Assembly (NCBI RefSeq): GCF_003259185.1
Contig: NZ_QGMP01000001.1
Location: 2,418,001-2,482,000 of the forward strand
Direction: 5' to 3'
Length of the DNA: 64,000 nt
DNA from: Isoalcanivorax indicus
GTDB lineage: Bacteria; Pseudomonadota; Gammaproteobacteria; Pseudomonadales; Alcanivoracaceae
Under the pieces are notes generated by a model that was not told where the DNA came from, did no database searches, and saw only the letters and a list, made by a program, of their open reading frames with translations. Position numbers and translations under genes: made by a program. Shown here in pieces: positions 1-64,000 of this stretch. Position 1 is the first letter of the stretch. The number at the start of each line of letters is the position of its first letter.

Positions 1-1
1 C

Positions 2-1168
2 TCATGTGCGCACCCTCCCGCGTTCCCGCTCTTCGTATCCTTTCAACTCGGTACCAGCACGCAGCACCAGCGCAATCATCACTGCCGAAATCAGCAGGCT
101 GCTGCCGCCATAGCTCACGAAAGGCAAGGTCAGCCCCTTGGTGGGCAACAGGCCCATGTTCACGCCCAGATTGATCAGCACCTGAGTGCTGAACACCAGC
201 GCAATGCCGTACACCAGCTGCGCATGGAACTGCCAGCCACGGGCTTCCAGGCGACCACCGAGCAGGAAAATGCGCGCAATCAGCAGGGCGAAAGCGGCAA
301 TCATCAACAGGTTACCCAGCAGGCCCAGCTCTTCGGCCAGCACGGCATAAACGAAATCGGTATGCGCTTCCGGCAGGTAGAACAGCTTCTGCACACTGTT
401 GCCCAGGCCCACGCCCATCCAGTGGCCACGCCCGAACGCGATCAGGCTCTGGGTCAACTGATAGCCGCTACCAAACTGATCGGCCCAGGGGTCCATGAAG
501 GACATCAACCGGGCCACACGGTACGGCTGGGCAAAGGCGACCAGCGCAGCAAGGCCGCTGAGCAACAGCGCCAGCAACAGGAAACGCCGGGTCGGCACGC
601 CGCCGAGAAAGAGCATGCCCATCGCCGCCACACCCATCACCACCACGGCCCCGAAATCCGGTTGCATCAGCAGCAATACCGCCAGCATGCCGAGCACCCC
701 CAGCGGAATCAGGAACGCCTGCCAGGTGGTTTCCAGTGCCTGCTTGCGCACCGCGATATACCCGGCCAGGTACATGACAAAACCGAGTTTGGCGATTTCC
801 GAAGGCTGCACCGTGAAGCCCGCCAGGTTGAGCCAGCGCAGCGAGCCATTGACCTCACGGCCCAGACCGGGAATGAACAGCATCAGCAACACGGCGATGG
901 ACGCCGGCAACGCCAGCACCCGCAGTTTTTCCAGCCAGGCCATCGACACCAGCATGTACACCGCAGCGCCCAGCGCCAGACCCATGCCCAGATAGACGCC
1001 GTGACGCAACGCGTAATAGAAAGGCTGGCCAAGCCGCAGCTCCGCGATCTGCAACGACGCTGACGCCACCATGACCAGACCGAGCAGCGACAGCCCCAGG
1101 GCGGCGCTCAGCAGTGGCAGGTCGATGCGTTGCAGCGACGGACGCAGCATGGTCAGGGCAGGCATCAT
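2..1168 (-). CDS. ftsW: FtsW, lipid II polymerase / SEDS division protein
   Basis: SEDS-family glycosyltransferase that polymerises lipid II at the division septum with FtsI. The 388-residue protein has about ten hydrophobic membrane segments. It carries the SEDS hallmarks: a GREVNGSLRWL stretch around residue 105, the QPSEIAK motif, QPDFG in the middle, and a C-terminal PFVSYGGSS motif. Its ATG overlaps the murD stop by 4 bases, so translation is probably coupled. It is the last gene of the dcw operon seen here; murG would be expected beyond the left edge. Length is normal for the family. Confidence 0.95.
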   Translation of the reverse strand: MMPALTMLRPSLQRIDLPLLSAALGLSLLGLVMVASASLQIAELRLGQPFYYALRHGVYLGMGLALGAAVYMLVSMAWLEKLRVLALPASIAVLLMLFIPGLGREVNGSLRWLNLAGFTVQPSEIAKLGFVMYLAGYIAVRKQALETTWQAFLIPLGVLGMLAVLLLMQPDFGAVVVMGVAAMGMLFLGGVPTRRFLLLALLLSGLAALVAFAQPYRVARLMSFMDPWADQFGSGYQLTQSLIAFGRGHWMGVGLGNSVQKLFYLPEAHTDFVYAVLAEELGLLGNLLMIAAFALLIARIFLLGGRLEARGWQFHAQLVYGIALVFSTQVLINLGVNMGLLPTKGLTLPFVSYGGSSLLISAVMIALVLRAGTELKGYEERERGRVRT

Positions 1169-2502
1169 GATTCACCTCCCCGCTGATCCAGCGCCCGCAC
1201 CTGGTGCATGAATTCATCACCACGGGCCACGTAGCCGCTGAACATGTCGAAGCTGGCACAGGCAGGCGACAGCAATACGGCATCACCGGGCTGAGCCATC
1301 GCCGCAGCACGCTGCACTGCCGCCTGCATGTCCGTCACCCGCTCGCAGGGCACGCGACTCAGTGCCACCGCCAGCCGCTCGGCATCCTGGCCCAGCAACA
1401 GAGCGGCGCGCACATGCTGCTGCGCGGGCACGGCCAGAGGTGAGAAATCCTGGCCCTTGCCCTGGCCGCCCGCGATCAGAATGATCTTGCCGTCGATGGC
1501 CGGCCCGGTGCCCGCCAGAGCCGCCAGGGTGGCCCCCACGTTGGTGCCTTTCGAATCGTTGAACCACTGCACCCCGTGGCGCTCCGCCACCAGTTGGCAA
1601 CGATGCGGCAAACCGGGGAAACGCGCCGCAGCGGCCAGCGCCTGTTCACGCGGCAAGCCCAACGCTTCCGCCATGGCCAGCGCCGCCAGCACATTGAGCA
1701 CGTTATGGTGGCCACGCATGGCCAGTTGCGATGTGGGCAACAGGTCCTCGCCACGGCATTGCAGTACCTGCCGCGCGCTGTCCAGCCGGTAGTCCGCCTG
1801 GGCATGCTGACCGAAAGTAATTTCACGCGGCACCTGGCGCTGCGGCCGGGTCACCTCGTCGTCACGGTTCCACACTGCGACTTCACAACCGTCATAGATG
1901 CGCTGCTTGGCGGCGATGTAATCGGCCAGGCTGTGATAACGGTCCATATGATCTTCGGACACATTGAGAATGACAGCGGCCTGGGCATCGAGGCTGTACG
2001 TGGTTTCCAGCTGGAAACTGGACAGCTCCAGCACGTAAAGCTGCGCGTCCGCTTCCAGCAACTCCAGCGCCGGGGTGCCCAGGTTGCCACCGATCAGCGA
2101 TTGCCGCCCTGCCGCCAGCGCCATCTCACCCAGCAGGGTGGTCACCGTGCTCTTGGCGTTGGAGCCGGTAATCGCCGCCACCGGCACACTGGCGGCGCGG
2201 GCGAACAGTTCGATATCACCAATCACTTCCTTGCCGCTGGCCACATGGCGCGCAATCTCCGGCGTCGAGACTGCAATGCCCGGACTGACGATCAGACGGC
2301 GGGCATCACGCAGCCACTCCTCGCGGTAGCCCCCCAGGTGCAGCGGCACGTCCGCAAAACGCGCACGCCAGGCATCCAGCCCCGGCGGCTGGGCACGCGT
2401 ATCCAGCGCACGCACCGGCATCCCGCGTTCTGCCAGATAGCGAACACAGGATTGTCCGGTGATGCCCAGACCGATGACCAGATCGAACGCGTCGTTACTC
2501 AT
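1165..2502 (-). CDS. murD: MurD, UDP-N-acetylmuramoyl-L-alanine--D-glutamate ligase
   Basis: Cytoplasmic ATP-dependent ligase adding D-glutamate to UDP-MurNAc-L-Ala. The 445-residue protein has an N-terminal Rossmann-like UDP-binding domain (LVIGLGITGQS near residue 10). The Mur ligase P-loop reads GSNAKST; Pseudomonas MurD also has Ala where E. coli has Gly. The central NVSEDHMDRY and the C-terminal LSPACASFDMF segments are typical of MurD. It lies between mraY (9-bp gap) and ftsW (4-bp overlap) in the dcw operon. Confidence 0.95.
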   Translation of the reverse strand: MSNDAFDLVIGLGITGQSCVRYLAERGMPVRALDTRAQPPGLDAWRARFADVPLHLGGYREEWLRDARRLIVSPGIAVSTPEIARHVASGKEVIGDIELFARAASVPVAAITGSNAKSTVTTLLGEMALAAGRQSLIGGNLGTPALELLEADAQLYVLELSSFQLETTYSLDAQAAVILNVSEDHMDRYHSLADYIAAKQRIYDGCEVAVWNRDDEVTRPQRQVPREITFGQHAQADYRLDSARQVLQCRGEDLLPTSQLAMRGHHNVLNVLAALAMAEALGLPREQALAAAARFPGLPHRCQLVAERHGVQWFNDSKGTNVGATLAALAGTGPAIDGKIILIAGGQGKGQDFSPLAVPAQQHVRAALLLGQDAERLAVALSRVPCERVTDMQAAVQRAAAMAQPGDAVLLSPACASFDMFSGYVARGDEFMHQVRALDQRGGES

Positions 2503-2511
2503 CGCCTCGCC

Positions 2512-3594
2512 TTAACGGATTTTCAGGGTCGCCAGACCCACCAGTACAAGAATCACGGTAATCACCCAGAACCGGACAATGATCTTGGGCTCCGGCCAAC
2601 CCTTGAGCTCGAAATGATGATGAATTGGTGCCATGCGGAAGATGCGCCGCCCGGTGAGCTTGAACGAGGCCACCTGCAACATCACCGACACGGTTTCCAT
2701 CACGAACACACCGCCCATGATGAACAGCACGATTTCCTGCCGAACGATGACCGCCATGACACCCAGCACGGCGCCGAGCGCCAGTGCGCCGACATCGCCC
2801 ATGAACACCTGGGCGGGATAGGCGTTGAACCACAGGAAGCCGAGCCCGGCACCGCAGATCGCAGCACAGATCACCACCAGTTCACCGCTACCGGCCACAA
2901 AGGGGATATGCAGGTAGTTGGCAAATTGCGCGTGACCGCTGAGGTAAGCGAACACGCCCAGCGCCCCGGCCACCAGCACCGTCGGCATGATCGCCAACCC
3001 GTCCAGGCCATCCGTCAGGTTGACCGCATTGCTGGTGCCGTTGATGACGAAATAGGTCAGCACCAGATAGAACAGCCCGAGGTTGATGGCGACATCCTTG
3101 AAGAACGGCACGATCAGTTGCGTTTCCACCGGTGACTGCGCGGTAAAATACAAGGCACAGGCCGCCGCAATGGCACCGATCGACTGCCAGAAATATTTCC
3201 AGCGTCCGGGCAGGCCGCGCGGATTCTTTTCCACCACCTTGCGCCAGTCATCCACCCAGCCCACCGCGCCGAATACAAACAGCACACCCAGCGTGATCCA
3301 GACGAAGCGATTGGTCAGATCCGCCCACAGCAAGGTCGCCAGCACAATCGCCACCAGAATCAGCGCACCGCCCATGGTGGGCGTGCCCGCCTTGCTCAGA
3401 TGGCTCTTCGGGCCATCGTCACGAATCGCCTGGCCCACCTGATACTGGCGCAGCTTGCGAATCATCGTCGGCCCGACCATGAAGCACACGATCAGCGCCG
3501 TCAGCACGCTGAGAATCGCGCGCAGTGTCTGGTATTGCACCACCAGAAAACCCGGGTGTACCTGCCCCAGTCGTTCAGCCAGCCATAACAGCAT
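2512..3594 (-). CDS. mraY: MraY, phospho-N-acetylmuramoyl-pentapeptide transferase
   Basis: Integral membrane enzyme moving phospho-MurNAc-pentapeptide from UDP to undecaprenyl phosphate, giving lipid I. The 360-residue protein has about ten membrane segments and the family motifs: GTPTMGG with a preceding KSHLSKAG loop, [10 protein letters not shown] (catalytic Asp region), GDVGALALG, and the cytoplasmic [16 protein letters not shown] histidine loop. The first base of its start overlaps the last base of murF. It is the usual length. Confidence 0.96.
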
Positions 3595-4961
3595 CAGTGA
3601 GCCCCCCCCATTGCACGTCCCCCGTCCCGCAGCGATGCCACCACGGCATCCATGCCAGCACTGCGCGAGCCTTTGACGAGCACGGTACCGCCCTCATCCA
3701 GTATCGACTGCGCTTCCCGCGCCGCCGCATCGTGTGTGTCGACCTGCTGCGCGCCAACACCGAATGCCGCCACGGTGTGCGCCGTCAGCGCGCCGTAGCA
3801 AACCAGTTTTTCTATGCCGGCTTCGCGGGCGGCCTGGCCCAGCGAGGCATGGATGTCTGCGGCCTGAGGACCGAGTTCCGCCAGCGCACCCAGCACCAGC
3901 ATGCGGGGCCCAGGCGATGCCGCCAGCAGTTCGATCGCCACACGCACCGACCCGGGGTTGGCGTTGTAGCTGTCATCGATCAACAAGCCGTTGCCGCAGG
4001 CCATCCGGTTGACCCGCCCGGGCACCGGCTTGAGCAGTGCCAGACGCTGGATGGCCACGGCCAGCGAGACGCCACTGGCCAGTGCCGCCGCCAGCGCCTG
4101 CAAGGCATTACTGACCTGATGCCGCCCCGGCAGTGGCACCAGCACCGGCCACTGTTCGCCGGCGTGGCTCAGCGTGAAGCGAACCTGGTCCGCCCCCGCC
4201 TGAATATCGGTGGCCAGCAGATCAGCGCCTTCCACCTGGCCAGTCCGCAGCAACTGCAACCCGGCCTGCCGGGCCTGCGCCGCAAAGAAATCAGCAAAGC
4301 TGTCATCCAGATTGATGATGGCGGTGCCGCCCCGGGCCATGCCGGCAAACAGTTCCGCCTTCGCCTCGGCAATGCCCTGGAGCGTGCCGAAGCCTTCCAG
4401 GTGCGCGCCAGTCACATTGGTAATCAGGCCGACCTGTGCCTTCACCAGCTGGCTGGTCCAGGCAATTTCGCCCGGCGCATTGGCACCGAGTTCGAATACG
4501 CCATAACGATGCTGGTCATCAATCGACAACAATGTCAGCGGCACACCAATGTCGTTGTTCAGATTGCCGCGTGTGGCCAGCGTCTGTTCGCCCAGCATTA
4601 CGGCAATCATTTCCTTGACGGTGGTCTTGCCCGCGTTACCGGTCACGGCCACCCGGCGCAGGGCAAAACGATCAGCCCAGCCGGCGGCCAGTTCACCCAG
4701 CGCGCGGCGGCTGTCGGTCACCTGCACGTAATCGGCAAACGCCGTGGTCGGACGTTCCACCACAGCGGCCAGCGCACCGGCAAGACGCGCTTGCTCCAGA
4801 TAATCGTGGGCATCGAAACGCTCGCCGCGCAGGGCCACAAACAGATCGCCCTCCTGCAGGTTGCGGGTGTCCGTACTCACCCGGGTTACCGGGCGGTCTG
4901 CACCCACCCGGTGTCCCCGGGTCAGGGTAGCGATATCACTGAGCATGAAAGGCGCGCTCAT
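3594..4961 (-). CDS. murF: MurF, UDP-MurNAc-tripeptide--D-Ala-D-Ala ligase
   Basis: Adds D-Ala-D-Ala to the UDP-MurNAc tripeptide in the cytoplasm, the last soluble step of precursor synthesis. The 455-residue protein has an N-terminal UDP-binding domain ([20 protein letters not shown]), the P-loop [11 protein letters not shown] near residue 110, and the C-terminal Mur ligase segment [12 protein letters not shown]. The start overlaps the end of murE by 4 bases and the stop overlaps the mraY start by 1 base, so the genes are tightly coupled. Confidence 0.95.
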
Positions 4962-6454
4962 GGGGCCGTCCTCGCGGTCAGGGCCGTGCGCGCCAGCGCA
5001 CGGTCATCCAGGGGATAGCGCTGACCGCGAATCTCCTGATACGTTTCATGCCCCTTGCCCGCGATCAATACGAGATCGCCGATATCGGCGGCGTTGATCG
5101 CCGCCGTGATGGCCTCGCGCCGATCACTGATGACCCACGCCTGGTCGGCCGCAGCCAGCCCCGCACGCATTTCCGCCAGAATTGCCTCGGGTTCTTCAAA
5201 ACGCGGGTTGTCGCTGGTCAGTACCACCTGGTCCGCCAGCGCCTCTGCCACCGCAGCCATCTGCGGTCGCTTGCCACGGTCACGGTCGCCACCGCAACCG
5301 ATCACGCAGAACAGACGGCCTGCAGGGAAATGCACCCGGGCGGCCTGCAAGGCTTTTTCCAGACCGTCCGGCGTGTGCGCGTAATCCACCAGCACGCGCG
5401 GAGCCTGCATCGAGCCCACCGGCATCGGGTCGGCCTGCACCGGCTCCATGCGGCCCGGCACCGGCGTCACCGCATTCATCCCTGCGCTGATCTGCGCTGC
5501 ATCCAGACCCAGCGCATGCAGCACACCCGCCACCGCCATCAGATTGTCGCGATTGAACGCGCCGTACAGCGGCCGGGCCACTTCCACACGCTCGCCCGCC
5601 ACCTGCAGGCTCAACCGCATGCCGGCTTCATCCGCATCGAAGGCGCTGCACTGGACGGTGGCGTCGGCGGCCTGGCCGCAGGTCACGGCATTGACCTGCG
5701 CGGGCAGCAGCGCCAGCATGCGCCGGCCCGCCGCGTCATCGATATTGATCACGGCGTGGCGCAAGGATGGCAGGGCAAACAGCTTGGCCTTGGCATCGAA
5801 ATAAGCCGCTTCACTCCCGTGGTAATCCAGATGGTCGCGGCTCAGGTTGGTAAACACCGCCACCGCCACCGGCGTGCCGTTCAGGCGCCCCTGATCCAGC
5901 GCGTGCGAAGACACTTCCATGACCAGTTGCTGTGCGCCGGCATCGCGGCAACGCGCCAATGCTGCCTGCAGGCTGACGGGGTCCGGGGTGGTGTGGCCCA
6001 GATCTTCACTGATATCGGCAAAGCGCACGCCCAGGGTGCCGATCAGCGCGCAGGGCAAGCCCGCAGCGTTCAGGGCATCGGCGAGGAACCAGGTGGTGCT
6101 GGTCTTGCCGTTGGTGCCGGTCACGCCGGTAATCGACAATGCCTGGCCGGGCTCACCGTGCAGGCGCGCGGCGATCACACCCAGATGCTGGCGCAGCGCA
6201 GGCACGCCGATCACCGGCACACCGGCTTCCTCGCCCAGATCCGCGTCGTCGTGCTCCGCCAGCACCAGTGCCGCTCCGGCAGCAATGGCATCGCGAATGA
6301 ACGTGCGCCCATCGCGGGCATGACCGGCCAGCGCCACGAAAGTGTCGCCGCGCTGTACCCGGCGGCTGTCCAGACACAGCGCATTAACCGGCAACGCTGC
6401 CAGCGGGGTGGGCAGCGTGCGTTCGGGGAGCAGTTGTTGCAGAGGCAGGCTCAT
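4958..6454 (-). CDS. murE: MurE, UDP-MurNAc-tripeptide synthetase (meso-diaminopimelate adding)
   Basis: ATP-dependent addition of the third stem-peptide residue to UDP-MurNAc-L-Ala-D-Glu. The 498-residue protein has the P-loop GTNGKTS at residues 113-119 and the DNPR motif at 415-418 followed by FEEP. DNPR is the known signature for meso-diaminopimelate rather than lysine specificity, so the cell wall is inferred to be of the normal Gram-negative type. It overlaps ftsI and murF by 4 bases each. Confidence 0.95.
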   Translation of the reverse strand: MSLPLQQLLPERTLPTPLAALPVNALCLDSRRVQRGDTFVALAGHARDGRTFIRDAIAAGAALVLAEHDDADLGEEAGVPVIGVPALRQHLGVIAARLHGEPGQALSITGVTGTNGKTSTTWFLADALNAAGLPCALIGTLGVRFADISEDLGHTTPDPVSLQAALARCRDAGAQQLVMEVSSHALDQGRLNGTPVAVAVFTNLSRDHLDYHGSEAAYFDAKAKLFALPSLRHAVINIDDAAGRRMLALLPAQVNAVTCGQAADATVQCSAFDADEAGMRLSLQVAGERVEVARPLYGAFNRDNLMAVAGVLHALGLDAAQISAGMNAVTPVPGRMEPVQADPMPVGSMQAPRVLVDYAHTPDGLEKALQAARVHFPAGRLFCVIGCGGDRDRGKRPQMAAVAEALADQVVLTSDNPRFEEPEAILAEMRAGLAAADQAWVISDRREAITAAINAADIGDLVLIAGKGHETYQEIRGQRYPLDDRALARTALTARTAP

Positions 6455-8205
6455 ATGCGGCCCTCCTCTTTGCCGACACCGGCGTAGATCGCCGGTGGCG
6501 GTGACGTGTCCGGTGGCTCGATATCCAGCGTGCGCAATACGCCGGCCATGATGTTGGAAAAGACCGGCGCCGCCACCAGGCCGCCGAAGTAATCCCGGCC
6601 ACGGGGGTCGTCCACAATCACCACGGTCACGATGCGCGGATCTTCTGCCGGTGCGACACCGGCAAACAACGCGACATAACGATCATCGGCGTAACCACTG
6701 GGCAACAGCTTGTGCACGGTGCCGGTCTTGCCGGCCACCCGATAGCCGGGCACCTTGGCACGTCGCGCTGTGCCCTCTTCCGACACCACGGTTTCCAGCA
6801 TGTCGACAATGGCGCGGGCGTAGACCGGGCTGATCACCTGCTCGGCAAAGCGGTTTTCTGCCTCGGCATAATCCGCATTGACCCGCTCCAGCGAGACCGG
6901 CAACCGGCGCCCGTCGTTGGCCAGTACGGCGTAGGCACGGGCCAGCTGCAGCGCGGTAACCGACACACCATAGCCGTAAGACAGCGATGCCTTTTCGATA
7001 TCCCGCCAGCGATGACGGATCGGCAGCATGCCCGCGCTCTCACCGGGGAAACGCACGCCGGAGTGAATACCCAGACCCACCCGCTCCAGGAAACCGGGCA
7101 GCGCCTGGTCATCCATGTCCAGCGCCAGCTTGGTGGTACCCACGTTGGAGGATTTGGTCAGCACGGTGGCCACGTCGATCACACCGTAGTTGCGATGATC
7201 GCGAATCGTCTTGTTGGCCACACGCATGGTGCCGGGGCGGGTATCGATCTGCGTCGCCGGGGTGACCAGGCCACTTTCCAGGGCCGCCGCCACAGTGAAG
7301 GGCTTGACGGTGGAACCCGGCTCGAACACATCCGTGACCGCACGGTTACGCAACGCCGCCGTGTTGACGCCGCTGCGATTGTTCGGGTTGTAGGAGGGCT
7401 GATTGACCATCGCCAGCACTTCGCCGGTGCGCGCATCCAGCACCACGGCGCTGCCGGCGGCCGCGCGATGGCGATTCACCGCCGACAACAACTCGCGGTA
7501 CGCCAGGTATTGCAGGCGCAGATCAATGCTCAGGTAAACGTCTTCACCGGAGTGCGGCTCGTCCAGCACTTCGATGTCCTGAATCACACGACCGTGCAGA
7601 TCACGCACGACTTTCTTGCGCCCCGGTGTGGCGCGCAAGCGGCTCTCCATCGCCAGCTCGATCCCTTCCTGGCCCACTTCATCAATGTTGGTGAAGCCGA
7701 CAAGATGGCTGGTCACTTCACCGGCCGGATAGTAACGGCGGTACTCGGTCAGCGGATAAATTCCCGGCACCTGCAAGGCCAGCACCTGCTCCGCCTGCTC
7801 GGGCGCCAGGTGCCGGGCCAGATAAATGAATTCACGGTGGGCATTGGCTTCCACGCGGCTCGCCAGCATGCTCATGTCGAGCACCGGATTGCCCCGCAGA
7901 CGGCTCCAGGTTTCGCGTGCAGCCAACACTTCACGCGGATTCGCCCACAGGGTCGTCACCGGTGTGCTCACGGCCAACGGCCGCCCTTCCCGATCACGAA
8001 TGACACCACGATGCGCCACCAGCGGTTCGATCCGCAGATTGCGCAGGTCGCCCTGGCGCTGCAGGAATTCGTGCTGCCCCACTTGCAGATCCATGGCCCG
8101 CCAGCCGAGCAGCAGCGCGCACAGGCCCAACCCCGTCAGGACGACATGAAGTCGCCGGGGGCTGTAGCTCTGCTGTGCCTGCTGAGGCTTGCGCCGTGCT
8201 GTCAT
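6451..8205 (-). CDS. ftsI: FtsI (PBP3), septal peptidoglycan transpeptidase
   Basis: Septum-specific class B penicillin-binding protein and partner of FtsW. The 584-residue protein has a short basic cytoplasmic N-terminus, one membrane anchor (about residues 20-37), a dimerisation domain, and a transpeptidase domain. The catalytic motifs are S298-T-V-K301, S352-S-N354 and K493-T-G495. It overlaps ftsL and murE by 4 bases each. It is the target of beta-lactams such as aztreonam (family knowledge). Confidence 0.96.
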   Translation of the reverse strand: MTARRKPQQAQQSYSPRRLHVVLTGLGLCALLLGWRAMDLQVGQHEFLQRQGDLRNLRIEPLVAHRGVIRDREGRPLAVSTPVTTLWANPREVLAARETWSRLRGNPVLDMSMLASRVEANAHREFIYLARHLAPEQAEQVLALQVPGIYPLTEYRRYYPAGEVTSHLVGFTNIDEVGQEGIELAMESRLRATPGRKKVVRDLHGRVIQDIEVLDEPHSGEDVYLSIDLRLQYLAYRELLSAVNRHRAAAGSAVVLDARTGEVLAMVNQPSYNPNNRSGVNTAALRNRAVTDVFEPGSTVKPFTVAAALESGLVTPATQIDTRPGTMRVANKTIRDHRNYGVIDVATVLTKSSNVGTTKLALDMDDQALPGFLERVGLGIHSGVRFPGESAGMLPIRHRWRDIEKASLSYGYGVSVTALQLARAYAVLANDGRRLPVSLERVNADYAEAENRFAEQVISPVYARAIVDMLETVVSEEGTARRAKVPGYRVAGKTGTVHKLLPSGYADDRYVALFAGVAPAEDPRIVTVVIVDDPRGRDYFGGLVAAPVFSNIMAGVLRTLDIEPPDTSPPPAIYAGVGKEEGRI

Positions 8206-8486
8206 GGCCGGATTACCACCCGTTGATTGCCGGTCGGTTGCATCATGTTCAACTCCTCACGCGCCAGGCGTTCCACCCGCGCGTAGGAGCCCCAGGTACT
8301 CTGTTCCAGGAGCAATTGCCCCCATTCCGTCTGCAGGCGGTACTGCTCGCGCTGCAGTTGTTGCGACTGGGCAGTGAGCTTGCGTGCTTCGTGCACGCTG
8401 TAGCTCACTCCCAGGGCCGAGACCACCAGCGCCGCCGTCAATGCCAGATTCAGCAGCACGGTGCCGGGCCGGACGGGCGCGCTCAC
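8202..8486 (-). CDS. ftsL: FtsL, division protein
   Basis: Small bitopic protein of the FtsQLB complex that activates FtsWI. The 94 residues comprise a short cytoplasmic tail, one membrane segment (about residues 8-28, VLLNLALTAALVVSALGVSY) and a periplasmic coiled coil rich in Gln, Leu and Glu. Sequence conservation of FtsL is weak, so the call rests on size, topology and position between rsmH and ftsI. It overlaps both neighbours by 4 bases. Confidence 0.9.
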   Translation of the reverse strand: MSAPVRPGTVLLNLALTAALVVSALGVSYSVHEARKLTAQSQQLQREQYRLQTEWGQLLLEQSTWGSYARVERLAREELNMMQPTGNQRVVIRP

Positions 8487-9415
8487 GCCGCCACCTTTTC
8501 TGCCGCGCGCAATACCGCACTGCGGGCACGGGCGTTAACCGCCACTTCCTGTTCACTGGCCAGGCGCGCCTTGCCAAGCAGATGCATGCGTGCCGGCGGC
8601 GCCTCCACCGGCAAACCGCGCGGCTGCGGCGTGCGACCTGCGGCATCGCGCATGAACAGCTTCACCAGGCGGTCTTCCAGCGAGTGGAAACTGATCACCG
8701 CCAGCCGACCACCCGGCGCCAGGCATTCAAGCGCCTGATCAAGCACCGCTTCCAACGCCGCGAGTTCCTGATTGATATGAATGCGAATCGCCTGGAAGCT
8801 GCGCGTAGCCGGGTGTTTGCCCGGTTGGCCGCGGCCCAGTACCGATTCGATCAATGCCGCCAGTTGTCGCGTCGTGGTAATCGGCTGCGCCGAACGTGTT
8901 TCGCAGATACGGCGAGCGATGGCGCGTGAACGCCGCTCTTCGCCGTAGCGGTACAGCACATTGGCGATGTCTTCCTGCTCGGCGCGCGCCAGCCAGGCGG
9001 CGGCACTTTCGCCAGAGGTGGGGTCCATGCGCATGTCCAGCGGGCCATCGCGCATGAAGCTGAAGCCCCGCGCGGGGTCATCCAGTTGCGGCGACGAGAC
9101 ACCCAGGTCCAGCAGCACGCCGTCCAGGGGACGCCCGATACGCGCCACCACTTCGGCCAGGCAATCGAAGCGCCCGGCATGCATGCTGAAGCGCGCATCC
9201 TCTGCGGCCAGCGCCTCGCCCGCCGCCACCGCCAGCGGGTCGCGGTCGATGCCCGCCAGATGCCCGTCGGCAGAGAGCCGGGCCAGCAGGGCGCGGCTGT
9301 GTCCGCCGCGACCGAAGGTGCCATCGACATAAAAGCCGTTGGTTCGCGTGGGCAACAACTCCAGCACCTCCTCCAGCATGACCGGCTGGTGTACGTACTG
9401 CTCGGCGTGCGTCAT
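8483..9415 (-). CDS. rsmH: RsmH (MraW), 16S rRNA C1402 N4-methyltransferase
   Basis: SAM-dependent methyltransferase that N4-methylates C1402 of 16S rRNA; RsmI, also in this window, adds the 2'-O-methyl on the same base. The chosen start gives 310 residues beginning MTHAEQYVHQPVML, with a GAGG ribosome-binding site 8 bases upstream. The longer open frame to 9490 would run into mraZ. Motifs are the SAM-binding VDGTFGRGGHS, the GVLLDLGVSSPQLD block and the C-terminal ISFHSLEDRLVK. Confidence 0.95.
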   Translation of the reverse strand: MTHAEQYVHQPVMLEEVLELLPTRTNGFYVDGTFGRGGHSRALLARLSADGHLAGIDRDPLAVAAGEALAAEDARFSMHAGRFDCLAEVVARIGRPLDGVLLDLGVSSPQLDDPARGFSFMRDGPLDMRMDPTSGESAAAWLARAEQEDIANVLYRYGEERRSRAIARRICETRSAQPITTTRQLAALIESVLGRGQPGKHPATRSFQAIRIHINQELAALEAVLDQALECLAPGGRLAVISFHSLEDRLVKLFMRDAAGRTPQPRGLPVEAPPARMHLLGKARLASEQEVAVNARARSAVLRAAEKVAA

Positions 9416-9434
9416 GGCGTGGCCTCGATGTGTC

Positions 9435-9884
9435 TCAAAATGCCAGCTTCTGAACGCTTTCCGGCATGGCCGCATGATCCAGCTGGCCATACTTGTCCTG
9501 TTCGGCCTGCCAGGCCGACTCGCTCCAGACTTCGAAGCGATGAATCTGGCCCACCAGCATGGCGCGCTTCTCCAGCCCGACCAGCTCGCGCAATTCCACC
9601 GGAATCAGATAACGGCCGTTGCCGTCCATCTCCAGCTCCACGGCCTGGCCGAGGAAACGGCGCTTGAGGTAACGCACGGCGGGGTCGGCATCACTGAGGC
9701 TGGCCACCTGGCGGGCAATATCGTTCCACTGCTGTTCGGGGTAGAGGGACAGACAGTTGTCGTAGGGGTGATGCGTGAGCACAGCCCGACCGCCGGCGGC
9801 ATCCTGCAATGCATCCCGGTGTCTTGTCGGTATGGCCAGACGCCCTTTGGCGTCCAGGTTAAGGGCACTGCGCCCGCTGAACAC
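9435..9884 (-). CDS. mraZ: MraZ, dcw operon transcriptional repressor
   Basis: First gene of the dcw cluster. The 149-residue protein has two AbrB-like SpoVT domains, each with a DAKGRLAIP- or DGNGRYLIP-type motif. MraZ is a ring-forming DNA-binding protein that represses its own operon through GTGGG direct repeats; such repeats are present just upstream (9944-9968). The gap to rsmH is 19 bp. Confidence 0.95.
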   Translation of the reverse strand: MFSGRSALNLDAKGRLAIPTRHRDALQDAAGGRAVLTHHPYDNCLSLYPEQQWNDIARQVASLSDADPAVRYLKRRFLGQAVELEMDGNGRYLIPVELRELVGLEKRAMLVGQIHRFEVWSESAWQAEQDKYGQLDHAAMPESVQKLAF

Positions 9885-9943
9885 GATGACTTACCCCGCT
9901 GTCGGTTCCATCCACGTTTACCCCCCTGCAACGGGGGCTAAAA

Positions 9944-9968
9944 CCCACTAATTCCCACATTTCTCCAC
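9944..9968 (-). promoter_or_regulatory. Three MraZ boxes (10-bp-spaced GTGGR repeats)
   Basis: On the minus strand the motifs GTGGA, GTGGG and GTGGG occur with an exact 10-bp period (at 9964-9968, 9954-9958 and 9944-9948). This matches the known MraZ operator, GTGGG repeats one helical turn apart. The boxes lie between the predicted -10 and the mraZ start, so binding would block initiation or escape. Confidence 0.85.
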
Positions 9969-9976
9969 ATTGCGAC

Positions 9977-10006
9977 ACTCTATGGCCACGGCAATTTCAA
10001 AGTCAA
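9977..10006 (-). promoter_or_regulatory. Predicted sigma-70 promoter of the dcw operon
   Basis: On the minus strand TTGACT (10001-10006) is separated by 18 bp from TAGAGT (9977-9982). The predicted start is near 9970, immediately beside the MraZ boxes. Hexamers match consensus in 5/6 and 4/6 positions. Confidence 0.6.
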
Positions 10007-10266
10007 GCGGGCGTGAGTGTGGGAATGTAAAAGAAAGCGTTTACGAATCAGTCGGTTAGATGATTATTGCCATGGGTGGGGGGATGTGGGAGCGGGAATG
10101 CCCGAACGTTATCAGCGAGGTGGCGTCAGCTTGTGAGAAGTTACATTAACTTTTAGATCAATTGGGAATATAGGGGCGCCAAAATGATGTCATGGTGACA
10201 TATCAGACCCGCTGGCGGACGGCAGTCCCACAGGGGGGCGCTGCCGCCAGCAGGCGAACAGAAGAA
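10007..10266. other. Intergenic region between the dcw promoter and rnpB
   Basis: About 260 bp without a convincing gene. It is more AT-rich near 10130-10190. An imperfect inverted repeat lies at about 10211-10251 (arms GCTGGCGG and CCGCCAGC), just downstream of the rnpB 3' end. It may act as an rnpB terminator or processing signal, but no T-run follows it. Confidence 0.4.
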
Positions 10267-10640
10267 GGTGGATCAACCGATAAGCCGGGTTCTGTCGTGG
10301 ACAGTCATTCATCTGGGACCGACGTCGCCGTCGGCCTCTAGCGACCTACCCGGTTCCAGCGCGGGCCACGCCATGGGAACCCTATTTGGTCTTGCTCCGA
10401 GTGGGGTTTACCCTGCCACGTCTGTTGCCAGACGCGCGGTGCGCTCTTACCGCACCTTTTCACCCTTACCTGTGCACCGTTTCCGAAGAAGCGGGCCATC
10501 GGCGGTATCTTCTCTGCGGCACTTTCCGTAGCCGTACCGTCGCCAGTACGGCCCCCAGGCGTTACCTGGCACCCTGCCCTGTGGAGCCCGGACTTTCCTC
10601 CAGCAATACGAGATTGCCAGCGACTGTCTGGTTGATCCGG
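10267..10640 (-). ncRNA. rnpB: RNase P RNA (bacterial class A)
   Basis: Catalytic RNA that matures tRNA 5' ends. The two termini form a perfect P1 helix: GGATCAACC near the 5' end pairs with GGTTGATCC near the 3' end (plus-strand positions 10630-10638 and 10270-10278). The universally conserved GAGGAAAGTCCGGGCTCC block lies close to the 5' end (about 10585-10603). The conserved ACAGAACCCGGCTTATCGG block lies at the 3' end (about 10277-10296). A TACACT -10-like box lies just upstream of the 5' end. The length, about 374 nt, fits gammaproteobacterial type A RNase P RNA. The ends are uncertain by a few bases. Confidence 0.96.
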
Positions 10641-10684
10641 GGCGGAGTGTAGCGGCGCCCGGGCAGATGGACCAGCAAAATAGC

Positions 10685-11518
10685 CTAGGGGCCGGACAGG
10701 GTCTCGAGCCAGGCGTAGAGCTCCTGGCGTTTGCGGCCGGTGACGGCGGCCAGCACCTTGGCCGCGCGCGAAGCAGGCAGTTCGGCCAGCAGGGCGCGGG
10801 CCAGCGGCAACAGCTCGGCGTCCTCGGCGGACTGGGTATCGGCACCGGAGAGCACCAGCACGATCTCGCCGCGTTGCTGGTCGCTGTCGGCCGCCACCCA
10901 GTCACGCAAGGCCGCCACCGTATCGCGGCGCACGGTTTCAAAGTGCTTGGTCAGTTCCCGGCACAGGGTGATTTCGCGCTCACCCGCCCCGGCCGCCAGC
11001 AGCGCATCCAGCACGGCCAGCAATCGATGGGGCGCCTCGAACAGCACCGAGGTGGCGGTATTGCCCAGCACCCTTTCCAGCGCCTGAACGCGGGGCGCCC
11101 CCTTGCTGGGCAGAAATCCCTCGAAAACAAAACGGTCTGTCGGCAGGCCAGCCACCGCCAGCGCCGCCAGCACCGCGCTGGCGCCGGGAATCGGCACCAC
11201 CGGCACCCCGGCCTCCTGGCAGGCCCGCACCAGGCGGTAGCCCGGATCGCTGACCAGCGGGGTCCCCGCATCGGAAATCAGCGCCACCGATTCGCCCTGC
11301 TGCAAGCGCGCCACCAGCTGCGGGCTGCGCGCCGCTTCGTTATGGTCATGGCAGCTCACCAGCCGGGTGCGGATGCCCAGTGCATCCAGCAACTGGCCGC
11401 TACGCCGGGTATCCTCGGCCGCCACGGTGTCCACCTCGCCCAGTACGCGCAAGGCGCGGCGAGTGATGTCTTCAAGGTGACCGATGGGCGTACTGACAAT
11501 GTATAAAGTCCCGCTCAT
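10685..11518 (-). CDS. rsmI: RsmI, 16S rRNA C1402 2'-O-methyltransferase
   Basis: Tetrapyrrole-methylase-fold SAM enzyme that 2'-O-methylates C1402 of 16S rRNA. The 277-residue protein starts GTLYIVSTPIGHLEDIT and has the AEDTRRSGQLLD, LISDAGTPLVSDPGYRLV and PIPGASAVLAAL motifs of the family. It is divergent from lpoA, the usual arrangement in gammaproteobacteria, and the short shared intergenic region holds the lpoA promoter. Confidence 0.95.
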   Translation of the reverse strand: MSGTLYIVSTPIGHLEDITRRALRVLGEVDTVAAEDTRRSGQLLDALGIRTRLVSCHDHNEAARSPQLVARLQQGESVALISDAGTPLVSDPGYRLVRACQEAGVPVVPIPGASAVLAALAVAGLPTDRFVFEGFLPSKGAPRVQALERVLGNTATSVLFEAPHRLLAVLDALLAAGAGEREITLCRELTKHFETVRRDTVAALRDWVAADSDQQRGEIVLVLSGADTQSAEDAELLPLARALLAELPASRAAKVLAAVTGRKRQELYAWLETLSGP

Positions 11519-11542
11519 TCGGGAACCTCTGCAGATGGACGA

Positions 11543-11570
11543 TGGACGTAGTGTGGAGAGGCCCTACAAT
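11543..11570 (+). promoter_or_regulatory. Predicted promoter of lpoA-yraN-diaA-dolP
   Basis: TGGACG (11543-11548), a 16-bp spacer and TACAAT (11565-11570; 5/6 consensus). Predicted start is about 30 bases before the lpoA ATG at 11607. Confidence 0.55.
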
Positions 11571-11606
11571 AGTCGCTTCGTTCCAACAATTCGACCGCGG
11601 GTGATC

Positions 11607-13445
11607 ATGAACCGTTTGCGTGTAGTTTCCCTGAGCCTGTTGATGCTGTGCTGCATCAGTGCCTGCACCACCACCCCGACCCAGCCGGTGGACCCTGCCG
11701 CAGACGCCACCGCACCGCAGAAGCTGGATGACGCCCTGAGCACGCTGAACGACCTGCGCATGCCCGCCCGCGCCAGCCAGGGCCTGTCCTGGGCCCGCAG
11801 CTATCTGGCCATGGGGCGGCCCCAGGATGCCGAAGTGCTGCTGGCGCAGTTCGATCCTCGCCGACTCGACGGCGACCAGCGACTGGAATGGATCATGCTC
11901 AGCGCCCGTCTGAAGCTCGCGCGCCAGGATGGCGAGGGGGCACTGGCACTGCTGGAGGACGAGCGTCTGGAGGTCGCGCGGCTGCAGAACGAGGCGCCGC
12001 TGGCACTGCAGAATCGCATGCAGCTGCTGCGCGCCGACGCTCTGGCCATCGCCGGCGATCTGCGCGCCAGCCTGCGCGAGCGGGTAGCCGTGGACGGCCT
12101 GCTGGAAGACGACGACCGCGCCTACAATCACCAGATGATCTGGGCATTGCTGATGCACATGCCACAGAACGACCTGCAAACGCTCACCCAGGAGAGCCGG
12201 GACACCCTGCTCGGCTGGGCGGAACTGGCTCGCGTCTACCGCGATCCTCTGGCTGATCTCGACAGTCAGGTAAGCCGCCTGGACGCCTGGGCGCGCAACT
12301 GGTTCGATCACCCCGCCGCCCGCGACATGCCGCCCATGGTACGCGCCCTGCAACAGGCGGTCAGCGAGCGGCCGCGCCGGGTCGTCGCGCTGCTGCCCCA
12401 CAGCGGCCCCATGTCCGAGGCTGGCCAGGCGTTGCGCGACGGCATGCTGGCGGCTTATTACAGCGCCCTGGAACAGGGCCACCCGGTACCGGCCATTACC
12501 TTTATCGACAGCCAGAGCGCCGACATCGGCACCCTCTACAATCAGGCACTGGTCGAGGGCGCCGACTTCATCATCGGCCCACTGGAACGGGACAAGGTCG
12601 AGCAGCTCGTCGGCGCCTCGGGCCTGCCGATCAACACCCTGGTACTGAACTATGCTGACGAACCGCCACGCTCGGACAAGATCTTCCAGTTCGGGCTGGC
12701 CCCGGAAGATGAAGCCCGCCAGGTAGCAAGACAGGCCTGGGAGGAAGGCGCACGATTGGCCGGAGTGCTGTATCCACGCACCGACTGGGGTCAGCGTGTC
12801 GCCGCCGCCTTCAGCAGCGAATGGACCGCCCTGGGCGGCCTGATCAGCACCGAAACCACCTACGGCGATGATGCCAGTGGTGCGGTACGCGACATGCTGG
12901 CGCTGGGCCAGAGCGAGGCCCGCGCCCGCGCCCTGCGACGCCACGCGCCCGGCAGCCTGGAATTCGAACCGCGCCGACGCCAGGATCTCGACTTTCTGTT
13001 CATGGCTGCCAACCCGGCCCAGGGTCGCCAGCTGAAACCGGCCCTGAACTTCCATTACGCCGGCGACCTGCCGGTGTACAGCATCTCCAACATCTACGGC
13101 GGCCAGCCGGAACCGGATCGCGATCACGACCTCAATGGCATCCGTTTCGTCGATGTGCCCTGGTTGCTGGATCGTGACTCCACCCTGCATCAGGCCACAG
13201 CCTCCGTCTGGCCCCAGGGCCACGGGCGCTACGAACGGCTGTTTGCCATGGGCGTGGACGCCTATCGGCTGCAGGCACGTCTGGCGCTGCTGCAATCGGT
13301 GCCGGAAAGCAGCCTGCCCGGTGCCTCCGGCGCCCTGCGCCTGGGCGAGGACAATCGCCTGATACGCGAACTGGACTGGGCCTGGTTCCGGCGCGGCGTG
13401 CCGCAGCGTGCTCCGGTGGTGCAATCAGGAAACACCCATCGCTGA
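11607..13445 (+). CDS. lpoA: LpoA, outer-membrane lipoprotein activator of PBP1A
   Basis: Outer-membrane lipoprotein that reaches through the periplasm to stimulate the peptidoglycan synthase PBP1A. The chosen start gives 612 residues with a lipoprotein signal peptide and lipobox ISAC (Cys20). An N-terminal helical TPR-like half follows to about residue 260, then a periplasmic-binding-protein-like half (VVALLPHSGPMSEAGQALRDG onwards). The frame is open further upstream to 11484, but that start would overlap rsmI and bury the signal peptide. It leads a four-gene operon in the usual order. Confidence 0.92.
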   Translation: MNRLRVVSLSLLMLCCISACTTTPTQPVDPAADATAPQKLDDALSTLNDLRMPARASQGLSWARSYLAMGRPQDAEVLLAQFDPRRLDGDQRLEWIMLSARLKLARQDGEGALALLEDERLEVARLQNEAPLALQNRMQLLRADALAIAGDLRASLRERVAVDGLLEDDDRAYNHQMIWALLMHMPQNDLQTLTQESRDTLLGWAELARVYRDPLADLDSQVSRLDAWARNWFDHPAARDMPPMVRALQQAVSERPRRVVALLPHSGPMSEAGQALRDGMLAAYYSALEQGHPVPAITFIDSQSADIGTLYNQALVEGADFIIGPLERDKVEQLVGASGLPINTLVLNYADEPPRSDKIFQFGLAPEDEARQVARQAWEEGARLAGVLYPRTDWGQRVAAAFSSEWTALGGLISTETTYGDDASGAVRDMLALGQSEARARALRRHAPGSLEFEPRRRQDLDFLFMAANPAQGRQLKPALNFHYAGDLPVYSISNIYGGQPEPDRDHDLNGIRFVDVPWLLDRDSTLHQATASVWPQGHGRYERLFAMGVDAYRLQARLALLQSVPESSLPGASGALRLGEDNRLIRELDWAWFRRGVPQRAPVVQSGNTHR

Positions 13446-13460
13446 CACAGGATCGTCATC

Positions 13461-13844
13461 ATGTACCGGGTAAGGAAACCCTTCAGTCGGCGTGGCCAGG
13501 GTCACGCCGCCGAACATCAGGCAGAGGCCTGGCTGCAACAGCAGGGCTTGCGCACCGTGACGCGCAATTTCCATTGTCGCCAGGGCGAGATCGATCTGGT
13601 GATGCGTCACCAGGAGATGCTGGTGTTCGTGGAGGTTCGCTTGCGCGCCTCGGAACAGTACGGCGGCGCGCTGGCGTCGGTAACGCACCCTAAACAGCAG
13701 CGCCTGATACGTGCGGCGCGTTATTATCTGGCTCGCTATCCGGCCTGCCAGCAACTACCCTGCCGTTTCGATGTGCTGGGCATGGCGCCGGACGACGACG
13801 GTTACCGTTATGACTGGGTGCCCAATGCTTTTTATGCCGACTAG
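13461..13844 (+). CDS. yraN: YraN, UPF0102 endonuclease-like protein
   Basis: A 127-residue member of the UPF0102 family with a restriction-endonuclease-like core. The key stretch is CRQGEIDLV followed by LVFVEVRLR, the Asp and Glu being the presumed metal ligands. Its function is not established. It sits between lpoA and diaA as in many gammaproteobacteria. Confidence 0.9.
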   Translation: MYRVRKPFSRRGQGHAAEHQAEAWLQQQGLRTVTRNFHCRQGEIDLVMRHQEMLVFVEVRLRASEQYGGALASVTHPKQQRLIRAARYYLARYPACQQLPCRFDVLGMAPDDDGYRYDWVPNAFYAD

Positions 13845-15043
<1,199 letters not shown>

Positions 15044-15052
15044 CCCGGGCAG

Positions 15053-15448
15053 CTATTTCACCACCTTCAGGGCCGGACGGCGGCCCCCGTTATCGTCGGG
15101 GCTGTCGTCCGAGGGCTCGGGCGGCTCCGGGGGCGCCACAGGTTCAAACGCCATCCCCTCACCGTTTTCGCGCGCGAACACCGCCAGCACCGCATTCACC
15201 GGCACAACAATATTCATCGCCCGCCCGCTGAAGCGGGCAGAAAAGACAACCTCATCGTTACCCGCCATGAAGCCCTGCACCGCCCCGGGCGCCACATTCA
15301 GAATGATCTGCCCTTCGTTGACATGCTCCCGGGGTACCTGGACCCCGGGGTAGCCTGCATCGACCAGCAGATGCGTGGTGAGCCCGTTATCACAGATCCA
15401 CTCATGCACAGCGCGGATCAGATAGGGGCGGTTAGGCGTCATCGTCAT
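15053..15448 (-). CDS. sspB: SspB, ClpXP protease specificity-enhancing factor
   Basis: Adaptor that delivers ssrA-tagged proteins to ClpXP. The 131 residues comprise a folded substrate-binding domain (about 1-105), an acidic Pro-rich linker, and the C-terminal ClpX-binding tail RRPALKVVK (XB motif). The stop of sspA touches its start, so the two form an operon. Confidence 0.94.
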   Translation of the reverse strand: MTMTPNRPYLIRAVHEWICDNGLTTHLLVDAGYPGVQVPREHVNEGQIILNVAPGAVQGFMAGNDEVVFSARFSGRAMNIVVPVNAVLAVFARENGEGMAFEPVAPPEPPEPSDDSPDDNGGRRPALKVVK

Positions 15449-16086
15449 CAGAGCGGATTGCGGATTTCGCGTTCCTGCTCTGACAGGCTGGCCTGGAAGC
15501 TGTCACGGCTGAAGATGCGCTCGGCATAATCCAGCAGCGGCTTGCAGGGTTTGCCCGTCAGCTCCACGCCCAGATGATTCAGGCGCCACAGGATCGGGGC
15601 AATGGTGCAATCCACCAGCGTGAACTCTTCATTCATGAAGAAGGGCTTCTCGGTAAACACCGGCGCAATGCTGGTCAGCCCTTCACGCAGCGCCTTGCGG
15701 CGCTTGTTCAGCTCGGCTTCCTTCTCTGCACCCGCCATCAGCGCATCCACATGACCACACCAGTCACGCTCGATACGGTGGATCAGCAAGCGACTGTGGG
15801 CGCGCGCCACCGGGTACACCGGCAACAGCGGCGGATGCGGAAAGCGCTCGTCCAGATATTCCATGATGACGTTTGACTGATACAGCGTCAGTTCACGGTC
15901 CACCAGGGTCGGCACTTCGTTGTAGGGATTCAGCGAGGCCAGATCTTCGGGCTTGTCGTTGTCATCAACATCAACGATGTCGACGGTGACCCCTTTCTCG
16001 GCCAGCACGATACGCACCCGGTGGCTGTAGTGATCCCGGGGGTTGGAAAAGAAAGTCATCGAGGAACGCTTGGTCACAACGCCCAT
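15448..16086 (-). CDS. sspA: SspA, stringent starvation protein A
   Basis: RNA polymerase-associated protein with a glutathione-S-transferase fold. The 212 residues contain a thioredoxin-like N-terminal half ([18 protein letters not shown]), and the conserved surface tract FPHPPLLP implicated in RNA polymerase contact in E. coli. The next Met, at residue 10 (MTFFSN), is a possible alternative start. It precedes sspB. Confidence 0.93.
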
Positions 16087-16129
16087 GGCTATGTGGTCTC
16101 CCGCGGTTTATCAATCGTCAATGCTACAG

Positions 16130-16164
16130 ACAGAAACAGGGCAGCCGGTCAACGGCTACCCTGT
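16130..16164 (-). terminator. Intrinsic terminator after petC
   Basis: Minus-strand stem of 12 pairs with one G-T wobble (ACAGGGTAGCCG with CGGCTGCCCTGT), 5-base loop, then TTTCTGTC. It lies downstream of petC and upstream of sspA. The T-run is short. Confidence 0.55.
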
Positions 16165-16187
16165 CAGAGGCCGGAAAGGCGCTGTTG

Positions 16188-16841
16188 TCAGTGCACGTCT
16201 TTCCAGTATTCCTTCTTCAGCAAATAGGCCGGGATCCACAACAGGAACAGGAACACCAGCACATATACCCCGATACGCTCGGCATCGACGCGCACCGGCT
16301 CGCCGATATAGGCGAGGAAATTGGTCAGATCGAGCATGGCACGGCGGAAATCTTCCTCGCCAAGCTCTTCTTCCATGGCGGCCATCACATGCGGCATGCC
16401 CACGTTCTCGAACACGCGGTTGTTAAAGCCGTAAGGCTGGTCCGCATCTTCATAGAAATTGATCAGGTAAGAGTACACCCAATCGGCCGTGCGCAGGCGG
16501 GCCACGTTGGTCAGATCCGGCGGCGGCGCACCAAACCAGGCGGCGGCCTCGTCTTTCGGCATGGCAATCTGCATGGTGTCGCCAATCTGGTCCGTGGTGA
16601 AGTTCAGGTGCTCCAGCACCAGCTCTTCGGGGATATCCAGACCAGAAGCCAAACGGCTGTAGCGCTCGTACTGCAGGGAATGACAGCCCATGCAGTAGTT
16701 CACGAACAACTGCGCACCACGCTGCATGGACGCCTTGTCTTTCAGGTTCACCGGCGCAGATTCAACGTGTTCGTTGTAACCGCCGGCCGCCAGGCCAAGG
16801 GCCGGGAGACAGCTGAGTAGCAGAACAGCAAGCTTTTTCAT
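16188..16841 (-). CDS. petC: PetC, cytochrome c1 of the bc1 complex
   Basis: Haem c subunit of ubiquinol:cytochrome c oxidoreductase. The 217-residue protein has a signal peptide ending near residue 19 and the haem motif CMGCH (Cys50, Cys53, His54). A C-terminal membrane anchor (VYVLVFLFLLWIPAYLL) is followed by a basic cytoplasmic tail. The start overlaps the petB stop by one base. Last gene of petABC. Confidence 0.95.
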   Translation of the reverse strand: MKKLAVLLLSCLPALGLAAGGYNEHVESAPVNLKDKASMQRGAQLFVNYCMGCHSLQYERYSRLASGLDIPEELVLEHLNFTTDQIGDTMQIAMPKDEAAAWFGAPPPDLTNVARLRTADWVYSYLINFYEDADQPYGFNNRVFENVGMPHVMAAMEEELGEEDFRRAMLDLTNFLAYIGEPVRVDAERIGVYVLVFLFLLWIPAYLLKKEYWKDVH

Positions 16842-18154
16842 CAGTGGCCTCCGGTCACACGCTCGGGCACCGGCTTGGATTTCTCGAAGCGATGGCCGAA
16901 CGGCAGCACAAACAGGAAGTAGAAGAAGTAGTAGAAGGTACCCAGACCCGCCAGATGCGTGTAGGTCACGTCAGCCTCCGTAAACGGAATGGTGAACGCC
17001 ACCTGATCCGGCTGAGTACCGAAGTAACCCAGCACCACGAAGACAAAGGCGAACAGCATCAGCGTCACTTTGCTGAACATACCCTTGTAACGGATCGACT
17101 TGACCGGGTGACGATCCAGCCACGGCACCACGAACAGGATGGCAATGGCACCGCCCATCACGATCAGACCCCAGGACTTGGCGTCCAGCAGGAAGCTGAA
17201 GGTCGTGGCACGCAACATGGCGTAGTAGGGGCCGTAGTACCAGACCGGCGCAATGTGGTCCGGCGTGGCCAGCGGGTTGGCCGGCTCGAAGTTCGGGCGC
17301 TCGATGAAGTAGCCGCCACCTTCCGGGAAGAAGAACACCACCACGGCGAAGACCATCAGGAAAATCACGATGCCAGCCAGGTCCTTCACGGTGTAGTAGG
17401 GGTGGAACGGAATGCCGTCTTTCGGAATGCCGTTTTCGTCCTTGTTCTTCTTGATTTCAACGCCGTCCGGGTTGTTGGAGCCGACTTCGTGCAGCGCCAG
17501 GATGTGCAGTACCACCAGCGCCACCAGCACCAGCGGAATCGCAACAACGTGCAGGGCGAAGAACTTGTTCACGGTGGCATCGGACAACAGATAGTCACCA
17601 CGCACCCAGGTGGTCAACGCTTCGCCGATGGCCGCCGACTGCTGCGCATCCACGAACGGGATCACCTGGAACGGAATCGCTTCCGCCAGGGAGATGATCA
17701 CCTGCGCCCCCCAGTAGGACATGTTGCCCCAGGGCAGCACGTAACCCAGGAAGCCTTCCGCCATCAGCGCCAGGTAGATCATCATGCCGAAGATCCACAC
17801 CAGCTCGCGGGGCGGCTTGTAAGAGCCGTACAGCAAACCGCGGAACATGTGCAGATAGACCACGGCGAAGAAAGCCGAGGCACCTACCGCGTGCATGTAG
17901 CGGATCAGCCAGCCGAACTGCACATCACGCATGATGTATTCCACCGATGCGAACGCATCGGTGGGCGAGTAGAACATGGTCAGCCAGATACCGGTGAGCA
18001 GCTGGTTGACCAGCACCACCAGGGAGAAGACCCCGAAGTAGTACCAGAAGTTGAAGTTCTTCGGCGCGTAGTATTCGGACATGTGCTTCTTGAAAGCATC
18101 CACGACCGGCAGGCGCGCATCCACCCAGTTAACGAGACCCTTGGCAATAGACAT
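16841..18154 (-). CDS. petB: PetB, cytochrome b of the bc1 complex
   Basis: Di-haem membrane subunit holding the Qo and Qi quinone sites. The 437 residues carry haem-ligand histidines in MHAVGASAF/YLHMFRG and FFALHVVAIP/LHILALH. The Qo motif reads PVWY (in IAPVWYYGPYY), the form usual in beta/gammaproteobacteria, instead of the PEWY of mitochondria and alphaproteobacteria. It overlaps petA and petC by one base each. Confidence 0.95.
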   Translation of the reverse strand: MSIAKGLVNWVDARLPVVDAFKKHMSEYYAPKNFNFWYYFGVFSLVVLVNQLLTGIWLTMFYSPTDAFASVEYIMRDVQFGWLIRYMHAVGASAFFAVVYLHMFRGLLYGSYKPPRELVWIFGMMIYLALMAEGFLGYVLPWGNMSYWGAQVIISLAEAIPFQVIPFVDAQQSAAIGEALTTWVRGDYLLSDATVNKFFALHVVAIPLVLVALVVLHILALHEVGSNNPDGVEIKKNKDENGIPKDGIPFHPYYTVKDLAGIVIFLMVFAVVVFFFPEGGGYFIERPNFEPANPLATPDHIAPVWYYGPYYAMLRATTFSFLLDAKSWGLIVMGGAIAILFVVPWLDRHPVKSIRYKGMFSKVTLMLFAFVFVVLGYFGTQPDQVAFTIPFTEADVTYTHLAGLGTFYYFFYFLFVLPFGHRFEKSKPVPERVTGGH

Positions 18155-18747
18155 CAGGCGGTCTCCCCTTCTTCAGAACCCACGATGATGACATCGTCAT
18201 CCAGATAGGAGTGCGGCGGCACCACCAGGTTGGTGGGGGCCGGCACACCACGATACACGCGACCGGCGAAGTCGAACGTGGAGTTGTGGCACGGGCAGAA
18301 GAAGCCGCCAAACTCCAGCTGAACAGTCGGCCGGGGGTTGTAGGTGGGCGAACAGCCCAGGTGGGTACAGGTCCCGATCAACACCAGCACTTCCGGCTTG
18401 ATGGAACGGTATTCGTTGCGGGCATAGGCCGGCTGCTGGGTATCCACACTGGATTCCGGGTCTCGCAGGGCACCGCCGGAGGCCAGTTCTTTCAGGCCAT
18501 CCAGCATTTCCGGCGTGCGGCGAACCACCCACACCGGTTGACCCCGCCATTCACGCACGACGCGCTGACCGGCTTCAAGTTTGCTGATATCCACGGTTAC
18601 CGGTGCGCCTGCGGCTTCTGCGCGGGCACTGGGCTGCCATGACTTAACGAAGGGCACTGCCAGCCCCACCGCACCTACGGCGCCGACGGCGGACGTCAGG
18701 CCAATCAGAAAGGTGCGCCGGCTGGTGTTTACGCCGTCTTTACTCAT
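18154..18747 (-). CDS. petA: PetA, Rieske iron-sulfur subunit of the bc1 complex
   Basis: 2Fe-2S protein that takes electrons from ubiquinol to cytochrome c1. The start at 18747 gives 197 residues, with GGGGAG as a probable ribosome-binding site upstream. It has a twin-arginine signal/anchor (SRRTFLIG, then a hydrophobic stretch to about residue 35). The cluster motifs are CTHLGC and CPCHNS. The frame stays open to 18849, but only the shorter start gives the expected Tat N-terminus. First gene of petABC. Confidence 0.94.
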   Translation of the reverse strand: MSKDGVNTSRRTFLIGLTSAVGAVGAVGLAVPFVKSWQPSARAEAAGAPVTVDISKLEAGQRVVREWRGQPVWVVRRTPEMLDGLKELASGGALRDPESSVDTQQPAYARNEYRSIKPEVLVLIGTCTHLGCSPTYNPRPTVQLEFGGFFCPCHNSTFDFAGRVYRGVPAPTNLVVPPHSYLDDDVIIVGSEEGETA

Positions 18748-18921
18748 CGAGATGATCTCCCCTGGAGGCTGCTCCCCATCCCGGGCTCGGGTTGGAACGG
18801 TCAATGTGAGGACAAACCCCCACAAACCGGGCGGAATAAGGCGCGGCAAATGGTAAAGAAAAAGCCCTTAGCTGACAACCGGATTTACCGCGGTCGGCCA
18901 GCCAAACTACTGATTCAGACG

Positions 18922-18955
18922 CAAAAAAGCCCAGCCATACTGACTGGGCTTTTGC
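18922..18955 (-). terminator. Intrinsic terminator after rpsI
   Basis: 10-bp perfect stem (AAAAGCCCAG with CTGGGCTTTT) with a 9-base loop. On the minus strand it ends in CTTTTTTGC, directly downstream of rpsI. It is symmetric enough to work on the plus strand too. Confidence 0.85.
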
Positions 18956-18978
18956 ATGATCGACGATCCAGCGTGAAA

Positions 18979-19374
18979 TTAACGCTTGGAGAACTGCGGA
19001 CGCTTGCGCGCCTTGTGCAGGCCGATCTTCTTACGCTCGACTTCACGCGCATCGCGGGTCACATAACCGGCGCGGCGCAGTGCAGAACGCAGGGTATCGT
19101 CGTAATCCATCAGGGCGCGGGTGATACCGTGACGGATAGCACCGGCCTGGCCGGTGGTGCCGCCGCCGGCCACGGTGACGTAAACGTCAAAGCGCTCGGT
19201 GGATTCGGTCAGTTCCAGCGGCTGACGCACGACCATGCGTGCAGTTTCACGGCCAAAGTACTCGTCCAGCGGACGGCCATTGACGGTGATCTTGCCACTG
19301 CCGGGGCGCAGGAACACGCGCGCGGCGGAGGTCTTGCGACGGCCAGTGCCGTAATTCGAAGCTGCGGTTGCCAT
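18979..19374 (-). CDS. rpsI: Ribosomal protein S9
   Basis: 30S subunit protein with a C-terminal tail that reaches the P-site tRNA. The 131 residues include [15 protein letters not shown] at the N-terminus and the invariant basic tail ending FSKR. Normal length; 10 bp downstream of rplM, same operon. Confidence 0.98.
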
Positions 19375-19384
19375 CTGCTACCCC

Positions 19385-19813
19385 TTAGATTTCCAGTGCC
19401 TGCGGCTGCTGAGCGGTGTGCGGATGCTCAGCGCCAGCGTAGACCTTGAGTTTGCCCAGCATGGCGCGACCCAGCGGGTTACGCGGCATCATGCCTTTCA
19501 CCGCCAGCTCGAGCACCTGTTCGGGTTTCTTCGCGATCAGGGTTTCGAAGTTGGCTTCCTTGATACCGCCCGGGAAGCCGCTGTGACGGTAGTACATCTT
19601 GTCGCTGGCTTTCTTGCCGGTCACGTGAATCTTTTCGGCATTGACCACAACAATGTAGTCGCCGGTATCAACGTGCGGCGTGTATTCCGGCTTGTGCTTG
19701 CCGCGCAGACGCGTGGCGATTTCGCTGGCCAAACGACCCAGCGTCTTGCCGGAGGCGTCTACCACATACCAGTCGCGCTTGACGCTGTCCGGTTTGGCGC
19801 TGAAGGTTTTCAT
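19385..19813 (-). CDS. rplM: Ribosomal protein L13
   Basis: 50S subunit assembly protein. The 142 residues include [16 protein letters not shown], the [12 protein letters not shown] segment, and [12 protein letters not shown], all typical. First gene of the rplM-rpsI operon, driven by a strong predicted promoter just upstream (19901-19929). Confidence 0.98.
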
Positions 19814-19900
19814 GAATTCTGCCCCAAATTCAGGAATTTACGGGTAATTGGACCCTTCGCTGATGACCCATCACGGACCACGGCGAATAAGAGAGCGCGG

Positions 19901-19929
19901 ATTGTACCCAAGGGGGTGCATCAAGACAA
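19901..19929 (-). promoter_or_regulatory. Predicted promoter of rplM-rpsI
   Basis: On the minus strand: TTGTCT (19924-19929), 17-bp spacer, TACAAT (19901-19906). The predicted start near 19894 gives a leader of about 80 nt before rplM, long enough for autogenous control, although none was recognised. Confidence 0.7.
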
Positions 19930-19939
19930 GCAGCAAACG

Positions 19940-21370
19940 TCAGGTCCGGTAGCCACAATGAAACCCGAACGGCACATGATGCCTCAGGGGGACCGCCGCC
20001 ACCTCGCCCAACTCACCGCTGCGCGCGTCCAGCAACAGCACTTCACTGCGGTGCTGGCGGGCATCATACACCATTGCGCACAGATAGCCTGCCCCCTCGG
20101 CATCCCCTTCCGGCACAAACATGGCCTCGGACACGAACCGGCCCGGCCCCAGATCATGCAGCACCACCTCGCCGGTCTCGGTGTCCAGGCGCTGCACGGC
20201 GTTGAAGAAGCCCGCCGTGCCGTTGTCGGCCATCGCAGCCGTATAGAGGAAGCGGCTGGGCTGCCCGGTGCGGCGCAGGTCGAACTGGGGGAACTCGCAG
20301 CCCGCCAGGCTCGGCAGTGGCGCGGCGGCCACCGCGCCCGTGCGCAGGTTGAAGCGATACTGCCAGGGCACCCCGCCCTGCGCATCACTGCGGCCGAACA
20401 CATCACGCAACTGGGCGGCCACGCTGTAATCCTCGAAGCGCACCAGGTCCACCACCAGCTCGTCCCCCTGCTCCCGGCAGTTGCCGTAGTGGAACACCAC
20501 AAACGGGTCCAGCTCGAAGACATGCGCCACCGTCAGCGTCTCCAGCGACACCAGATACGCCTTCATGCCCCACTCCGGGCGATAGACAACGCTCTCATCG
20601 AACGCCTTGCGCCCCAGAACAAAAGGCCAGACGCTGTCCATCCCCAGCGGCGGCACCAGCAGCACCATGTAACGCGACGACAGCCCCGCGCCATGCACGA
20701 AGGCCAGCCTGTCGATCGCAAAATGCCGCTTGCGGGTCAGCCGCCCGGCCGGATTGATTTCATACAGGTTGATGCGCGGCCCGCCCGGCCCCAGGGTCAC
20801 GCCGTGGTTATAGTAGTAGCCGGTCTGCGGGTGCGTATTGCCATGGGCACTGAACGGGTCCGCCATGCCCAGCGCGCCGTCGAAGTTGTGCTCGCCCAGC
20901 GTCTCCAGAGTGTCCGGGTCCAGTGCCCAGGGCCTGCCGCCCTCCCAGAGGGCCAGCAGCTTGCCGGCATGGCAGGAGATCGCCGTGTTGGCCGCATTGG
21001 CCGGTGGACGACCGATATTGCGCAGCATGCCACCAGGCGCGTTATGCCCGAAGCTGCGGCAGACAATCCGGCCTGCGGCCGTCTCCTTGCAGTACTTCGG
21101 CGTGCGCACATAGCGATTGCGATACCAGGCGCCCGCCTCCGTGAAGGTCAGCGCATGCATCATGCCGTCGCCATCAAACCAGTGGCCGAAAGTGTCGTGG
21201 CCAATGCGGTTGCGGCCCGGCCCGATGCGCAGGAAGGTGCCGCGCACCGACTCGGGAACGCGCCCGCGCATGGCGCTGGCGGGCACCGTGTAGCTGTGCT
21301 CTTCATGCAGCGCCTCGAACCCGCCCACATGAGCCAGATCGCCCTCACCCTGCATCACGCCGTCGTCCAT
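19940..21370 (-). CDS. Carotenoid cleavage oxygenase family protein
   Basis: A 476-residue member of the carotenoid oxygenase/RPE65 family: non-haem Fe(II) enzymes that cleave carotenoids, stilbenes or related olefins. Candidates for the four iron-ligand histidines are H176/H180 (SAHGNTHPQTG), H226 (FVHGAG), H294 (VVFHYGN) and H471 near the C-terminus (GFHCGY). The N-terminal RGTFLRIGPGRNR is also typical. Substrate unknown. No carotenoid biosynthesis gene is visible nearby. It stands alone between rplM and the divergent tas gene and appears to be an accessory gene. Confidence 0.85.
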   Translation of the reverse strand: MDDGVMQGEGDLAHVGGFEALHEEHSYTVPASAMRGRVPESVRGTFLRIGPGRNRIGHDTFGHWFDGDGMMHALTFTEAGAWYRNRYVRTPKYCKETAAGRIVCRSFGHNAPGGMLRNIGRPPANAANTAISCHAGKLLALWEGGRPWALDPDTLETLGEHNFDGALGMADPFSAHGNTHPQTGYYYNHGVTLGPGGPRINLYEINPAGRLTRKRHFAIDRLAFVHGAGLSSRYMVLLVPPLGMDSVWPFVLGRKAFDESVVYRPEWGMKAYLVSLETLTVAHVFELDPFVVFHYGNCREQGDELVVDLVRFEDYSVAAQLRDVFGRSDAQGGVPWQYRFNLRTGAVAAAPLPSLAGCEFPQFDLRRTGQPSRFLYTAAMADNGTAGFFNAVQRLDTETGEVVLHDLGPGRFVSEAMFVPEGDAEGAGYLCAMVYDARQHRSEVLLLDARSGELGEVAAVPLRHHVPFGFHCGYRT

Positions 21371-21554
21371 GTCTCGCTCCTGTCACGCCACCTGCAACCG
21401 CTATCTGCAACCACCGCAGAACCTGCGAGTTCCGGTATAGACCATTCACGCCGGGCACGCAATGCCAGCCTGTGCGCTGCGGTCATGCAGCGGCCACCGG
21501 CAGTGCTATCATCTGGCCCCTGAGCCTCTACACCGAATTCGACAGGAGCACACC

Positions 21555-22592
21555 ATGGAATACCGCCGCCTCGGCCGCACCGATCTGAACGTCAGCGCCC
21601 TGTGCCTGGGCACCATGACCTGGGGCAAACAGAACACCGCCGAGGAAGGCTTCGCGCAAATGGACCTGGCCGTGGAACACGGCATCAACTTCTTCGACAC
21701 CGCCGAGATGTACGCCGTGCCGACCTCCGCCGAGACCGCTGGCAAGACCGAAGAGATCATCGGCCAGTGGTTCGCCCGCAGCGGCCGCCGCCAGGACATC
21801 ATTCTGGCCACCAAGGCCGCAGGCCCCGGCGACTGGATCAAGCATATTCGTGGCGGCCCGCGCCTCAACCGCGAACATCTGGAGCAGGCCGTGGAGGGCA
21901 GCCTGCGCCGCCTGCAGACCGATGTGATCGACCTGTACCAGCTGCACTGGCCCGAACGCAGCACCAACTTCTTCGGCCGCCTGGGCTACAAGCACCGCCA
22001 GGACGACGCCGCCGTGCCGATTGAAGAGACCATCGAAGCGCTGGACGGCCTGGTCAAAGCCGGCAAGATCCGCCACTACGGCCTGTCCAACGAGACCGCC
22101 TGGGGCACCATGAAGTACGTGATGGAGGCCGAACGCCTGGGCGCGCCCCGCCCGGTGTCGATCCAGAACCCCTATTCCCTGCTCAACCGCAGCTTCGAAG
22201 TCGGCCTGGCCGAAGTGGCCCACCGCGAGGACATCGGCCTGCTGGCCTATTCCCCGCTGGCCTTCGGCATGCTCTCCGGCAAATACCGTCACAATACCTG
22301 GCCGGAGGCGGCCCGCCTGACCCTGTTCAAGCAGTTCTCGCGCTACACCAACCCGCAGGCCGAGGCCGCCACGGAGAAATACTGCCAACTGGCCGAGGCC
22401 CACAACCTGAGCCCCGCGCAGCTGGCCCTGCAATACGTCACCACACGCCCCTTCGTCACCAGCAACATCATTGGCGCCACCAGCCTGGCGCAACTGGAGG
22501 AGAACCTGCGCAGCATCGAGGTGCCGCTGGACAAGGAGCTGGAGAAGGCGCTGGATGCGATTCACGCCGAGCACCCGTATCCGTCCCCCTGA
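21555..22592 (+). CDS. tas: Tas-like NADP(H)-dependent aldo/keto reductase
   Basis: A 345-residue aldo/keto reductase, the length of E. coli Tas. The start MEYRRLGRTDLNVSALCLGTM has an AGGAG ribosome-binding site. Catalytic-site features are NFFDTAEMY (Asp and Tyr) and DLYQLHWPERSTNFFGRLGY, the latter characteristic of the Tas subgroup. The frame is open upstream to 21462 but has no other convincing start. The same gene lies beside rplM in Pseudomonas, so this is the last core gene before the accessory island. Substrate unknown. Confidence 0.88.
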   Translation: MEYRRLGRTDLNVSALCLGTMTWGKQNTAEEGFAQMDLAVEHGINFFDTAEMYAVPTSAETAGKTEEIIGQWFARSGRRQDIILATKAAGPGDWIKHIRGGPRLNREHLEQAVEGSLRRLQTDVIDLYQLHWPERSTNFFGRLGYKHRQDDAAVPIEETIEALDGLVKAGKIRHYGLSNETAWGTMKYVMEAERLGAPRPVSIQNPYSLLNRSFEVGLAEVAHREDIGLLAYSPLAFGMLSGKYRHNTWPEAARLTLFKQFSRYTNPQAEAATEKYCQLAEAHNLSPAQLALQYVTTRPFVTSNIIGATSLAQLEENLRSIEVPLDKELEKALDAIHAEHPYPSP

Positions 22593-22599
22593 GGTCGCC

Positions 22600-23391
22600 G
22601 TGCGCACCCTGCTGTGCTGGGCACTGGTCCTGGCGCTATTGCCCCTGCTGGCGCTGCTATTACCCCTGCTGGCGCTACAGGGCCGCCACACCCGTCGCAC
22701 GGCCCTGCGTCTGCCGGAAGCCGAAGGACCCTCCTGCGGCCAGTTGCACCCGCCAGACGGGGCCGTGGGGCCGCCGCTGCACCTGCTGATCATCGGGGAA
22801 TCCCCCGTCGCCGGTGTTGGCGTGACCCACCACACCGACGGCGCGGGGCCCGGCATGGCCCGCCCCCTGGCCGCCCTGAGCGGGCGCAGCGTGCACTGGC
22901 AATGCCATGGCCACAACGGCCTGCGGCTGGCAGGCCTGCTGGCGCGCCCCCTGCCCGATGCCCCGCCCCGAGCCGATCTGGTGCTGGTCATGATGGGCGT
23001 CAACGACACCACCGGCCTGACACGCTTGCGCCGCTGGCGCCATCAGCTCCATCAACTGGTGGACACCCTGCAACAACGACAGCCCGGCGCCCGCATCGCC
23101 TTCGCCCCGGTACCGCCCATGCACCGCTTTACCGCCCTGCCCCAGCCGTTGCGCGCCGTCATCGGCCTGCGCGCCCGGCAGCTGGACCGGGTCTTGCGCC
23201 AGGTGAGCGCCCGCCGACACTGCCCGGTGCTGGATTATGGCGACCCGAGCGATCCCGCCCTGCTGGCGGAAGACGGCTATCACCCCTCCGCAGCAGGCTT
23301 TGCCGCCATGGGAGAGCGCCTGGCCCGACAGGCGATTGAGAAACTTCCTGATCTGCGTCAGTCTGAGGGGGAAGGAGGCATGCCAGAGTAA
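22600..23391 (+). CDS. SGNH/GDSL hydrolase with N-terminal membrane anchor
   Basis: A 263-residue SGNH-family esterase-like protein starting at GTG (VRTLLCWALV), with GAGG 6 bases upstream. The tas stop lies just before it. A hydrophobic signal/anchor spans residues 3-25. The catalytic blocks are IIGESPVAGVGV (block I, with GES in place of GDS), MMGVNDTTGL (block III Asn) and DGYHPSAAGF (block V Asp-x-x-His). Probably periplasmic or membrane-bound. Substrate cannot be told from sequence. Likely cotranscribed with tas. Confidence 0.8.
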   Translation: MRTLLCWALVLALLPLLALLLPLLALQGRHTRRTALRLPEAEGPSCGQLHPPDGAVGPPLHLLIIGESPVAGVGVTHHTDGAGPGMARPLAALSGRSVHWQCHGHNGLRLAGLLARPLPDAPPRADLVLVMMGVNDTTGLTRLRRWRHQLHQLVDTLQQRQPGARIAFAPVPPMHRFTALPQPLRAVIGLRARQLDRVLRQVSARRHCPVLDYGDPSDPALLAEDGYHPSAAGFAAMGERLARQAIEKLPDLRQSEGEGGMPE

Positions 23392-23447
23392 GTGGGCAAG
23401 ACCAGCCCCGGCACCGCCGTTTCGTCATCCCCCACAGGAGGCGCCCC

Positions 23448-23876
23448 ATGGACAAGACCTGGATCGTTGTCGCTGAAAGCTCCCGCGCTCGTATTTTTTT
23501 CGCCCCCAATCGTGTACAGCCCCCGCAGGAAATCGAAAGCTTCGCCTTCCCCGAAAGCCGCCTCAGAGACCAGGACATCTACAGCGACCGACCCGGACGC
23601 ACCTTTGAAAGCGCCAACGACAGCCGCAGCGCCATGGAGCCACCGGATGTGCGCGACCAGCAACACCACACCTTTGCCCGCACCATCAGCGAGGCCCTGG
23701 AAAAAGGCCGCGTCAAAGGCAAGTTCGACAAGCTGGTGATCATCTCACCGCCCGCCTTCCTCGGCGCCCTGCGCCATATGCTGAACGACAATCTGAGCAA
23801 GATGGTGGACAAGACCATCCAGAAGAATCTGGCCGGGGAGGATGAGGAGACGATCAGGCGGTATGTGTTTGATTGA
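23448..23876 (+). CDS. Host-attachment (Host_attach / baeRF-like) family protein
   Basis: A 142-residue soluble protein with the family N-terminus WIVVAESSRARIFF and C-terminal half FDKLVIISPPAFLGALRHML...IQKNLAGEDEETIRRYV. The family name comes from an Agrobacterium attachment phenotype, and the fold is related to the eRF1 domain; the molecular role is unknown. A GGAGG ribosome-binding site precedes the ATG. Last gene before the defence island. Confidence 0.8.
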   Translation: MDKTWIVVAESSRARIFFAPNRVQPPQEIESFAFPESRLRDQDIYSDRPGRTFESANDSRSAMEPPDVRDQQHHTFARTISEALEKGRVKGKFDKLVIISPPAFLGALRHMLNDNLSKMVDKTIQKNLAGEDEETIRRYVFD

Positions 23877-23974
23877 GGCGCAAAGCCTGGATCAAGTGGA
23901 CATGAACCGCACCTTGAAATAACATCTGGACGTTAACCACATTAATAGGGCGGGCTAGTGTCCAGGACCACCAC

Positions 23975-24514
23975 ATGCGGCAGAGCGAGGCCATCAAAAG
24001 ACTCACAGACTGGGACCGTCGCGGGAGATACGTCTTTGCCGCAGCGGATATGGCGAAGGTGTTTGCTGAGGACTCGCCCAGAGGCCGGGAAGCCACCCTG
24101 ACCCGCCTGGTTCGCGAGGGCCTTCTCGAACGGCCCTCCAAAGGCGTGTACCTCTACGCCCTCTCGCGCCACAAGGGCCCGGATACGCTTGAACTGATTG
24201 CCAGAACCCTGCGACGCGGCGCCTACAATTACATCAGCCTGGAATCAGCCCTGTCGGAGTACGGCGTGATTTCCCAGATCCCGGTGGGCCGCCTCACCGT
24301 CATCACCACCGGCCGCAAGGGTGAATACTCAACGCCCTACGGGGTCCTTGAATTCACTCATACGCAGCGCTCTGTTTCGGATATCTTGCGCTCCACGCTT
24401 GACCGAGACCGGCCCTTGAAGATTGCAACAGTGCAAGCGGCGTTAAGAGATTTGAGGCGCGTGGGCAGGAATATGCATCTGGTGGATGAGGAGGTGGTCT
24501 ATGAGCAAGCGTGA
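23975..24514 (+). CDS. AbiEi-family antitoxin (type IV toxin-antitoxin)
   Basis: A 179-residue antitoxin. The N-terminal winged-helix part (about residues 1-60, TLTRLVREGLLERPSKGVYLY) is expected to bind its own promoter. The C-terminal part (YISLESALSEYGVISQIPVGRLTVITTGRKG) is typical of AbiEi. The 3' end overlaps the toxin gene by 14 bp, so the two are translationally coupled. AbiE systems abort phage infection; the antitoxin acts without binding the toxin directly (family knowledge). Confidence 0.86.
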   Translation: MRQSEAIKRLTDWDRRGRYVFAAADMAKVFAEDSPRGREATLTRLVREGLLERPSKGVYLYALSRHKGPDTLELIARTLRRGAYNYISLESALSEYGVISQIPVGRLTVITTGRKGEYSTPYGVLEFTHTQRSVSDILRSTLDRDRPLKIATVQAALRDLRRVGRNMHLVDEEVVYEQA

Positions 24515-25436
24515 TAATCAGGATTTCCAATACCTGGTTGCTCAAGCCATGGAGAACCCGGGCCTGGCCAACATGCGGCCGGTGGTAGAGAAAGAGCTTC
24601 TGCATTACGACATCCTGTTTGCGCTCGATCGCCACCAGCTTCTTGATGACATCGTCTTCCAGGGCGGCACGTCCCTCAGACTGTGCTACAACGGCAACCG
24701 CTTCAGCGAAGATCTCGACTTTGCCGGAGGCGCGGATTTTTCATCGCGCCAGCTCAAGGATATGAAAGCGTGTATCGAAGACCACCTGGGCCAGCGCTAT
24801 GGGCTTGAGGTCACCGTCAAGGAGCCCGCATCACTCAGAGCAGAGACCGCCCGTAACGGCATTAATGTCGACAAATGGCAGATCAGAATCGTGACGTCCC
24901 CGGAGCAGCCGGACCTGCCCAAACAGCGGATAAAGCTGGAAGTAGCGAGCATCCCGGCACACACACGAGAAGCCCGCCCACTGTCACGGAACTATGCCTT
25001 TCTTCCAGACGGCTATAACGATGTGTTGATCATGGTAGAGACAAAAGCCGAGATCATGGCCGACAAGCTGGTCTCCCTGCCCGTTGGCTCAGACCCGGAG
25101 AAACGGGTGCGGCATCGCGACATATGGGATCTGGCCTGGCTTCACAGGCAAGGCACCCGGATGGATGTGGATATGGTACGGAGGAAAATCGATGATTACC
25201 TTGTTTCAGATTATGATGACAAGGTCGTCCGAATGATAGAGTGGCTTCCAGACATCATCAGCGGGCGTGCCTTCCTGGATGAAATGAAGCGATTTGTTCC
25301 TAAAGACGTATATGAGCGGACCCTGGGTCAGGATAAGTTTTCTACATTTTTGCTGACCAACATTCGGGAGCAGCTGATTGATGTGAGGAACTCATTGCAA
25401 GGAACTCGCACTGAGGCACCTCTATTCAAGATGTAA
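24501..25436 (+). CDS. AbiEii-family nucleotidyltransferase toxin
   Basis: A 311-residue toxin of the AbiEii/AbiGii family. The start at 24501 has GGAGGTGG upstream. The polymerase-beta-type nucleotidyltransferase motif is GGTS at residues 55-58, with SEDLDF carrying catalytic Asp71 and Asp73. Further family motifs are MADKLVSL and RDIWDLAWL. It forms a type IV toxin-antitoxin operon with the preceding gene. The array begins 126 bp after its stop, so read-through into the array is possible. Confidence 0.88.
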   Translation: MSKRDNQDFQYLVAQAMENPGLANMRPVVEKELLHYDILFALDRHQLLDDIVFQGGTSLRLCYNGNRFSEDLDFAGGADFSSRQLKDMKACIEDHLGQRYGLEVTVKEPASLRAETARNGINVDKWQIRIVTSPEQPDLPKQRIKLEVASIPAHTREARPLSRNYAFLPDGYNDVLIMVETKAEIMADKLVSLPVGSDPEKRVRHRDIWDLAWLHRQGTRMDVDMVRRKIDDYLVSDYDDKVVRMIEWLPDIISGRAFLDEMKRFVPKDVYERTLGQDKFSTFLLTNIREQLIDVRNSLQGTRTEAPLFKM

Positions 25437-25562
25437 TAAACTTGATTAGTACCTGAAAATAGTAATGGGATATTCGGCCAACATTGAGGATACTCTACAT
25501 ACTGGCACGCACAGGGAAGCACTATCACTTGACTGACTGCATACTGATCCATCCGCGCGCCT
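25437..25562 (+). other. Region between abiEii and the CRISPR array (possible array promoter region)
   Basis: 126 bp without a gene, more AT-rich than the core genome. Because the array is inferred to be transcribed on the plus strand, a promoter is expected here. Partial matches (TTGATT at 25442, TTGACT at 25529) lack a well-spaced -10, so no promoter is claimed. No intrinsic terminator was seen after abiEii. Confidence 0.4.
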
Positions 25563-25599
25563 ATTCCGGTTTCCCGCCAGCCAAAATTTCGATAAGCTC
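25563..25599 (+). repeat. Degenerate terminal CRISPR repeat
   Basis: Matches the consensus repeat at 29 of 37 positions. The last 12 bases (TTCGATAAGCTC) are intact and the mismatches lie between positions 1 and 25. Repeat decay usually marks the oldest, acquisition-distal end of an array. Confidence 0.9.
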
Positions 25600-25629
25600 C
25601 TAGCAGGGGCGCCGTACAGTTATTGACAC

Positions 25630-25673
25630 GTTCCGATTCCCCATTCCCCACCATCGGAAAGTTCGATAAGCTC
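25630..25673 (+). repeat. Variant 44-bp CRISPR repeat with a 7-bp tandem duplication
   Basis: Otherwise consensus, but ATTCCCC is duplicated head to tail inside the repeat, lengthening the loop between the CCGAT and ATCGG arms. Confidence 0.95.
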
Positions 25674-26008
25674 CTTTACGGTGGAACACCTCGGTCAGTA
25701 ACAGTTCCGATTCCCCACCATCGGAAAGTTCGATAAGCTCAGGTTTTAGTACCACCTCATTATGGCTGGAGTTCCGATTCCCCACCATCGGAAAGTTCGA
25801 TAAGCTCAATCCCCGGTTAGGTGAAGCGCAAGCGCTAGTTCCGATTCCCCACCATCGGAAAGTTCGATAAGCTCGCTTTTCTTTTTATATCAGTTAGTTG
25901 CATAGTTCCGATTCCCCACCATCGGAAAGTTCGATAAGCTCCCGGCGGTAAGCAGGTGCAGCGGCCCGATCGTTCCGATTCCCCACCATCGGAAAGTTCG
26001 ATAAGCTC

Positions 26009-26343
26009 CGTTCTGCGCGCGACTACAATCCCCTGGAGGTTCCGATTCCCCACCATCGGAAAGTTCGATAAGCTCAAGAAAGCCCGCGCAGCCCTCGCCA
26101 AAGCAGTTCCGATTCCCCACCATCGGAAAGTTCGATAAGCTCGTGACGGGCTGCGGCGCCGACACCACGGCGGTTCCGATTCCCCACCATCGGAAAGTTC
26201 GATAAGCTCCGTTCTGCGCGCGACTACAATCCCCTGGAGGTTCCGATTCCCCACCATCGGAAAGTTCGATAAGCTCAAGAAAGCCCGCGCAGCCCTCGCC
26301 AAAGCAGTTCCGATTCCCCACCATCGGAAAGTTCGATAAGCTC
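26009..26343 (+). repeat. Duplicated two-spacer block inside the array
   Basis: Spacers at 26009-26038 and 26076-26105 recur unchanged at 26210-26239 and 26277-26306, with one different spacer (26143-26172) between the copies. This is best explained by recombination between repeats, not independent acquisition. Confidence 0.95.
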
Positions 26344-28828
26344 TCTTGTTCTTCGTCGGCTTTGTTGCCTATGGTTCCGATTCCCCACCATCGGAAAGTT
26401 CGATAAGCTCCGTGGGGAACGCAATACATCGGGTGGGCCTGTTCCGATTCCCCACCATCGGAAAGTTCGATAAGCTCCCCGGCGTCTGCCGCCTGCCCTG
26501 CCGCCTCGTTCCGATTCCCCACCATCGGAAAGTTCGATAAGCTCGGCAGCTCGCGCACCGCGACCGAGAGGAGTGTTCCGATTCCCCACCATCGGAAAGT
26601 TCGATAAGCTCGCCCTCCCCCTCGGCCCGCAAGGGTGGCCGGTTCCGATTCCCCACCATCGGAAAGTTCGATAAGCTCAGTGTCTCCAGGGTAATGGCCG
26701 CCTCAGTGGTTCCGATTCCCCACCATCGGAAAGTTCGATAAGCTCGACCGGATCAACGCAAAGCGGATATATGTCGTTCCGATTCCCCACCATCGGAAAG
26801 TTCGATAAGCTCGTTTGACCTTCATCCCCTGCACCAGACCTTGTTCCGATTCCCCACCATCGGAAAGTTCGATAAGCTCCGCTCCGCGCGCGACTACAAT
26901 CCCTTGGAAGTTCCGATTCCCCACCATCGGAAAGTTCGATAAGCTCCGAGTTTGTGCCAACGCTGCCTGAGTTCTTGTTCCGATTCCCCACCATCGGAAA
27001 GTTCGATAAGCTCCATAATTACACGGTCATGAGGATAAACTTCGTTCCGATTCCCCACCATCGGAAAGTTCGATAAGCTCTGCCGGGCAAAGCTACGGCG
27101 GGAACCACGGGTTCCGATTCCCCACCATCGGAAAGTTCGATAAGCTCGTCGGGGCGGTCTCCCAGGTAATTTTCTGGGTTCCGATTCCCCACCATCGGAA
27201 AGTTCGATAAGCTCCGCTCTGCGCGCGACTACAACCCGTTGGAGGTTCCGATTCCCCACCATCGGAAAGTTCGATAAGCTCCTTTTTCATATCGGCCATG
27301 GCGCGCTGGTAGTTCCGATTCCCCACCATCGGAAAGTTCGATAAGCTCCGCGAGGTGTCGAACCCCCTTGAGGCGATCGTTCCGATTCCCCACCATCGGA
27401 AAGTTCGATAAGCTCGGAATTCATGGTGAGCAGGGAGGCAAGAACGTTCCGATTCCCCACCATCGGAAAGTTCGATAAGCTCCACCGCACCAGGTGAATA
27501 CGCAATCCAGGAGTTCCGATTCCCCACCATCGGAAAGTTCGATAAGCTCGAGAATAAAACAATCCCATAACTGCCCTTAGTTCCGATTCCCCACCATCGG
27601 AAAGTTCGATAAGCTCGAGGCGGCGCTGGACGCCATCGACGATCTGGTTCCGATTCCCCACCATCGGAAAGTTCGATAAGCTCGGCGCAGCAGTCCATCC
27701 AGCAGGTCGGCCTGTTCCGATTCCCCACCATCGGAAAGTTCGATAAGCTCCTGGAACACTTCGAGGGCTGCGTGTACGTCGTTCCGATTCCCCACCATCG
27801 GAAAGTTCGATAAGCTCCCATTCTTCACGAGCGTGACCGGCTTCGCCGTTCCGATTCCCCACCATCGGAAAGTTCGATAAGCTCCTTTGCGGCACACCCA
27901 CAAGATGCGCTCCGGTTCCGATTCCCCACCATCGGAAAGTTCGATAAGCTCCGCCAACGGTGGCAGGGTCTGGGCCGAGGTGTTCCGATTCCCCACCATC
28001 GGAAAGTTCGATAAGCTCCTACGAACAGTGGTCCCCCGTCGATATGCCGTTCCGATTCCCCACCATCGGAAAGTTCGATAAGCTCCTGCATATGTGCAAC
28101 GTGGATCATTTCATAGTTCCGATTCCCCACCATCGGAAAGTTCGATAAGCTCCCTGCCGGTGAAAATGCGCGTCATCATACCGTTCCGATTCCCCACCAT
28201 CGGAAAGTTCGATAAGCTCAAACAAGTGGTCCATGTGATGTTTTTCTCGGTTCCGATTCCCCACCATCGGAAAGTTCGATAAGCTCGTTGATGCGACCAT
28301 TTTGGTTCCTTGGTTGGTTCCGATTCCCCACCATCGGAAAGTTCGATAAGCTCTTCGGCCCTTGCACCTTGATGTTGGACAGCGTTCCGATTCCCCACCA
28401 TCGGAAAGTTCGATAAGCTCGCTTCATCTGGCAAGCCGTCAAACGGCAAAGTTCCGATTCCCCACCATCGGAAAGTTCGATAAGCTCCACGGCGCAAGCT
28501 CATGCGGTGAGACGCCGGTTCCGATTCCCCACCATCGGAAAGTTCGATAAGCTCCGGGCGAGTTGACGCGCCAGTAAGGGCATGGTTCCGATTCCCCACC
28601 ATCGGAAAGTTCGATAAGCTCACCTATGATGGCCGTTACATCGACCCGCAGGTTCCGATTCCCCACCATCGGAAAGTTCGATAAGCTCCTGCTCAAGGAC
28701 GGCATGCTGCTGCGGCCTGTTCCGATTCCCCACCATCGGAAAGTTCGATAAGCTCCACCTGATGCGCGTCGCGGCCGTCGTGTGGGTTCCGATTCCCCAC
28801 CATCGGAAAGTTCGATAAGCTCTGAATC

Positions 28829-28860
28829 AACCTAACCCTTTGTCAGGGTTAGGTTTTTCT
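28829..28860 (+). terminator. Intrinsic terminator of the CRISPR array
   Basis: 10-bp perfect stem (AACCTAACCC with GGGTTAGGTT), 7-base loop, then TTTTTCTT on the plus strand. It begins 7 bp after the last repeat and abuts the 3' end of cas2, so it would stop array transcripts before they run antisense to cas2. No T-run on the minus strand. Confidence 0.88.
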
Positions 28861-28861
28861 T

Positions 28862-29170
28862 CTATATCAGCATGATCTGGTCTGGCGCATCAGGTCTTTG
28901 CTGTTTAGGGCGCGGGCCAAGAAACTCGCGGGTCATGGCGTATTGCTTGTCTGTCATGAGCATAAAAGCAACCTTGGCATCGCTCGGAATCTGGTGTTTC
29001 AGACGCTGGATCATGGCCTCAGCGGCGGCCATCGTGGGAAAGTGACGAACATAAAGAGAGTATTGCACCTGTATAAACGCGTTCTTTAACAGACGCTTAC
29101 GGAATACAGTGTACTCATGCCGAGCTTCCGGCGTGGTCATGGGGCAGTCATAAACAGCAATTAACCACAT
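28862..29170 (-). CDS. cas2: Cas2, CRISPR adaptation protein
   Basis: Subunit of the Cas1-Cas2 spacer integrase. The preferred start at 29170 gives 102 residues beginning MWLIAVYDCPMTTPEAR, with GGAGAG just upstream. An ATG 8 codons earlier (29194) is possible but has an untypical N-terminus. Asp8 in VYDCP is the usual conserved acidic residue, and SLYVRHF is the second family motif. Last gene of cas9-cas1-cas2. Confidence 0.94.
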   Translation of the reverse strand: MWLIAVYDCPMTTPEARHEYTVFRKRLLKNAFIQVQYSLYVRHFPTMAAAEAMIQRLKHQIPSDAKVAFMLMTDKQYAMTREFLGPRPKQQRPDAPDQIMLI

Positions 29171-29197
29171 GACTCTCCATCCGTTGATTGCCATGGC

Positions 29198-30121
29198 CTA
29201 TTGCGGGCGCTCAGGCAGCAGCAACTTTCGGCGGCGCCCCACCCCTCCCGCCTCCAGAATCCGGAGGTAGCTCGCGATGGTTTTTCGTATCGCAGCTGGT
29301 AGGCGAAAATCCTGATCGCCAAGGCGCACATTCTGCTCAAATAAACCGGAGATAATCTGCCTGCGGTGTTCCGAGGAAAACTTCTCCCCCTTATGAGGCG
29401 GGCGCGATACCACCAAGCGCTCCACTAGAAACCGATACGGCTCTAAAAAATCATCAGCCAGATTGAAAGGGTTCTCGGTACTTCTGTGCCCCACACCCAA
29501 CTCAGGGCGCAACGCCGCCTGGGCTAACTCTCGCGTGATCAATGAGCGCAACAGGGAGTACCCGAAATTAAGGTGGATATTAATCATGTCCTTAGCATCG
29601 CGTTTTTTACGCTTGAACGGTTGATCGAAGAGACTATCCCAGTACAGCCTGGCGCCCTGTCCCTCAAGGTGCCCCGCATCCCCCGGTTCAACCAAACCAG
29701 CCAAGCGAGCCAGCCTGGCAGCCGGCGCCCTTCCATAAGCCTCAAGCACCCAAGACTGACTACGCAATCTGGCAGAAACCAGTTGCTGCCAAACCAGTGC
29801 GTGCAGCTTACTCCTATCCAGCTCAATCTGCTGTCGCAAGCGAACAGTCGCGTGAGGACGGCCAAAGGTCGGTAGCATCATGCCAGATGGTTGATGCTGG
29901 TCATCCACAACTAAAATAGCCGCACCAGATTCCGTCAACCTTCGTAACACATGCACAGACAACTGCACCGTATGATGGTGGAGACAAAGTACAGCAATAT
30001 CGGAAGGACGTATCCGAATGGGCTCTTCGCCGGCCCGACTAATCTTCAAGCACTCAAGGTGAATATTGAGCGCACATGGATTCTCGATCAGAAGGACATG
30101 ATGCTCGGACATACTGCGCAC
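29198..30121 (-). CDS. cas1: Cas1, CRISPR spacer integrase (type II)
   Basis: Metal-dependent integrase for spacer acquisition, acting as Cas1-Cas2. The 307 residues hold the catalytic set E153 (LEGQGARLYW), H212 (GVGH) and E227 (DDFLEPYR), within the length usual for type II Cas1. Its ATG directly follows the cas9 stop; a second Met at residue 4 is an alternative start. All catalytic residues are present, so it is likely active. Confidence 0.96.
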   Translation of the reverse strand: MRSMSEHHVLLIENPCALNIHLECLKISRAGEEPIRIRPSDIAVLCLHHHTVQLSVHVLRRLTESGAAILVVDDQHQPSGMMLPTFGRPHATVRLRQQIELDRSKLHALVWQQLVSARLRSQSWVLEAYGRAPAARLARLAGLVEPGDAGHLEGQGARLYWDSLFDQPFKRKKRDAKDMINIHLNFGYSLLRSLITRELAQAALRPELGVGHRSTENPFNLADDFLEPYRFLVERLVVSRPPHKGEKFSSEHRRQIISGLFEQNVRLGDQDFRLPAAIRKTIASYLRILEAGGVGRRRKLLLPERPQ

Positions 30122-33100
30122 CTACACCGGCCTGAAATTCAGAAGCCCCTTTCCTGAAACTTTTTTTAGCCCCCACTTGCTGTCAAGATCACGCACTGGT
30201 CGCGTTTCGGTCACCGGTGCCATAACCAACATACCACCACCTTGCGCTTTAATCTGATGAATGACATAGCGCATACCGCTATTTTTATTCTCAACTGTGT
30301 CACTCTTATAGAAACGAACAACTCCTTCCTTAGTGTCATGAAGTTTTATCTTGCAGCCTTCACGGGGCCTAACGAGGTTAGGGTTTCCAACCAAGCCCCC
30401 TGCCTCAACATGCAACTCCATATAAGCGTAACCATCATTCAAAAGATACTTATAATGTAGTCCCTGTCTACTATTATGCTCAATTCGAACATGATCTGAC
30501 GCTTTGGAAGCGTAACAGCGGACTTTCCTGAGAATATTGCCCTGGAACTCAATCGGCTCCCGCAGCGCCTGCTGCGGTGTCATTCCGGAGTTAACACGCC
30601 TTTCAAATACACTCCGGACATGAAGGCGGACACCCTCGCCTACGATGTCATCTATATTTTTCCTAACCTTATCGGCACTCCACTTATCTGGTGCCAGCGA
30701 AGTCAAAGGTTCTCGCTTGACCAGCCACTCTTCTGGCTCTCCGGTCGCCGGATTCATGCGTTTCTCCAAGCCATACGCAGTGTCTTGAAAGAAGCGACCA
30801 TCCGGATATCGATCCGGCTTGTGGCTAATGCGGCACTCTCGCACCGCTGCAAGCGCCACATCACGAATATTAGGCACAGGGACAGGCAGCTCAACCCTCA
30901 CGTTTATACTCCCATTCTTGCGCTCTTCCTCCGCAATTCTCCAGGCATTGGCATAGCGCTGATACAGGCTTCGGGACGTCAATGCAATCACAATGGCATC
31001 TATCAAGTGGTGTCGATGATCAATTCTCTTGTCCGGGCGACGATCCGTGCGTGTTTCTCTGGTAACAGGGTGCCCCTCCCATTGAGGGCGAAACCTATTA
31101 AATTCCTCATGGGAAATGAGCTCACCGCTTTCATCAACCAGCGGCAGCCCGGTTTCTAAGCGAACTTGGGGAATAACAGTGTCCAACCCCCATCGACGAC
31201 GCAGATTGGCCGTAAGAGAGCCGCGCGAAACATAAACATCGCTACCCAGCGTGGACAACCACTGGGTGGCAACTTTAGCCAGCCAGGAGCTTTCATGAAG
31301 CTGCCGGTCCGAGAACTCAGCAATTGACTTATCAGTAAGAACCTCGCCTTCGAAGTCTTTCATCACAAGAAGATTTGCCTTGCGATATGACTTCTTCTTG
31401 CGCAACGCTTCTGCACGAGCCTCGATAATCTGCCAACGCTTGTCATCCCTTTCACCGAATGCCTGCCAAGGGGTGCGATTACCTTTCTCGTCATTGCAGT
31501 CGCGGTGCGCCAGAACAATCTCAGAGCGTTTGTAACCGACCTGCGTCAATGATCTAGGGAGAATATGCTCAAAGTTTGTATGCGCACCGCTTAACGCATC
31601 ACTTATTCCCAGGCTACTTTCGCAATAGGGGCATTGATGGTTTTGCTCTTCCCACAATTGATAGCGCTTAATAAGCGTAGGAGTGGGCGACTTTCCCGCC
31701 TGAGCAATTCTTTTAGCTGCCTCCTTCCTCTCATTGGAAAATCGCTTGCTTTTCCTTTCCATATCATTACGACGAGTTACTCCGCCTTTCATTTCCCGGG
31801 CAAGCTCAACCACTATCTGAGCTGGAGTGCCTCCATTGGCGTCAATAGCGTTGTTGATGATTACCCTCAGTTGCCGCAAGGCCACGTCAACAACTTCATT
31901 GCCGGTTGACGAGGGCAAGCCTAACCGGCCTACAGCCTCCTCGGCATCTTCGCTCAGATGATCTGGATAGCACTCCCTGATAGCAGCATCCTCATCAACA
32001 CGAGGAATATTCGGCATTTCCTCCCAACTTGGATATTTAAGCCATTTTGTAATCCTAACCAAGGCTTTCACCGAATAACTTGCTCGGCCTGCATCAAAGC
32101 CCATCTTGCTCATGCGATCGAACTTGTCATTCGCCCTGAGCTTATCAATAAAGGATACAAATCCCCGGGAGAAATTTCTTGGCTTGCCCGATTTACCTCT
32201 GAAACGCGAAGGCCAATCATCAACATCCAACTGCTCTGGTGAACCCAGACCTGAAAGGAAATTAATCACCTGAATCTGGGTAACTTCATCGAGGCCCAGC
32301 CAATCCCCCTCCAGCCCAAGTTTACGCCATGCATGTAACGTCGTATTACCTGTTAAGCTATCACGCCCTCCAAGCACTGCGCGATCCATATTCAACCCTT
32401 TCCCTGAAGGCCCTGAGCAACCGGACTTCTCCAGTGCTTTATAAATCGCCTTGAAAGATGCCTCTCTCTGCTTTCCCAGAATAGCACGAACAACCTCTTT
32501 CTGTTCCTCAGAAAGGGTTTCAGAATTTTTCCCCATCCCCCAACGCAAATCGGCGAGTTGCTTCTCTATCCTGAAATCCTGAGCGGCCATTTGAGCCCTT
32601 GGCGCTCTTGGCAAATGAACCTCCAGGGAACATTTACCCACTTTATCTTCGAAAGATTTTAGAGGACGCTGATAGAATATTGCCGCAAAAAGGCTATCCC
32701 GAACCCCCTCTTTTTTTAGAGCTGGATGAAATTCCTTCTGTACATTCCATATCTGATGGAACTCTGCCTCAAGGGACTCACGCAAAGCGTACATATTGGG
32801 CAACTGATGCCGCCCGTCCTCGCGTACTGGAAGGCCAAGGTATTCCCGAAACGCAGGATACTTAGGAGCAATATAATCATTATTAGCTGCAACTTTCAGA
32901 CGAGCAGGCAAACCATACTGAACACGTGCATACAGATATTCACCAACCGTGACACTCTGAACATCTTTCTTTCTCGCCAACGCATCCATTTCTTCAGTCA
33001 GCACAGACGAACCACTCGCGACCACACCAGCATCCCCAGTTTTACTGGCCACCTTCAGAGTCCCTGCATAGCCCCGCTTCTTTGCCATGCGCATCAACAC

Positions 33101-33454
33101 AGCGAACAGTTCGTTCAACTCAATACGTTCTCGGGCGGCTTTTGCCCGAAGGAAAGGAACATCATTGGAAAAAGAGGACGTGTCTGTTTGAACAGGATCG
33201 ATACCGATAAGCCTTGCAGTGTGAGCGACCCGGCGTAAGCGAGAAGCTCGCCGATCAATCTGGCGACGCTGCTGACGTGCCAATCTTCGATCTGCTTTCT
33301 TGGGCTTTAACTGCCCCTTATCGTTTATCAGCGGTTCGGAGAAAAGCCGCTCGTGAAACCAGATCAGCTTCTCTGGCTCGCCTTGCTCATCCATAGAGAA
33401 GGCAGCACAACCAATGGACGCAGTTCCAAGATCAAGTCCTAGTCTATAACGCAT
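30122..33454 (-). CDS. cas9: Cas9, type II-C RNA-guided endonuclease
   Basis: Compact Cas9 of 1110 residues. RuvC-I contains D8 (GLDLGTASIG). The Arg-rich bridge helix is at about 55-76. RuvC-II contains E550 (IVVELAREM). The HNH domain spans about 600-665 with CPYC (C608, C611), catalytic H630 in FEHILPRS and HRDCN at 650-654. RuvC-III contains H816 and D819 (HHLIDAIVIA). A C-terminal wedge/PAM-interacting region follows from about 900. GGGGAA sits 6 bases before the ATG. All nuclease residues are present, so it should be active. The HNH motif has Glu-His where many Cas9s have Asp-His. Local base composition is clearly more AT-rich than the flanking core genes, suggesting transfer. The absence of csn2 and cas4 makes it type II-C. 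Confidence 0.97.
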   Translation of the reverse strand: MRYRLGLDLGTASIGCAAFSMDEQGEPEKLIWFHERLFSEPLINDKGQLKPKKADRRLARQQRRQIDRRASRLRRVAHTARLIGIDPVQTDTSSFSNDVPFLRAKAARERIELNELFAVLMRMAKKRGYAGTLKVASKTGDAGVVASGSSVLTEEMDALARKKDVQSVTVGEYLYARVQYGLPARLKVAANNDYIAPKYPAFREYLGLPVREDGRHQLPNMYALRESLEAEFHQIWNVQKEFHPALKKEGVRDSLFAAIFYQRPLKSFEDKVGKCSLEVHLPRAPRAQMAAQDFRIEKQLADLRWGMGKNSETLSEEQKEVVRAILGKQREASFKAIYKALEKSGCSGPSGKGLNMDRAVLGGRDSLTGNTTLHAWRKLGLEGDWLGLDEVTQIQVINFLSGLGSPEQLDVDDWPSRFRGKSGKPRNFSRGFVSFIDKLRANDKFDRMSKMGFDAGRASYSVKALVRITKWLKYPSWEEMPNIPRVDEDAAIRECYPDHLSEDAEEAVGRLGLPSSTGNEVVDVALRQLRVIINNAIDANGGTPAQIVVELAREMKGGVTRRNDMERKSKRFSNERKEAAKRIAQAGKSPTPTLIKRYQLWEEQNHQCPYCESSLGISDALSGAHTNFEHILPRSLTQVGYKRSEIVLAHRDCNDEKGNRTPWQAFGERDDKRWQIIEARAEALRKKKSYRKANLLVMKDFEGEVLTDKSIAEFSDRQLHESSWLAKVATQWLSTLGSDVYVSRGSLTANLRRRWGLDTVIPQVRLETGLPLVDESGELISHEEFNRFRPQWEGHPVTRETRTDRRPDKRIDHRHHLIDAIVIALTSRSLYQRYANAWRIAEEERKNGSINVRVELPVPVPNIRDVALAAVRECRISHKPDRYPDGRFFQDTAYGLEKRMNPATGEPEEWLVKREPLTSLAPDKWSADKVRKNIDDIVGEGVRLHVRSVFERRVNSGMTPQQALREPIEFQGNILRKVRCYASKASDHVRIEHNSRQGLHYKYLLNDGYAYMELHVEAGGLVGNPNLVRPREGCKIKLHDTKEGVVRFYKSDTVENKNSGMRYVIHQIKAQGGGMLVMAPVTETRPVRDLDSKWGLKKVSGKGLLNFRPV

Positions 33455-33498
33455 ATTCGTTCCCCATTATCCGTAACCCGTAATCTGATCTCACCTTG

Positions 33499-33528
33499 TT
33501 GACACGAGCGCCCTCAGCGCGCTAGCCT
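33499..33528 (+). promoter_or_regulatory. Predicted tracrRNA promoter
   Basis: Perfect -35 TTGACA (33499-33504), 18-bp spacer, weak -10 TAGCCT (33523-33528). Predicted start is near 33535, two bases before the anti-repeat. It is divergent from cas9, so one 80-bp region must hold both promoters. Confidence 0.7.
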
Positions 33529-33534
33529 TTGCAA

Positions 33535-33636
33535 TGTATCGAACTTTCCGATGGTGGGGACCTTCGGTAACAAGATGAGAGCTTCGGCTCGACATCACCG
33601 ATACTGGATAGCCCCTTCGGGGGCTTTCTTTTTTCT
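33535..33636 (+). ncRNA. tracrRNA for Cas9
   Basis: Trans-activating RNA, about 100 nt. The anti-repeat at 33537-33560 is exactly complementary to 24 bases of the plus-strand repeat (repeat positions 9-32). A bulged extension at 33561-33571 pairs with the repeat 5' end (CCGA with TCGG; GTT with AAC). Next come a hairpin at 33574-33596 (GATG/CATC and GAGC-TTCG-GCTC) and a terminator hairpin at 33610-33625. The bulged duplex is typical of type II crRNA:tracrRNA pairs. It lies upstream of cas9 on the opposite strand. Confidence 0.93.
33610..33636 (+). terminator. tracrRNA intrinsic terminator
   Basis: Stem AGCCCC / GGGGCT with a TTCG tetraloop, then TTTCTTTTTTC. It forms the 3' end of the tracrRNA. 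Confidence 0.92.
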
Positions 33637-33738
33637 TGCCCACCATCCTCTCCCTTAATCCCACTGTTCCACATTCTCAAGCCTAGCAAGCTACGCTGCG
33701 CCAGAATGGCACTACCCTTTTGTACAGTGCCCCTGCAA

Positions 33739-34701
33739 TTAACCATACCGCTTCACCGCCTCGCGCAACCTTGCAGCCACCGCCTCTCTCAGCTCCTCCG
33801 GCTCCAACACCTCCACATCAGCCCCGTGTCGCAAGATCTCCTTGATCAGCTCTGTCGGATTCGCGTAGGGCACCGTCAGGTGGTAGTGCTCCCCACGCCA
33901 CTCCCCCTGCTGGTCCGGATGCCAGTGCTCATCCGCCACCCACTGGGCCGCACTGGCATTGAAGCGCAAGTGAGCGTAATCGCGGGCCGGACCCAGAAAG
34001 ATCCCGAAGCTGCCCTCGGTATCCAGCTCCAGTTCCCCATTTGAAAGCTGCCGGGCGGGCCTCTCCTGCGCCACCGGTTGCTCGATCTTGTCCAGGGAGA
34101 ACAGCCGCAGGGCATCGGCCCGGTGGCACCAGCCCAGCAGGTACCAGTTATCACGGTAATGCAGCAGCCGCTGGGGGCTAACCTGGCGCGTTTTGCGTTC
34201 GGCCTTGCTGCGCGCCTGATACTCGAAGCCCAGTTGCCACCCCGCCATCAAGGCATCCGCCACCACCTGGAATGTAGCGCTGTGGACGCTGCGGTAGAGG
34301 ACTGGCTGGACTTTCACGCGGGTGCTGATGTCGGTGTCCCCCCGCCCGCCCGCTTTCAGCAGTTCGCGGATGCGGTCTTTCAGGGGCTTCATCAGGTCTT
34401 CAATGGCGTCGAACTGCAGGCCTTCGAGCATTTGCTGGCAAACCAGCAGAGCATGGAGCTCGGCAGCGGTGAACCACAGGCCGGGGAGCTCAAAGGCGTC
34501 AGCCTCGGGGTCGTAGTAATAGCCGTTCAGTTGCTGGTTGTACTTGATAGGCGCCCGGAAGTGGTCACGCAGGTAGCGGATGTCCTTCCTGGCTGCTCCC
34601 TCGGTGACTTCCATGGCCTCCACCATGCGCCGAAGCGGCACTGGATGGCGGGCGTCACGCAGGGTTTCGTGGATAAGGTAAAGGCGCTCCAGCCGGTTCA
34701 C
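33739..34701 (-). CDS. WYL-domain transcriptional regulator
   Basis: A 320-residue regulator. The N-terminal winged HTH (about 1-60, RLERLYLIHETLRDARHPV...VTEGAARKDIRYL) is followed by a WYL domain with NWYLLGWCHR and a C-terminal WCX-like extension. The chosen GTG start at 34701 has AAGAAGGG upstream and gives the usual VNRLERL N-terminus; an ATG at 34749 is possible. WYL proteins bind nucleic-acid ligands and often sit in defence islands. It is next to the tracrRNA gene, tail towards it, so control of the cas locus is an inference only. Confidence 0.88.
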   Translation of the reverse strand: MNRLERLYLIHETLRDARHPVPLRRMVEAMEVTEGAARKDIRYLRDHFRAPIKYNQQLNGYYYDPEADAFELPGLWFTAAELHALLVCQQMLEGLQFDAIEDLMKPLKDRIRELLKAGGRGDTDISTRVKVQPVLYRSVHSATFQVVADALMAGWQLGFEYQARSKAERKTRQVSPQRLLHYRDNWYLLGWCHRADALRLFSLDKIEQPVAQERPARQLSNGELELDTEGSFGIFLGPARDYAHLRFNASAAQWVADEHWHPDQQGEWRGEHYHLTVPYANPTELIKEILRHGADVEVLEPEELREAVAARLREAVKRYG

Positions 34702-34820
34702 GTGGCATCCCTTCTTGTTGTCGGTCGTGTTACTCGGTCTAACCCCCATATGGATTCAAGCAGATATCGTGATGCGTGTCACACCCTCACCACCTAAATA
34801 TTTGCATATGACGCCACAAT

Positions 34821-34836
34821 AAATTTATATAAATTT
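34821..34836. promoter_or_regulatory. 16-bp perfect AT palindrome upstream of the WYL gene
   Basis: AAATTTATATAAATTT is a perfect inverted repeat, about 120 bp upstream of the WYL start, in the only strongly AT-rich stretch of the 34702-34970 intergenic region. Candidate operator for the regulator. Nothing else was recognised in this gap except the terminator at its right end. Confidence 0.35.
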
Positions 34837-34970
34837 GCGTAAAAAGCATGTTCAGGCCTGTGATATCGACGATGTCGTGGATATGGAGCAAGTACGCAGT
34901 TGGCTTCATGAAGTTAGGGTGTATCTGGGAAGGAGAGTCTGGCGCGGGCGTTGGATTGGCTGGAGGTATG

Positions 34971-34996
34971 AAAAAGGCGGCCATGTGGCCGCCTTT
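34971..34996 (-). terminator. Intrinsic terminator after the acyl-CoA dehydrogenase gene
   Basis: 10-bp perfect stem (AAAGGCGGCC / GGCCGCCTTT) with a 4-base loop; on the minus strand it ends GCCTTTTTC, just downstream of the gene. Confidence 0.88.
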
Positions 34997-35019
34997 GTCG
35001 TTCTGGAACAAGCGTTACA

Positions 35020-36165
35020 TCAGTCCGCCAGAATCTGCTTGGCGATGATGGTCTTCATGATTTCGTTGGTACCGCCGTAGATACGCTGTACGCGGGAGTC
35101 GGCGAACATGCGGGCGATCGGGTATTCCCACATGTAGCCGTAGCCGCCGTGCAGCTGCAGGCACTCGTCGATCACTTCGCACTGCAGGTCGGTGATGTAG
35201 TACTTGGATGCCGCCGCGGTGGGGATATCCAGTTCCTTCTTGAGGTGCAGTTCCAGACAGCGGTCCACATAAGCGCGGCCCACTTCCAGTTTGGTGTGCA
35301 GCTCTGCCAGCTTGAACTGGGTGTTCTGGAATTCAGCGATGCTCTTGCCGAAGGCCTTGCGGTCTTTCACGTAGCGCACGGTCTGCTCGAAGGCACTCTC
35401 GGCCATGGCCAGGCCGTTGATGGCGATGCCCAGACGTTCCTGCGGCAGCTCTTGCATCAGGTAGATAAAGCCCATGCCTTCCTGGCCCAGCAGGGCCTCT
35501 TTCGGCAGGCGCACGTCCTGGAAGAACAGCTCGGAGGTGTCCTGGGCTTTCATGCCCACTTTCTTCAGGTTCTTGCCTTTTTCGAAGCCGGGGGTGCCGG
35601 CGTCCAGCAGAAACAGGCTGATGCCCTTGGCGCCCTTGGTCGGATCGGTCTTGGCCACCACGATCACCAGATCGGCATTCTGGCCGTTGGTGATAAACGT
35701 CTTGGAGCCGTTGAGGATATAGCCGTCGCCGTCCTTGACGGCGGTGGTCTTGATGCCCTGCAGGTCGGACCCGGCAGCCGGTTCGGACATGGCGATGGCG
35801 CCAATGATGTCGCCGGACACCATCTTCGGCAGGTACTTCTGCTTCTGCTCTTCGCTGCCGTAATGCTCGATGTAGGGCGCCACGATCTCCGTGTGCAGGC
35901 CCCAGCCGATGCCGGTCAGGCCGGCGCGGGAAATTTCTTCACTGACCACCACGCTGTAAAGAAAATCAGCGCCCAGGCCGCCGTATTCTTCAGACACCAT
36001 CGGGCACAGGAAGCCCTGCTCGCCCGCCTTGCGCCACAGCTCTTTCGGCACCTGGCCGGTGTGCTCCCATTCTTCGTGGTGCGGCGCAGCTTCGTTCTCC
36101 AGAAACTTGCGCACGGTGTCGCGGAAGGTGTCGTGATCAGACGAAAACAGGGTACGGGGTATCAT
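35020..36165 (-). CDS. Acyl-CoA dehydrogenase (long-chain-type active site)
   Basis: FAD enzyme of fatty-acid beta-oxidation, 381 residues; the start at 36165 has AGGAGAG upstream. FAD-binding features include MSEPAAGSDLQGIKT, FITNGQNAD and LQLHGGYGYM. The C-terminal motif is YGGTNEIM, lacking the catalytic Glu of the YEG type. A Glu in SAFEQTVRYVKDRKAFG (E260) matches the position of the base in long-chain and isovaleryl-CoA dehydrogenases. It is the first core gene to the right of the defence island; its Pseudomonas neighbour on the other side is tas. Confidence 0.9.
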   Translation of the reverse strand: MIPRTLFSSDHDTFRDTVRKFLENEAAPHHEEWEHTGQVPKELWRKAGEQGFLCPMVSEEYGGLGADFLYSVVVSEEISRAGLTGIGWGLHTEIVAPYIEHYGSEEQKQKYLPKMVSGDIIGAIAMSEPAAGSDLQGIKTTAVKDGDGYILNGSKTFITNGQNADLVIVVAKTDPTKGAKGISLFLLDAGTPGFEKGKNLKKVGMKAQDTSELFFQDVRLPKEALLGQEGMGFIYLMQELPQERLGIAINGLAMAESAFEQTVRYVKDRKAFGKSIAEFQNTQFKLAELHTKLEVGRAYVDRCLELHLKKELDIPTAAASKYYITDLQCEVIDECLQLHGGYGYMWEYPIARMFADSRVQRIYGGTNEIMKTIIAKQILAD

Positions 36166-36199
36166 GTTTGCTCTCCTGTGAGGCGTTTGCACCAGACGC

Positions 36200-37279
36200 T
36201 CAGGCCTTGTGCTCGCGTGCCAGATAGTCATGTGACTGCATTTCCAGCAGTCGGCTGCGGGTGCGATCGAACTCGAAGTCCAGGCGACCGCCGATGTAAA
36301 GCTCGCTGATCGGGGTTTCGGCCGTGATGATCAGCTTCACGCCCCGGTCATAGAACTCATCCACCAGATTGATAAAGCGGCGGGCCCGGTCATCCGAAGC
36401 CGCCCCCATACGTTCCACATTGCCCAGCAATACCGTGTGAAATTCCCGCGCCAGCTCGATGTAATCGTTCTGGCTGCGCGGGCCATCGCACAAGGCACGA
36501 AAGTCGAACCAGACTACATCATCGCTGACCTTGCGCGCGCGAATCGGTCGCCCTTCCACGTCCAGATCCACATTTTCACGATGGTTGGCGTGTTCCGTTT
36601 CCAGGGTTGCAAACCGCTCGGCCAGAAACGCCTCGGCCTCGTCGCCCAGCGGGCAATGATACAACTCGGCCTGCTCCAGCAAACGCAGGCGGTAATCCGT
36701 GCCGCCGTCCACGTTCAACACATCGGTGTGGTTGTTGAGCAGGGCAATAGCGGGCAGGAACCGGGCACGTTGCAAACCGTCGCGATAGAGACCGTCAGGT
36801 TCGATGTTCGATGTCGCCACCAGCGTCACGCCCTCGGCGATCAGCGTATCCAGCAACGTCGCCAGAATCATGGCGTCGGTGATGTCGGTGACGAAGAACT
36901 CGTCGAAACATAACACCCGGGTGCTGTGGGCAAAATCACGGGCGATGGCCACCAGTGGATTTTTCTGTCCTTGACGGGCGCGCATCTCGTGGTGCACGTG
37001 CTGCATGAAGCGGTGGAAGTGCATGCGCCGCTTCTCGGTGAAGGGCAGGGATTCGAAGAAGACATCCATCAGGTAGGTCTTGCCGCGCCCGACGCCGCCC
37101 CACATGTACAGCCCCTTCACGGGGGCCGGGCGGCGGCGGAACAGGCGCGATCGGGAAGGCGACCGTGACACCAGCTGATGATACAGAGCATCCAGCCGCT
37201 CCACCGCACGCGCCTGCGCGGCGTCGCGGAAAAACTCCGGACGCGTCAGGTCGCGCTGGTAGTGCTCAAGTGGTGTCAT
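36200..37279 (-). CDS. zapE: ZapE, AFG1-like ATPase / cell-division protein
   Basis: A 359-residue AAA+ family ATPase of the AFG1/ZapE group; in E. coli it binds FtsZ and is needed under low oxygen or heat. Walker A GGVGRGKT is at residues 61-68, Walker B is VLCFDEFF, and an Arg-finger region lies in the C-terminal half (FINLVDEFYDRGVKLI). Length and domain layout are normal. Confidence 0.93.
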   Translation of the reverse strand: MTPLEHYQRDLTRPEFFRDAAQARAVERLDALYHQLVSRSPSRSRLFRRRPAPVKGLYMWGGVGRGKTYLMDVFFESLPFTEKRRMHFHRFMQHVHHEMRARQGQKNPLVAIARDFAHSTRVLCFDEFFVTDITDAMILATLLDTLIAEGVTLVATSNIEPDGLYRDGLQRARFLPAIALLNNHTDVLNVDGGTDYRLRLLEQAELYHCPLGDEAEAFLAERFATLETEHANHRENVDLDVEGRPIRARKVSDDVVWFDFRALCDGPRSQNDYIELAREFHTVLLGNVERMGAASDDRARRFINLVDEFYDRGVKLIITAETPISELYIGGRLDFEFDRTRSRLLEMQSHDYLAREHKA

Positions 37280-37367
37280 GGCCCCGTTCGCCCCCGGCGC
37301 GGAAGTGCCCGCGCATCACTATACCGATCAGGGCGGCCAATGTAGCGCCGGTGGCCCGCCGTGGCAA

Positions 37368-38030
37368 TCAGCCGTCACCGGCAGCCGCGCCCTTAGGCAG
37401 CCGGCTGCGCGCCACCTCGGCCAGCTGCACCAGGCGCCCGTGATAGAAATGCCCGGCATCGGGAAAGCGGATCAGGTCCGGCGCCAGCGGGGTCTCTTCG
37501 GTCCAGCGGAACACCTGTTCCGCTGGCACCACCTCGTCATCCTCGCTCATCACCACAGTCACCGGGCAGCCGCTGTGCTCGATACTGGCGAAGTCATAGT
37601 TGTGCACCGGCGGCGCCACCAGGAACAGATGGCTGGCGTTACGGTTGTTATCCGCCAGGATCCGGGCACCGCGCGCCGCCACATAGCTGCCGAACGAGAA
37701 GCCGGCCAGCCACAGCGGCAGATCCGGCCAGCGATGCCGCAGCCAGGCCTCGGCCGCCAGCAGGTCTTCGGCCTCACCCAGGCCGTCGCTGTAGGCCCCC
37801 TGGCTCTGGCCCACACCGCGAAAATTGAAGCGCAGCGCGGCGCCGCCGGCATCCCGGCAGGTGCGGGTCAGGGTGGTCACCACCTTGTTCTGCATGGTGC
37901 CGCCGAACAGCGGGTGTGGATGACACACCAGGGCGCAGAAGCGCGGTGTCTCGTCGCCCTGCTCGTAGACGGCTTCCAGCTGGCCAGCGGGCCCTTCCAG
38001 CATGAATCGTTCGGTCGTTCCTGTGGCCAT
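37368..38030 (-). CDS. Alpha/beta hydrolase (COG2945-type)
   Basis: A 220-residue single-domain alpha/beta hydrolase. The nucleophile elbow is GFSFGS, the acid is probably in MSEDDEVVP, and the His is in AGHFYHG. The N-terminal HPHPLFGGTMQNKV and LRFNFRGVGQSQG are characteristic of this uncharacterised subgroup. Substrate unknown. Confidence 0.85.
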   Translation of the reverse strand: MATGTTERFMLEGPAGQLEAVYEQGDETPRFCALVCHPHPLFGGTMQNKVVTTLTRTCRDAGGAALRFNFRGVGQSQGAYSDGLGEAEDLLAAEAWLRHRWPDLPLWLAGFSFGSYVAARGARILADNNRNASHLFLVAPPVHNYDFASIEHSGCPVTVVMSEDDEVVPAEQVFRWTEETPLAPDLIRFPDAGHFYHGRLVQLAEVARSRLPKGAAAGDG

Positions 38031-38158
38031 GAGGGGCCTCCGTGATGGTATGACCGTAATGGTATGCCACGAATTCTAACAATTCGCTGCCCTCACTGCT
38101 TGGCGAGGCCGGAACAGCTATGCTGCAATAGATGCCGTTATCCTGCGAGGAGTGAATC

Positions 38159-38713
38159 ATGGAAAACCTGTCTGCAGTGCTGCTGACATTCGCCGCCGGC
38201 CTGCTGGTCGGGGCCGCCGGGGCCTTTCTGCTGTTGCCCGCCCGCCGTCAGCGCAAGCAACTGGAGCAGGAGCGTGACGAGGCGCTGGCCACCCTCACCC
38301 GGCACCGTGAAGAGGTCGACAACCATTTCCTGCGCACGGCCGATCTGGTGAACCAGCTCACCGGCGCCTACCGCTCGGTGCATGAGCACCTGTCCGAGGG
38401 CGCGCGCACCCTGTGCAGCGAACAGGGTCGGCGCCTGGCCATGGCCAAGTCGCTGGACAGCCTGCCGGGTTATCCGGGCGATCAGGGCGGCGACAAGGTA
38501 CCGCTGTCCCAGCCGCTGGATTATGCGCCAGCGGCGCAGGGCACGCTGTCCGAGGATTTCGGCCTGCGGATCAAGGCAGACGGCCCCTTCTCTCCCCTGG
38601 ATGACTTTGCCCGGCCGCGCGAGCCAGAGCTCGACGATGTGGTGGCGCCGCCCCGCGACTATGCCGAGGGCTGTGAGGATCAGGGCTGCTCTACCGCCGA
38701 CGACAAGCGCTAG
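38159..38713 (+). CDS. zapG: ZapG (YhcB), DUF1043 inner-membrane protein
   Basis: A 184-residue protein with one N-terminal membrane segment (about residues 6-28), a coiled-coil stretch (residues 30-75, RRQRKQLEQERDEALATL) and a disordered acidic C-terminal region. YhcB links cell-envelope synthesis and division in E. coli. Its 3' end overlaps the 3' end of the opposite-strand Nif3-like gene by 4 bp. Confidence 0.85.
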   Translation: MENLSAVLLTFAAGLLVGAAGAFLLLPARRQRKQLEQERDEALATLTRHREEVDNHFLRTADLVNQLTGAYRSVHEHLSEGARTLCSEQGRRLAMAKSLDSLPGYPGDQGGDKVPLSQPLDYAPAAQGTLSEDFGLRIKADGPFSPLDDFARPREPELDDVVAPPRDYAEGCEDQGCSTADDKR

Positions 38714-39459
38714 ACAGGATTGTCGATATCGATAAAGACGTGCTCGATACCGTATTCAGCCGCCAGCCATTCCCCCACGGCCTGCACGCCGTAGCGCTCG
38801 GTGGCGTGGTGGCCGGCGGCGAAGTAGTGGATGCCGGTTTCCCGGGCAAAATGCACCGTCGGTTCTGAGATCTCGCCGCTGAGGTAGGCATCCACCCCCA
38901 GCGCCTGGGCCTGCTCGATAAAACCCTGGGCGGCGCCCGTGCACCAGGCCAGGGTTTCGATCTCGTCTTCTGCCTCGCCGATATGCAGCGCCTCGCGGCC
39001 GACGGCGTCTTCCACCAGCCGGGCAAACTCCAGCGCGCTCATGGGTTCGGGCAACCGCCCGATCAGGCCGATCCCGTCATCACGCAGGGCGCCCGTCACC
39101 TCTACCCCCAGGCGGCGGCCCAGCTCGGCGTTGTTGCCCAACTCCGGGTGGGCATCCAGCGGCAGGTGATAGGCAAACAGGTTCAGATCATGTCGCAGCA
39201 GCGTCTGCAGGCGCTGCTTTTTCATGCCCCGCACGGCCGGTTCTTCGTTTTTCCAGAAGTAGCCATGGTGTACCAGTACGGCATCGGCTTCTTCGATCAG
39301 AGCGGCATCCAGCAGCGCCTGGCAGGCCGTTACGCCGGTCACCAGGCGGCGGATCTGTTCGCGCCCCTCTACCTGCAGGCCATTCGGACAGTAGTCACGA
39401 AACGCCTGGGGCGTCAGCAGCTCGTCCAGAATACGAAGCATGTCGTCACGTTTGAGCAT
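38710..39459 (-). CDS. Nif3-like dinuclear metal centre hexameric protein
   Basis: A 249-residue member of the NIF3/YbgI family. The start MLKRDDMLRILDELL has GAGAGG upstream. Metal-binding motifs are LVHHGYFW, AYHLPLDAHPELGNNAELG and FAAGHHATERYG. Implicated in GTP cyclohydrolase-like or metallochaperone roles; the function is not settled. Divergent from the DegS-type protease gene. Confidence 0.88.
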   Translation of the reverse strand: MLKRDDMLRILDELLTPQAFRDYCPNGLQVEGREQIRRLVTGVTACQALLDAALIEEADAVLVHHGYFWKNEEPAVRGMKKQRLQTLLRHDLNLFAYHLPLDAHPELGNNAELGRRLGVEVTGALRDDGIGLIGRLPEPMSALEFARLVEDAVGREALHIGEAEDEIETLAWCTGAAQGFIEQAQALGVDAYLSGEISEPTVHFARETGIHYFAAGHHATERYGVQAVGEWLAAEYGIEHVFIDIDNPV

Positions 39460-39545
39460 CAGTTCCTCTCCGGGTGGCGTCCTCTGGTACAGCACTCTCT
39501 GGTACACTCCGGGCCAGTGTACTCGAGTCGCGGGACGACATTGTA

Positions 39546-40661
<1,116 letters not shown>

Positions 40662-40676
40662 GGGCGGCGCGGCACC

Positions 40677-41735
40677 TTACAGCAGGCTGTCCAGCGCGCT
40701 GAGCAGCGCCTGATTCTGCTCCGGGGTGCCAATCGTGATACGCAGGAACGGCGAGATCCGCTCTGGCCGCTGAAAATGCCGCACGATCACGCCGTGCTCG
40801 CGCAGACCGGCCGCCAGCGCCTCACCAGCATGGCCCGGGTGGCGGGCAAAGACGAAATTGGCGGCCGACGGCAGTACCTCGAACCCACGAGCCGCCAGGG
40901 CCGCTGTCAGGGCCTCCCGCTCCGCCACAATGGCGTCCACGCACTCCGAAAACCATGCTTCATCGTCCATGGCTGCGACACCGGCAACGATGGCGAGCCG
41001 ATCCAGCGGGTAGGAATTGAAGCTGTTCTTGATCCGCTCCAGGCCGTCGATCAAGGGCGCCTGGCCCACGGCAAAGCCGATCCGCAGACCGGCCAGCGAG
41101 CGGGATTTGGAAAACGTCTGGGTGACCAGCAGGTTCGGATAACGGCTCACCAGAGCGACGGCGGATTCGCCACCGAAGTCCACGTAGGCCTCGTCCACCA
41201 CCACCAGTGATGCCGTGTTGCGTTGCAGCAGCGCCTCGATGTCCGCCAGGGGTAACAGGCGTCCGGTGGGCGCATTCGGGTTGGGAAAAATGATGCCGCC
41301 GTTGTCCGGCGGATAATCGGCCAGCCGGATACCGAAGTCGTCATCCAGCGGTGGGGTACGGTAGTCGATGCCGTACAGGCCGCAATACACCTTGTAGAAG
41401 CTGTAGGTGATGTCCGGAAACAGGATCGGCTTGTCCTGGCGGAAAAAGCCCATGAACAGATGCGCCAGCACTTCATCAGAGCCGTTGCCGACAAACACCT
41501 GATCGGCCTGCACCGCATAACGGCGCGCAATGGCCGCTTTCAGGGCCGAGGCGTCGGGGTCCGGATACAGACGCAAATCATCGCCGCTGGCCGCCGCAAT
41601 GGCCGCCAGCGCCTTCGGCGAGGGGCCAAAGGGATTCTCGTTGGTGTTGAGCTTGACCAGCCGCGCCATCTTCGGCTGCTCGCCGGGCACGTAGGGCTCC
41701 AGGTCGTGAACGAAGCGGCTCCAGTAGCGGCTCAT
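40677..41735 (-). CDS. hisC: HisC, histidinol-phosphate aminotransferase
   Basis: PLP enzyme of histidine synthesis. The 352 residues contain NENPFGPSP, the [10 protein letters not shown] cofactor loop, [11 protein letters not shown] and the PLP-lysine motif [13 protein letters not shown]. It follows hisD by 3 bp in the hisG-hisD-hisC operon. Confidence 0.95.
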
Positions 41736-41738
41736 GGG

Positions 41739-43043
41739 TCAGTCCTTGTCCGCGCGACGCATTTCCGCGCTGCGCGCGTGGGCGGTAAGCCCCTCGCTGC
41801 GTGCGAGCGGCCCGGCGATGTACGACAAGCGGTCGGCACCCTGCGGGGAACAACCGATCAGTGAACTGCGCTTCTGGAAGTCATAGACCCCCAGCGGCGA
41901 GGAAAAGCGTGCCGTGGCCGACGTCGGCAGCACGTGATTGGGCCCGGCACAGTAGTCGCCCAGCGCTTCCGGCGTGTGACGGCCCAGGAAGATCGCTCCG
42001 GCATGGCGAATACGCCGAGCCATGGCAAGCGGCTCCTGCACCGACAACTCCAGGTGCTCGGAAGCAATCCGGTTGGCCAGGTCCACGGCCTCGTCCAGAT
42101 CACGGCACTGGATCAGCGCGCCCCGATCCGCCATGGCGGTGCGGATAATGGTCTCGCGCTCCAGGGTGACCGCCAGCGCTTCCATGCTGTCCGCCACCCG
42201 GTCGAGAAACGCCGCGTCCGGTGACACCAGAATGGCCTGGGCTTCCTCGTCATGCTCGGCCTGGGAAAACAGGTCCATGGCGATCCAGTCGGGGTCGGTC
42301 TTGCCGTCACAGATCACCAGGATTTCAGACGGACCGGCAATCATGTCGATACCGACCTTGCCGAACACCTGGCGCTTGGCTTCCGCCACATAGATGTTGC
42401 CCGGGCCAACGACCTTGTCCACGGCGGGAATACCGGCCGTGCCCCAGGCCAGTGCCGCCACCGCCTGCGCGCCACCGATGGTGAACAGCCTGTCCACACC
42501 CGCAATGGCGGCGGCGGCCAGCACCGTATCGTTGAGCACACCACCCGGGCTGGGCGACATCATGATGATTTCACCGACCCCCGCGACCCGCGCCGGAATC
42601 GCGTTCATCAGCACCGAGCTCGGGTAAGCGGCCTTGCCGCCGGGCACGTAGATGCCTGCCCGGTCCAGTGCCGTGATCTGCTGGCCCAGCAAGGTGCCGT
42701 CGGCATCCTGATAGTCCCAGGACTCCTGGCGCTGGCGCGTGTGGTAGTCACGCACGCGCTCGGCCGCCGCTTCCAGCGCCTCGCGCTGTGCGGCAGGAAT
42801 ACGCGCCAGGGCGGCATCGAGCTGCTCGCGGGTCAGTTCCAGTTCGCTGATATCCGCCACATCGCGCTGGTCGAAGCGGTTGGTGTACTCCACCACCGCC
42901 GCATCACCGCGCTGGCGCACCTGGGCAATGATATCGCGCACACGCTGGGCCACTTCGGCATCACGCTCTTCGCTCCACGCCGTCAGCGCCGCCAGCCGGG
43001 TGTCGAAATCAGCGTCTGCAGTATTCAGCCGGTTGGTCTTCAT
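41739..43043 (-). CDS. hisD: HisD, histidinol dehydrogenase
   Basis: Zinc-dependent NAD enzyme for the last two steps of histidine synthesis. The 434 residues include [46 protein letters not shown] and [13 protein letters not shown], all of the family. Normal length. It lies between hisG (6-bp gap) and hisC. Confidence 0.96.
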
Positions 43044-43049
43044 GTCGGG

Positions 43050-43697
43050 TTACCCGCGGTTGGCCGCCACAGCCGTGGCCAGTTGATCAATGATGGCCTG
43101 GATATCGGCATGCCGGGTCTTCATGCTGGCCTGGTTGACGATCAGGCGGCTGGACACGTCGGCAATCACTTCCGTCGGCTCCAGGCCATTGGCACGCAGG
43201 GTATTGCCGGTATCCACGATATCCACGATGCGGTCCGCCAGCCCGACAATGGGCGCCAGCTCCATGGCGCCGTACAGCTTGATCACATCAGCCTGGCGAC
43301 CCTGGCTGGCGAAATACTGCCGGGCGACATTGACGAACTTGGTGGCCACGCGCAGCCGCCCGCTTACCGGGGGCGCATCACGCAGCGCCGCCACCATCAG
43401 CTTGCAGCGGGCAATTTCCAGATCCAGCGGCTCGAAGATGCCCGCCGCGCCATGCTCCATCAGCACGTCCTTGCCTGCCACGCCAATGTCCGCCGCGCCG
43501 TATTGCACATAAGGCGGGACATCCGTGGCACGCAGGATGACAATGCGCACGTCGTCGCGGCTGGTCTCGAAGATCAGCTTGCGCGACTTGTCCGGATCCT
43601 CCAGCAGACGGATACCTGCCACCGCCAGCAGCGGCAGGGTGTCCTTGAGAATCCGGCCCTTGGACAGGGCGATGGTCAGTGGCCGATCAGTTGCCAT
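43050..43697 (-). CDS. hisG: HisG, ATP phosphoribosyltransferase (short form)
   Basis: First enzyme of histidine synthesis. At 215 residues it is the short HisG form, lacking the C-terminal ACT-like regulatory domain; such enzymes need the partner HisZ, which is not in this window. Motifs include [28 protein letters not shown] and the PRPP-loop segment [16 protein letters not shown]. It follows murA by 15 bp. Confidence 0.95.
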
Positions 43698-43712
43698 GCG
43701 TTCCTCGATGCG

Positions 43713-45023
<1,311 letters not shown>

Positions 45024-45278
45024 TTACATGAGCCCGCGACGCTGGGCCTGCTCCCACTCGGCGGGGGTCAGTGCCTGGATGTTCACGGCGTGAATGCTGC
45101 CATCGGCGATCTGGGCATTGATGCAGCCGTAGACCAGCTGCTGCTTCTTCACCGGGCTGAGGCCCTCGAAGGCGGGCGCAATCACCAGCAGGTCGAACTT
45201 GCCACCATCGCCCTGCACCCGGGCCTCGGCACCGTCGATGCCTGCTTCCAGTAGCGCCTTGATCTGTTCGGGATTCAT
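45024..45278 (-). CDS. ibaG: IbaG, BolA-family protein
   Basis: An 84-residue BolA-like protein, probably a partner of monothiol glutaredoxins in iron-sulfur handling. Core motifs are PAFEGLSPVKKQQLVY and the C-terminal SIHAVNIQALTP with the conserved His. The loop usually reading GHF is GKF here. Next to murA as in other gammaproteobacteria. Confidence 0.92.
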   Translation of the reverse strand: MNPEQIKALLEAGIDGAEARVQGDGGKFDLLVIAPAFEGLSPVKKQQLVYGCINAQIADGSIHAVNIQALTPAEWEQAQRRGLM

Positions 45279-45405
45279 GCCCTCTCCTGTGCCCTGTGCG
45301 GTCAGCCTGTACGGTTAGCTACTCGCGGGCACGGCACACAGCACACCGGCCCGCATATCGGGCCGGCTATCATAGAGGGTTGACGGCTTTTTTTCATCCG
45401 TCGGC

Positions 45406-46059
45406 TCAGTTGCTGGTGGTATTGATCTCGTCGGGGTCCAGTTCCACCGTCCAGCCGGCAATCACCTTGTCGATGTCGCCCTGATGCTGACGCACCGCCT
45501 GGTCGAACTGCATGCGGTAGACACGGCCCAGGTTGAGGCCGTTGACGATCACGTTATCGACCTTCCACTGCTCGCCATCCAGAAACAGGGTGTAGGCAAT
45601 GGGCATCGGCCGACCGCTCTCGGTGCCGAATTCCATCTGCACGCGGGCTCGATTGTCGCGTACGTCACCATCCTGAAGCGGCAACACGCGGATCGGCTGG
45701 CCTTCGTACATGGTCACGCCTGCTGCATAGGTCTGCACCAGGCTGGAACGGAAACGCTCCATGAAACGACGGCGCTGTTCACCGCTGGCGTTCTGGAAAT
45801 GGTCCCCCATCACCAGACGGGTGATGCGACGGAAATCCACCAGATCATCCAGCTCTTCGTTGACCACGCGCCGGGCGTAAGACGGCTCACTCTTCAGGCG
45901 CTCGCGATCTGCGTCGATCCGCTGCGTCATGCGTTCAACTGCCTCACGGATCACATCGTCCGGCGACGGCGCGGCCTGGGCTGTAGCCACCATGGCCAGC
46001 ATCAGCGTGCAGACCAGCGTGGCCTGGCGCCACAGTGCGGTAATCGGGTTACTTTGCAT
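45406..46059 (-). CDS. mlaC: MlaC, periplasmic phospholipid-transport protein
   Basis: Periplasmic carrier of the Mla phospholipid transport pathway. The start at 46059 (GGAGAG upstream) gives 217 residues with a signal peptide ending near residue 29 (VATAQA). The MlaC/Ttg2D fold follows, with FRRITRLVMGDHFQNAS, QRRRFMERFRSSLVQTYA and WKVDNVIVNGLNLGRVYR. In relatives mlaF, E and D precede it and mlaB follows; here none of them is adjacent. It has its own start region, divergent from yrbG. Confidence 0.9.
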   Translation of the reverse strand: MQSNPITALWRQATLVCTLMLAMVATAQAAPSPDDVIREAVERMTQRIDADRERLKSEPSYARRVVNEELDDLVDFRRITRLVMGDHFQNASGEQRRRFMERFRSSLVQTYAAGVTMYEGQPIRVLPLQDGDVRDNRARVQMEFGTESGRPMPIAYTLFLDGEQWKVDNVIVNGLNLGRVYRMQFDQAVRQHQGDIDKVIAGWTVELDPDEINTTSN

Positions 46060-46171
46060 TCCATCTCTCCTGGCGTTCTGGACCTGCTGACAGGCTGAAC
46101 CCTGGTTAACAGGCAAACCTATCTAAGCGAGCCATTGGACCCTTGTCCAGCCTGATCGTTGCACGGCGGGC

Positions 46172-46201
46172 TTGCCGACATGCAGCCACTGCCTATCTAA
46201 T
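46172..46201 (+). promoter_or_regulatory. Predicted promoter of yrbG
   Basis: TTGCCG (46172-46177), 18-bp spacer, TCTAAT (46196-46201; 5/6 of consensus). Predicted start about 40 bases before the yrbG ATG. Confidence 0.45.
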
Positions 46202-46247
46202 GGCGCCTTTCGTTACCTGTTGGAACAGCGTCACCGTCGGAGGTTCC

Positions 46248-47195
46248 ATGCTCACAGCCCTGTCAGCCTGCGTTGTCGGCCTTGCCCTGCTGGTATGGAG
46301 TGCCGACCGCTTTGTGGCGGGCGCTGCCGGTCTGGCCCTGCGCCTGGGCATGACCCCCATGACCATCGGCCTGACGCTGGTCGCTTTCGGCACCTCGGCA
46401 CCGGAAATCCTGGTCTCGGCCACTGCCGCGCTGACCGGCAGCAGCGATCTGGCTATCGGCAATGCGCTCGGCTCCAACATTGCCAACATCGGCATGGTGC
46501 TGGCGCTGACCCTGCTCGCTCGCCCCATTCTGATTACCGCCGACACCCGTCATCAGGATCTGCCGGTCTACCTGCTGGTGGCCCTGCTGGCCGGGCTGTT
46601 CCTGCTCGACGGGCACCTGTCACGCCAGGACGGCATCCTGCTGCTGGCGGCCATGGCGCTGATCGGCACCCTGATGTGGACCTTCCGCAAGGCGCGCCCC
46701 GAGGCCGCCGAGGTCGAGGTGCCCGAGCACGGCAGCACAGCGGCCCGTGACTGGCTGCTGTTCATCAGCGGCCTGGTGGTCTTGCTGGGGAGCGCGCGCA
46801 TGCTGGTCTGGGGGGCCGTGGAACTGGCCCTCGGGCTGGGCGTCAGCGAAACCGTGATCGGTCTCACTCTGGTGGCCGCGGGCACCAGCCTGCCGGAGCT
46901 GGCCGCTTCGGTGGCCGCTGCCCTGCGCGGCCATGCCGATCTGGCCATCGGCAATATCGTCGGCTCCAACGTCATGAACCTGCTGGCGGTGTTGCCGGTA
47001 CCGGCCCTGCTGGCACCGGGCGTGATCGATCCGGCCTTGCTGGTGCGTGATTACCCGGCCATGCTCGCGCTGTCGGTGCTGCTGCTGGTCCTGGTGCTGG
47101 CCGCCGGACGCGCCACACTCGGGCGGCTGGCAGGGCTGCTGTTGCTGAGTGGCTATGTGGCCTACCTCGCCCTGTTGGCGGCACAGAGCCTGTAA
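46248..47195 (+). CDS. yrbG: YrbG-type calcium/sodium antiporter (CaCA family)
   Basis: A 315-residue inner-membrane cation exchanger with about ten membrane segments in two inverted halves. Each half has an alpha-repeat: GTSAPE/GSNIANIG in the first and GTSLPE/GSNVMNLL in the second; the Glu residues bind the cation. The start at 46248 has a perfect GGAGG. It lies before kdsD, as in E. coli. Confidence 0.92.
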   Translation: MLTALSACVVGLALLVWSADRFVAGAAGLALRLGMTPMTIGLTLVAFGTSAPEILVSATAALTGSSDLAIGNALGSNIANIGMVLALTLLARPILITADTRHQDLPVYLLVALLAGLFLLDGHLSRQDGILLLAAMALIGTLMWTFRKARPEAAEVEVPEHGSTAARDWLLFISGLVVLLGSARMLVWGAVELALGLGVSETVIGLTLVAAGTSLPELAASVAAALRGHADLAIGNIVGSNVMNLLAVLPVPALLAPGVIDPALLVRDYPAMLALSVLLLVLVLAAGRATLGRLAGLLLLSGYVAYLALLAAQSL

Positions 47196-47254
47196 CCTCG
47201 GCCTGTCACCCGCCAACCTGTAACCCAGGGTCGCCGCTGGAGCGGGACGCCCTG

Positions 47255-47260
47255 TATAAT
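47255..47260 (+). promoter_or_regulatory. Predicted -10 box of the kdsD-kdsC-lptCAB promoter
   Basis: Perfect TATAAT, about 25 bases before the kdsD start. No good -35 is seen at 16-18 bp, so an activator may be needed. Confidence 0.5.
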
Positions 47261-47284
47261 GCGCGCTGACCCGCTGGAGCAAGC

Positions 47285-48256
47285 ATGAGCAACCGTTTTC
47301 AGGACACCGCCCGCCGCGTTTTGCGCCTTGAAGCGGACGCGGTGGCCGAACTCATCGAAGCCCTGGACGACACCTTCGACCAGGCCTGCGCACTGATGCT
47401 GGCCTGCCGCGGCCGAGTGATCGTCACCGGCATGGGCAAGTCCGGACACATTGGCGACAAGATCGCCGCCACCCTCGCCAGCACCGGCACCCCCTCTTTC
47501 TTCGTGCACCCCGCCGAGGCCTCGCACGGCGATCTGGGCATGATTACCGAGGGCGACATCGTGCTGGCACTGTCCAATTCCGGCGAAACCGGCGAAGTGC
47601 TGGCCATCCTGCCGGTGCTCAAACGGCGTGGCATTCCCCTGATCAGCCTGACCGGCCGCCCGGCATCGACGCTGGCCCGACAGGCCGATGTGCATATCCC
47701 GGTGGTGGTCAGTATCGAAGCCTGCCCGCACAATCTGGCCCCCACCTCCAGCACCACGGCGGCGCTGGCCATGGGCGATGCGCTCGCCATTGCGCTGCTG
47801 GAAGCCCGCGGTTTTTCTGCCGAGGACTTCGCCATGTCACACCCGGGCGGCAGCCTGGGGCGACGCCTGTTGCTGGCGGTGGACGACATCATGCACGACG
47901 GCGACCGCCTGCCCTGTGTCCGCGAAGGCACGTCACTGAGCGATGCCCTGCTGGAAATCAGCCGCAAGGGGCTCGGCATGACCGCCGTGCAGGGCGCTGA
48001 CGGCCTGCTCAGCGGCGTTTTCACCGACGGCGACCTGCGCCGGGTACTGGACCAACCGGCGCTGGATATCCGCACCTGCGCCATCGAACAGGTGATGACG
48101 CGCGATCCCGTGGTCATCGAAACAGGACATCTGGCCGCCGAAGCGGTCAATATCATGGAACAGCGCAAGATCAACGGTCTGATCGTGGTCGATGCCCGGC
48201 GCCGCCCTGTGGGGGCGCTGAACATGCATGACCTGTTACGCGCCGGCGTCGTCTGA
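47285..48256 (+). CDS. kdsD: KdsD, D-arabinose 5-phosphate isomerase
   Basis: Converts ribulose 5-phosphate to arabinose 5-phosphate for Kdo synthesis. The 323 residues comprise an SIS domain (about 30-180: VTGMGKSGHIGDKIAATLASTGTP and LALSNSGETGEV) followed by two CBS domains (about 205-320). Normal length. First gene of the Kdo/LPS-transport operon. Confidence 0.95.
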   Translation: MSNRFQDTARRVLRLEADAVAELIEALDDTFDQACALMLACRGRVIVTGMGKSGHIGDKIAATLASTGTPSFFVHPAEASHGDLGMITEGDIVLALSNSGETGEVLAILPVLKRRGIPLISLTGRPASTLARQADVHIPVVVSIEACPHNLAPTSSTTAALAMGDALAIALLEARGFSAEDFAMSHPGGSLGRRLLLAVDDIMHDGDRLPCVREGTSLSDALLEISRKGLGMTAVQGADGLLSGVFTDGDLRRVLDQPALDIRTCAIEQVMTRDPVVIETGHLAAEAVNIMEQRKINGLIVVDARRRPVGALNMHDLLRAGVV

Positions 48257-48270
48257 GGAGAACCACCCGC

Positions 48271-48804
48271 ATGCATCCAGCCCCCAGCGCATCCGCTCCC
48301 CTCGGCCAGGGCAACGCGACCCTGCGCGCCCGTGCGCGGCAACTGCGCCTGATGGCCTTCGATGTGGACGGCGTCATGACCGATGGCCGCCTCTACTACG
48401 GCCCGGACGGTGAAACCTTCAAGGTGTTCTGCACGCTGGATGGCCACGGCCTCAAGCAACTGGCCGCCGCGGGCGTGACCCTGGCGATCATTACCGGGCG
48501 CCAATCCGCCATGGTGGCGCGCCGCGCCGCCGACCTCGGCATCCAGCACGTCATCCAGGGGCGTGAAGACAAGGGCGTGGCGCTGGCCGCGCTGGCCGGG
48601 GAGCTGGGTTTCGAAGCCAGTCAGGTCGGCTATGCCGGTGACGATGAGCCGGATGTGCCAGCGCTGGTCTGGGCGCAACTGGGCTTTTCCGTGCCCAACG
48701 GCCACCCCTGCGCCCGAACCGCCGCCGATCTGGTCACCGAATGTCGCGGCGGCGAAGGCGCGGTGCGTGAAATCTGTGATTTCATCCTGGGGGCACGATC
48801 GTGA
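48271..48804 (+). CDS. kdsC: KdsC, Kdo 8-phosphate phosphatase
   Basis: HAD-family phosphatase producing Kdo. The 177 residues show motif I FDVDGVMTDGRLYY (catalytic Asp pair), ITGRQSAMVARRA as motif II and AGDDEPDVPAL as motif IV. GAGGAG lies upstream of the ATG. Its stop overlaps the GTG start of lptC. Confidence 0.95.
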   Translation: MHPAPSASAPLGQGNATLRARARQLRLMAFDVDGVMTDGRLYYGPDGETFKVFCTLDGHGLKQLAAAGVTLAIITGRQSAMVARRAADLGIQHVIQGREDKGVALAALAGELGFEASQVGYAGDDEPDVPALVWAQLGFSVPNGHPCARTAADLVTECRGGEGAVREICDFILGARS

Positions 48805-49355
48805 TCCGCAATCAGGGCGTCCTCAGCGCCATCGGCGTCACCGTCATGGCGGCCGTGAGCCTGCTGGCGCTGCACGAGTGGCGGGACCGGCCGACCGTTG
48901 TCGAGGATGCGCGCGAGCTGCCGCCCGCCCTGATCGTGGAGCGTGTCTCGGCCCGTACCTTTACCGAAAGCGGCGACCTGCAGTACGACCTGCGAGCCGA
49001 ACGCATTACGGAAATGGATACGCGGGGCGAAACACTGGTGGAGCAGCCACGGCTGGCGCTGCATGATCCGGCGCTGGCCTGGGAGCTGACCGCCGATCGC
49101 GGCGAAGTCCGTGACCGGGGCCGCCATGTGACCCTGCGCGGTGCCGTGGAGGCACGCGATCACGGCCCCGATGGCCTGCTGGTGCAGAGCGAAGAGCTGG
49201 TTTACGAATCCGCCCTTGAGCGCCTGACCAGTCCCGGTACCGTGGAGATTACCCACCCCGGCGGCCGCACCCGTGCGGGCGCCATGGAAGCCAACAGCGC
49301 CGACGGCGAAGTGCAACTGCTGCAACAGGTGGAAAGCCGCTATGACCCGACCTGA
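48801..49355 (+). CDS. lptC: LptC, LPS export protein
   Basis: Bitopic inner-membrane protein linking LptBFG to LptA. The 184 residues, from a GTG start, have one N-terminal membrane segment (about 7-25) and a periplasmic beta-jellyroll. It overlaps kdsC by 4 bp and lptA by 14 bp. Confidence 0.9.
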   Translation: MIRNQGVLSAIGVTVMAAVSLLALHEWRDRPTVVEDARELPPALIVERVSARTFTESGDLQYDLRAERITEMDTRGETLVEQPRLALHDPALAWELTADRGEVRDRGRHVTLRGAVEARDHGPDGLLVQSEELVYESALERLTSPGTVEITHPGGRTRAGAMEANSADGEVQLLQQVESRYDPT

Positions 49356-49833
49356 TTTCCCCATCGCACGCGCGGCCCTGATCGGGCTGCTCGCGCTGCT
49401 GGCGTTGCCCGCCGCCGCCCAGGAAGCCGTGATCAGCGCCGACCGCGCCGTATTCCGTCAGGAAACCGGCATCGGGGTCTATGAGGGCAACGCCGAAATG
49501 ATGCAGGGCGAACGGCGCCTGAACGCCGAGCGCATCGAACTGACCATGAAAGATGGCGAGCTGACCCGCGTTGTGGCCACGGGGGCCCCCGTACGCTTGC
49601 GCGAAGGCGCAGACATCCATGCCCGGGCCAGCCGACTGGTCTATGATGTGGCCGCCCAGACCATCACCCTCAGCGGTGATGCACATATCGAAAACCGGGG
49701 CCGCCGCTTTCAGGGCGCCCGGGTGGTCTACAACCTCTCGACCCGGGATATCGAGGCCAGCGGCGACGGTGCAGAGCAGCGCGTGCGGCTGGTGATTCCG
49801 GCGGAAGACAGCAACAGGGAAACACAGCCGTGA
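49342..49833 (+). CDS. lptA: LptA, periplasmic LPS transport protein
   Basis: Bridge protein carrying LPS across the periplasm. The 163 residues have a signal peptide cut near residue 26 (LPAAAQ) and an OstA-like beta-jellyroll ([43 protein letters not shown]). It overlaps lptC and the GTG start of lptB. Confidence 0.92.
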
Positions 49834-50555
49834 GCCTGCTTAGCGCGCACAATCTGGCCAAGAGCTACAAAGGCCGTCGAGTGATCGAGGATGTCTCGCT
49901 TCAGGTGGAAGCCGGTCAAGTGGTGGGGCTGCTCGGCCCCAACGGCGCGGGCAAGACCACCTGCTTTTACATGATTGTCGGGCTGGTACCGCCGGATGCC
50001 GGCTATATCAGCATCAACGGCGACAACATCACGGCCCTGCCGATGCACGGCCGCGCCCGCCGTGGCATCGGCTACCTGCCGCAGGAAGCCAGCATCTTCC
50101 GGCGCCTGAGTGTCGCCGACAACATCATGGCGATCCTGGAAACCCGCAACGACCTGAACAAGGCCGAACGCCAGGAACGACTGGAGCAGCTGCTGCAGGA
50201 ATTCAGCATCACGCATATTCGCGACAGCCTCGGCATGAGCCTGTCCGGGGGCGAGCGGCGCCGGGCCGAGATTGCCCGTGGTCTGGCGACGGACCCGGCC
50301 TTCATCCTGCTGGACGAGCCTTTTGCCGGGGTAGACCCGATCTCGGTGAACGAGATCAAGGGCATCATCACCCACCTGCGCGACCGGGGTATCGGCGTGC
50401 TGATCACCGACCACAATGTGCGCGAGACCCTCACCATCTGCGATACCGCGTATATCGTCAGCGGCGGCCACATCATTGCTGCCGGTAACGCGGACACCAT
50501 CCTTGCCAACCAGCAGGTGCGGGATGTCTATCTGGGCGCCGATTTCCGCCTGTGA
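49830..50555 (+). CDS. lptB: LptB, ATPase of the LPS exporter
   Basis: Cytoplasmic ABC ATPase powering LPS extraction with LptF/LptG (not in window). The 241 residues contain Walker [10 protein letters not shown], signature [16 protein letters not shown] and Walker [17 protein letters not shown] start overlapping lptA. Last gene of the kdsD operon, 183 bp before rpoN. Confidence 0.96.
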
Positions 50556-50637
50556 CACACCCGACTGGCGCAAAAAGTGCGCCATAACAGTGCATGAAGC
50601 GCCGACCTAGCCCATTCGCCGTATGAATTCAAGAATG

Positions 50638-50652
50638 GGCACGAAAATTGCT
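50638..50652 (+). promoter_or_regulatory. Predicted sigma-54 promoter upstream of rpoN
   Basis: GGCACGAAAATTGCT: the -24 GG and -12 GC elements are correctly spaced. It agrees with the sigma-54 consensus YTGGCACGrNNNTTGCW at every fixed position except the T before GG, which is G. It points into rpoN, about 75 bp before the ATG from the expected start site. Confidence 0.7.
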
Positions 50653-50738
50653 GGTTGCTATCCTTGGACCCTGTTGACGTGAAGATCAGTTAACCGCCCT
50701 GCCGGTTATTGCGACACGTTCGGGGGACACACCATCAG

Positions 50739-52202
50739 ATGAAACCAGGTCTGCAGATACAGATCGGTCAGCACCTGACCATGACACCACAACTGCAGCA
50801 GGCCATCCGCCTGCTGCAGTTGTCGACGCTCGACCTGCGCCTGGAGATCCAGGAAGCCATCGAAGCCAACCCCTTGCTGGAGCTGGACGAAGAGGACTAC
50901 GCCAGCGACAGCCTGAGCGATACGGCGGGCGAGGAACCCCTGGAACCCGGTGAAGTGACGGGCAACGATGACGCCGTGGTGGACGACTACGACAGCGGCG
51001 TCGATACCGACTGGGAGGACCCCTTCACCGAGGCCCCGAGCGCGGGCGCCCCCGAGGACGACCTGGAAGCCTGGGAGCAGCGTACCGCCGCCAGCGCCAG
51101 CCTCGACGAACACCTGCTGTGGCAACTCAACCTGACGCCCATGGGCGACGCCGACCGCGTCATCGCCTACGCGATCATTGAAAGCCTTGATGATCGCGGC
51201 TACCTGACCTGCTCCCTCACGGATATCGCTGAAGCCGCGCGGCGCAGCCTGCCCTCAGGCATCGAGACGCCGTGGCCGGAAGAGGACGAGGTCCTGGCCG
51301 TGCTGCATCGCCTGCAGCACTTCGACCCTCCTGGCGTGGCCGCCCGCGACCTGGCCGAGTGCCTGGCCATCCAGCTGCGCCTGCTGCCTGACGAGACCCC
51401 CTGGCGTGACGCCGCCCTGCGCCTGACCCAGCACCTGCCGCTGCTGGAGAGCCGCGACTACGCCCAGCTGCGCCGTCTGGTGGCGGTCACCGAGACTGAA
51501 CTGGTGGAGGTGATCCGTCTGCTGCGCAGCCTCAACCCGCACCCCGGCGACAGCATCGTGGAACAGGCCGAGACCTATACCGTGCCGGACGTGATCGTGC
51601 GGCGGCAGGGGCGGCGCTGGCGTGTCGAGCTGAACGGCGATGCCCTGCCCAAGGTACGGCTGAACGCGGGTTACGCCGCCATGGCGGGCAGCAAGCAGTT
51701 GCGTGACGATGACAACAGCTACCTGCGCAATCAGCTGCAGGAGGCTCGCTGGTTCCTGAAGAGCCTGCAAAGCCGCAATGAGACGCTGCTCAAGGTCGCC
51801 ACCCGCATCGTCGAGGTCCAGCAGGACTTCTTCGAGTACGGCGAGGAGGCCATGAAACCGCTGGTCCTGGCGGATATCGCCAGCGCCGTGGAGATGCACG
51901 AGTCCACCATTTCCCGGGTCACCAGCCAGAAATTCATGTTCACGCCCCGGGGCATGTTCGAGCTGAAATTTTTCTTCTCAAGTCATGTGGGCACCGAAGG
52001 CGGAGGTGAATGTTCAAGCACCGCCATTCGTGCCATCATAAAGAAGCTGATCGCCGCCGAGAGCCCGAAAAAACCATTGAGCGACAGCCGGCTGGCCAGC
52101 CTGCTCAATGAACAGGGCATTCAGGTGGCGCGACGCACTGTCGCCAAGTACAGAGAGGCGATGCGTATACCGGCATCCAGCGAGCGCAAGCGGCTGGTCT
52201 GA
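50739..52202 (+). CDS. rpoN: RpoN, RNA polymerase sigma-54 factor
   Basis: Sigma factor for nitrogen, motility and other regulons. The 487 residues have a Gln/Leu-rich activator-interacting region I ([23 protein letters not shown]), an acidic region II, a core-binding domain and the C-terminal RpoN box [10 protein letters not shown] near the end. The start MKPGLQ at 50739 is the usual N-terminus. It leads the rpoN-hpf-ptsN-rapZ-npr group. Confidence 0.96.
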
Positions 52203-52271
52203 CCCACGCAGGGCCCGGCTGGCACCGATCGCGGGATAGGCGGTCAACTGAAGCAGGTACAGGAGTCAGCC

Positions 52272-52571
52272 ATGCAGATCAACATCAGCGGTCACCACCT
52301 GGATATCACCGATGCCCTGCGCGAGTACATCAATGAGAAATTCACCCGGCTTGAACGGCATTTTGATCACATTACGAGTGTTCAGGTGATCCTGTCGCCG
52401 GAACCGAAGACGCACAAGGCGGAATCCACCATTCGGGTGGCCGGCGGTGAGGTCTTCGCCACTGCCGAGGCTGGCGACATGTACGCTGCCATCGACATGC
52501 TGACTGACAAGCTCGACCGACAGATCCTCAAGCACAAGGAAAAGTCGGTCAATCGTAACCACGGACACTGA
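52272..52571 (+). CDS. hpf: Hpf, short-form ribosome hibernation promoting factor
   Basis: A 99-residue protein (MQINISGHHLDITDALREYI) that promotes 100S ribosome dimers in stationary phase. The short form lacks the C-terminal dimerisation domain of long HPF and acts with RMF in E. coli. GGAG lies upstream of the ATG. Directly after rpoN, the usual place. Confidence 0.94.
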   Translation: MQINISGHHLDITDALREYINEKFTRLERHFDHITSVQVILSPEPKTHKAESTIRVAGGEVFATAEAGDMYAAIDMLTDKLDRQILKHKEKSVNRNHGH

Positions 52572-52587
52572 GATCTGAGTACCCATC

Positions 52588-53061
52588 ATGCGCGTACGGG
52601 AACTGCTGACACCGGAGCGAACCCACTACCACCTGCAGGGCGTGAGCAAGAAGCGTCTGCTCGACCAGGTGGCGGAACTGGCCACACGGGATAGTCCCGG
52701 TTTGAGCGAACAGGAAGTCTTTGACGCCCTGATTGCGCGTGAACGCCTGGGCAGTACCGGCATCGGGGAAGGCATCGCCATTCCCCATTGCCGGCTGGCC
52801 TCATGCAGCAAACCCCTCGGCCTGCTGGTCAGCCTGGCCGAGGCCATTGATTTCGACGCGGTGGACAGCCGCCCGGTGGACCTGGTGTTCGTACTGCTGG
52901 TCCCCGAAGACAACCCGGAACAACATCTGAAAACCCTCAGCCACCTGGCAGCGCTGTTCAACGAGCCCGCATTCCGCGATGGCCTGCGCCAGGCTACCTC
53001 GGCAGCGCACCTGTTCAGCACGGCCGTCGATTCTGAAGCGGAACTGCGACTGGCGTCCTGA
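52588..53061 (+). CDS. ptsN: PtsN, EIIA of the nitrogen phosphotransferase system
   Basis: Regulatory phosphocarrier of the PtsP-Npr-PtsN chain, controlling potassium and nitrogen-related functions. The 157 residues hold the phosphorylation site His67 in GIAIPHCRL, with Cys where Gly is more usual after His. It lies between hpf and rapZ. Confidence 0.93.
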   Translation: MRVRELLTPERTHYHLQGVSKKRLLDQVAELATRDSPGLSEQEVFDALIARERLGSTGIGEGIAIPHCRLASCSKPLGLLVSLAEAIDFDAVDSRPVDLVFVLLVPEDNPEQHLKTLSHLAALFNEPAFRDGLRQATSAAHLFSTAVDSEAELRLAS

Positions 53062-53065
53062 CCCG

Positions 53066-53917
53066 ATGAAACTGGTAATCCTCAGCGGCCGCTCAGGCTC
53101 CGGCAAGACCACCGCCCTGCAAGCTCTGGAAGATCTGGGCTTTTACTGTGTGGACAACCTGCCTCTTGGCCTGCTCTCTACCCTGGCGACCCAGCTGCGC
53201 GAAGAGAGCAGCGAGATTGAACGCATTGCTGTGGGCATCGATGCGCGCAACCTGCGCAGCCAGCTGCCGCGCTTCTCCGAACTGCTGCGCGCGGTGCGCG
53301 AACAGGGCCTGACCTGCGAAGTCATTTATCTGGATGCCGACCACGACACCCTGTTGAAACGCTTCAGCGCCACCCGCCGCCGCCACCCGCTGAGCGACCA
53401 GGACATGTCGCTCTCGGAAGCCATCGCCCACGAAGGCGAGTTACTGGCCAGCATCCAGACCAGCGCAGACCTGCTGGTGGACACCAGCAAGATGGACCCA
53501 CACACCCTGCGCAACATGATTCGCGATCGTGTGGCCCAGCGCAGCGGTCGCCTGTCGCTGCTGGTGGAGTCCTTCGGCTTCAAGAATGGCGTGCCACCGG
53601 ATGCCGACCTGGTCTTCGACGTGCGCATGCTGCCCAACCCGCACTGGGATGCCACCCTGCGCCCCTTTAACGGCCGCCAGAAACCGATCCAGGATTTTCT
53701 CGGCAGCCAGAGCGACACCCCTGAACTGCTGCACGATATCGAACAGCTGCTACTGCGCTGGCTGCCGCGCTATGAAGCGAACGATCGCACCTACATGACG
53801 GTGGCCATCGGCTGCACCGGCGGCCGCCACCGCTCTGTGTACATGGTGGAGCAGTTGGCAGAGCGTCTCTGCAAGGCTGGCTGGGATGCCCAGATCCGGC
53901 ATCTGGAACTGGAATAA
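53066..53917 (+). CDS. rapZ: RapZ, RNase adapter / nucleotide-binding protein
   Basis: A 283-residue protein with an N-terminal P-loop (GRSGSGKTTALQALED) and the C-terminal GCTGGRHRSVYMVEQLA motif. In E. coli it directs RNase E to GlmZ, so controlling GlmS and amino-sugar supply. The start at 53066 is 4 bp after ptsN; an open frame upstream to 52979 overlaps ptsN and is not used. Confidence 0.94.
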   Translation: MKLVILSGRSGSGKTTALQALEDLGFYCVDNLPLGLLSTLATQLREESSEIERIAVGIDARNLRSQLPRFSELLRAVREQGLTCEVIYLDADHDTLLKRFSATRRRHPLSDQDMSLSEAIAHEGELLASIQTSADLLVDTSKMDPHTLRNMIRDRVAQRSGRLSLLVESFGFKNGVPPDADLVFDVRMLPNPHWDATLRPFNGRQKPIQDFLGSQSDTPELLHDIEQLLLRWLPRYEANDRTYMTVAIGCTGGRHRSVYMVEQLAERLCKAGWDAQIRHLELE

Positions 53918-53919
53918 GC

Positions 53920-54201
53920 ATGCCCGACACTGTGCTGGAAGCAGAACTGCCCGTTATCAATCGCCTGGGACTGCATGCCCGCGCTGCCGCCAAAGTGGTC
54001 AGCGTGGCCTGCCGTCACGAGGTCAGCATCCTGCTGCGCTGCAATGGTCGCGAGGTCGAAGCCCGTAACATGATGGGCGTGCTGACGCTGGCCGCCGCCA
54101 AGGGCAGCAAGGTGGGAGTACGCGTGGAAGGCGAACAGGCGAGAGAAGCCCTCGACGAACTCACCGACCTGTTTGCCCGGCGGTTCGACGAGGGCGAGTG
54201 A
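53920..54201 (+). CDS. ptsO: Npr (PtsO), HPr-like phosphocarrier of the nitrogen PTS
   Basis: A 93-residue HPr-family protein with the active-site His19 in RLGLHARAA and the second motif NMMGVLTLAA. It passes phosphate from PtsP to PtsN. It ends the rpoN operon and runs into the convergent membrane-protein gene 1 bp away. Confidence 0.94.
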   Translation: MPDTVLEAELPVINRLGLHARAAAKVVSVACRHEVSILLRCNGREVEARNMMGVLTLAAAKGSKVGVRVEGEQAREALDELTDLFARRFDEGE

Positions 54202-54202
54202 C

Positions 54203-55015
54203 TTACAGCGTATCGGTATAGATATCCCGGAACGAGCTGTAGTAGCTCACCGCCAGCACCGGCAACAGCACCAGCAGCCCCAGGCCCAGCGGAATCACCG
54301 CCAGAATCATCAGAATGATCATGACGATGCTGTACCAGAACATCGGCAGGATGTTCTTCAGGCAGCCCATCAGGCTTTCCTTGAGCGACTCGCCGATACC
54401 GCGATTGCCGAAGAACACCAGCGCCGGTGAAAACCAGTACATCGCCATGACCGGCAACATCACTGCCATGAACAGCAGCACAAGCAGGGCGAGCCGCAAC
54501 ATCATGTCATCGGCGAAGGCCGGTGCACCCCCCTCTTCCATCGCTTCCAGCATGGCAAAGGATGCCACCAGGGCATCTGCCATCAGCAGATAGGCCAGCA
54601 GACCCACGATCAGCGCCGCACCCAGGATCAGCCCCATGTAAGCCAGCCCCAGCATGACCAGCTGCGGAAACTTGTTCTGGAACCCGGCAAAGATATCGCT
54701 GATCGAGGGACTCTGCCCCTCATCCGCTTTCCAGGCCAGCACCAGCAGACCCACGCTGAATACAGGCGTCAGTATCATGGACGCCAGAAAGCCCACCAGC
54801 GGCACCCACTGAATGGCCATGGAGATCAGCCACAGCAGCAGCAGACCAAAAAAGATCTGCACCCAGGCACTCTTGAACACACGCCAGCCATCGGCAATCC
54901 AGCGCCAGCCCGCGCCAATATCACGCCCCCGAGGCGGGTTGACGGCCATCTCGGACGCCTCACGCAACGGCATCACATCGGCCTGCGGTTGTTGATACGG
55001 ATTTTCCCCTTGCAT
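54203..55015 (-). CDS. BPSS1780-family membrane protein, paralog A
   Basis: A 270-residue inner-membrane protein with about six membrane segments, of unknown function. The N-terminus is MQGENPYQQPQAD, followed by RDIGAGWRWI before the first membrane segment; the C-terminus is YYSSFRDIYTDTL. GAGGG lies upstream of the start. Paralog B (55155-56015) shares both ends and the same layout, so the pair is a tandem duplication. No charged motif suggests transport of a particular substrate. Confidence 0.8.
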   Translation of the reverse strand: MQGENPYQQPQADVMPLREASEMAVNPPRGRDIGAGWRWIADGWRVFKSAWVQIFFGLLLLWLISMAIQWVPLVGFLASMILTPVFSVGLLVLAWKADEGQSPSISDIFAGFQNKFPQLVMLGLAYMGLILGAALIVGLLAYLLMADALVASFAMLEAMEEGGAPAFADDMMLRLALLVLLFMAVMLPVMAMYWFSPALVFFGNRGIGESLKESLMGCLKNILPMFWYSIVMIILMILAVIPLGLGLLVLLPVLAVSYYSSFRDIYTDTL

Positions 55016-55040
55016 CACTGTTCCCTCATTGAATTGAAAA

Positions 55041-55103
55041 TCAGTCCTGTGCAATCTTCATTGGCGACCTTGAAGTCGCCACAATGAAATTGCTCCGTCG
55101 ACA
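55041..55103 (-). pseudogene. Relic of the pmbA 3' end
   Basis: The sequence just upstream of paralog A aligns, with small indels, to the last ~60 bases of the intact pmbA gene (56040-56104). Shared segments include the stop-codon region, AATGAAGATTG-like and CATTG-like blocks and the GTCGACGG-type block. It is too short and altered to be functional; it marks the duplication boundary. Confidence 0.8.
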
Positions 55104-55154
55104 CCCCTCTCCCTCCCTGACTGCTGAAAAAATGAACTTCAGCCACGCCAGGGA

Positions 55155-56015
55155 TCAGAGGGTATCAGTATAGATGTCCCGGAACGAACTGTAATGACTC
55201 ATCAAGAACACGAGAATCATCACAATCAAGAAAAAAATCAAAACCGCAACACCGAAAACCCCAAGGTAAACCATCAAGAACGTCATACCGCCGACCACCA
55301 GAAGCGACACTATAAAGGCGACACAGCCGTACCAGATAAAAGGAACAATATTCTTGTAGAACCCCGATATGCTTTCAGTGATGGCATCCGGGATACTCTT
55401 TCCTCCCAGAAAAACCAAACCCGTTGAAAACCAGAAGAAAGAGAAATAAGCGAGAAAAACCAGAGTCGTAATTACATAGTATCCCGCCATGCCGGAGAGA
55501 TCACCCGACTCATCCAGCCCTCCCGCCGACGTCCCGAAGAACCCCAGCACCTCATATATTTGCGGGGTCGTTGCAGGGAAAACAAGATAGTTCAACACCC
55601 AGCCAACTGCCGTCAAACCCAGAAGGGCGGCCATCATCACCACACCCATCAGGAGCAGCTGGGGGCATTTTTCCCCAAAGCCCGCAAACGCATGCTTGAA
55701 AGATACCCGGCGGCCTTCATCCGCCTTCAGGCCAAGCATCAGAATGCCGGCTTCGAAAAACGGCATAAACAACGTCTGGGAAGCTATATATCCAACAACA
55801 GGTATACTCTGGATAGCCATCAACAGAAAGAAGAGCAGAAAGATACCGAAAGCAATTGGAAGCCAGGCACTACGAAGTATGCGCGCAGCATCCACAAACC
55901 AGCGCCACCCGGCGCCCATATCTCTGCGCCTTGGCGGATGAATCGATAACACCAGCCTGTCTTGCTTCGGCAAGAGCTCTGCCTGCGGCTCCTGGTATGG
56001 GTTTTCCCCTTGCAT
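55155..56015 (-). CDS. BPSS1780-family membrane protein, paralog B
   Basis: A 286-residue paralog of the neighbouring gene with the same MQGENPYQ start, RDMGAGWRWF segment, six or so membrane segments and the same SSFRDIYTDTL end. The middle is clearly diverged and its codons look more AT-rich than those of paralog A. It starts 24 bp after pmbA, so it probably is the ancestral position. Function unknown. Confidence 0.8.
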   Translation of the reverse strand: MQGENPYQEPQAELLPKQDRLVLSIHPPRRRDMGAGWRWFVDAARILRSAWLPIAFGIFLLFFLLMAIQSIPVVGYIASQTLFMPFFEAGILMLGLKADEGRRVSFKHAFAGFGEKCPQLLLMGVVMMAALLGLTAVGWVLNYLVFPATTPQIYEVLGFFGTSAGGLDESGDLSGMAGYYVITTLVFLAYFSFFWFSTGLVFLGGKSIPDAITESISGFYKNIVPFIWYGCVAFIVSLLVVGGMTFLMVYLGVFGVAVLIFFLIVMILVFLMSHYSSFRDIYTDTL

Positions 56016-56039
56016 CCCTGTCCCCCATTGAAATAAAAA

Positions 56040-57404
56040 TCAGATCCCCGCAATCTTCATCGGCGACAGCAACAGGCTGCCGCAATGAATGTTGCCCCGT
56101 CGATCCACATCGCTCCCCACGACCTGCAAACCGGCAAACATCTCGCCAAGGTGCCCGGCAATGGTGAACTCTTCCAGTGGCCCGGCGATCTCGCCGTTTT
56201 CCACCCGGAACCCGGAGGCACCCCGGGAGTAATCCCCGGTCACCAGATTGACGCCCTGCCCCATCACCTCGGTAATCAGGATACCTTTATCCATACGTCG
56301 GCACAGCGCGGCCTGGTCCTCTTCGCCATGGGTCAGCGTCAGGTTGCGCACACCCCCTCCATTGCCGGTAGGCGCCATACCCAGTCGCCGGGAGGCATAC
56401 AGGCCCAGCGCATAGCTGACCAGCACACCGTCCTGCACGAACGCCTGCTCCCGCGTCGGCAGCCCGTCGCTGTCGAACGGCGCTGAGGCGCTGCCCCGCG
56501 GCAGGTGTGGCCGCTCGCGAATTGTGACCCATTCCGGGAAAACCTGGCTGCCGATCCGGTCACGCAAAAAAGACGCCTTGCGATACAGGGCCCCACCGCT
56601 GATCGCCGAGACGAAATGGCCGATCAGTCCCTTGGCCACCTCCGGCGCGAACAGCACCGGCAGTTCGGCGGTCGCAGGCCGACTGGCACCAAGACGCGCC
56701 AGCGTACGCCGTGCCGCGCGCTCACCCACCACTTCCGGTGCCTGCAACACCGTGGCGTCACGCTGGCTGTCATACCAGTAGTCACGCTGCATGGCACCGT
56801 CCTGCTCGGCCACCAGCACACAGGAGAGACTGTGCTGGGTGCTGCGCCAGCCATCACAGAAGCCATGACTGTTGGCATAGATGCGCGCCCCCGCATGACT
56901 GCTCACCGTCGCGCCCTCGGAATTGACGATACGGGCATCGCGACGCCCGGCGTTCTCGCAAGCCAGTGCCATATCGATCGCCTGTTCCGGGGTCAGCGAC
57001 CAGGGGTGGTGCAGATCCAGATCAGGCAGGTCCCGGGCCAGTGCCTCCGCAGGCGCCAGGCCGTTGTGCGGATCGGCACCGGTCTGCCGGGCAATCGCCA
57101 TGGCGGCCGCCACGGTTTCGCACAGACTGCTCTCGGCGTCGTCACTGCTGCTGGCACTGCCCTTGCATTGACCGACAAACACCGTGACCACCACCGAACG
57201 GTCGCGGTTGAATTCCAGCGTCTCGACCTCGCCCAGACGTACGGTAACAGAGAGCCCCTCACCGGCGCTGATGGCGGCTTCGGCCGCGTCGGCGCCCTGG
57301 CGGGCAGCCTCGTCGATGACGAAACGTGCCTTGCGCCGTAACGCGTCAAGGGTGTCAGGCGCGATGGCCGCCAGTGTGGCAGGATAGTTATTCGAAGGAG
57401 TCAT
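56040..57404 (-). CDS. pmbA: PmbA (TldE), metalloprotease subunit
   Basis: Partner of TldD in a heterodimeric protease that matures peptides such as microcins and degrades unfolded peptides. The 454-residue TldE subunit lacks the HExxxH zinc motif, as expected. Family segments include NSEGATVSSHAGARIYANSHGF, GSQVFPEWV and MGQGVNLVTGDYSRGASGF. Divergent from yjgA; tldD lies close by. Confidence 0.94.
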   Translation of the reverse strand: MTPSNNYPATLAAIAPDTLDALRRKARFVIDEAARQGADAAEAAISAGEGLSVTVRLGEVETLEFNRDRSVVVTVFVGQCKGSASSSDDAESSLCETVAAAMAIARQTGADPHNGLAPAEALARDLPDLDLHHPWSLTPEQAIDMALACENAGRRDARIVNSEGATVSSHAGARIYANSHGFCDGWRSTQHSLSCVLVAEQDGAMQRDYWYDSQRDATVLQAPEVVGERAARRTLARLGASRPATAELPVLFAPEVAKGLIGHFVSAISGGALYRKASFLRDRIGSQVFPEWVTIRERPHLPRGSASAPFDSDGLPTREQAFVQDGVLVSYALGLYASRRLGMAPTGNGGGVRNLTLTHGEEDQAALCRRMDKGILITEVMGQGVNLVTGDYSRGASGFRVENGEIAGPLEEFTIAGHLGEMFAGLQVVGSDVDRRGNIHCGSLLLSPMKIAGI

Positions 57405-57442
57405 AAGTAAACTTGGCGGCTGACAGCCACAGTAGAAAGCGA

Positions 57443-58000
57443 ATGGACGAGTATAACGACGACGATCTGCCCAGCAAATCAGCCCGCAAGCGTGAGGTCA
57501 ACGCACTTCAGGATGTGGGCGACAAGCTGATGAGCCTCAAACCCGCTGATCTGGCACGCCTGCCCCTGACCGACGCCTTGATGCGCGCCATCGAGGAAAG
57601 CCGACGTATCACCGCCAACGAAGCCCGACGGCGCCATGCGCAGTATATCGGCAAACTGATGCGCGCGGCCGACGGCGATGCCATTGAGCGCGGCCTGGCG
57701 GCACTCGAAGACCCGCTGCGCCACAAACGGCTGCTCGACTGGATGGAACGGCTGGAACGCAGCGAAGACAGCAAGGCCGCCCAGGGCATCTTGCAGGAAG
57801 TCATCGACACCTACGCCGCCGCCGACCGCCAGCACCTGCGGAACCTGACCCGCAATTTCTTCGCCAGTCGCCTGCCGGATGACGGCGCTCCCTTGCCCGA
57901 CCCGGCCGCCGACAAGGCCGCCCGCGAGCGCTTCAAGCGCGAACGCCGCAAGGTCTACGATTACCTCAACGACCTGGAGCGCAACGCGCCCCTGCCCTGA
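57443..58000 (+). CDS. yjgA: YjgA (DarP), 50S ribosomal assembly factor, DUF615
   Basis: A 185-residue all-helical DUF615 protein; the E. coli homologue binds late 50S precursors. Motifs include PLTDALMRAIEESRRITANEARRRHAQYIGKLMR and LRNLTRNFF. The start at 57443 is chosen for its N-terminus; an ATG 10 codons earlier (57413) is possible. Between divergent pmbA and convergent CNB gene. Confidence 0.9.
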   Translation: MDEYNDDDLPSKSARKREVNALQDVGDKLMSLKPADLARLPLTDALMRAIEESRRITANEARRRHAQYIGKLMRAADGDAIERGLAALEDPLRHKRLLDWMERLERSEDSKAAQGILQEVIDTYAAADRQHLRNLTRNFFASRLPDDGAPLPDPAADKAARERFKRERRKVYDYLNDLERNAPLP

Positions 58001-58044
58001 GGAAAGCATGCCGGACTGGCGCACCAGCCCGGCATGGCGGCAAA

Positions 58045-58506
58045 TCAGTTGAGGGGTAGCATGTACTGCGCCAGTTGCGCGGAGGTGCGCCGCAGATTAC
58101 CGCTGAGCAGTCGCGCAATATTCATCAGGATGACATGGGCCGCCTGCGGCGAACGCTTGCGCAATTGCTCGAACCCCTTGCGTGTCAGCACGATCACCGT
58201 GCTGTCCTCGCTGGCCAGTGCCGATGCCGAACGCGGCTCATGGTCGATCAGCGCCATCTCACCCAGCGAGTCGCCCGCGTGCAGGTGCGCAATCACCACA
58301 TCCCGTTCATCCTGCCCGCGCTTGATGATATCCAGGCGACCACGCACCACAAAGCACATGAAATCACTGTGGTCCCCCTCACGGCAGACCACATCGCCCG
58401 CGGAAAAGCGATTCACGAACACCAGCTTTTCCACCTGCTGCAGATCCTCGGCCGCCATCCCGGCGAACAGACGCATGCGCGCCAGCACCTCGCCAACGGC
58501 CGCCAT
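58045..58506 (-). CDS. Stand-alone cyclic nucleotide-binding domain protein
   Basis: A 153-residue Crp/Fnr-type sensor domain without a DNA-binding HTH. The core is FSAGDVVCREGDHSDFMCFVVRG and the phosphate-binding cassette is GEMALIDHEPRSASALA, with the Arg expected to contact the phosphate. It shares one base with the tldD stop, so it is probably cotranscribed with tldD. Ligand (cAMP, cGMP or other) and partner unknown. Confidence 0.85.
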   Translation of the reverse strand: MAAVGEVLARMRLFAGMAAEDLQQVEKLVFVNRFSAGDVVCREGDHSDFMCFVVRGRLDIIKRGQDERDVVIAHLHAGDSLGEMALIDHEPRSASALASEDSTVIVLTRKGFEQLRKRSPQAAHVILMNIARLLSGNLRRTSAQLAQYMLPLN

Positions 58507-59978
58507 CAGGCTGTCCCGCCCACGGTCAACGCCTCCACACGCAGGGTCGGCTGGCCAACGCCCACCGGCACCGACTGCCCTTCCTTGCCGCAGACACCGA
58601 TACCACTGTCCAGCGCCAGATCATTGCCGACCATGGAAATCTGCTGCATGACATCCGCGCCGCTACCGATCAGCGTGGCGCCACGCACGGGCGCCACGAT
58701 GCGGCCCTTTTCCACCAGGTAGGCCTCGCTGGTGGAAAACACGAAGCGGCCCGAGGTGATATCCACCTGCCCGCCACCAAAATTCACCGCATAAATGCCG
58801 CGATCCAGCGACGCAATGATCTCTTCCGGGTCGGATTCACCGGGCAGCATGTAAGTATTCGTCATGCGCGGCATGGGCAGATGGGCATAGGATTCCCGGC
58901 GACCGTTGCCGGTGGGTGCAAAGCCGCTCAGGCGCGCGTTCATCTTGTCCTGCATGAAACCGGTCAGACGCCCGTTTTCGATCAGCGTGGTGCAGTGAGT
59001 AGGCGTCCCTTCGTCATCCACGTTGAGCGACCCGCGCCGACCGGGCAACGTACCGTCATCCACCACCGTGCACAGCGGCGACGCCACCTGCTCACCAAAA
59101 CGGCGCGCAAACATGGACGTGCCCTTGCGGTTGAAATCGCCTTCCAGGCCATGCCCCACGGCCTCGTGCAACAGCACGCCGGGCCAGCCCGGCCCCAGCA
59201 CCACCGGCATGGTGCCCGCCGGGGCCGGTTGCGCCTCCAGATTCACCAGCGCCTGACGCACGGCCTCACGGGTCCAGTGCTCGGCACGCCCCTCGGCTTC
59301 CAGCCAATCGTAATCCACCCGGCCACCACCACCGGCGCTGCCACGTTCACGGCGACCATTGCGCTCGGCAAGCACGGAAATATTCAGGCGCACCAGTGGC
59401 CGCACGTCGGCCGCCAGGGTGCCGTCGGTGGCCGCCACCAGCACTACATCGTGTACGGCATTCAGCGACACCGTCACTTCCGTCACGGCGCTGTCGAGAC
59501 GGCGCGCCAGCTTGTCCAGGCGTTCCAGCAAGGCCACCTTGCGCGGTGCCTGCCAGGTCGCCAGCGGATCAAACGCGGCATACAACGACGGCGAGGTGAC
59601 CGGCGCCAGCACAGGTGTCCGCCCTTCACTGCCCTGGCGAACAATGGCGCGGGCCGCCCGCGTCGCCTGTTGCAGCGCGGGCAAGGCAATCTCGTCGCTG
59701 TAGGCGAAGCCGGTGCGCTCGCCACTGATCACCCGCACGCCGGTACCGCGTTCCAGGTTGTAACTGGCATCGCGTACCACACCATCTTCCAGCACCCAGC
59801 CCTCGTGGCGGCTGTGCTGAAAATACAGATCGGCATAGTCCACGCTCGGTGCCAGGGCAGCGTCGAGCAGCCGCGCCAGCCCCTGCGGATCAAGGCCCGC
59901 CGGGGTCAGTAGCAGTTCCTGCGCCGTGCCAAGCACGTCAGTCACCGGTGTGGTCGTGGTAGTGGTCGCGGATGTCAT
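58506..59978 (-). CDS. tldD: TldD, metalloprotease catalytic subunit
   Basis: Catalytic subunit of the TldD/TldE protease. The 490 residues include the zinc motif HEAVGH (His271, Glu272, His276). Further family segments are [14 protein letters not shown] and [15 protein letters not shown] near the C-terminus. The ATG at 59978 overlaps the nitrilase 3' end by 41 bp; a later GTG (59945) is also possible. The Thr-rich N-terminus is unusual and may be untranslated or disordered. Confidence 0.94.
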
Positions 59979-60810
59979 CAGGTAACCCTGTCAGAAAGCG
60001 CGCGTGCTGGTGAACCGGCAATCGTTGCCGTATCTCCGCCACACGCGCGGGATCAATGTCGGCGCAAAGTACACCCGGCTCCTCTCCGAGCCGGGCCAGC
60101 ACTTCACCCCATGGATCGCATAGCAGGCTGTGGCCAAAACTGGCGCGGCGCGCACTGTGCTGGCCGCACTGGTTGACCCCCAGCACATAGCAACCGGTTT
60201 CGATGGCCCGTGCCCGCAGCAGCACTTCCCAGTGGGCCGCCCCCGTCAGTGCCGTGAAGGCGCTGGGGTACACCAGCAGGGTGGCACCGCGATCTGCCAG
60301 GGCCCGCGCCTGGGCCGCGAAGCGCAGGTCATAACACACCGCCAGACCCAGCGTGATGTCATCCACCGGCGCACAGACCAGGGCATCCCCCGGCTCGAAC
60401 AGGTCCGACTCACAGTAACGCCCCTGGGCATCCGGCACGCTGGCATCGAACAAGTGCAGTTTGTCATAGCGAGCCGCCACTTGCCCATCAGGCTGATACA
60501 GCAGGGACGCGGCACGCACCCGCTGCCCCGGCACCGGGCTGCCGTCCGGGCGTTGCGGCAACGGCAGGGTACCCGCCAGCAGCCACACGCCGAGCCCGCG
60601 CGCCTGCTCCGCCAGCCAGGCCTGCCATGCCCCGGCGTCGGCCTCGGCGATATCACGGTAGGGCCCGCCGTAGCAGACAAAATTCTCTGGCAACACCAGC
60701 AGGCGCGCCCCGCGTGCGGCGGCCTGCGCCAGCGCCTCCCCGGCCCGGCTCAGGTTGTCTGCCGGCACGTTACCGGCGCAATACTGGATCCCTGCAATAC
60801 GCATGCGCAC
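59938..60810 (-). CDS. Carbon-nitrogen hydrolase (nitrilase superfamily)
   Basis: A 290-residue amidase/nitrilase-fold enzyme with catalytic triad E42 (LPENF), K117 (RYDKLHLFD) and C159 (VCYDLRF). The subgroup near yhdP and tldD resembles YbeM/Nit2-type omega-amidases or deaminated-glutathione amidase; the exact substrate cannot be told. It lies between yhdP and tldD as in Pseudomonas. Confidence 0.88.
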
Positions 60811-60831
60811 TCCAGAGGCGCCTGCCGACCG

Positions 60832-63800
60832 TTACTCTGGTGTTGGCAGCGCGCTCTCGGTTTCCTCGACATCCGGCTCATCCCAGCTGCCGGACACGTG
60901 ATAGCCCATGGAGGTCATCTTCTCCAGACGCTCGCCCCACAGCCGCTCGACCACAAAAATCCCGGCACAGGCTGCCGGGCCGGCCAGGCAGCCTGCATAC
61001 AGGTTACCCGACAGTGGCAGGGTCACTTCAATATCGTAATCCATGGTCTGGGCCTGCAGATCAAGACCGCCTGCAATGGCAAACTCGGCCGACGGGGAGC
61101 GAATACGCAGGTTGTCGGTGTGGATCTGCGGGCCGTCCACCGAGAAGTTGCCACGAATGCTGTCGGCCACCAGGCCCTGACTGACCACGTCCGAGAAATC
61201 CAGGCGCAGCCGTCTGGCCAGCGTGTTGCCCACATTCACCAGACCAAGCAGGCGCAGCGCAGAGGTGCGGCGATCCGCACTGGGCAGCAAGGCATCCCGC
61301 ACATCCAGCGACACATCGCCCTGCAGACGCCGGTAATCGAACTCCAGCGGCGAGCCCTGCCAGCCAAGTTCCAGGCTTCCGCGCGCATCCCGGCTTTCGA
61401 CGAAGGTTTCCATCGCGAACAGCGACAGCAGGTCGGCAAGCTGGCCACTCTCGACGCTGCCGGCAAACCGGCTGTGCTGTGCCCCGACATCATCCAGGCG
61501 CCAGTCCAGGTCGCCAGCCACGGATGTCTCTCCCCAGCGACCACGGACGCCTGCCACGCGCAGGTCCTCGCCTTCAGGCCGCAACTGCGCCTGCCACTGG
61601 CCGAAGTGGCGGCCATAGAGGGTCACGTCCGCCGCACGAATGTCTGCCACCGGCATACGCGACGGATCAGGGGACAGGACCAGGGACGACACCAGCTCGC
61701 CGGTCTGGTCACCGGCCAGCTCCGCCGCTGCCTCCACCACCCGCTGGGCCGCGCTCGGGCCGTCCGCATCCGGCGGCAGGGGCGCCGTCAAGGGCCAGCG
61801 CAGACGGTCGATATCCAGCTGCATGGGCTGGTCACCCCGGGGGGCATACCCCGCTGGCACCCGCACTTCGCCCACCAGCGGCTCACTGGCCAGCGCCAGG
61901 CTCCAGTGCCCCCCGGTTTGCCGGGCACTGAAGCTGGCCGGACCAAGCGGTTCGTTGAGCAGCAGCAACTGATCGGTATCCAGTGCCAGACGCACCGGCG
62001 GCAACGGCGTCGCAGGGCCATCCGTATCCGGCCCCAGCAGAACACCGACCCAGGCGCCGAGATCCAGCACCTCTGTCCGGCCATCCACCAGCACACCAGA
62101 GGGCGGCAGGCCTGCCTCACGTTCACCGAAGCGAATCCCGCCACGCGTCAGGCCAGTGTCATCGTATTCCAGCCGCGCGGACAGCAGCGCCGGTATGGTC
62201 AGCGACAGTCGCCCGGGGTCGCCGCCCTCAAGGATCAGCTGCAAACGCCGGGACGTGGAGGCGGTCTTGCCCAGCGGCGGCGGCAAGGCCACGGCCACGC
62301 CCTGCAGGTCGGTGTTCACCGTAAGGCGCGGTGCACCGGCCCCCGCCCGACGGGGCAGACGCAGCCGGGCCCGGTAATCGGTCTCGCCGTCCAGCGGCGT
62401 CAGCCAGGGCATGCGCAACCAGTCACGCAGCTGCGTCATGGTCAGTGCGCCATCGATATCCAGGTGTGTATAACGGCGATCGCTGGTGACGGATGCCGAC
62501 ACCGGGGTATCGAACAGACGCCCACGCAAGGTCGGGAAATGCAGCCCGTCCTCCAGGGAGAAACGCCCCTCGCCCTGAACATCGCTGACCATGAGGCGAC
62601 GGTCGGGGTTATGCAGGGTGCCCGCGTCAACCGCAGCATCCGCCTCCACGCGCAATGCCGGACTATGCGCGGCCAGCGGAATACCCAGCTCCAGACGCCC
62701 CGCAAGCGTCCCGTTACGCACAGTCCAGTCGACGATTTCTTCCGGCAGCTGGGCACGCACCGGCGTACCCTGAAAAAGTCGCTGCAGCGCCGCCAGCGGT
62801 CCATCGATATTGGCCGTCACCGTGAGCCGGGGCTGGCCGTCAGGCTCGGTCCCGAGCACATCGACATCGGCATCGCGGATCTCGGCATCCAGAAACCGGC
62901 CGCGCAGATGGCGCCCATGCACCGTGACGCCGTCCACCAGCACCGTCCCCTGCACGGCTTCGACCTCGGGCCAGTCGGTCAGGAAGCGCAGACCAAAATC
63001 CTCCACCGCAAAGGTCATCTGGAAGGTGCGGTCCTGCTGACGCGCCGGATCAATCCCCACCGCGCCTTCATAAAGAAAACGGCCGCGCGTCACCTGGCCG
63101 CCGCTGAAGGCATGGCCAAACCAGTCACTGAGCGCCGGGGGCATGCGTTGTAGCGGTATGTAGCGACTGGCCTGGGCGGCCACGCCATCATGGATATCCG
63201 CCAGCAAGCGCAGACGCGGGCGGTAACCCGCCGCGAGATCGAGCCCGAACACTGCGGCACCGCGCGCATCGGCATTGGACGCCTGCAGCCGCCCACTCTC
63301 GATATGCCAGACCGGCACCTCGCCCTGATCAGCCTCTGTATCCTCATGGGTCTCCGTGACCCCGGGCATCGGCAGCATGCCGGCGCGACGCTCCTGCGCC
63401 GCGCTGCCGCTGTCGCGCTGCCAGCGCATCGCGCCCCCCATGGAGGCTGCCACCGGCTCGTCAAACAGGGTATTCAGTTCCAGTACCAGCGCAGGACTGG
63501 CCAGATGCAGTACCCCGGAAGCAGGCGTGCCCGCCGCCCAGCCCGACAATCCCTGCACGCCCGGCTGGGCCTCGTCGGCACTGATGGCCAGATCGACAAA
63601 CCGGGCGCTGAAGCGCGCCAGGCGAGCCCCTTCACCTTCCACATGCACCGCGCTGAGTTCACCCGCTGGCGCCAGATCGACCAGCCGCTGGCGCAGCGCC
63701 AACAGGTTCTCCGGCAGCGGAAACGGCCAGGCCACCAGTTGCTCGCGCAACCGTGTGGCATTGATCTGTTCGGCACGCACCGCCCAGCGGCTGTCTGCGC

Positions 63801-64000
63801 GGCGACGTCCATCCCAGCGCAGGGCCAGCGGCCCGGCCCGCAGGGCACCGGCAGCCTCTGTGCTGGCGCTGACCTCATCCAGGACCACCACATACTCGCC
63901 CCGCTCGCGGCGCACCGCCAGGCTGGCCTCCAGGCCATCAAGCAGCCAGCGCTCGTCAGCCTGCACATGGCGCAGGGCCACATCCCGGGTCGCCAGCACG
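60832..64000 (-). CDS. yhdP: YhdP, AsmA-like intermembrane phospholipid transporter (5' part beyond window)
   Basis: C-terminal ~1055 residues of a large AsmA-like/DUF3971 protein; the frame is still open at the right edge, so the start lies beyond it. YhdP forms a periplasm-spanning hydrophobic groove for phospholipid transport to the outer membrane (family knowledge). The visible part is a long repeated beta-rich region, and near the end comes the AsmA-like segment NVGNTLARRLRLDFSDVV...IRGNFSVDGPQIHTDNLRI. It precedes the nitrilase gene. Confidence 0.92.
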   Translation of the reverse strand, partial: VLATRDVALRHVQADERWLLDGLEASLAVRRERGEYVVVLDEVSASTEAAGALRAGPLALRWDGRRRADSRWAVRAEQINATRLREQLVAWPFPLPENLLALRQRLVDLAPAGELSAVHVEGEGARLARFSARFVDLAISADEAQPGVQGLSGWAAGTPASGVLHLASPALVLELNTLFDEPVAASMGGAMRWQRDSGSAAQERRAGMLPMPGVTETHEDTEADQGEVPVWHIESGRLQASNADARGAAVFGLDLAAGYRPRLRLLADIHDGVAAQASRYIPLQRMPPALSDWFGHAFSGGQVTRGRFLYEGAVGIDPARQQDRTFQMTFAVEDFGLRFLTDWPEVEAVQGTVLVDGVTVHGRHLRGRFLDAEIRDADVDVLGTEPDGQPRLTVTANIDGPLAALQRLFQGTPVRAQLPEEIVDWTVRNGTLAGRLELGIPLAAHSPALRVEADAAVDAGTLHNPDRRLMVSDVQGEGRFSLEDGLHFPTLRGRLFDTPVSASVTSDRRYTHLDIDGALTMTQLRDWLRMPWLTPLDGETDYRARLRLPRRAGAGAPRLTVNTDLQGVAVALPPPLGKTASTSRRLQLILEGGDPGRLSLTIPALLSARLEYDDTGLTRGGIRFGEREAGLPPSGVLVDGRTEVLDLGAWVGVLLGPDTDGPATPLPPVRLALDTDQLLLLNEPLGPASFSARQTGGHWSLALASEPLVGEVRVPAGYAPRGDQPMQLDIDRLRWPLTAPLPPDADGPSAAQRVVEAAAELAGDQTGELVSSLVLSPDPSRMPVADIRAADVTLYGRHFGQWQAQLRPEGEDLRVAGVRGRWGETSVAGDLDWRLDDVGAQHSRFAGSVESGQLADLLSLFAMETFVESRDARGSLELGWQGSPLEFDYRRLQGDVSLDVRDALLPSADRRTSALRLLGLVNVGNTLARRLRLDFSDVVSQGLVADSIRGNFSVDGPQIHTDNLRIRSPSAEFAIAGGLDLQAQTMDYDIEVTLPLSGNLYAGCLAGPAACAGIFVVERLWGERLEKMTSMGYHVSGSWDEPDVEETESALPTPE

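Follow-up and report, generated by a model that had tools for sequence, protein, structure and literature searches.

Three spacers in the CRISPR array of Isoalcanivorax indicus encode the same ten-residue peptide, RSARDYNPLE, and differ from each other at silent positions only. We think it probable that this type II-C system acquired them independently, from three tailed phages related to one another and always at the same 30-bp site, which most likely covers the last codons of the gene for the terminase large subunit (TerL). As a rule, a CRISPR array shows no more than what DNA the cell has encountered. For a phage gene whose genome is absent from the searched collections, the three silent variants in this array disclose reading frame, peptide and selection, and the core of the peptide points to the tail of the packaging enzyme. 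The system itself is of a known kind and its biology is ordinary CRISPR biology; what makes the case uncommon and informative is the silent triple, a clean record at codon level.

The array lies at 25563..28822 on the plus strand of the window, i.e., of the whole stretch of 64,000 nt that was analysed, and comprises 49 repeats of 37 nt and 47 spacers of 30 nt, of which 45 are distinct. Two repeats at its left end (25563 and 25637) are degenerate and the remaining 47 are identical. The peptide is encoded on the plus strand by spacer 7 (variant 1, 26009..26038), spacer 20 (variant 2, 26880..26909) and spacer 25 (variant 3, 27215..27244). Their pairwise differences number 4, 4 and 4, and the six variable positions (3, 6, 21, 24, 25 and 30) are all silent. 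Spacer 10 (26210..26239, plus strand) is an exact copy of spacer 7 that came about by duplication within the array: identical stretches of 171 nt start at 25972 and 26173 (span 25972-26343), and in this block spacers 7-8 were copied to 10-11, spacer 8 included (26076 = 26277). Because spacer 10 belongs to this duplication, it is not a fourth sampling of the site and does not count as independent evidence. All other pairs of distinct spacers in the array differ by more than 9 bases in the same orientation, and pairs closer than this are also absent from an array of the same genus (genome G034; 34 distinct of 39 spacers). An earlier note on this DNA gave the coordinates and letters of the RSARDYNPLE spacers exactly, and its claim that they differ pairwise at four sites and still read as one peptide in the first plus-strand frame is confirmed.

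Translation of the three variants in six frames yielded a single common peptide only in plus frame 1. One reverse frame contains a stop and the other four frames give differing peptides, which extends to all six frames the earlier statement that the other frames checked differ. When six random substitutions, 5/6 of them transitions, were put on the consensus in a simulation, one peptide in frame 1 was retained with a chance of 0.00053 and one common peptide in any open frame with a chance of 0.0047; as the silent pattern had been noticed before testing, these figures serve as a guide only. The earlier note had concluded that only purifying selection on a real coding frame explains the pattern. 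That purifying selection acts on a real coding frame is indeed well supported, but "only" is too strong with a simulated chance of 0.0005-0.005. That three related elements were sampled at the same site is likewise well supported. Since all 47 non-degenerate repeats are identical, the differences between the spacers predate acquisition.

The array is adjoined by the gene row cas9-cas1-cas2, which is encoded on the minus strand. It consists of cas2 (28862..29194; PF09827, TIGR01573 above cut-off), cas1 of the type II (NMENI) form (29198..30121; PF01867, TIGR03639 above cut-off) and cas9 (30122..33454; HNH_4, RuvC_III and Cas9_a). The Cas9 protein of 1110 aa contains RuvC and HNH domains and scores 399 bits against TIGR01865 (cut-off 100). 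A tracrRNA is predicted on the plus strand at 33530..33635 (start and end approximate), with an anti-repeat from 33537, a terminator hairpin at 33610-33625 and a predicted anti-repeat:repeat duplex of -54.2 kcal/mol. Neither csn2 nor cas4 was found among the scanned neighbours (WYL regulator, AbiEi, AbiEii and acyl-CoA dehydrogenase). Judged from its sequence, with the Cas9 domains, cas1 and cas2 without csn2 or cas4 alongside and the predicted tracrRNA, the system is a type II-C CRISPR-Cas system. The tracrRNA lies on the plus strand and therefore the crRNA strand is plus as well. The spacer strand is thus the coding strand of RSARDYNPLE, and the PAM is expected 3' of the site.

A terminator-like hairpin with a T-run directly follows the last repeat (28829..28855, plus strand). 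The right flank of the G034 array retains TGAATCA and a hairpin at the same position (28823-28855 here for both), the stem of which differs in sequence yet pairs by eye, while the left flank is not common to the two arrays. Together with the degenerate repeats on the left, this flank comparison suggests the right end of the array as the side of spacer uptake. The type II-C system of Flavobacterium columnare, which tracks coevolving phages, is alike in its cas9/cas1/cas2 locus and probably in an array transcribed from the conserved end; according to that study, crRNA transcription in type II-C starts from this end, spacers that match phages are gained at the variable one and phage protospacers change over time (PMC5524643). 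The four most specific protospacer changes given there are non-synonymous, whereas all six variable sites here are silent, and a single site is represented three times in the array.

Neither the protospacers themselves nor a PAM were recovered. Exact RSARDYNPLE had no match in IMG/VR or in genome_contigs (contigs of at least 3 kb), in scans that may omit records close to the own genome, and the search of phage and prophage proteins that the earlier note had proposed thus returned no exact match in either collection. The 30-nt consensus gave only partial matches to phage and plasmid records, with E-values of 2 or more. The host itself lacks the site: beyond the four array copies there is no match in its own genome, and there is none in 45 genomes of the family. 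The source phage did not emerge from searches of prophage TerLs in that order and family, and of two tail peptides used in tblastn one gave weak matches and the other none. When the whole array stretch was compared with phage records, one credible target emerged, that of spacer 8, and weaker rows were taken as chance; against 390 genomes of the host's order the array gave many weak matches. In the relative G034 the orthologous array (L131, C1:985000-1000000) lacks the RSARDYNPLE spacer family; its repeat ends GATAGCATC and several of its spacers occur more than once. Because the protospacers were not found, we infer the target gene rather than demonstrate it. As for the earlier attribution to one conserved gene, the peptide core points to the 3' end of terL.

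Four scans of IMG/VR for the peptide core (ARDYNPLE, RDYNPLE or ARDYNPL) led to 11 distinct loci. In three of them (L002, L003 and L133) the core forms the C-terminus of TerL according to PHROG matches; the TerLs of L002 and L003 belong to two families and that of L133 ends SRRRDYNPLECV. A further locus, L135, is probably a TerL tail as well: its contig-cut ORF ends LGRDYNPLEAA and lies upstream of a head-tail adaptor gene. Including L135, 8/11 core loci lack an established TerL identity. L139 is another phage protein (phrog_1273), L136 is an 85-aa ORF that ends with the core (RDYNPLEVKE), L134 carries the core inside a 439-aa ORF without family assignment, and in L004, L132, L137 and L138 the core sits in short ORFs that look spurious. 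Seven core matches in genome_contigs proved, once read, to be unrelated ORFs and not TerL.

A related motif is widespread at the end of TerL. Relatives of the L002 TerL have [YH][DN]P in all 11 readable tails (12 loci; read by eye). A profile search of IMG/VR TerLs gave 80 loci, of which 2 were dropped, and the motif [YHFW][ND]P was present in 60 of the 78 readable tails; the stricter RDY[ND]P occurred in only 4/78, one of them L002's own contig. All six named phages that were fetched have the motif. Tails of named phages read TEYDPWK (epsilon15), TDYDPYA (phiV10), HEYDPFA (HU1), STYDPFS (Tr60_Ab31) and TDFDPWG (Carin1), and the TerL of Vibrio phage 1.185.O, which ends RRDYNPLDNMDSDEYL, carries the core at its C-terminus. 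The form [YFH][DN]P[FLYW] is present in numerous epsilon15-like phages (L147-L226, L240-L245), frequently right at the C-terminus of TerL. With a matrix built from 49 distinct tails, the L002 contig excluded, RSARDYNPLE scored 17.8. The runner-up among 270 spacer peptides reached 7.6, and none of 2400 peptides derived from shuffled spacers exceeded 10.8. The matrix is not fully independent, as its family was picked owing to core hits. In the TerL family of L003 a strict RDYNPL-like tail was found in 1/79 readable tails, which is L003's own contig. The seven phrog_5902 loci among prophage TerLs of the host's order include one with a related tail (FDPF). For phrog_2, with 6 loci in the host's family, the matched TerL frame was readable in three, all of which lack the motif. 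The TerL of phage D6E has a short conserved C-terminal arm, for which an interaction with the portal during motor assembly was proposed (PMC5727402). That arm acts through R421, whereas we infer the function of the tail here, and the portion of the D6E account consulted (PMC5727402) does not describe the motif [YFH][DN]P[FLYW].

The constrained coding site at which three related phages were sampled could also belong to a different phage gene, one that has an unrelated tail or motif. The absence of exact RSARDYNPLE from both collections would fit this, as would L136, the short ORF of no known kind, but TerL tails from two families account for 3/11 core loci and the matrix score lies well above the best shuffle (17.8 against 10.8), and we regard another gene as unlikely. 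A more specific form of this explanation would place the target in phrog_1273, a family of small phage proteins, some of which are annotated as Ead/Ea22-like. With 3 mismatches in Salicola phage CGphi29 and 4 in Klebsiella phage Geezett, spacer 8 (26076-26105, identical to spacer 11 at 26277-26306), which adjoins spacer 7, matches phrog_1273 proteins at their C-terminal end, its in-frame peptide being KKARAALAKA against DKARAALAKA in the proteins, and the phrog_1273 member L139 reads SNARDYNPLAEAVLKARAALAKARGE at its end. However, RDYNPL precedes the ARAALAKA tail in L139 only and is absent in CGphi29, Geezett and L140/L146, the last two being a single stretch of one genome. Because the other members that were read lack RDYNPL, this stretch looks unconserved, and L139 moreover has A instead of E after NPL. 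It therefore seems quite improbable that phrog_1273 is the target.

Very little credence is due to the idea that the similar spacers derive from non-coding or unrelated DNA and that the silent pattern arose by chance. The simulated chance for any open frame is small and not nil, but the peptide in the common frame is also recognisable as a TerL tail. It is scarcely plausible, too, that a single acquisition was copied within the array and then drifted by mutation or assembly error. Block duplication does occur in this array, as spacers 7-8 and 10-11 demonstrate, but the 47 full repeats and the duplicated spacers have stayed identical, and drift within the array would not keep to silent sites.

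If the three spacers were indeed acquired independently from terL, the targeted site would encode the C-terminal tail motif RDYNPL. This tail may be functionally fixed by its role in packaging, in which case the site would stay in place in many phages as silent changes build up. The presumed Cas9 seed, formed by the last 12 bases of the spacer on its 3' side, contains four of the six variable sites, and the pairwise differences within it number 2, 3 and 3. Because 4/6 variable sites fall in the presumed seed, an older spacer would probably not work against the next phage variant; each variant would then partly evade it, and the host would gain by adding a new spacer from this site. For 45 spacers, the chance of any triple is 0.16, 0.009 or 0.0006 with 300, 1250 or 5000 usable sites, respectively, all being rough upper bounds. 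Under simple random acquisition the triple is thus unlikely unless usable sites are few, and re-sampling could reflect either biased acquisition or selection after random acquisition. As a tentative proposal, one we hold to be rather doubtful, this could amount to a codon-level arms race, in which the TerL tail pins the protospacer, phages escape only via silent changes in the seed and the host re-samples the site beyond random expectation.

Repeated sampling of one protospacer is described for the type I-C system of Legionella as laboratory priming on one plasmid (PMC5071653); the present system is of type II-C and silent changes distinguish its sampled sites. A literature search that covered few subscription journals found no account of an array with several silent variants of a single protospacer, and we do not claim that none exists in print. 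If re-sampling of protein-constrained sites is general, it shows which phage sites make lasting CRISPR targets and offers a route to assign genes to spacers without any match. Families of silent-variant spacers within arrays could in this way expose coding frames of unseen phages.

The surroundings of the locus contain further genes of note. An AbiEi/AbiEii toxin-antitoxin pair is located immediately left of the array (23975-25436) and a gene for a WYL-domain regulator adjoins the predicted tracrRNA (33739-34749). The defence region at 24001-36000 has a GC content of 0.52-0.55, which is lower than that of most of the window (0.59-0.68). Elsewhere in the window, a class A RNase P RNA is encoded on the minus strand (10265-10639).
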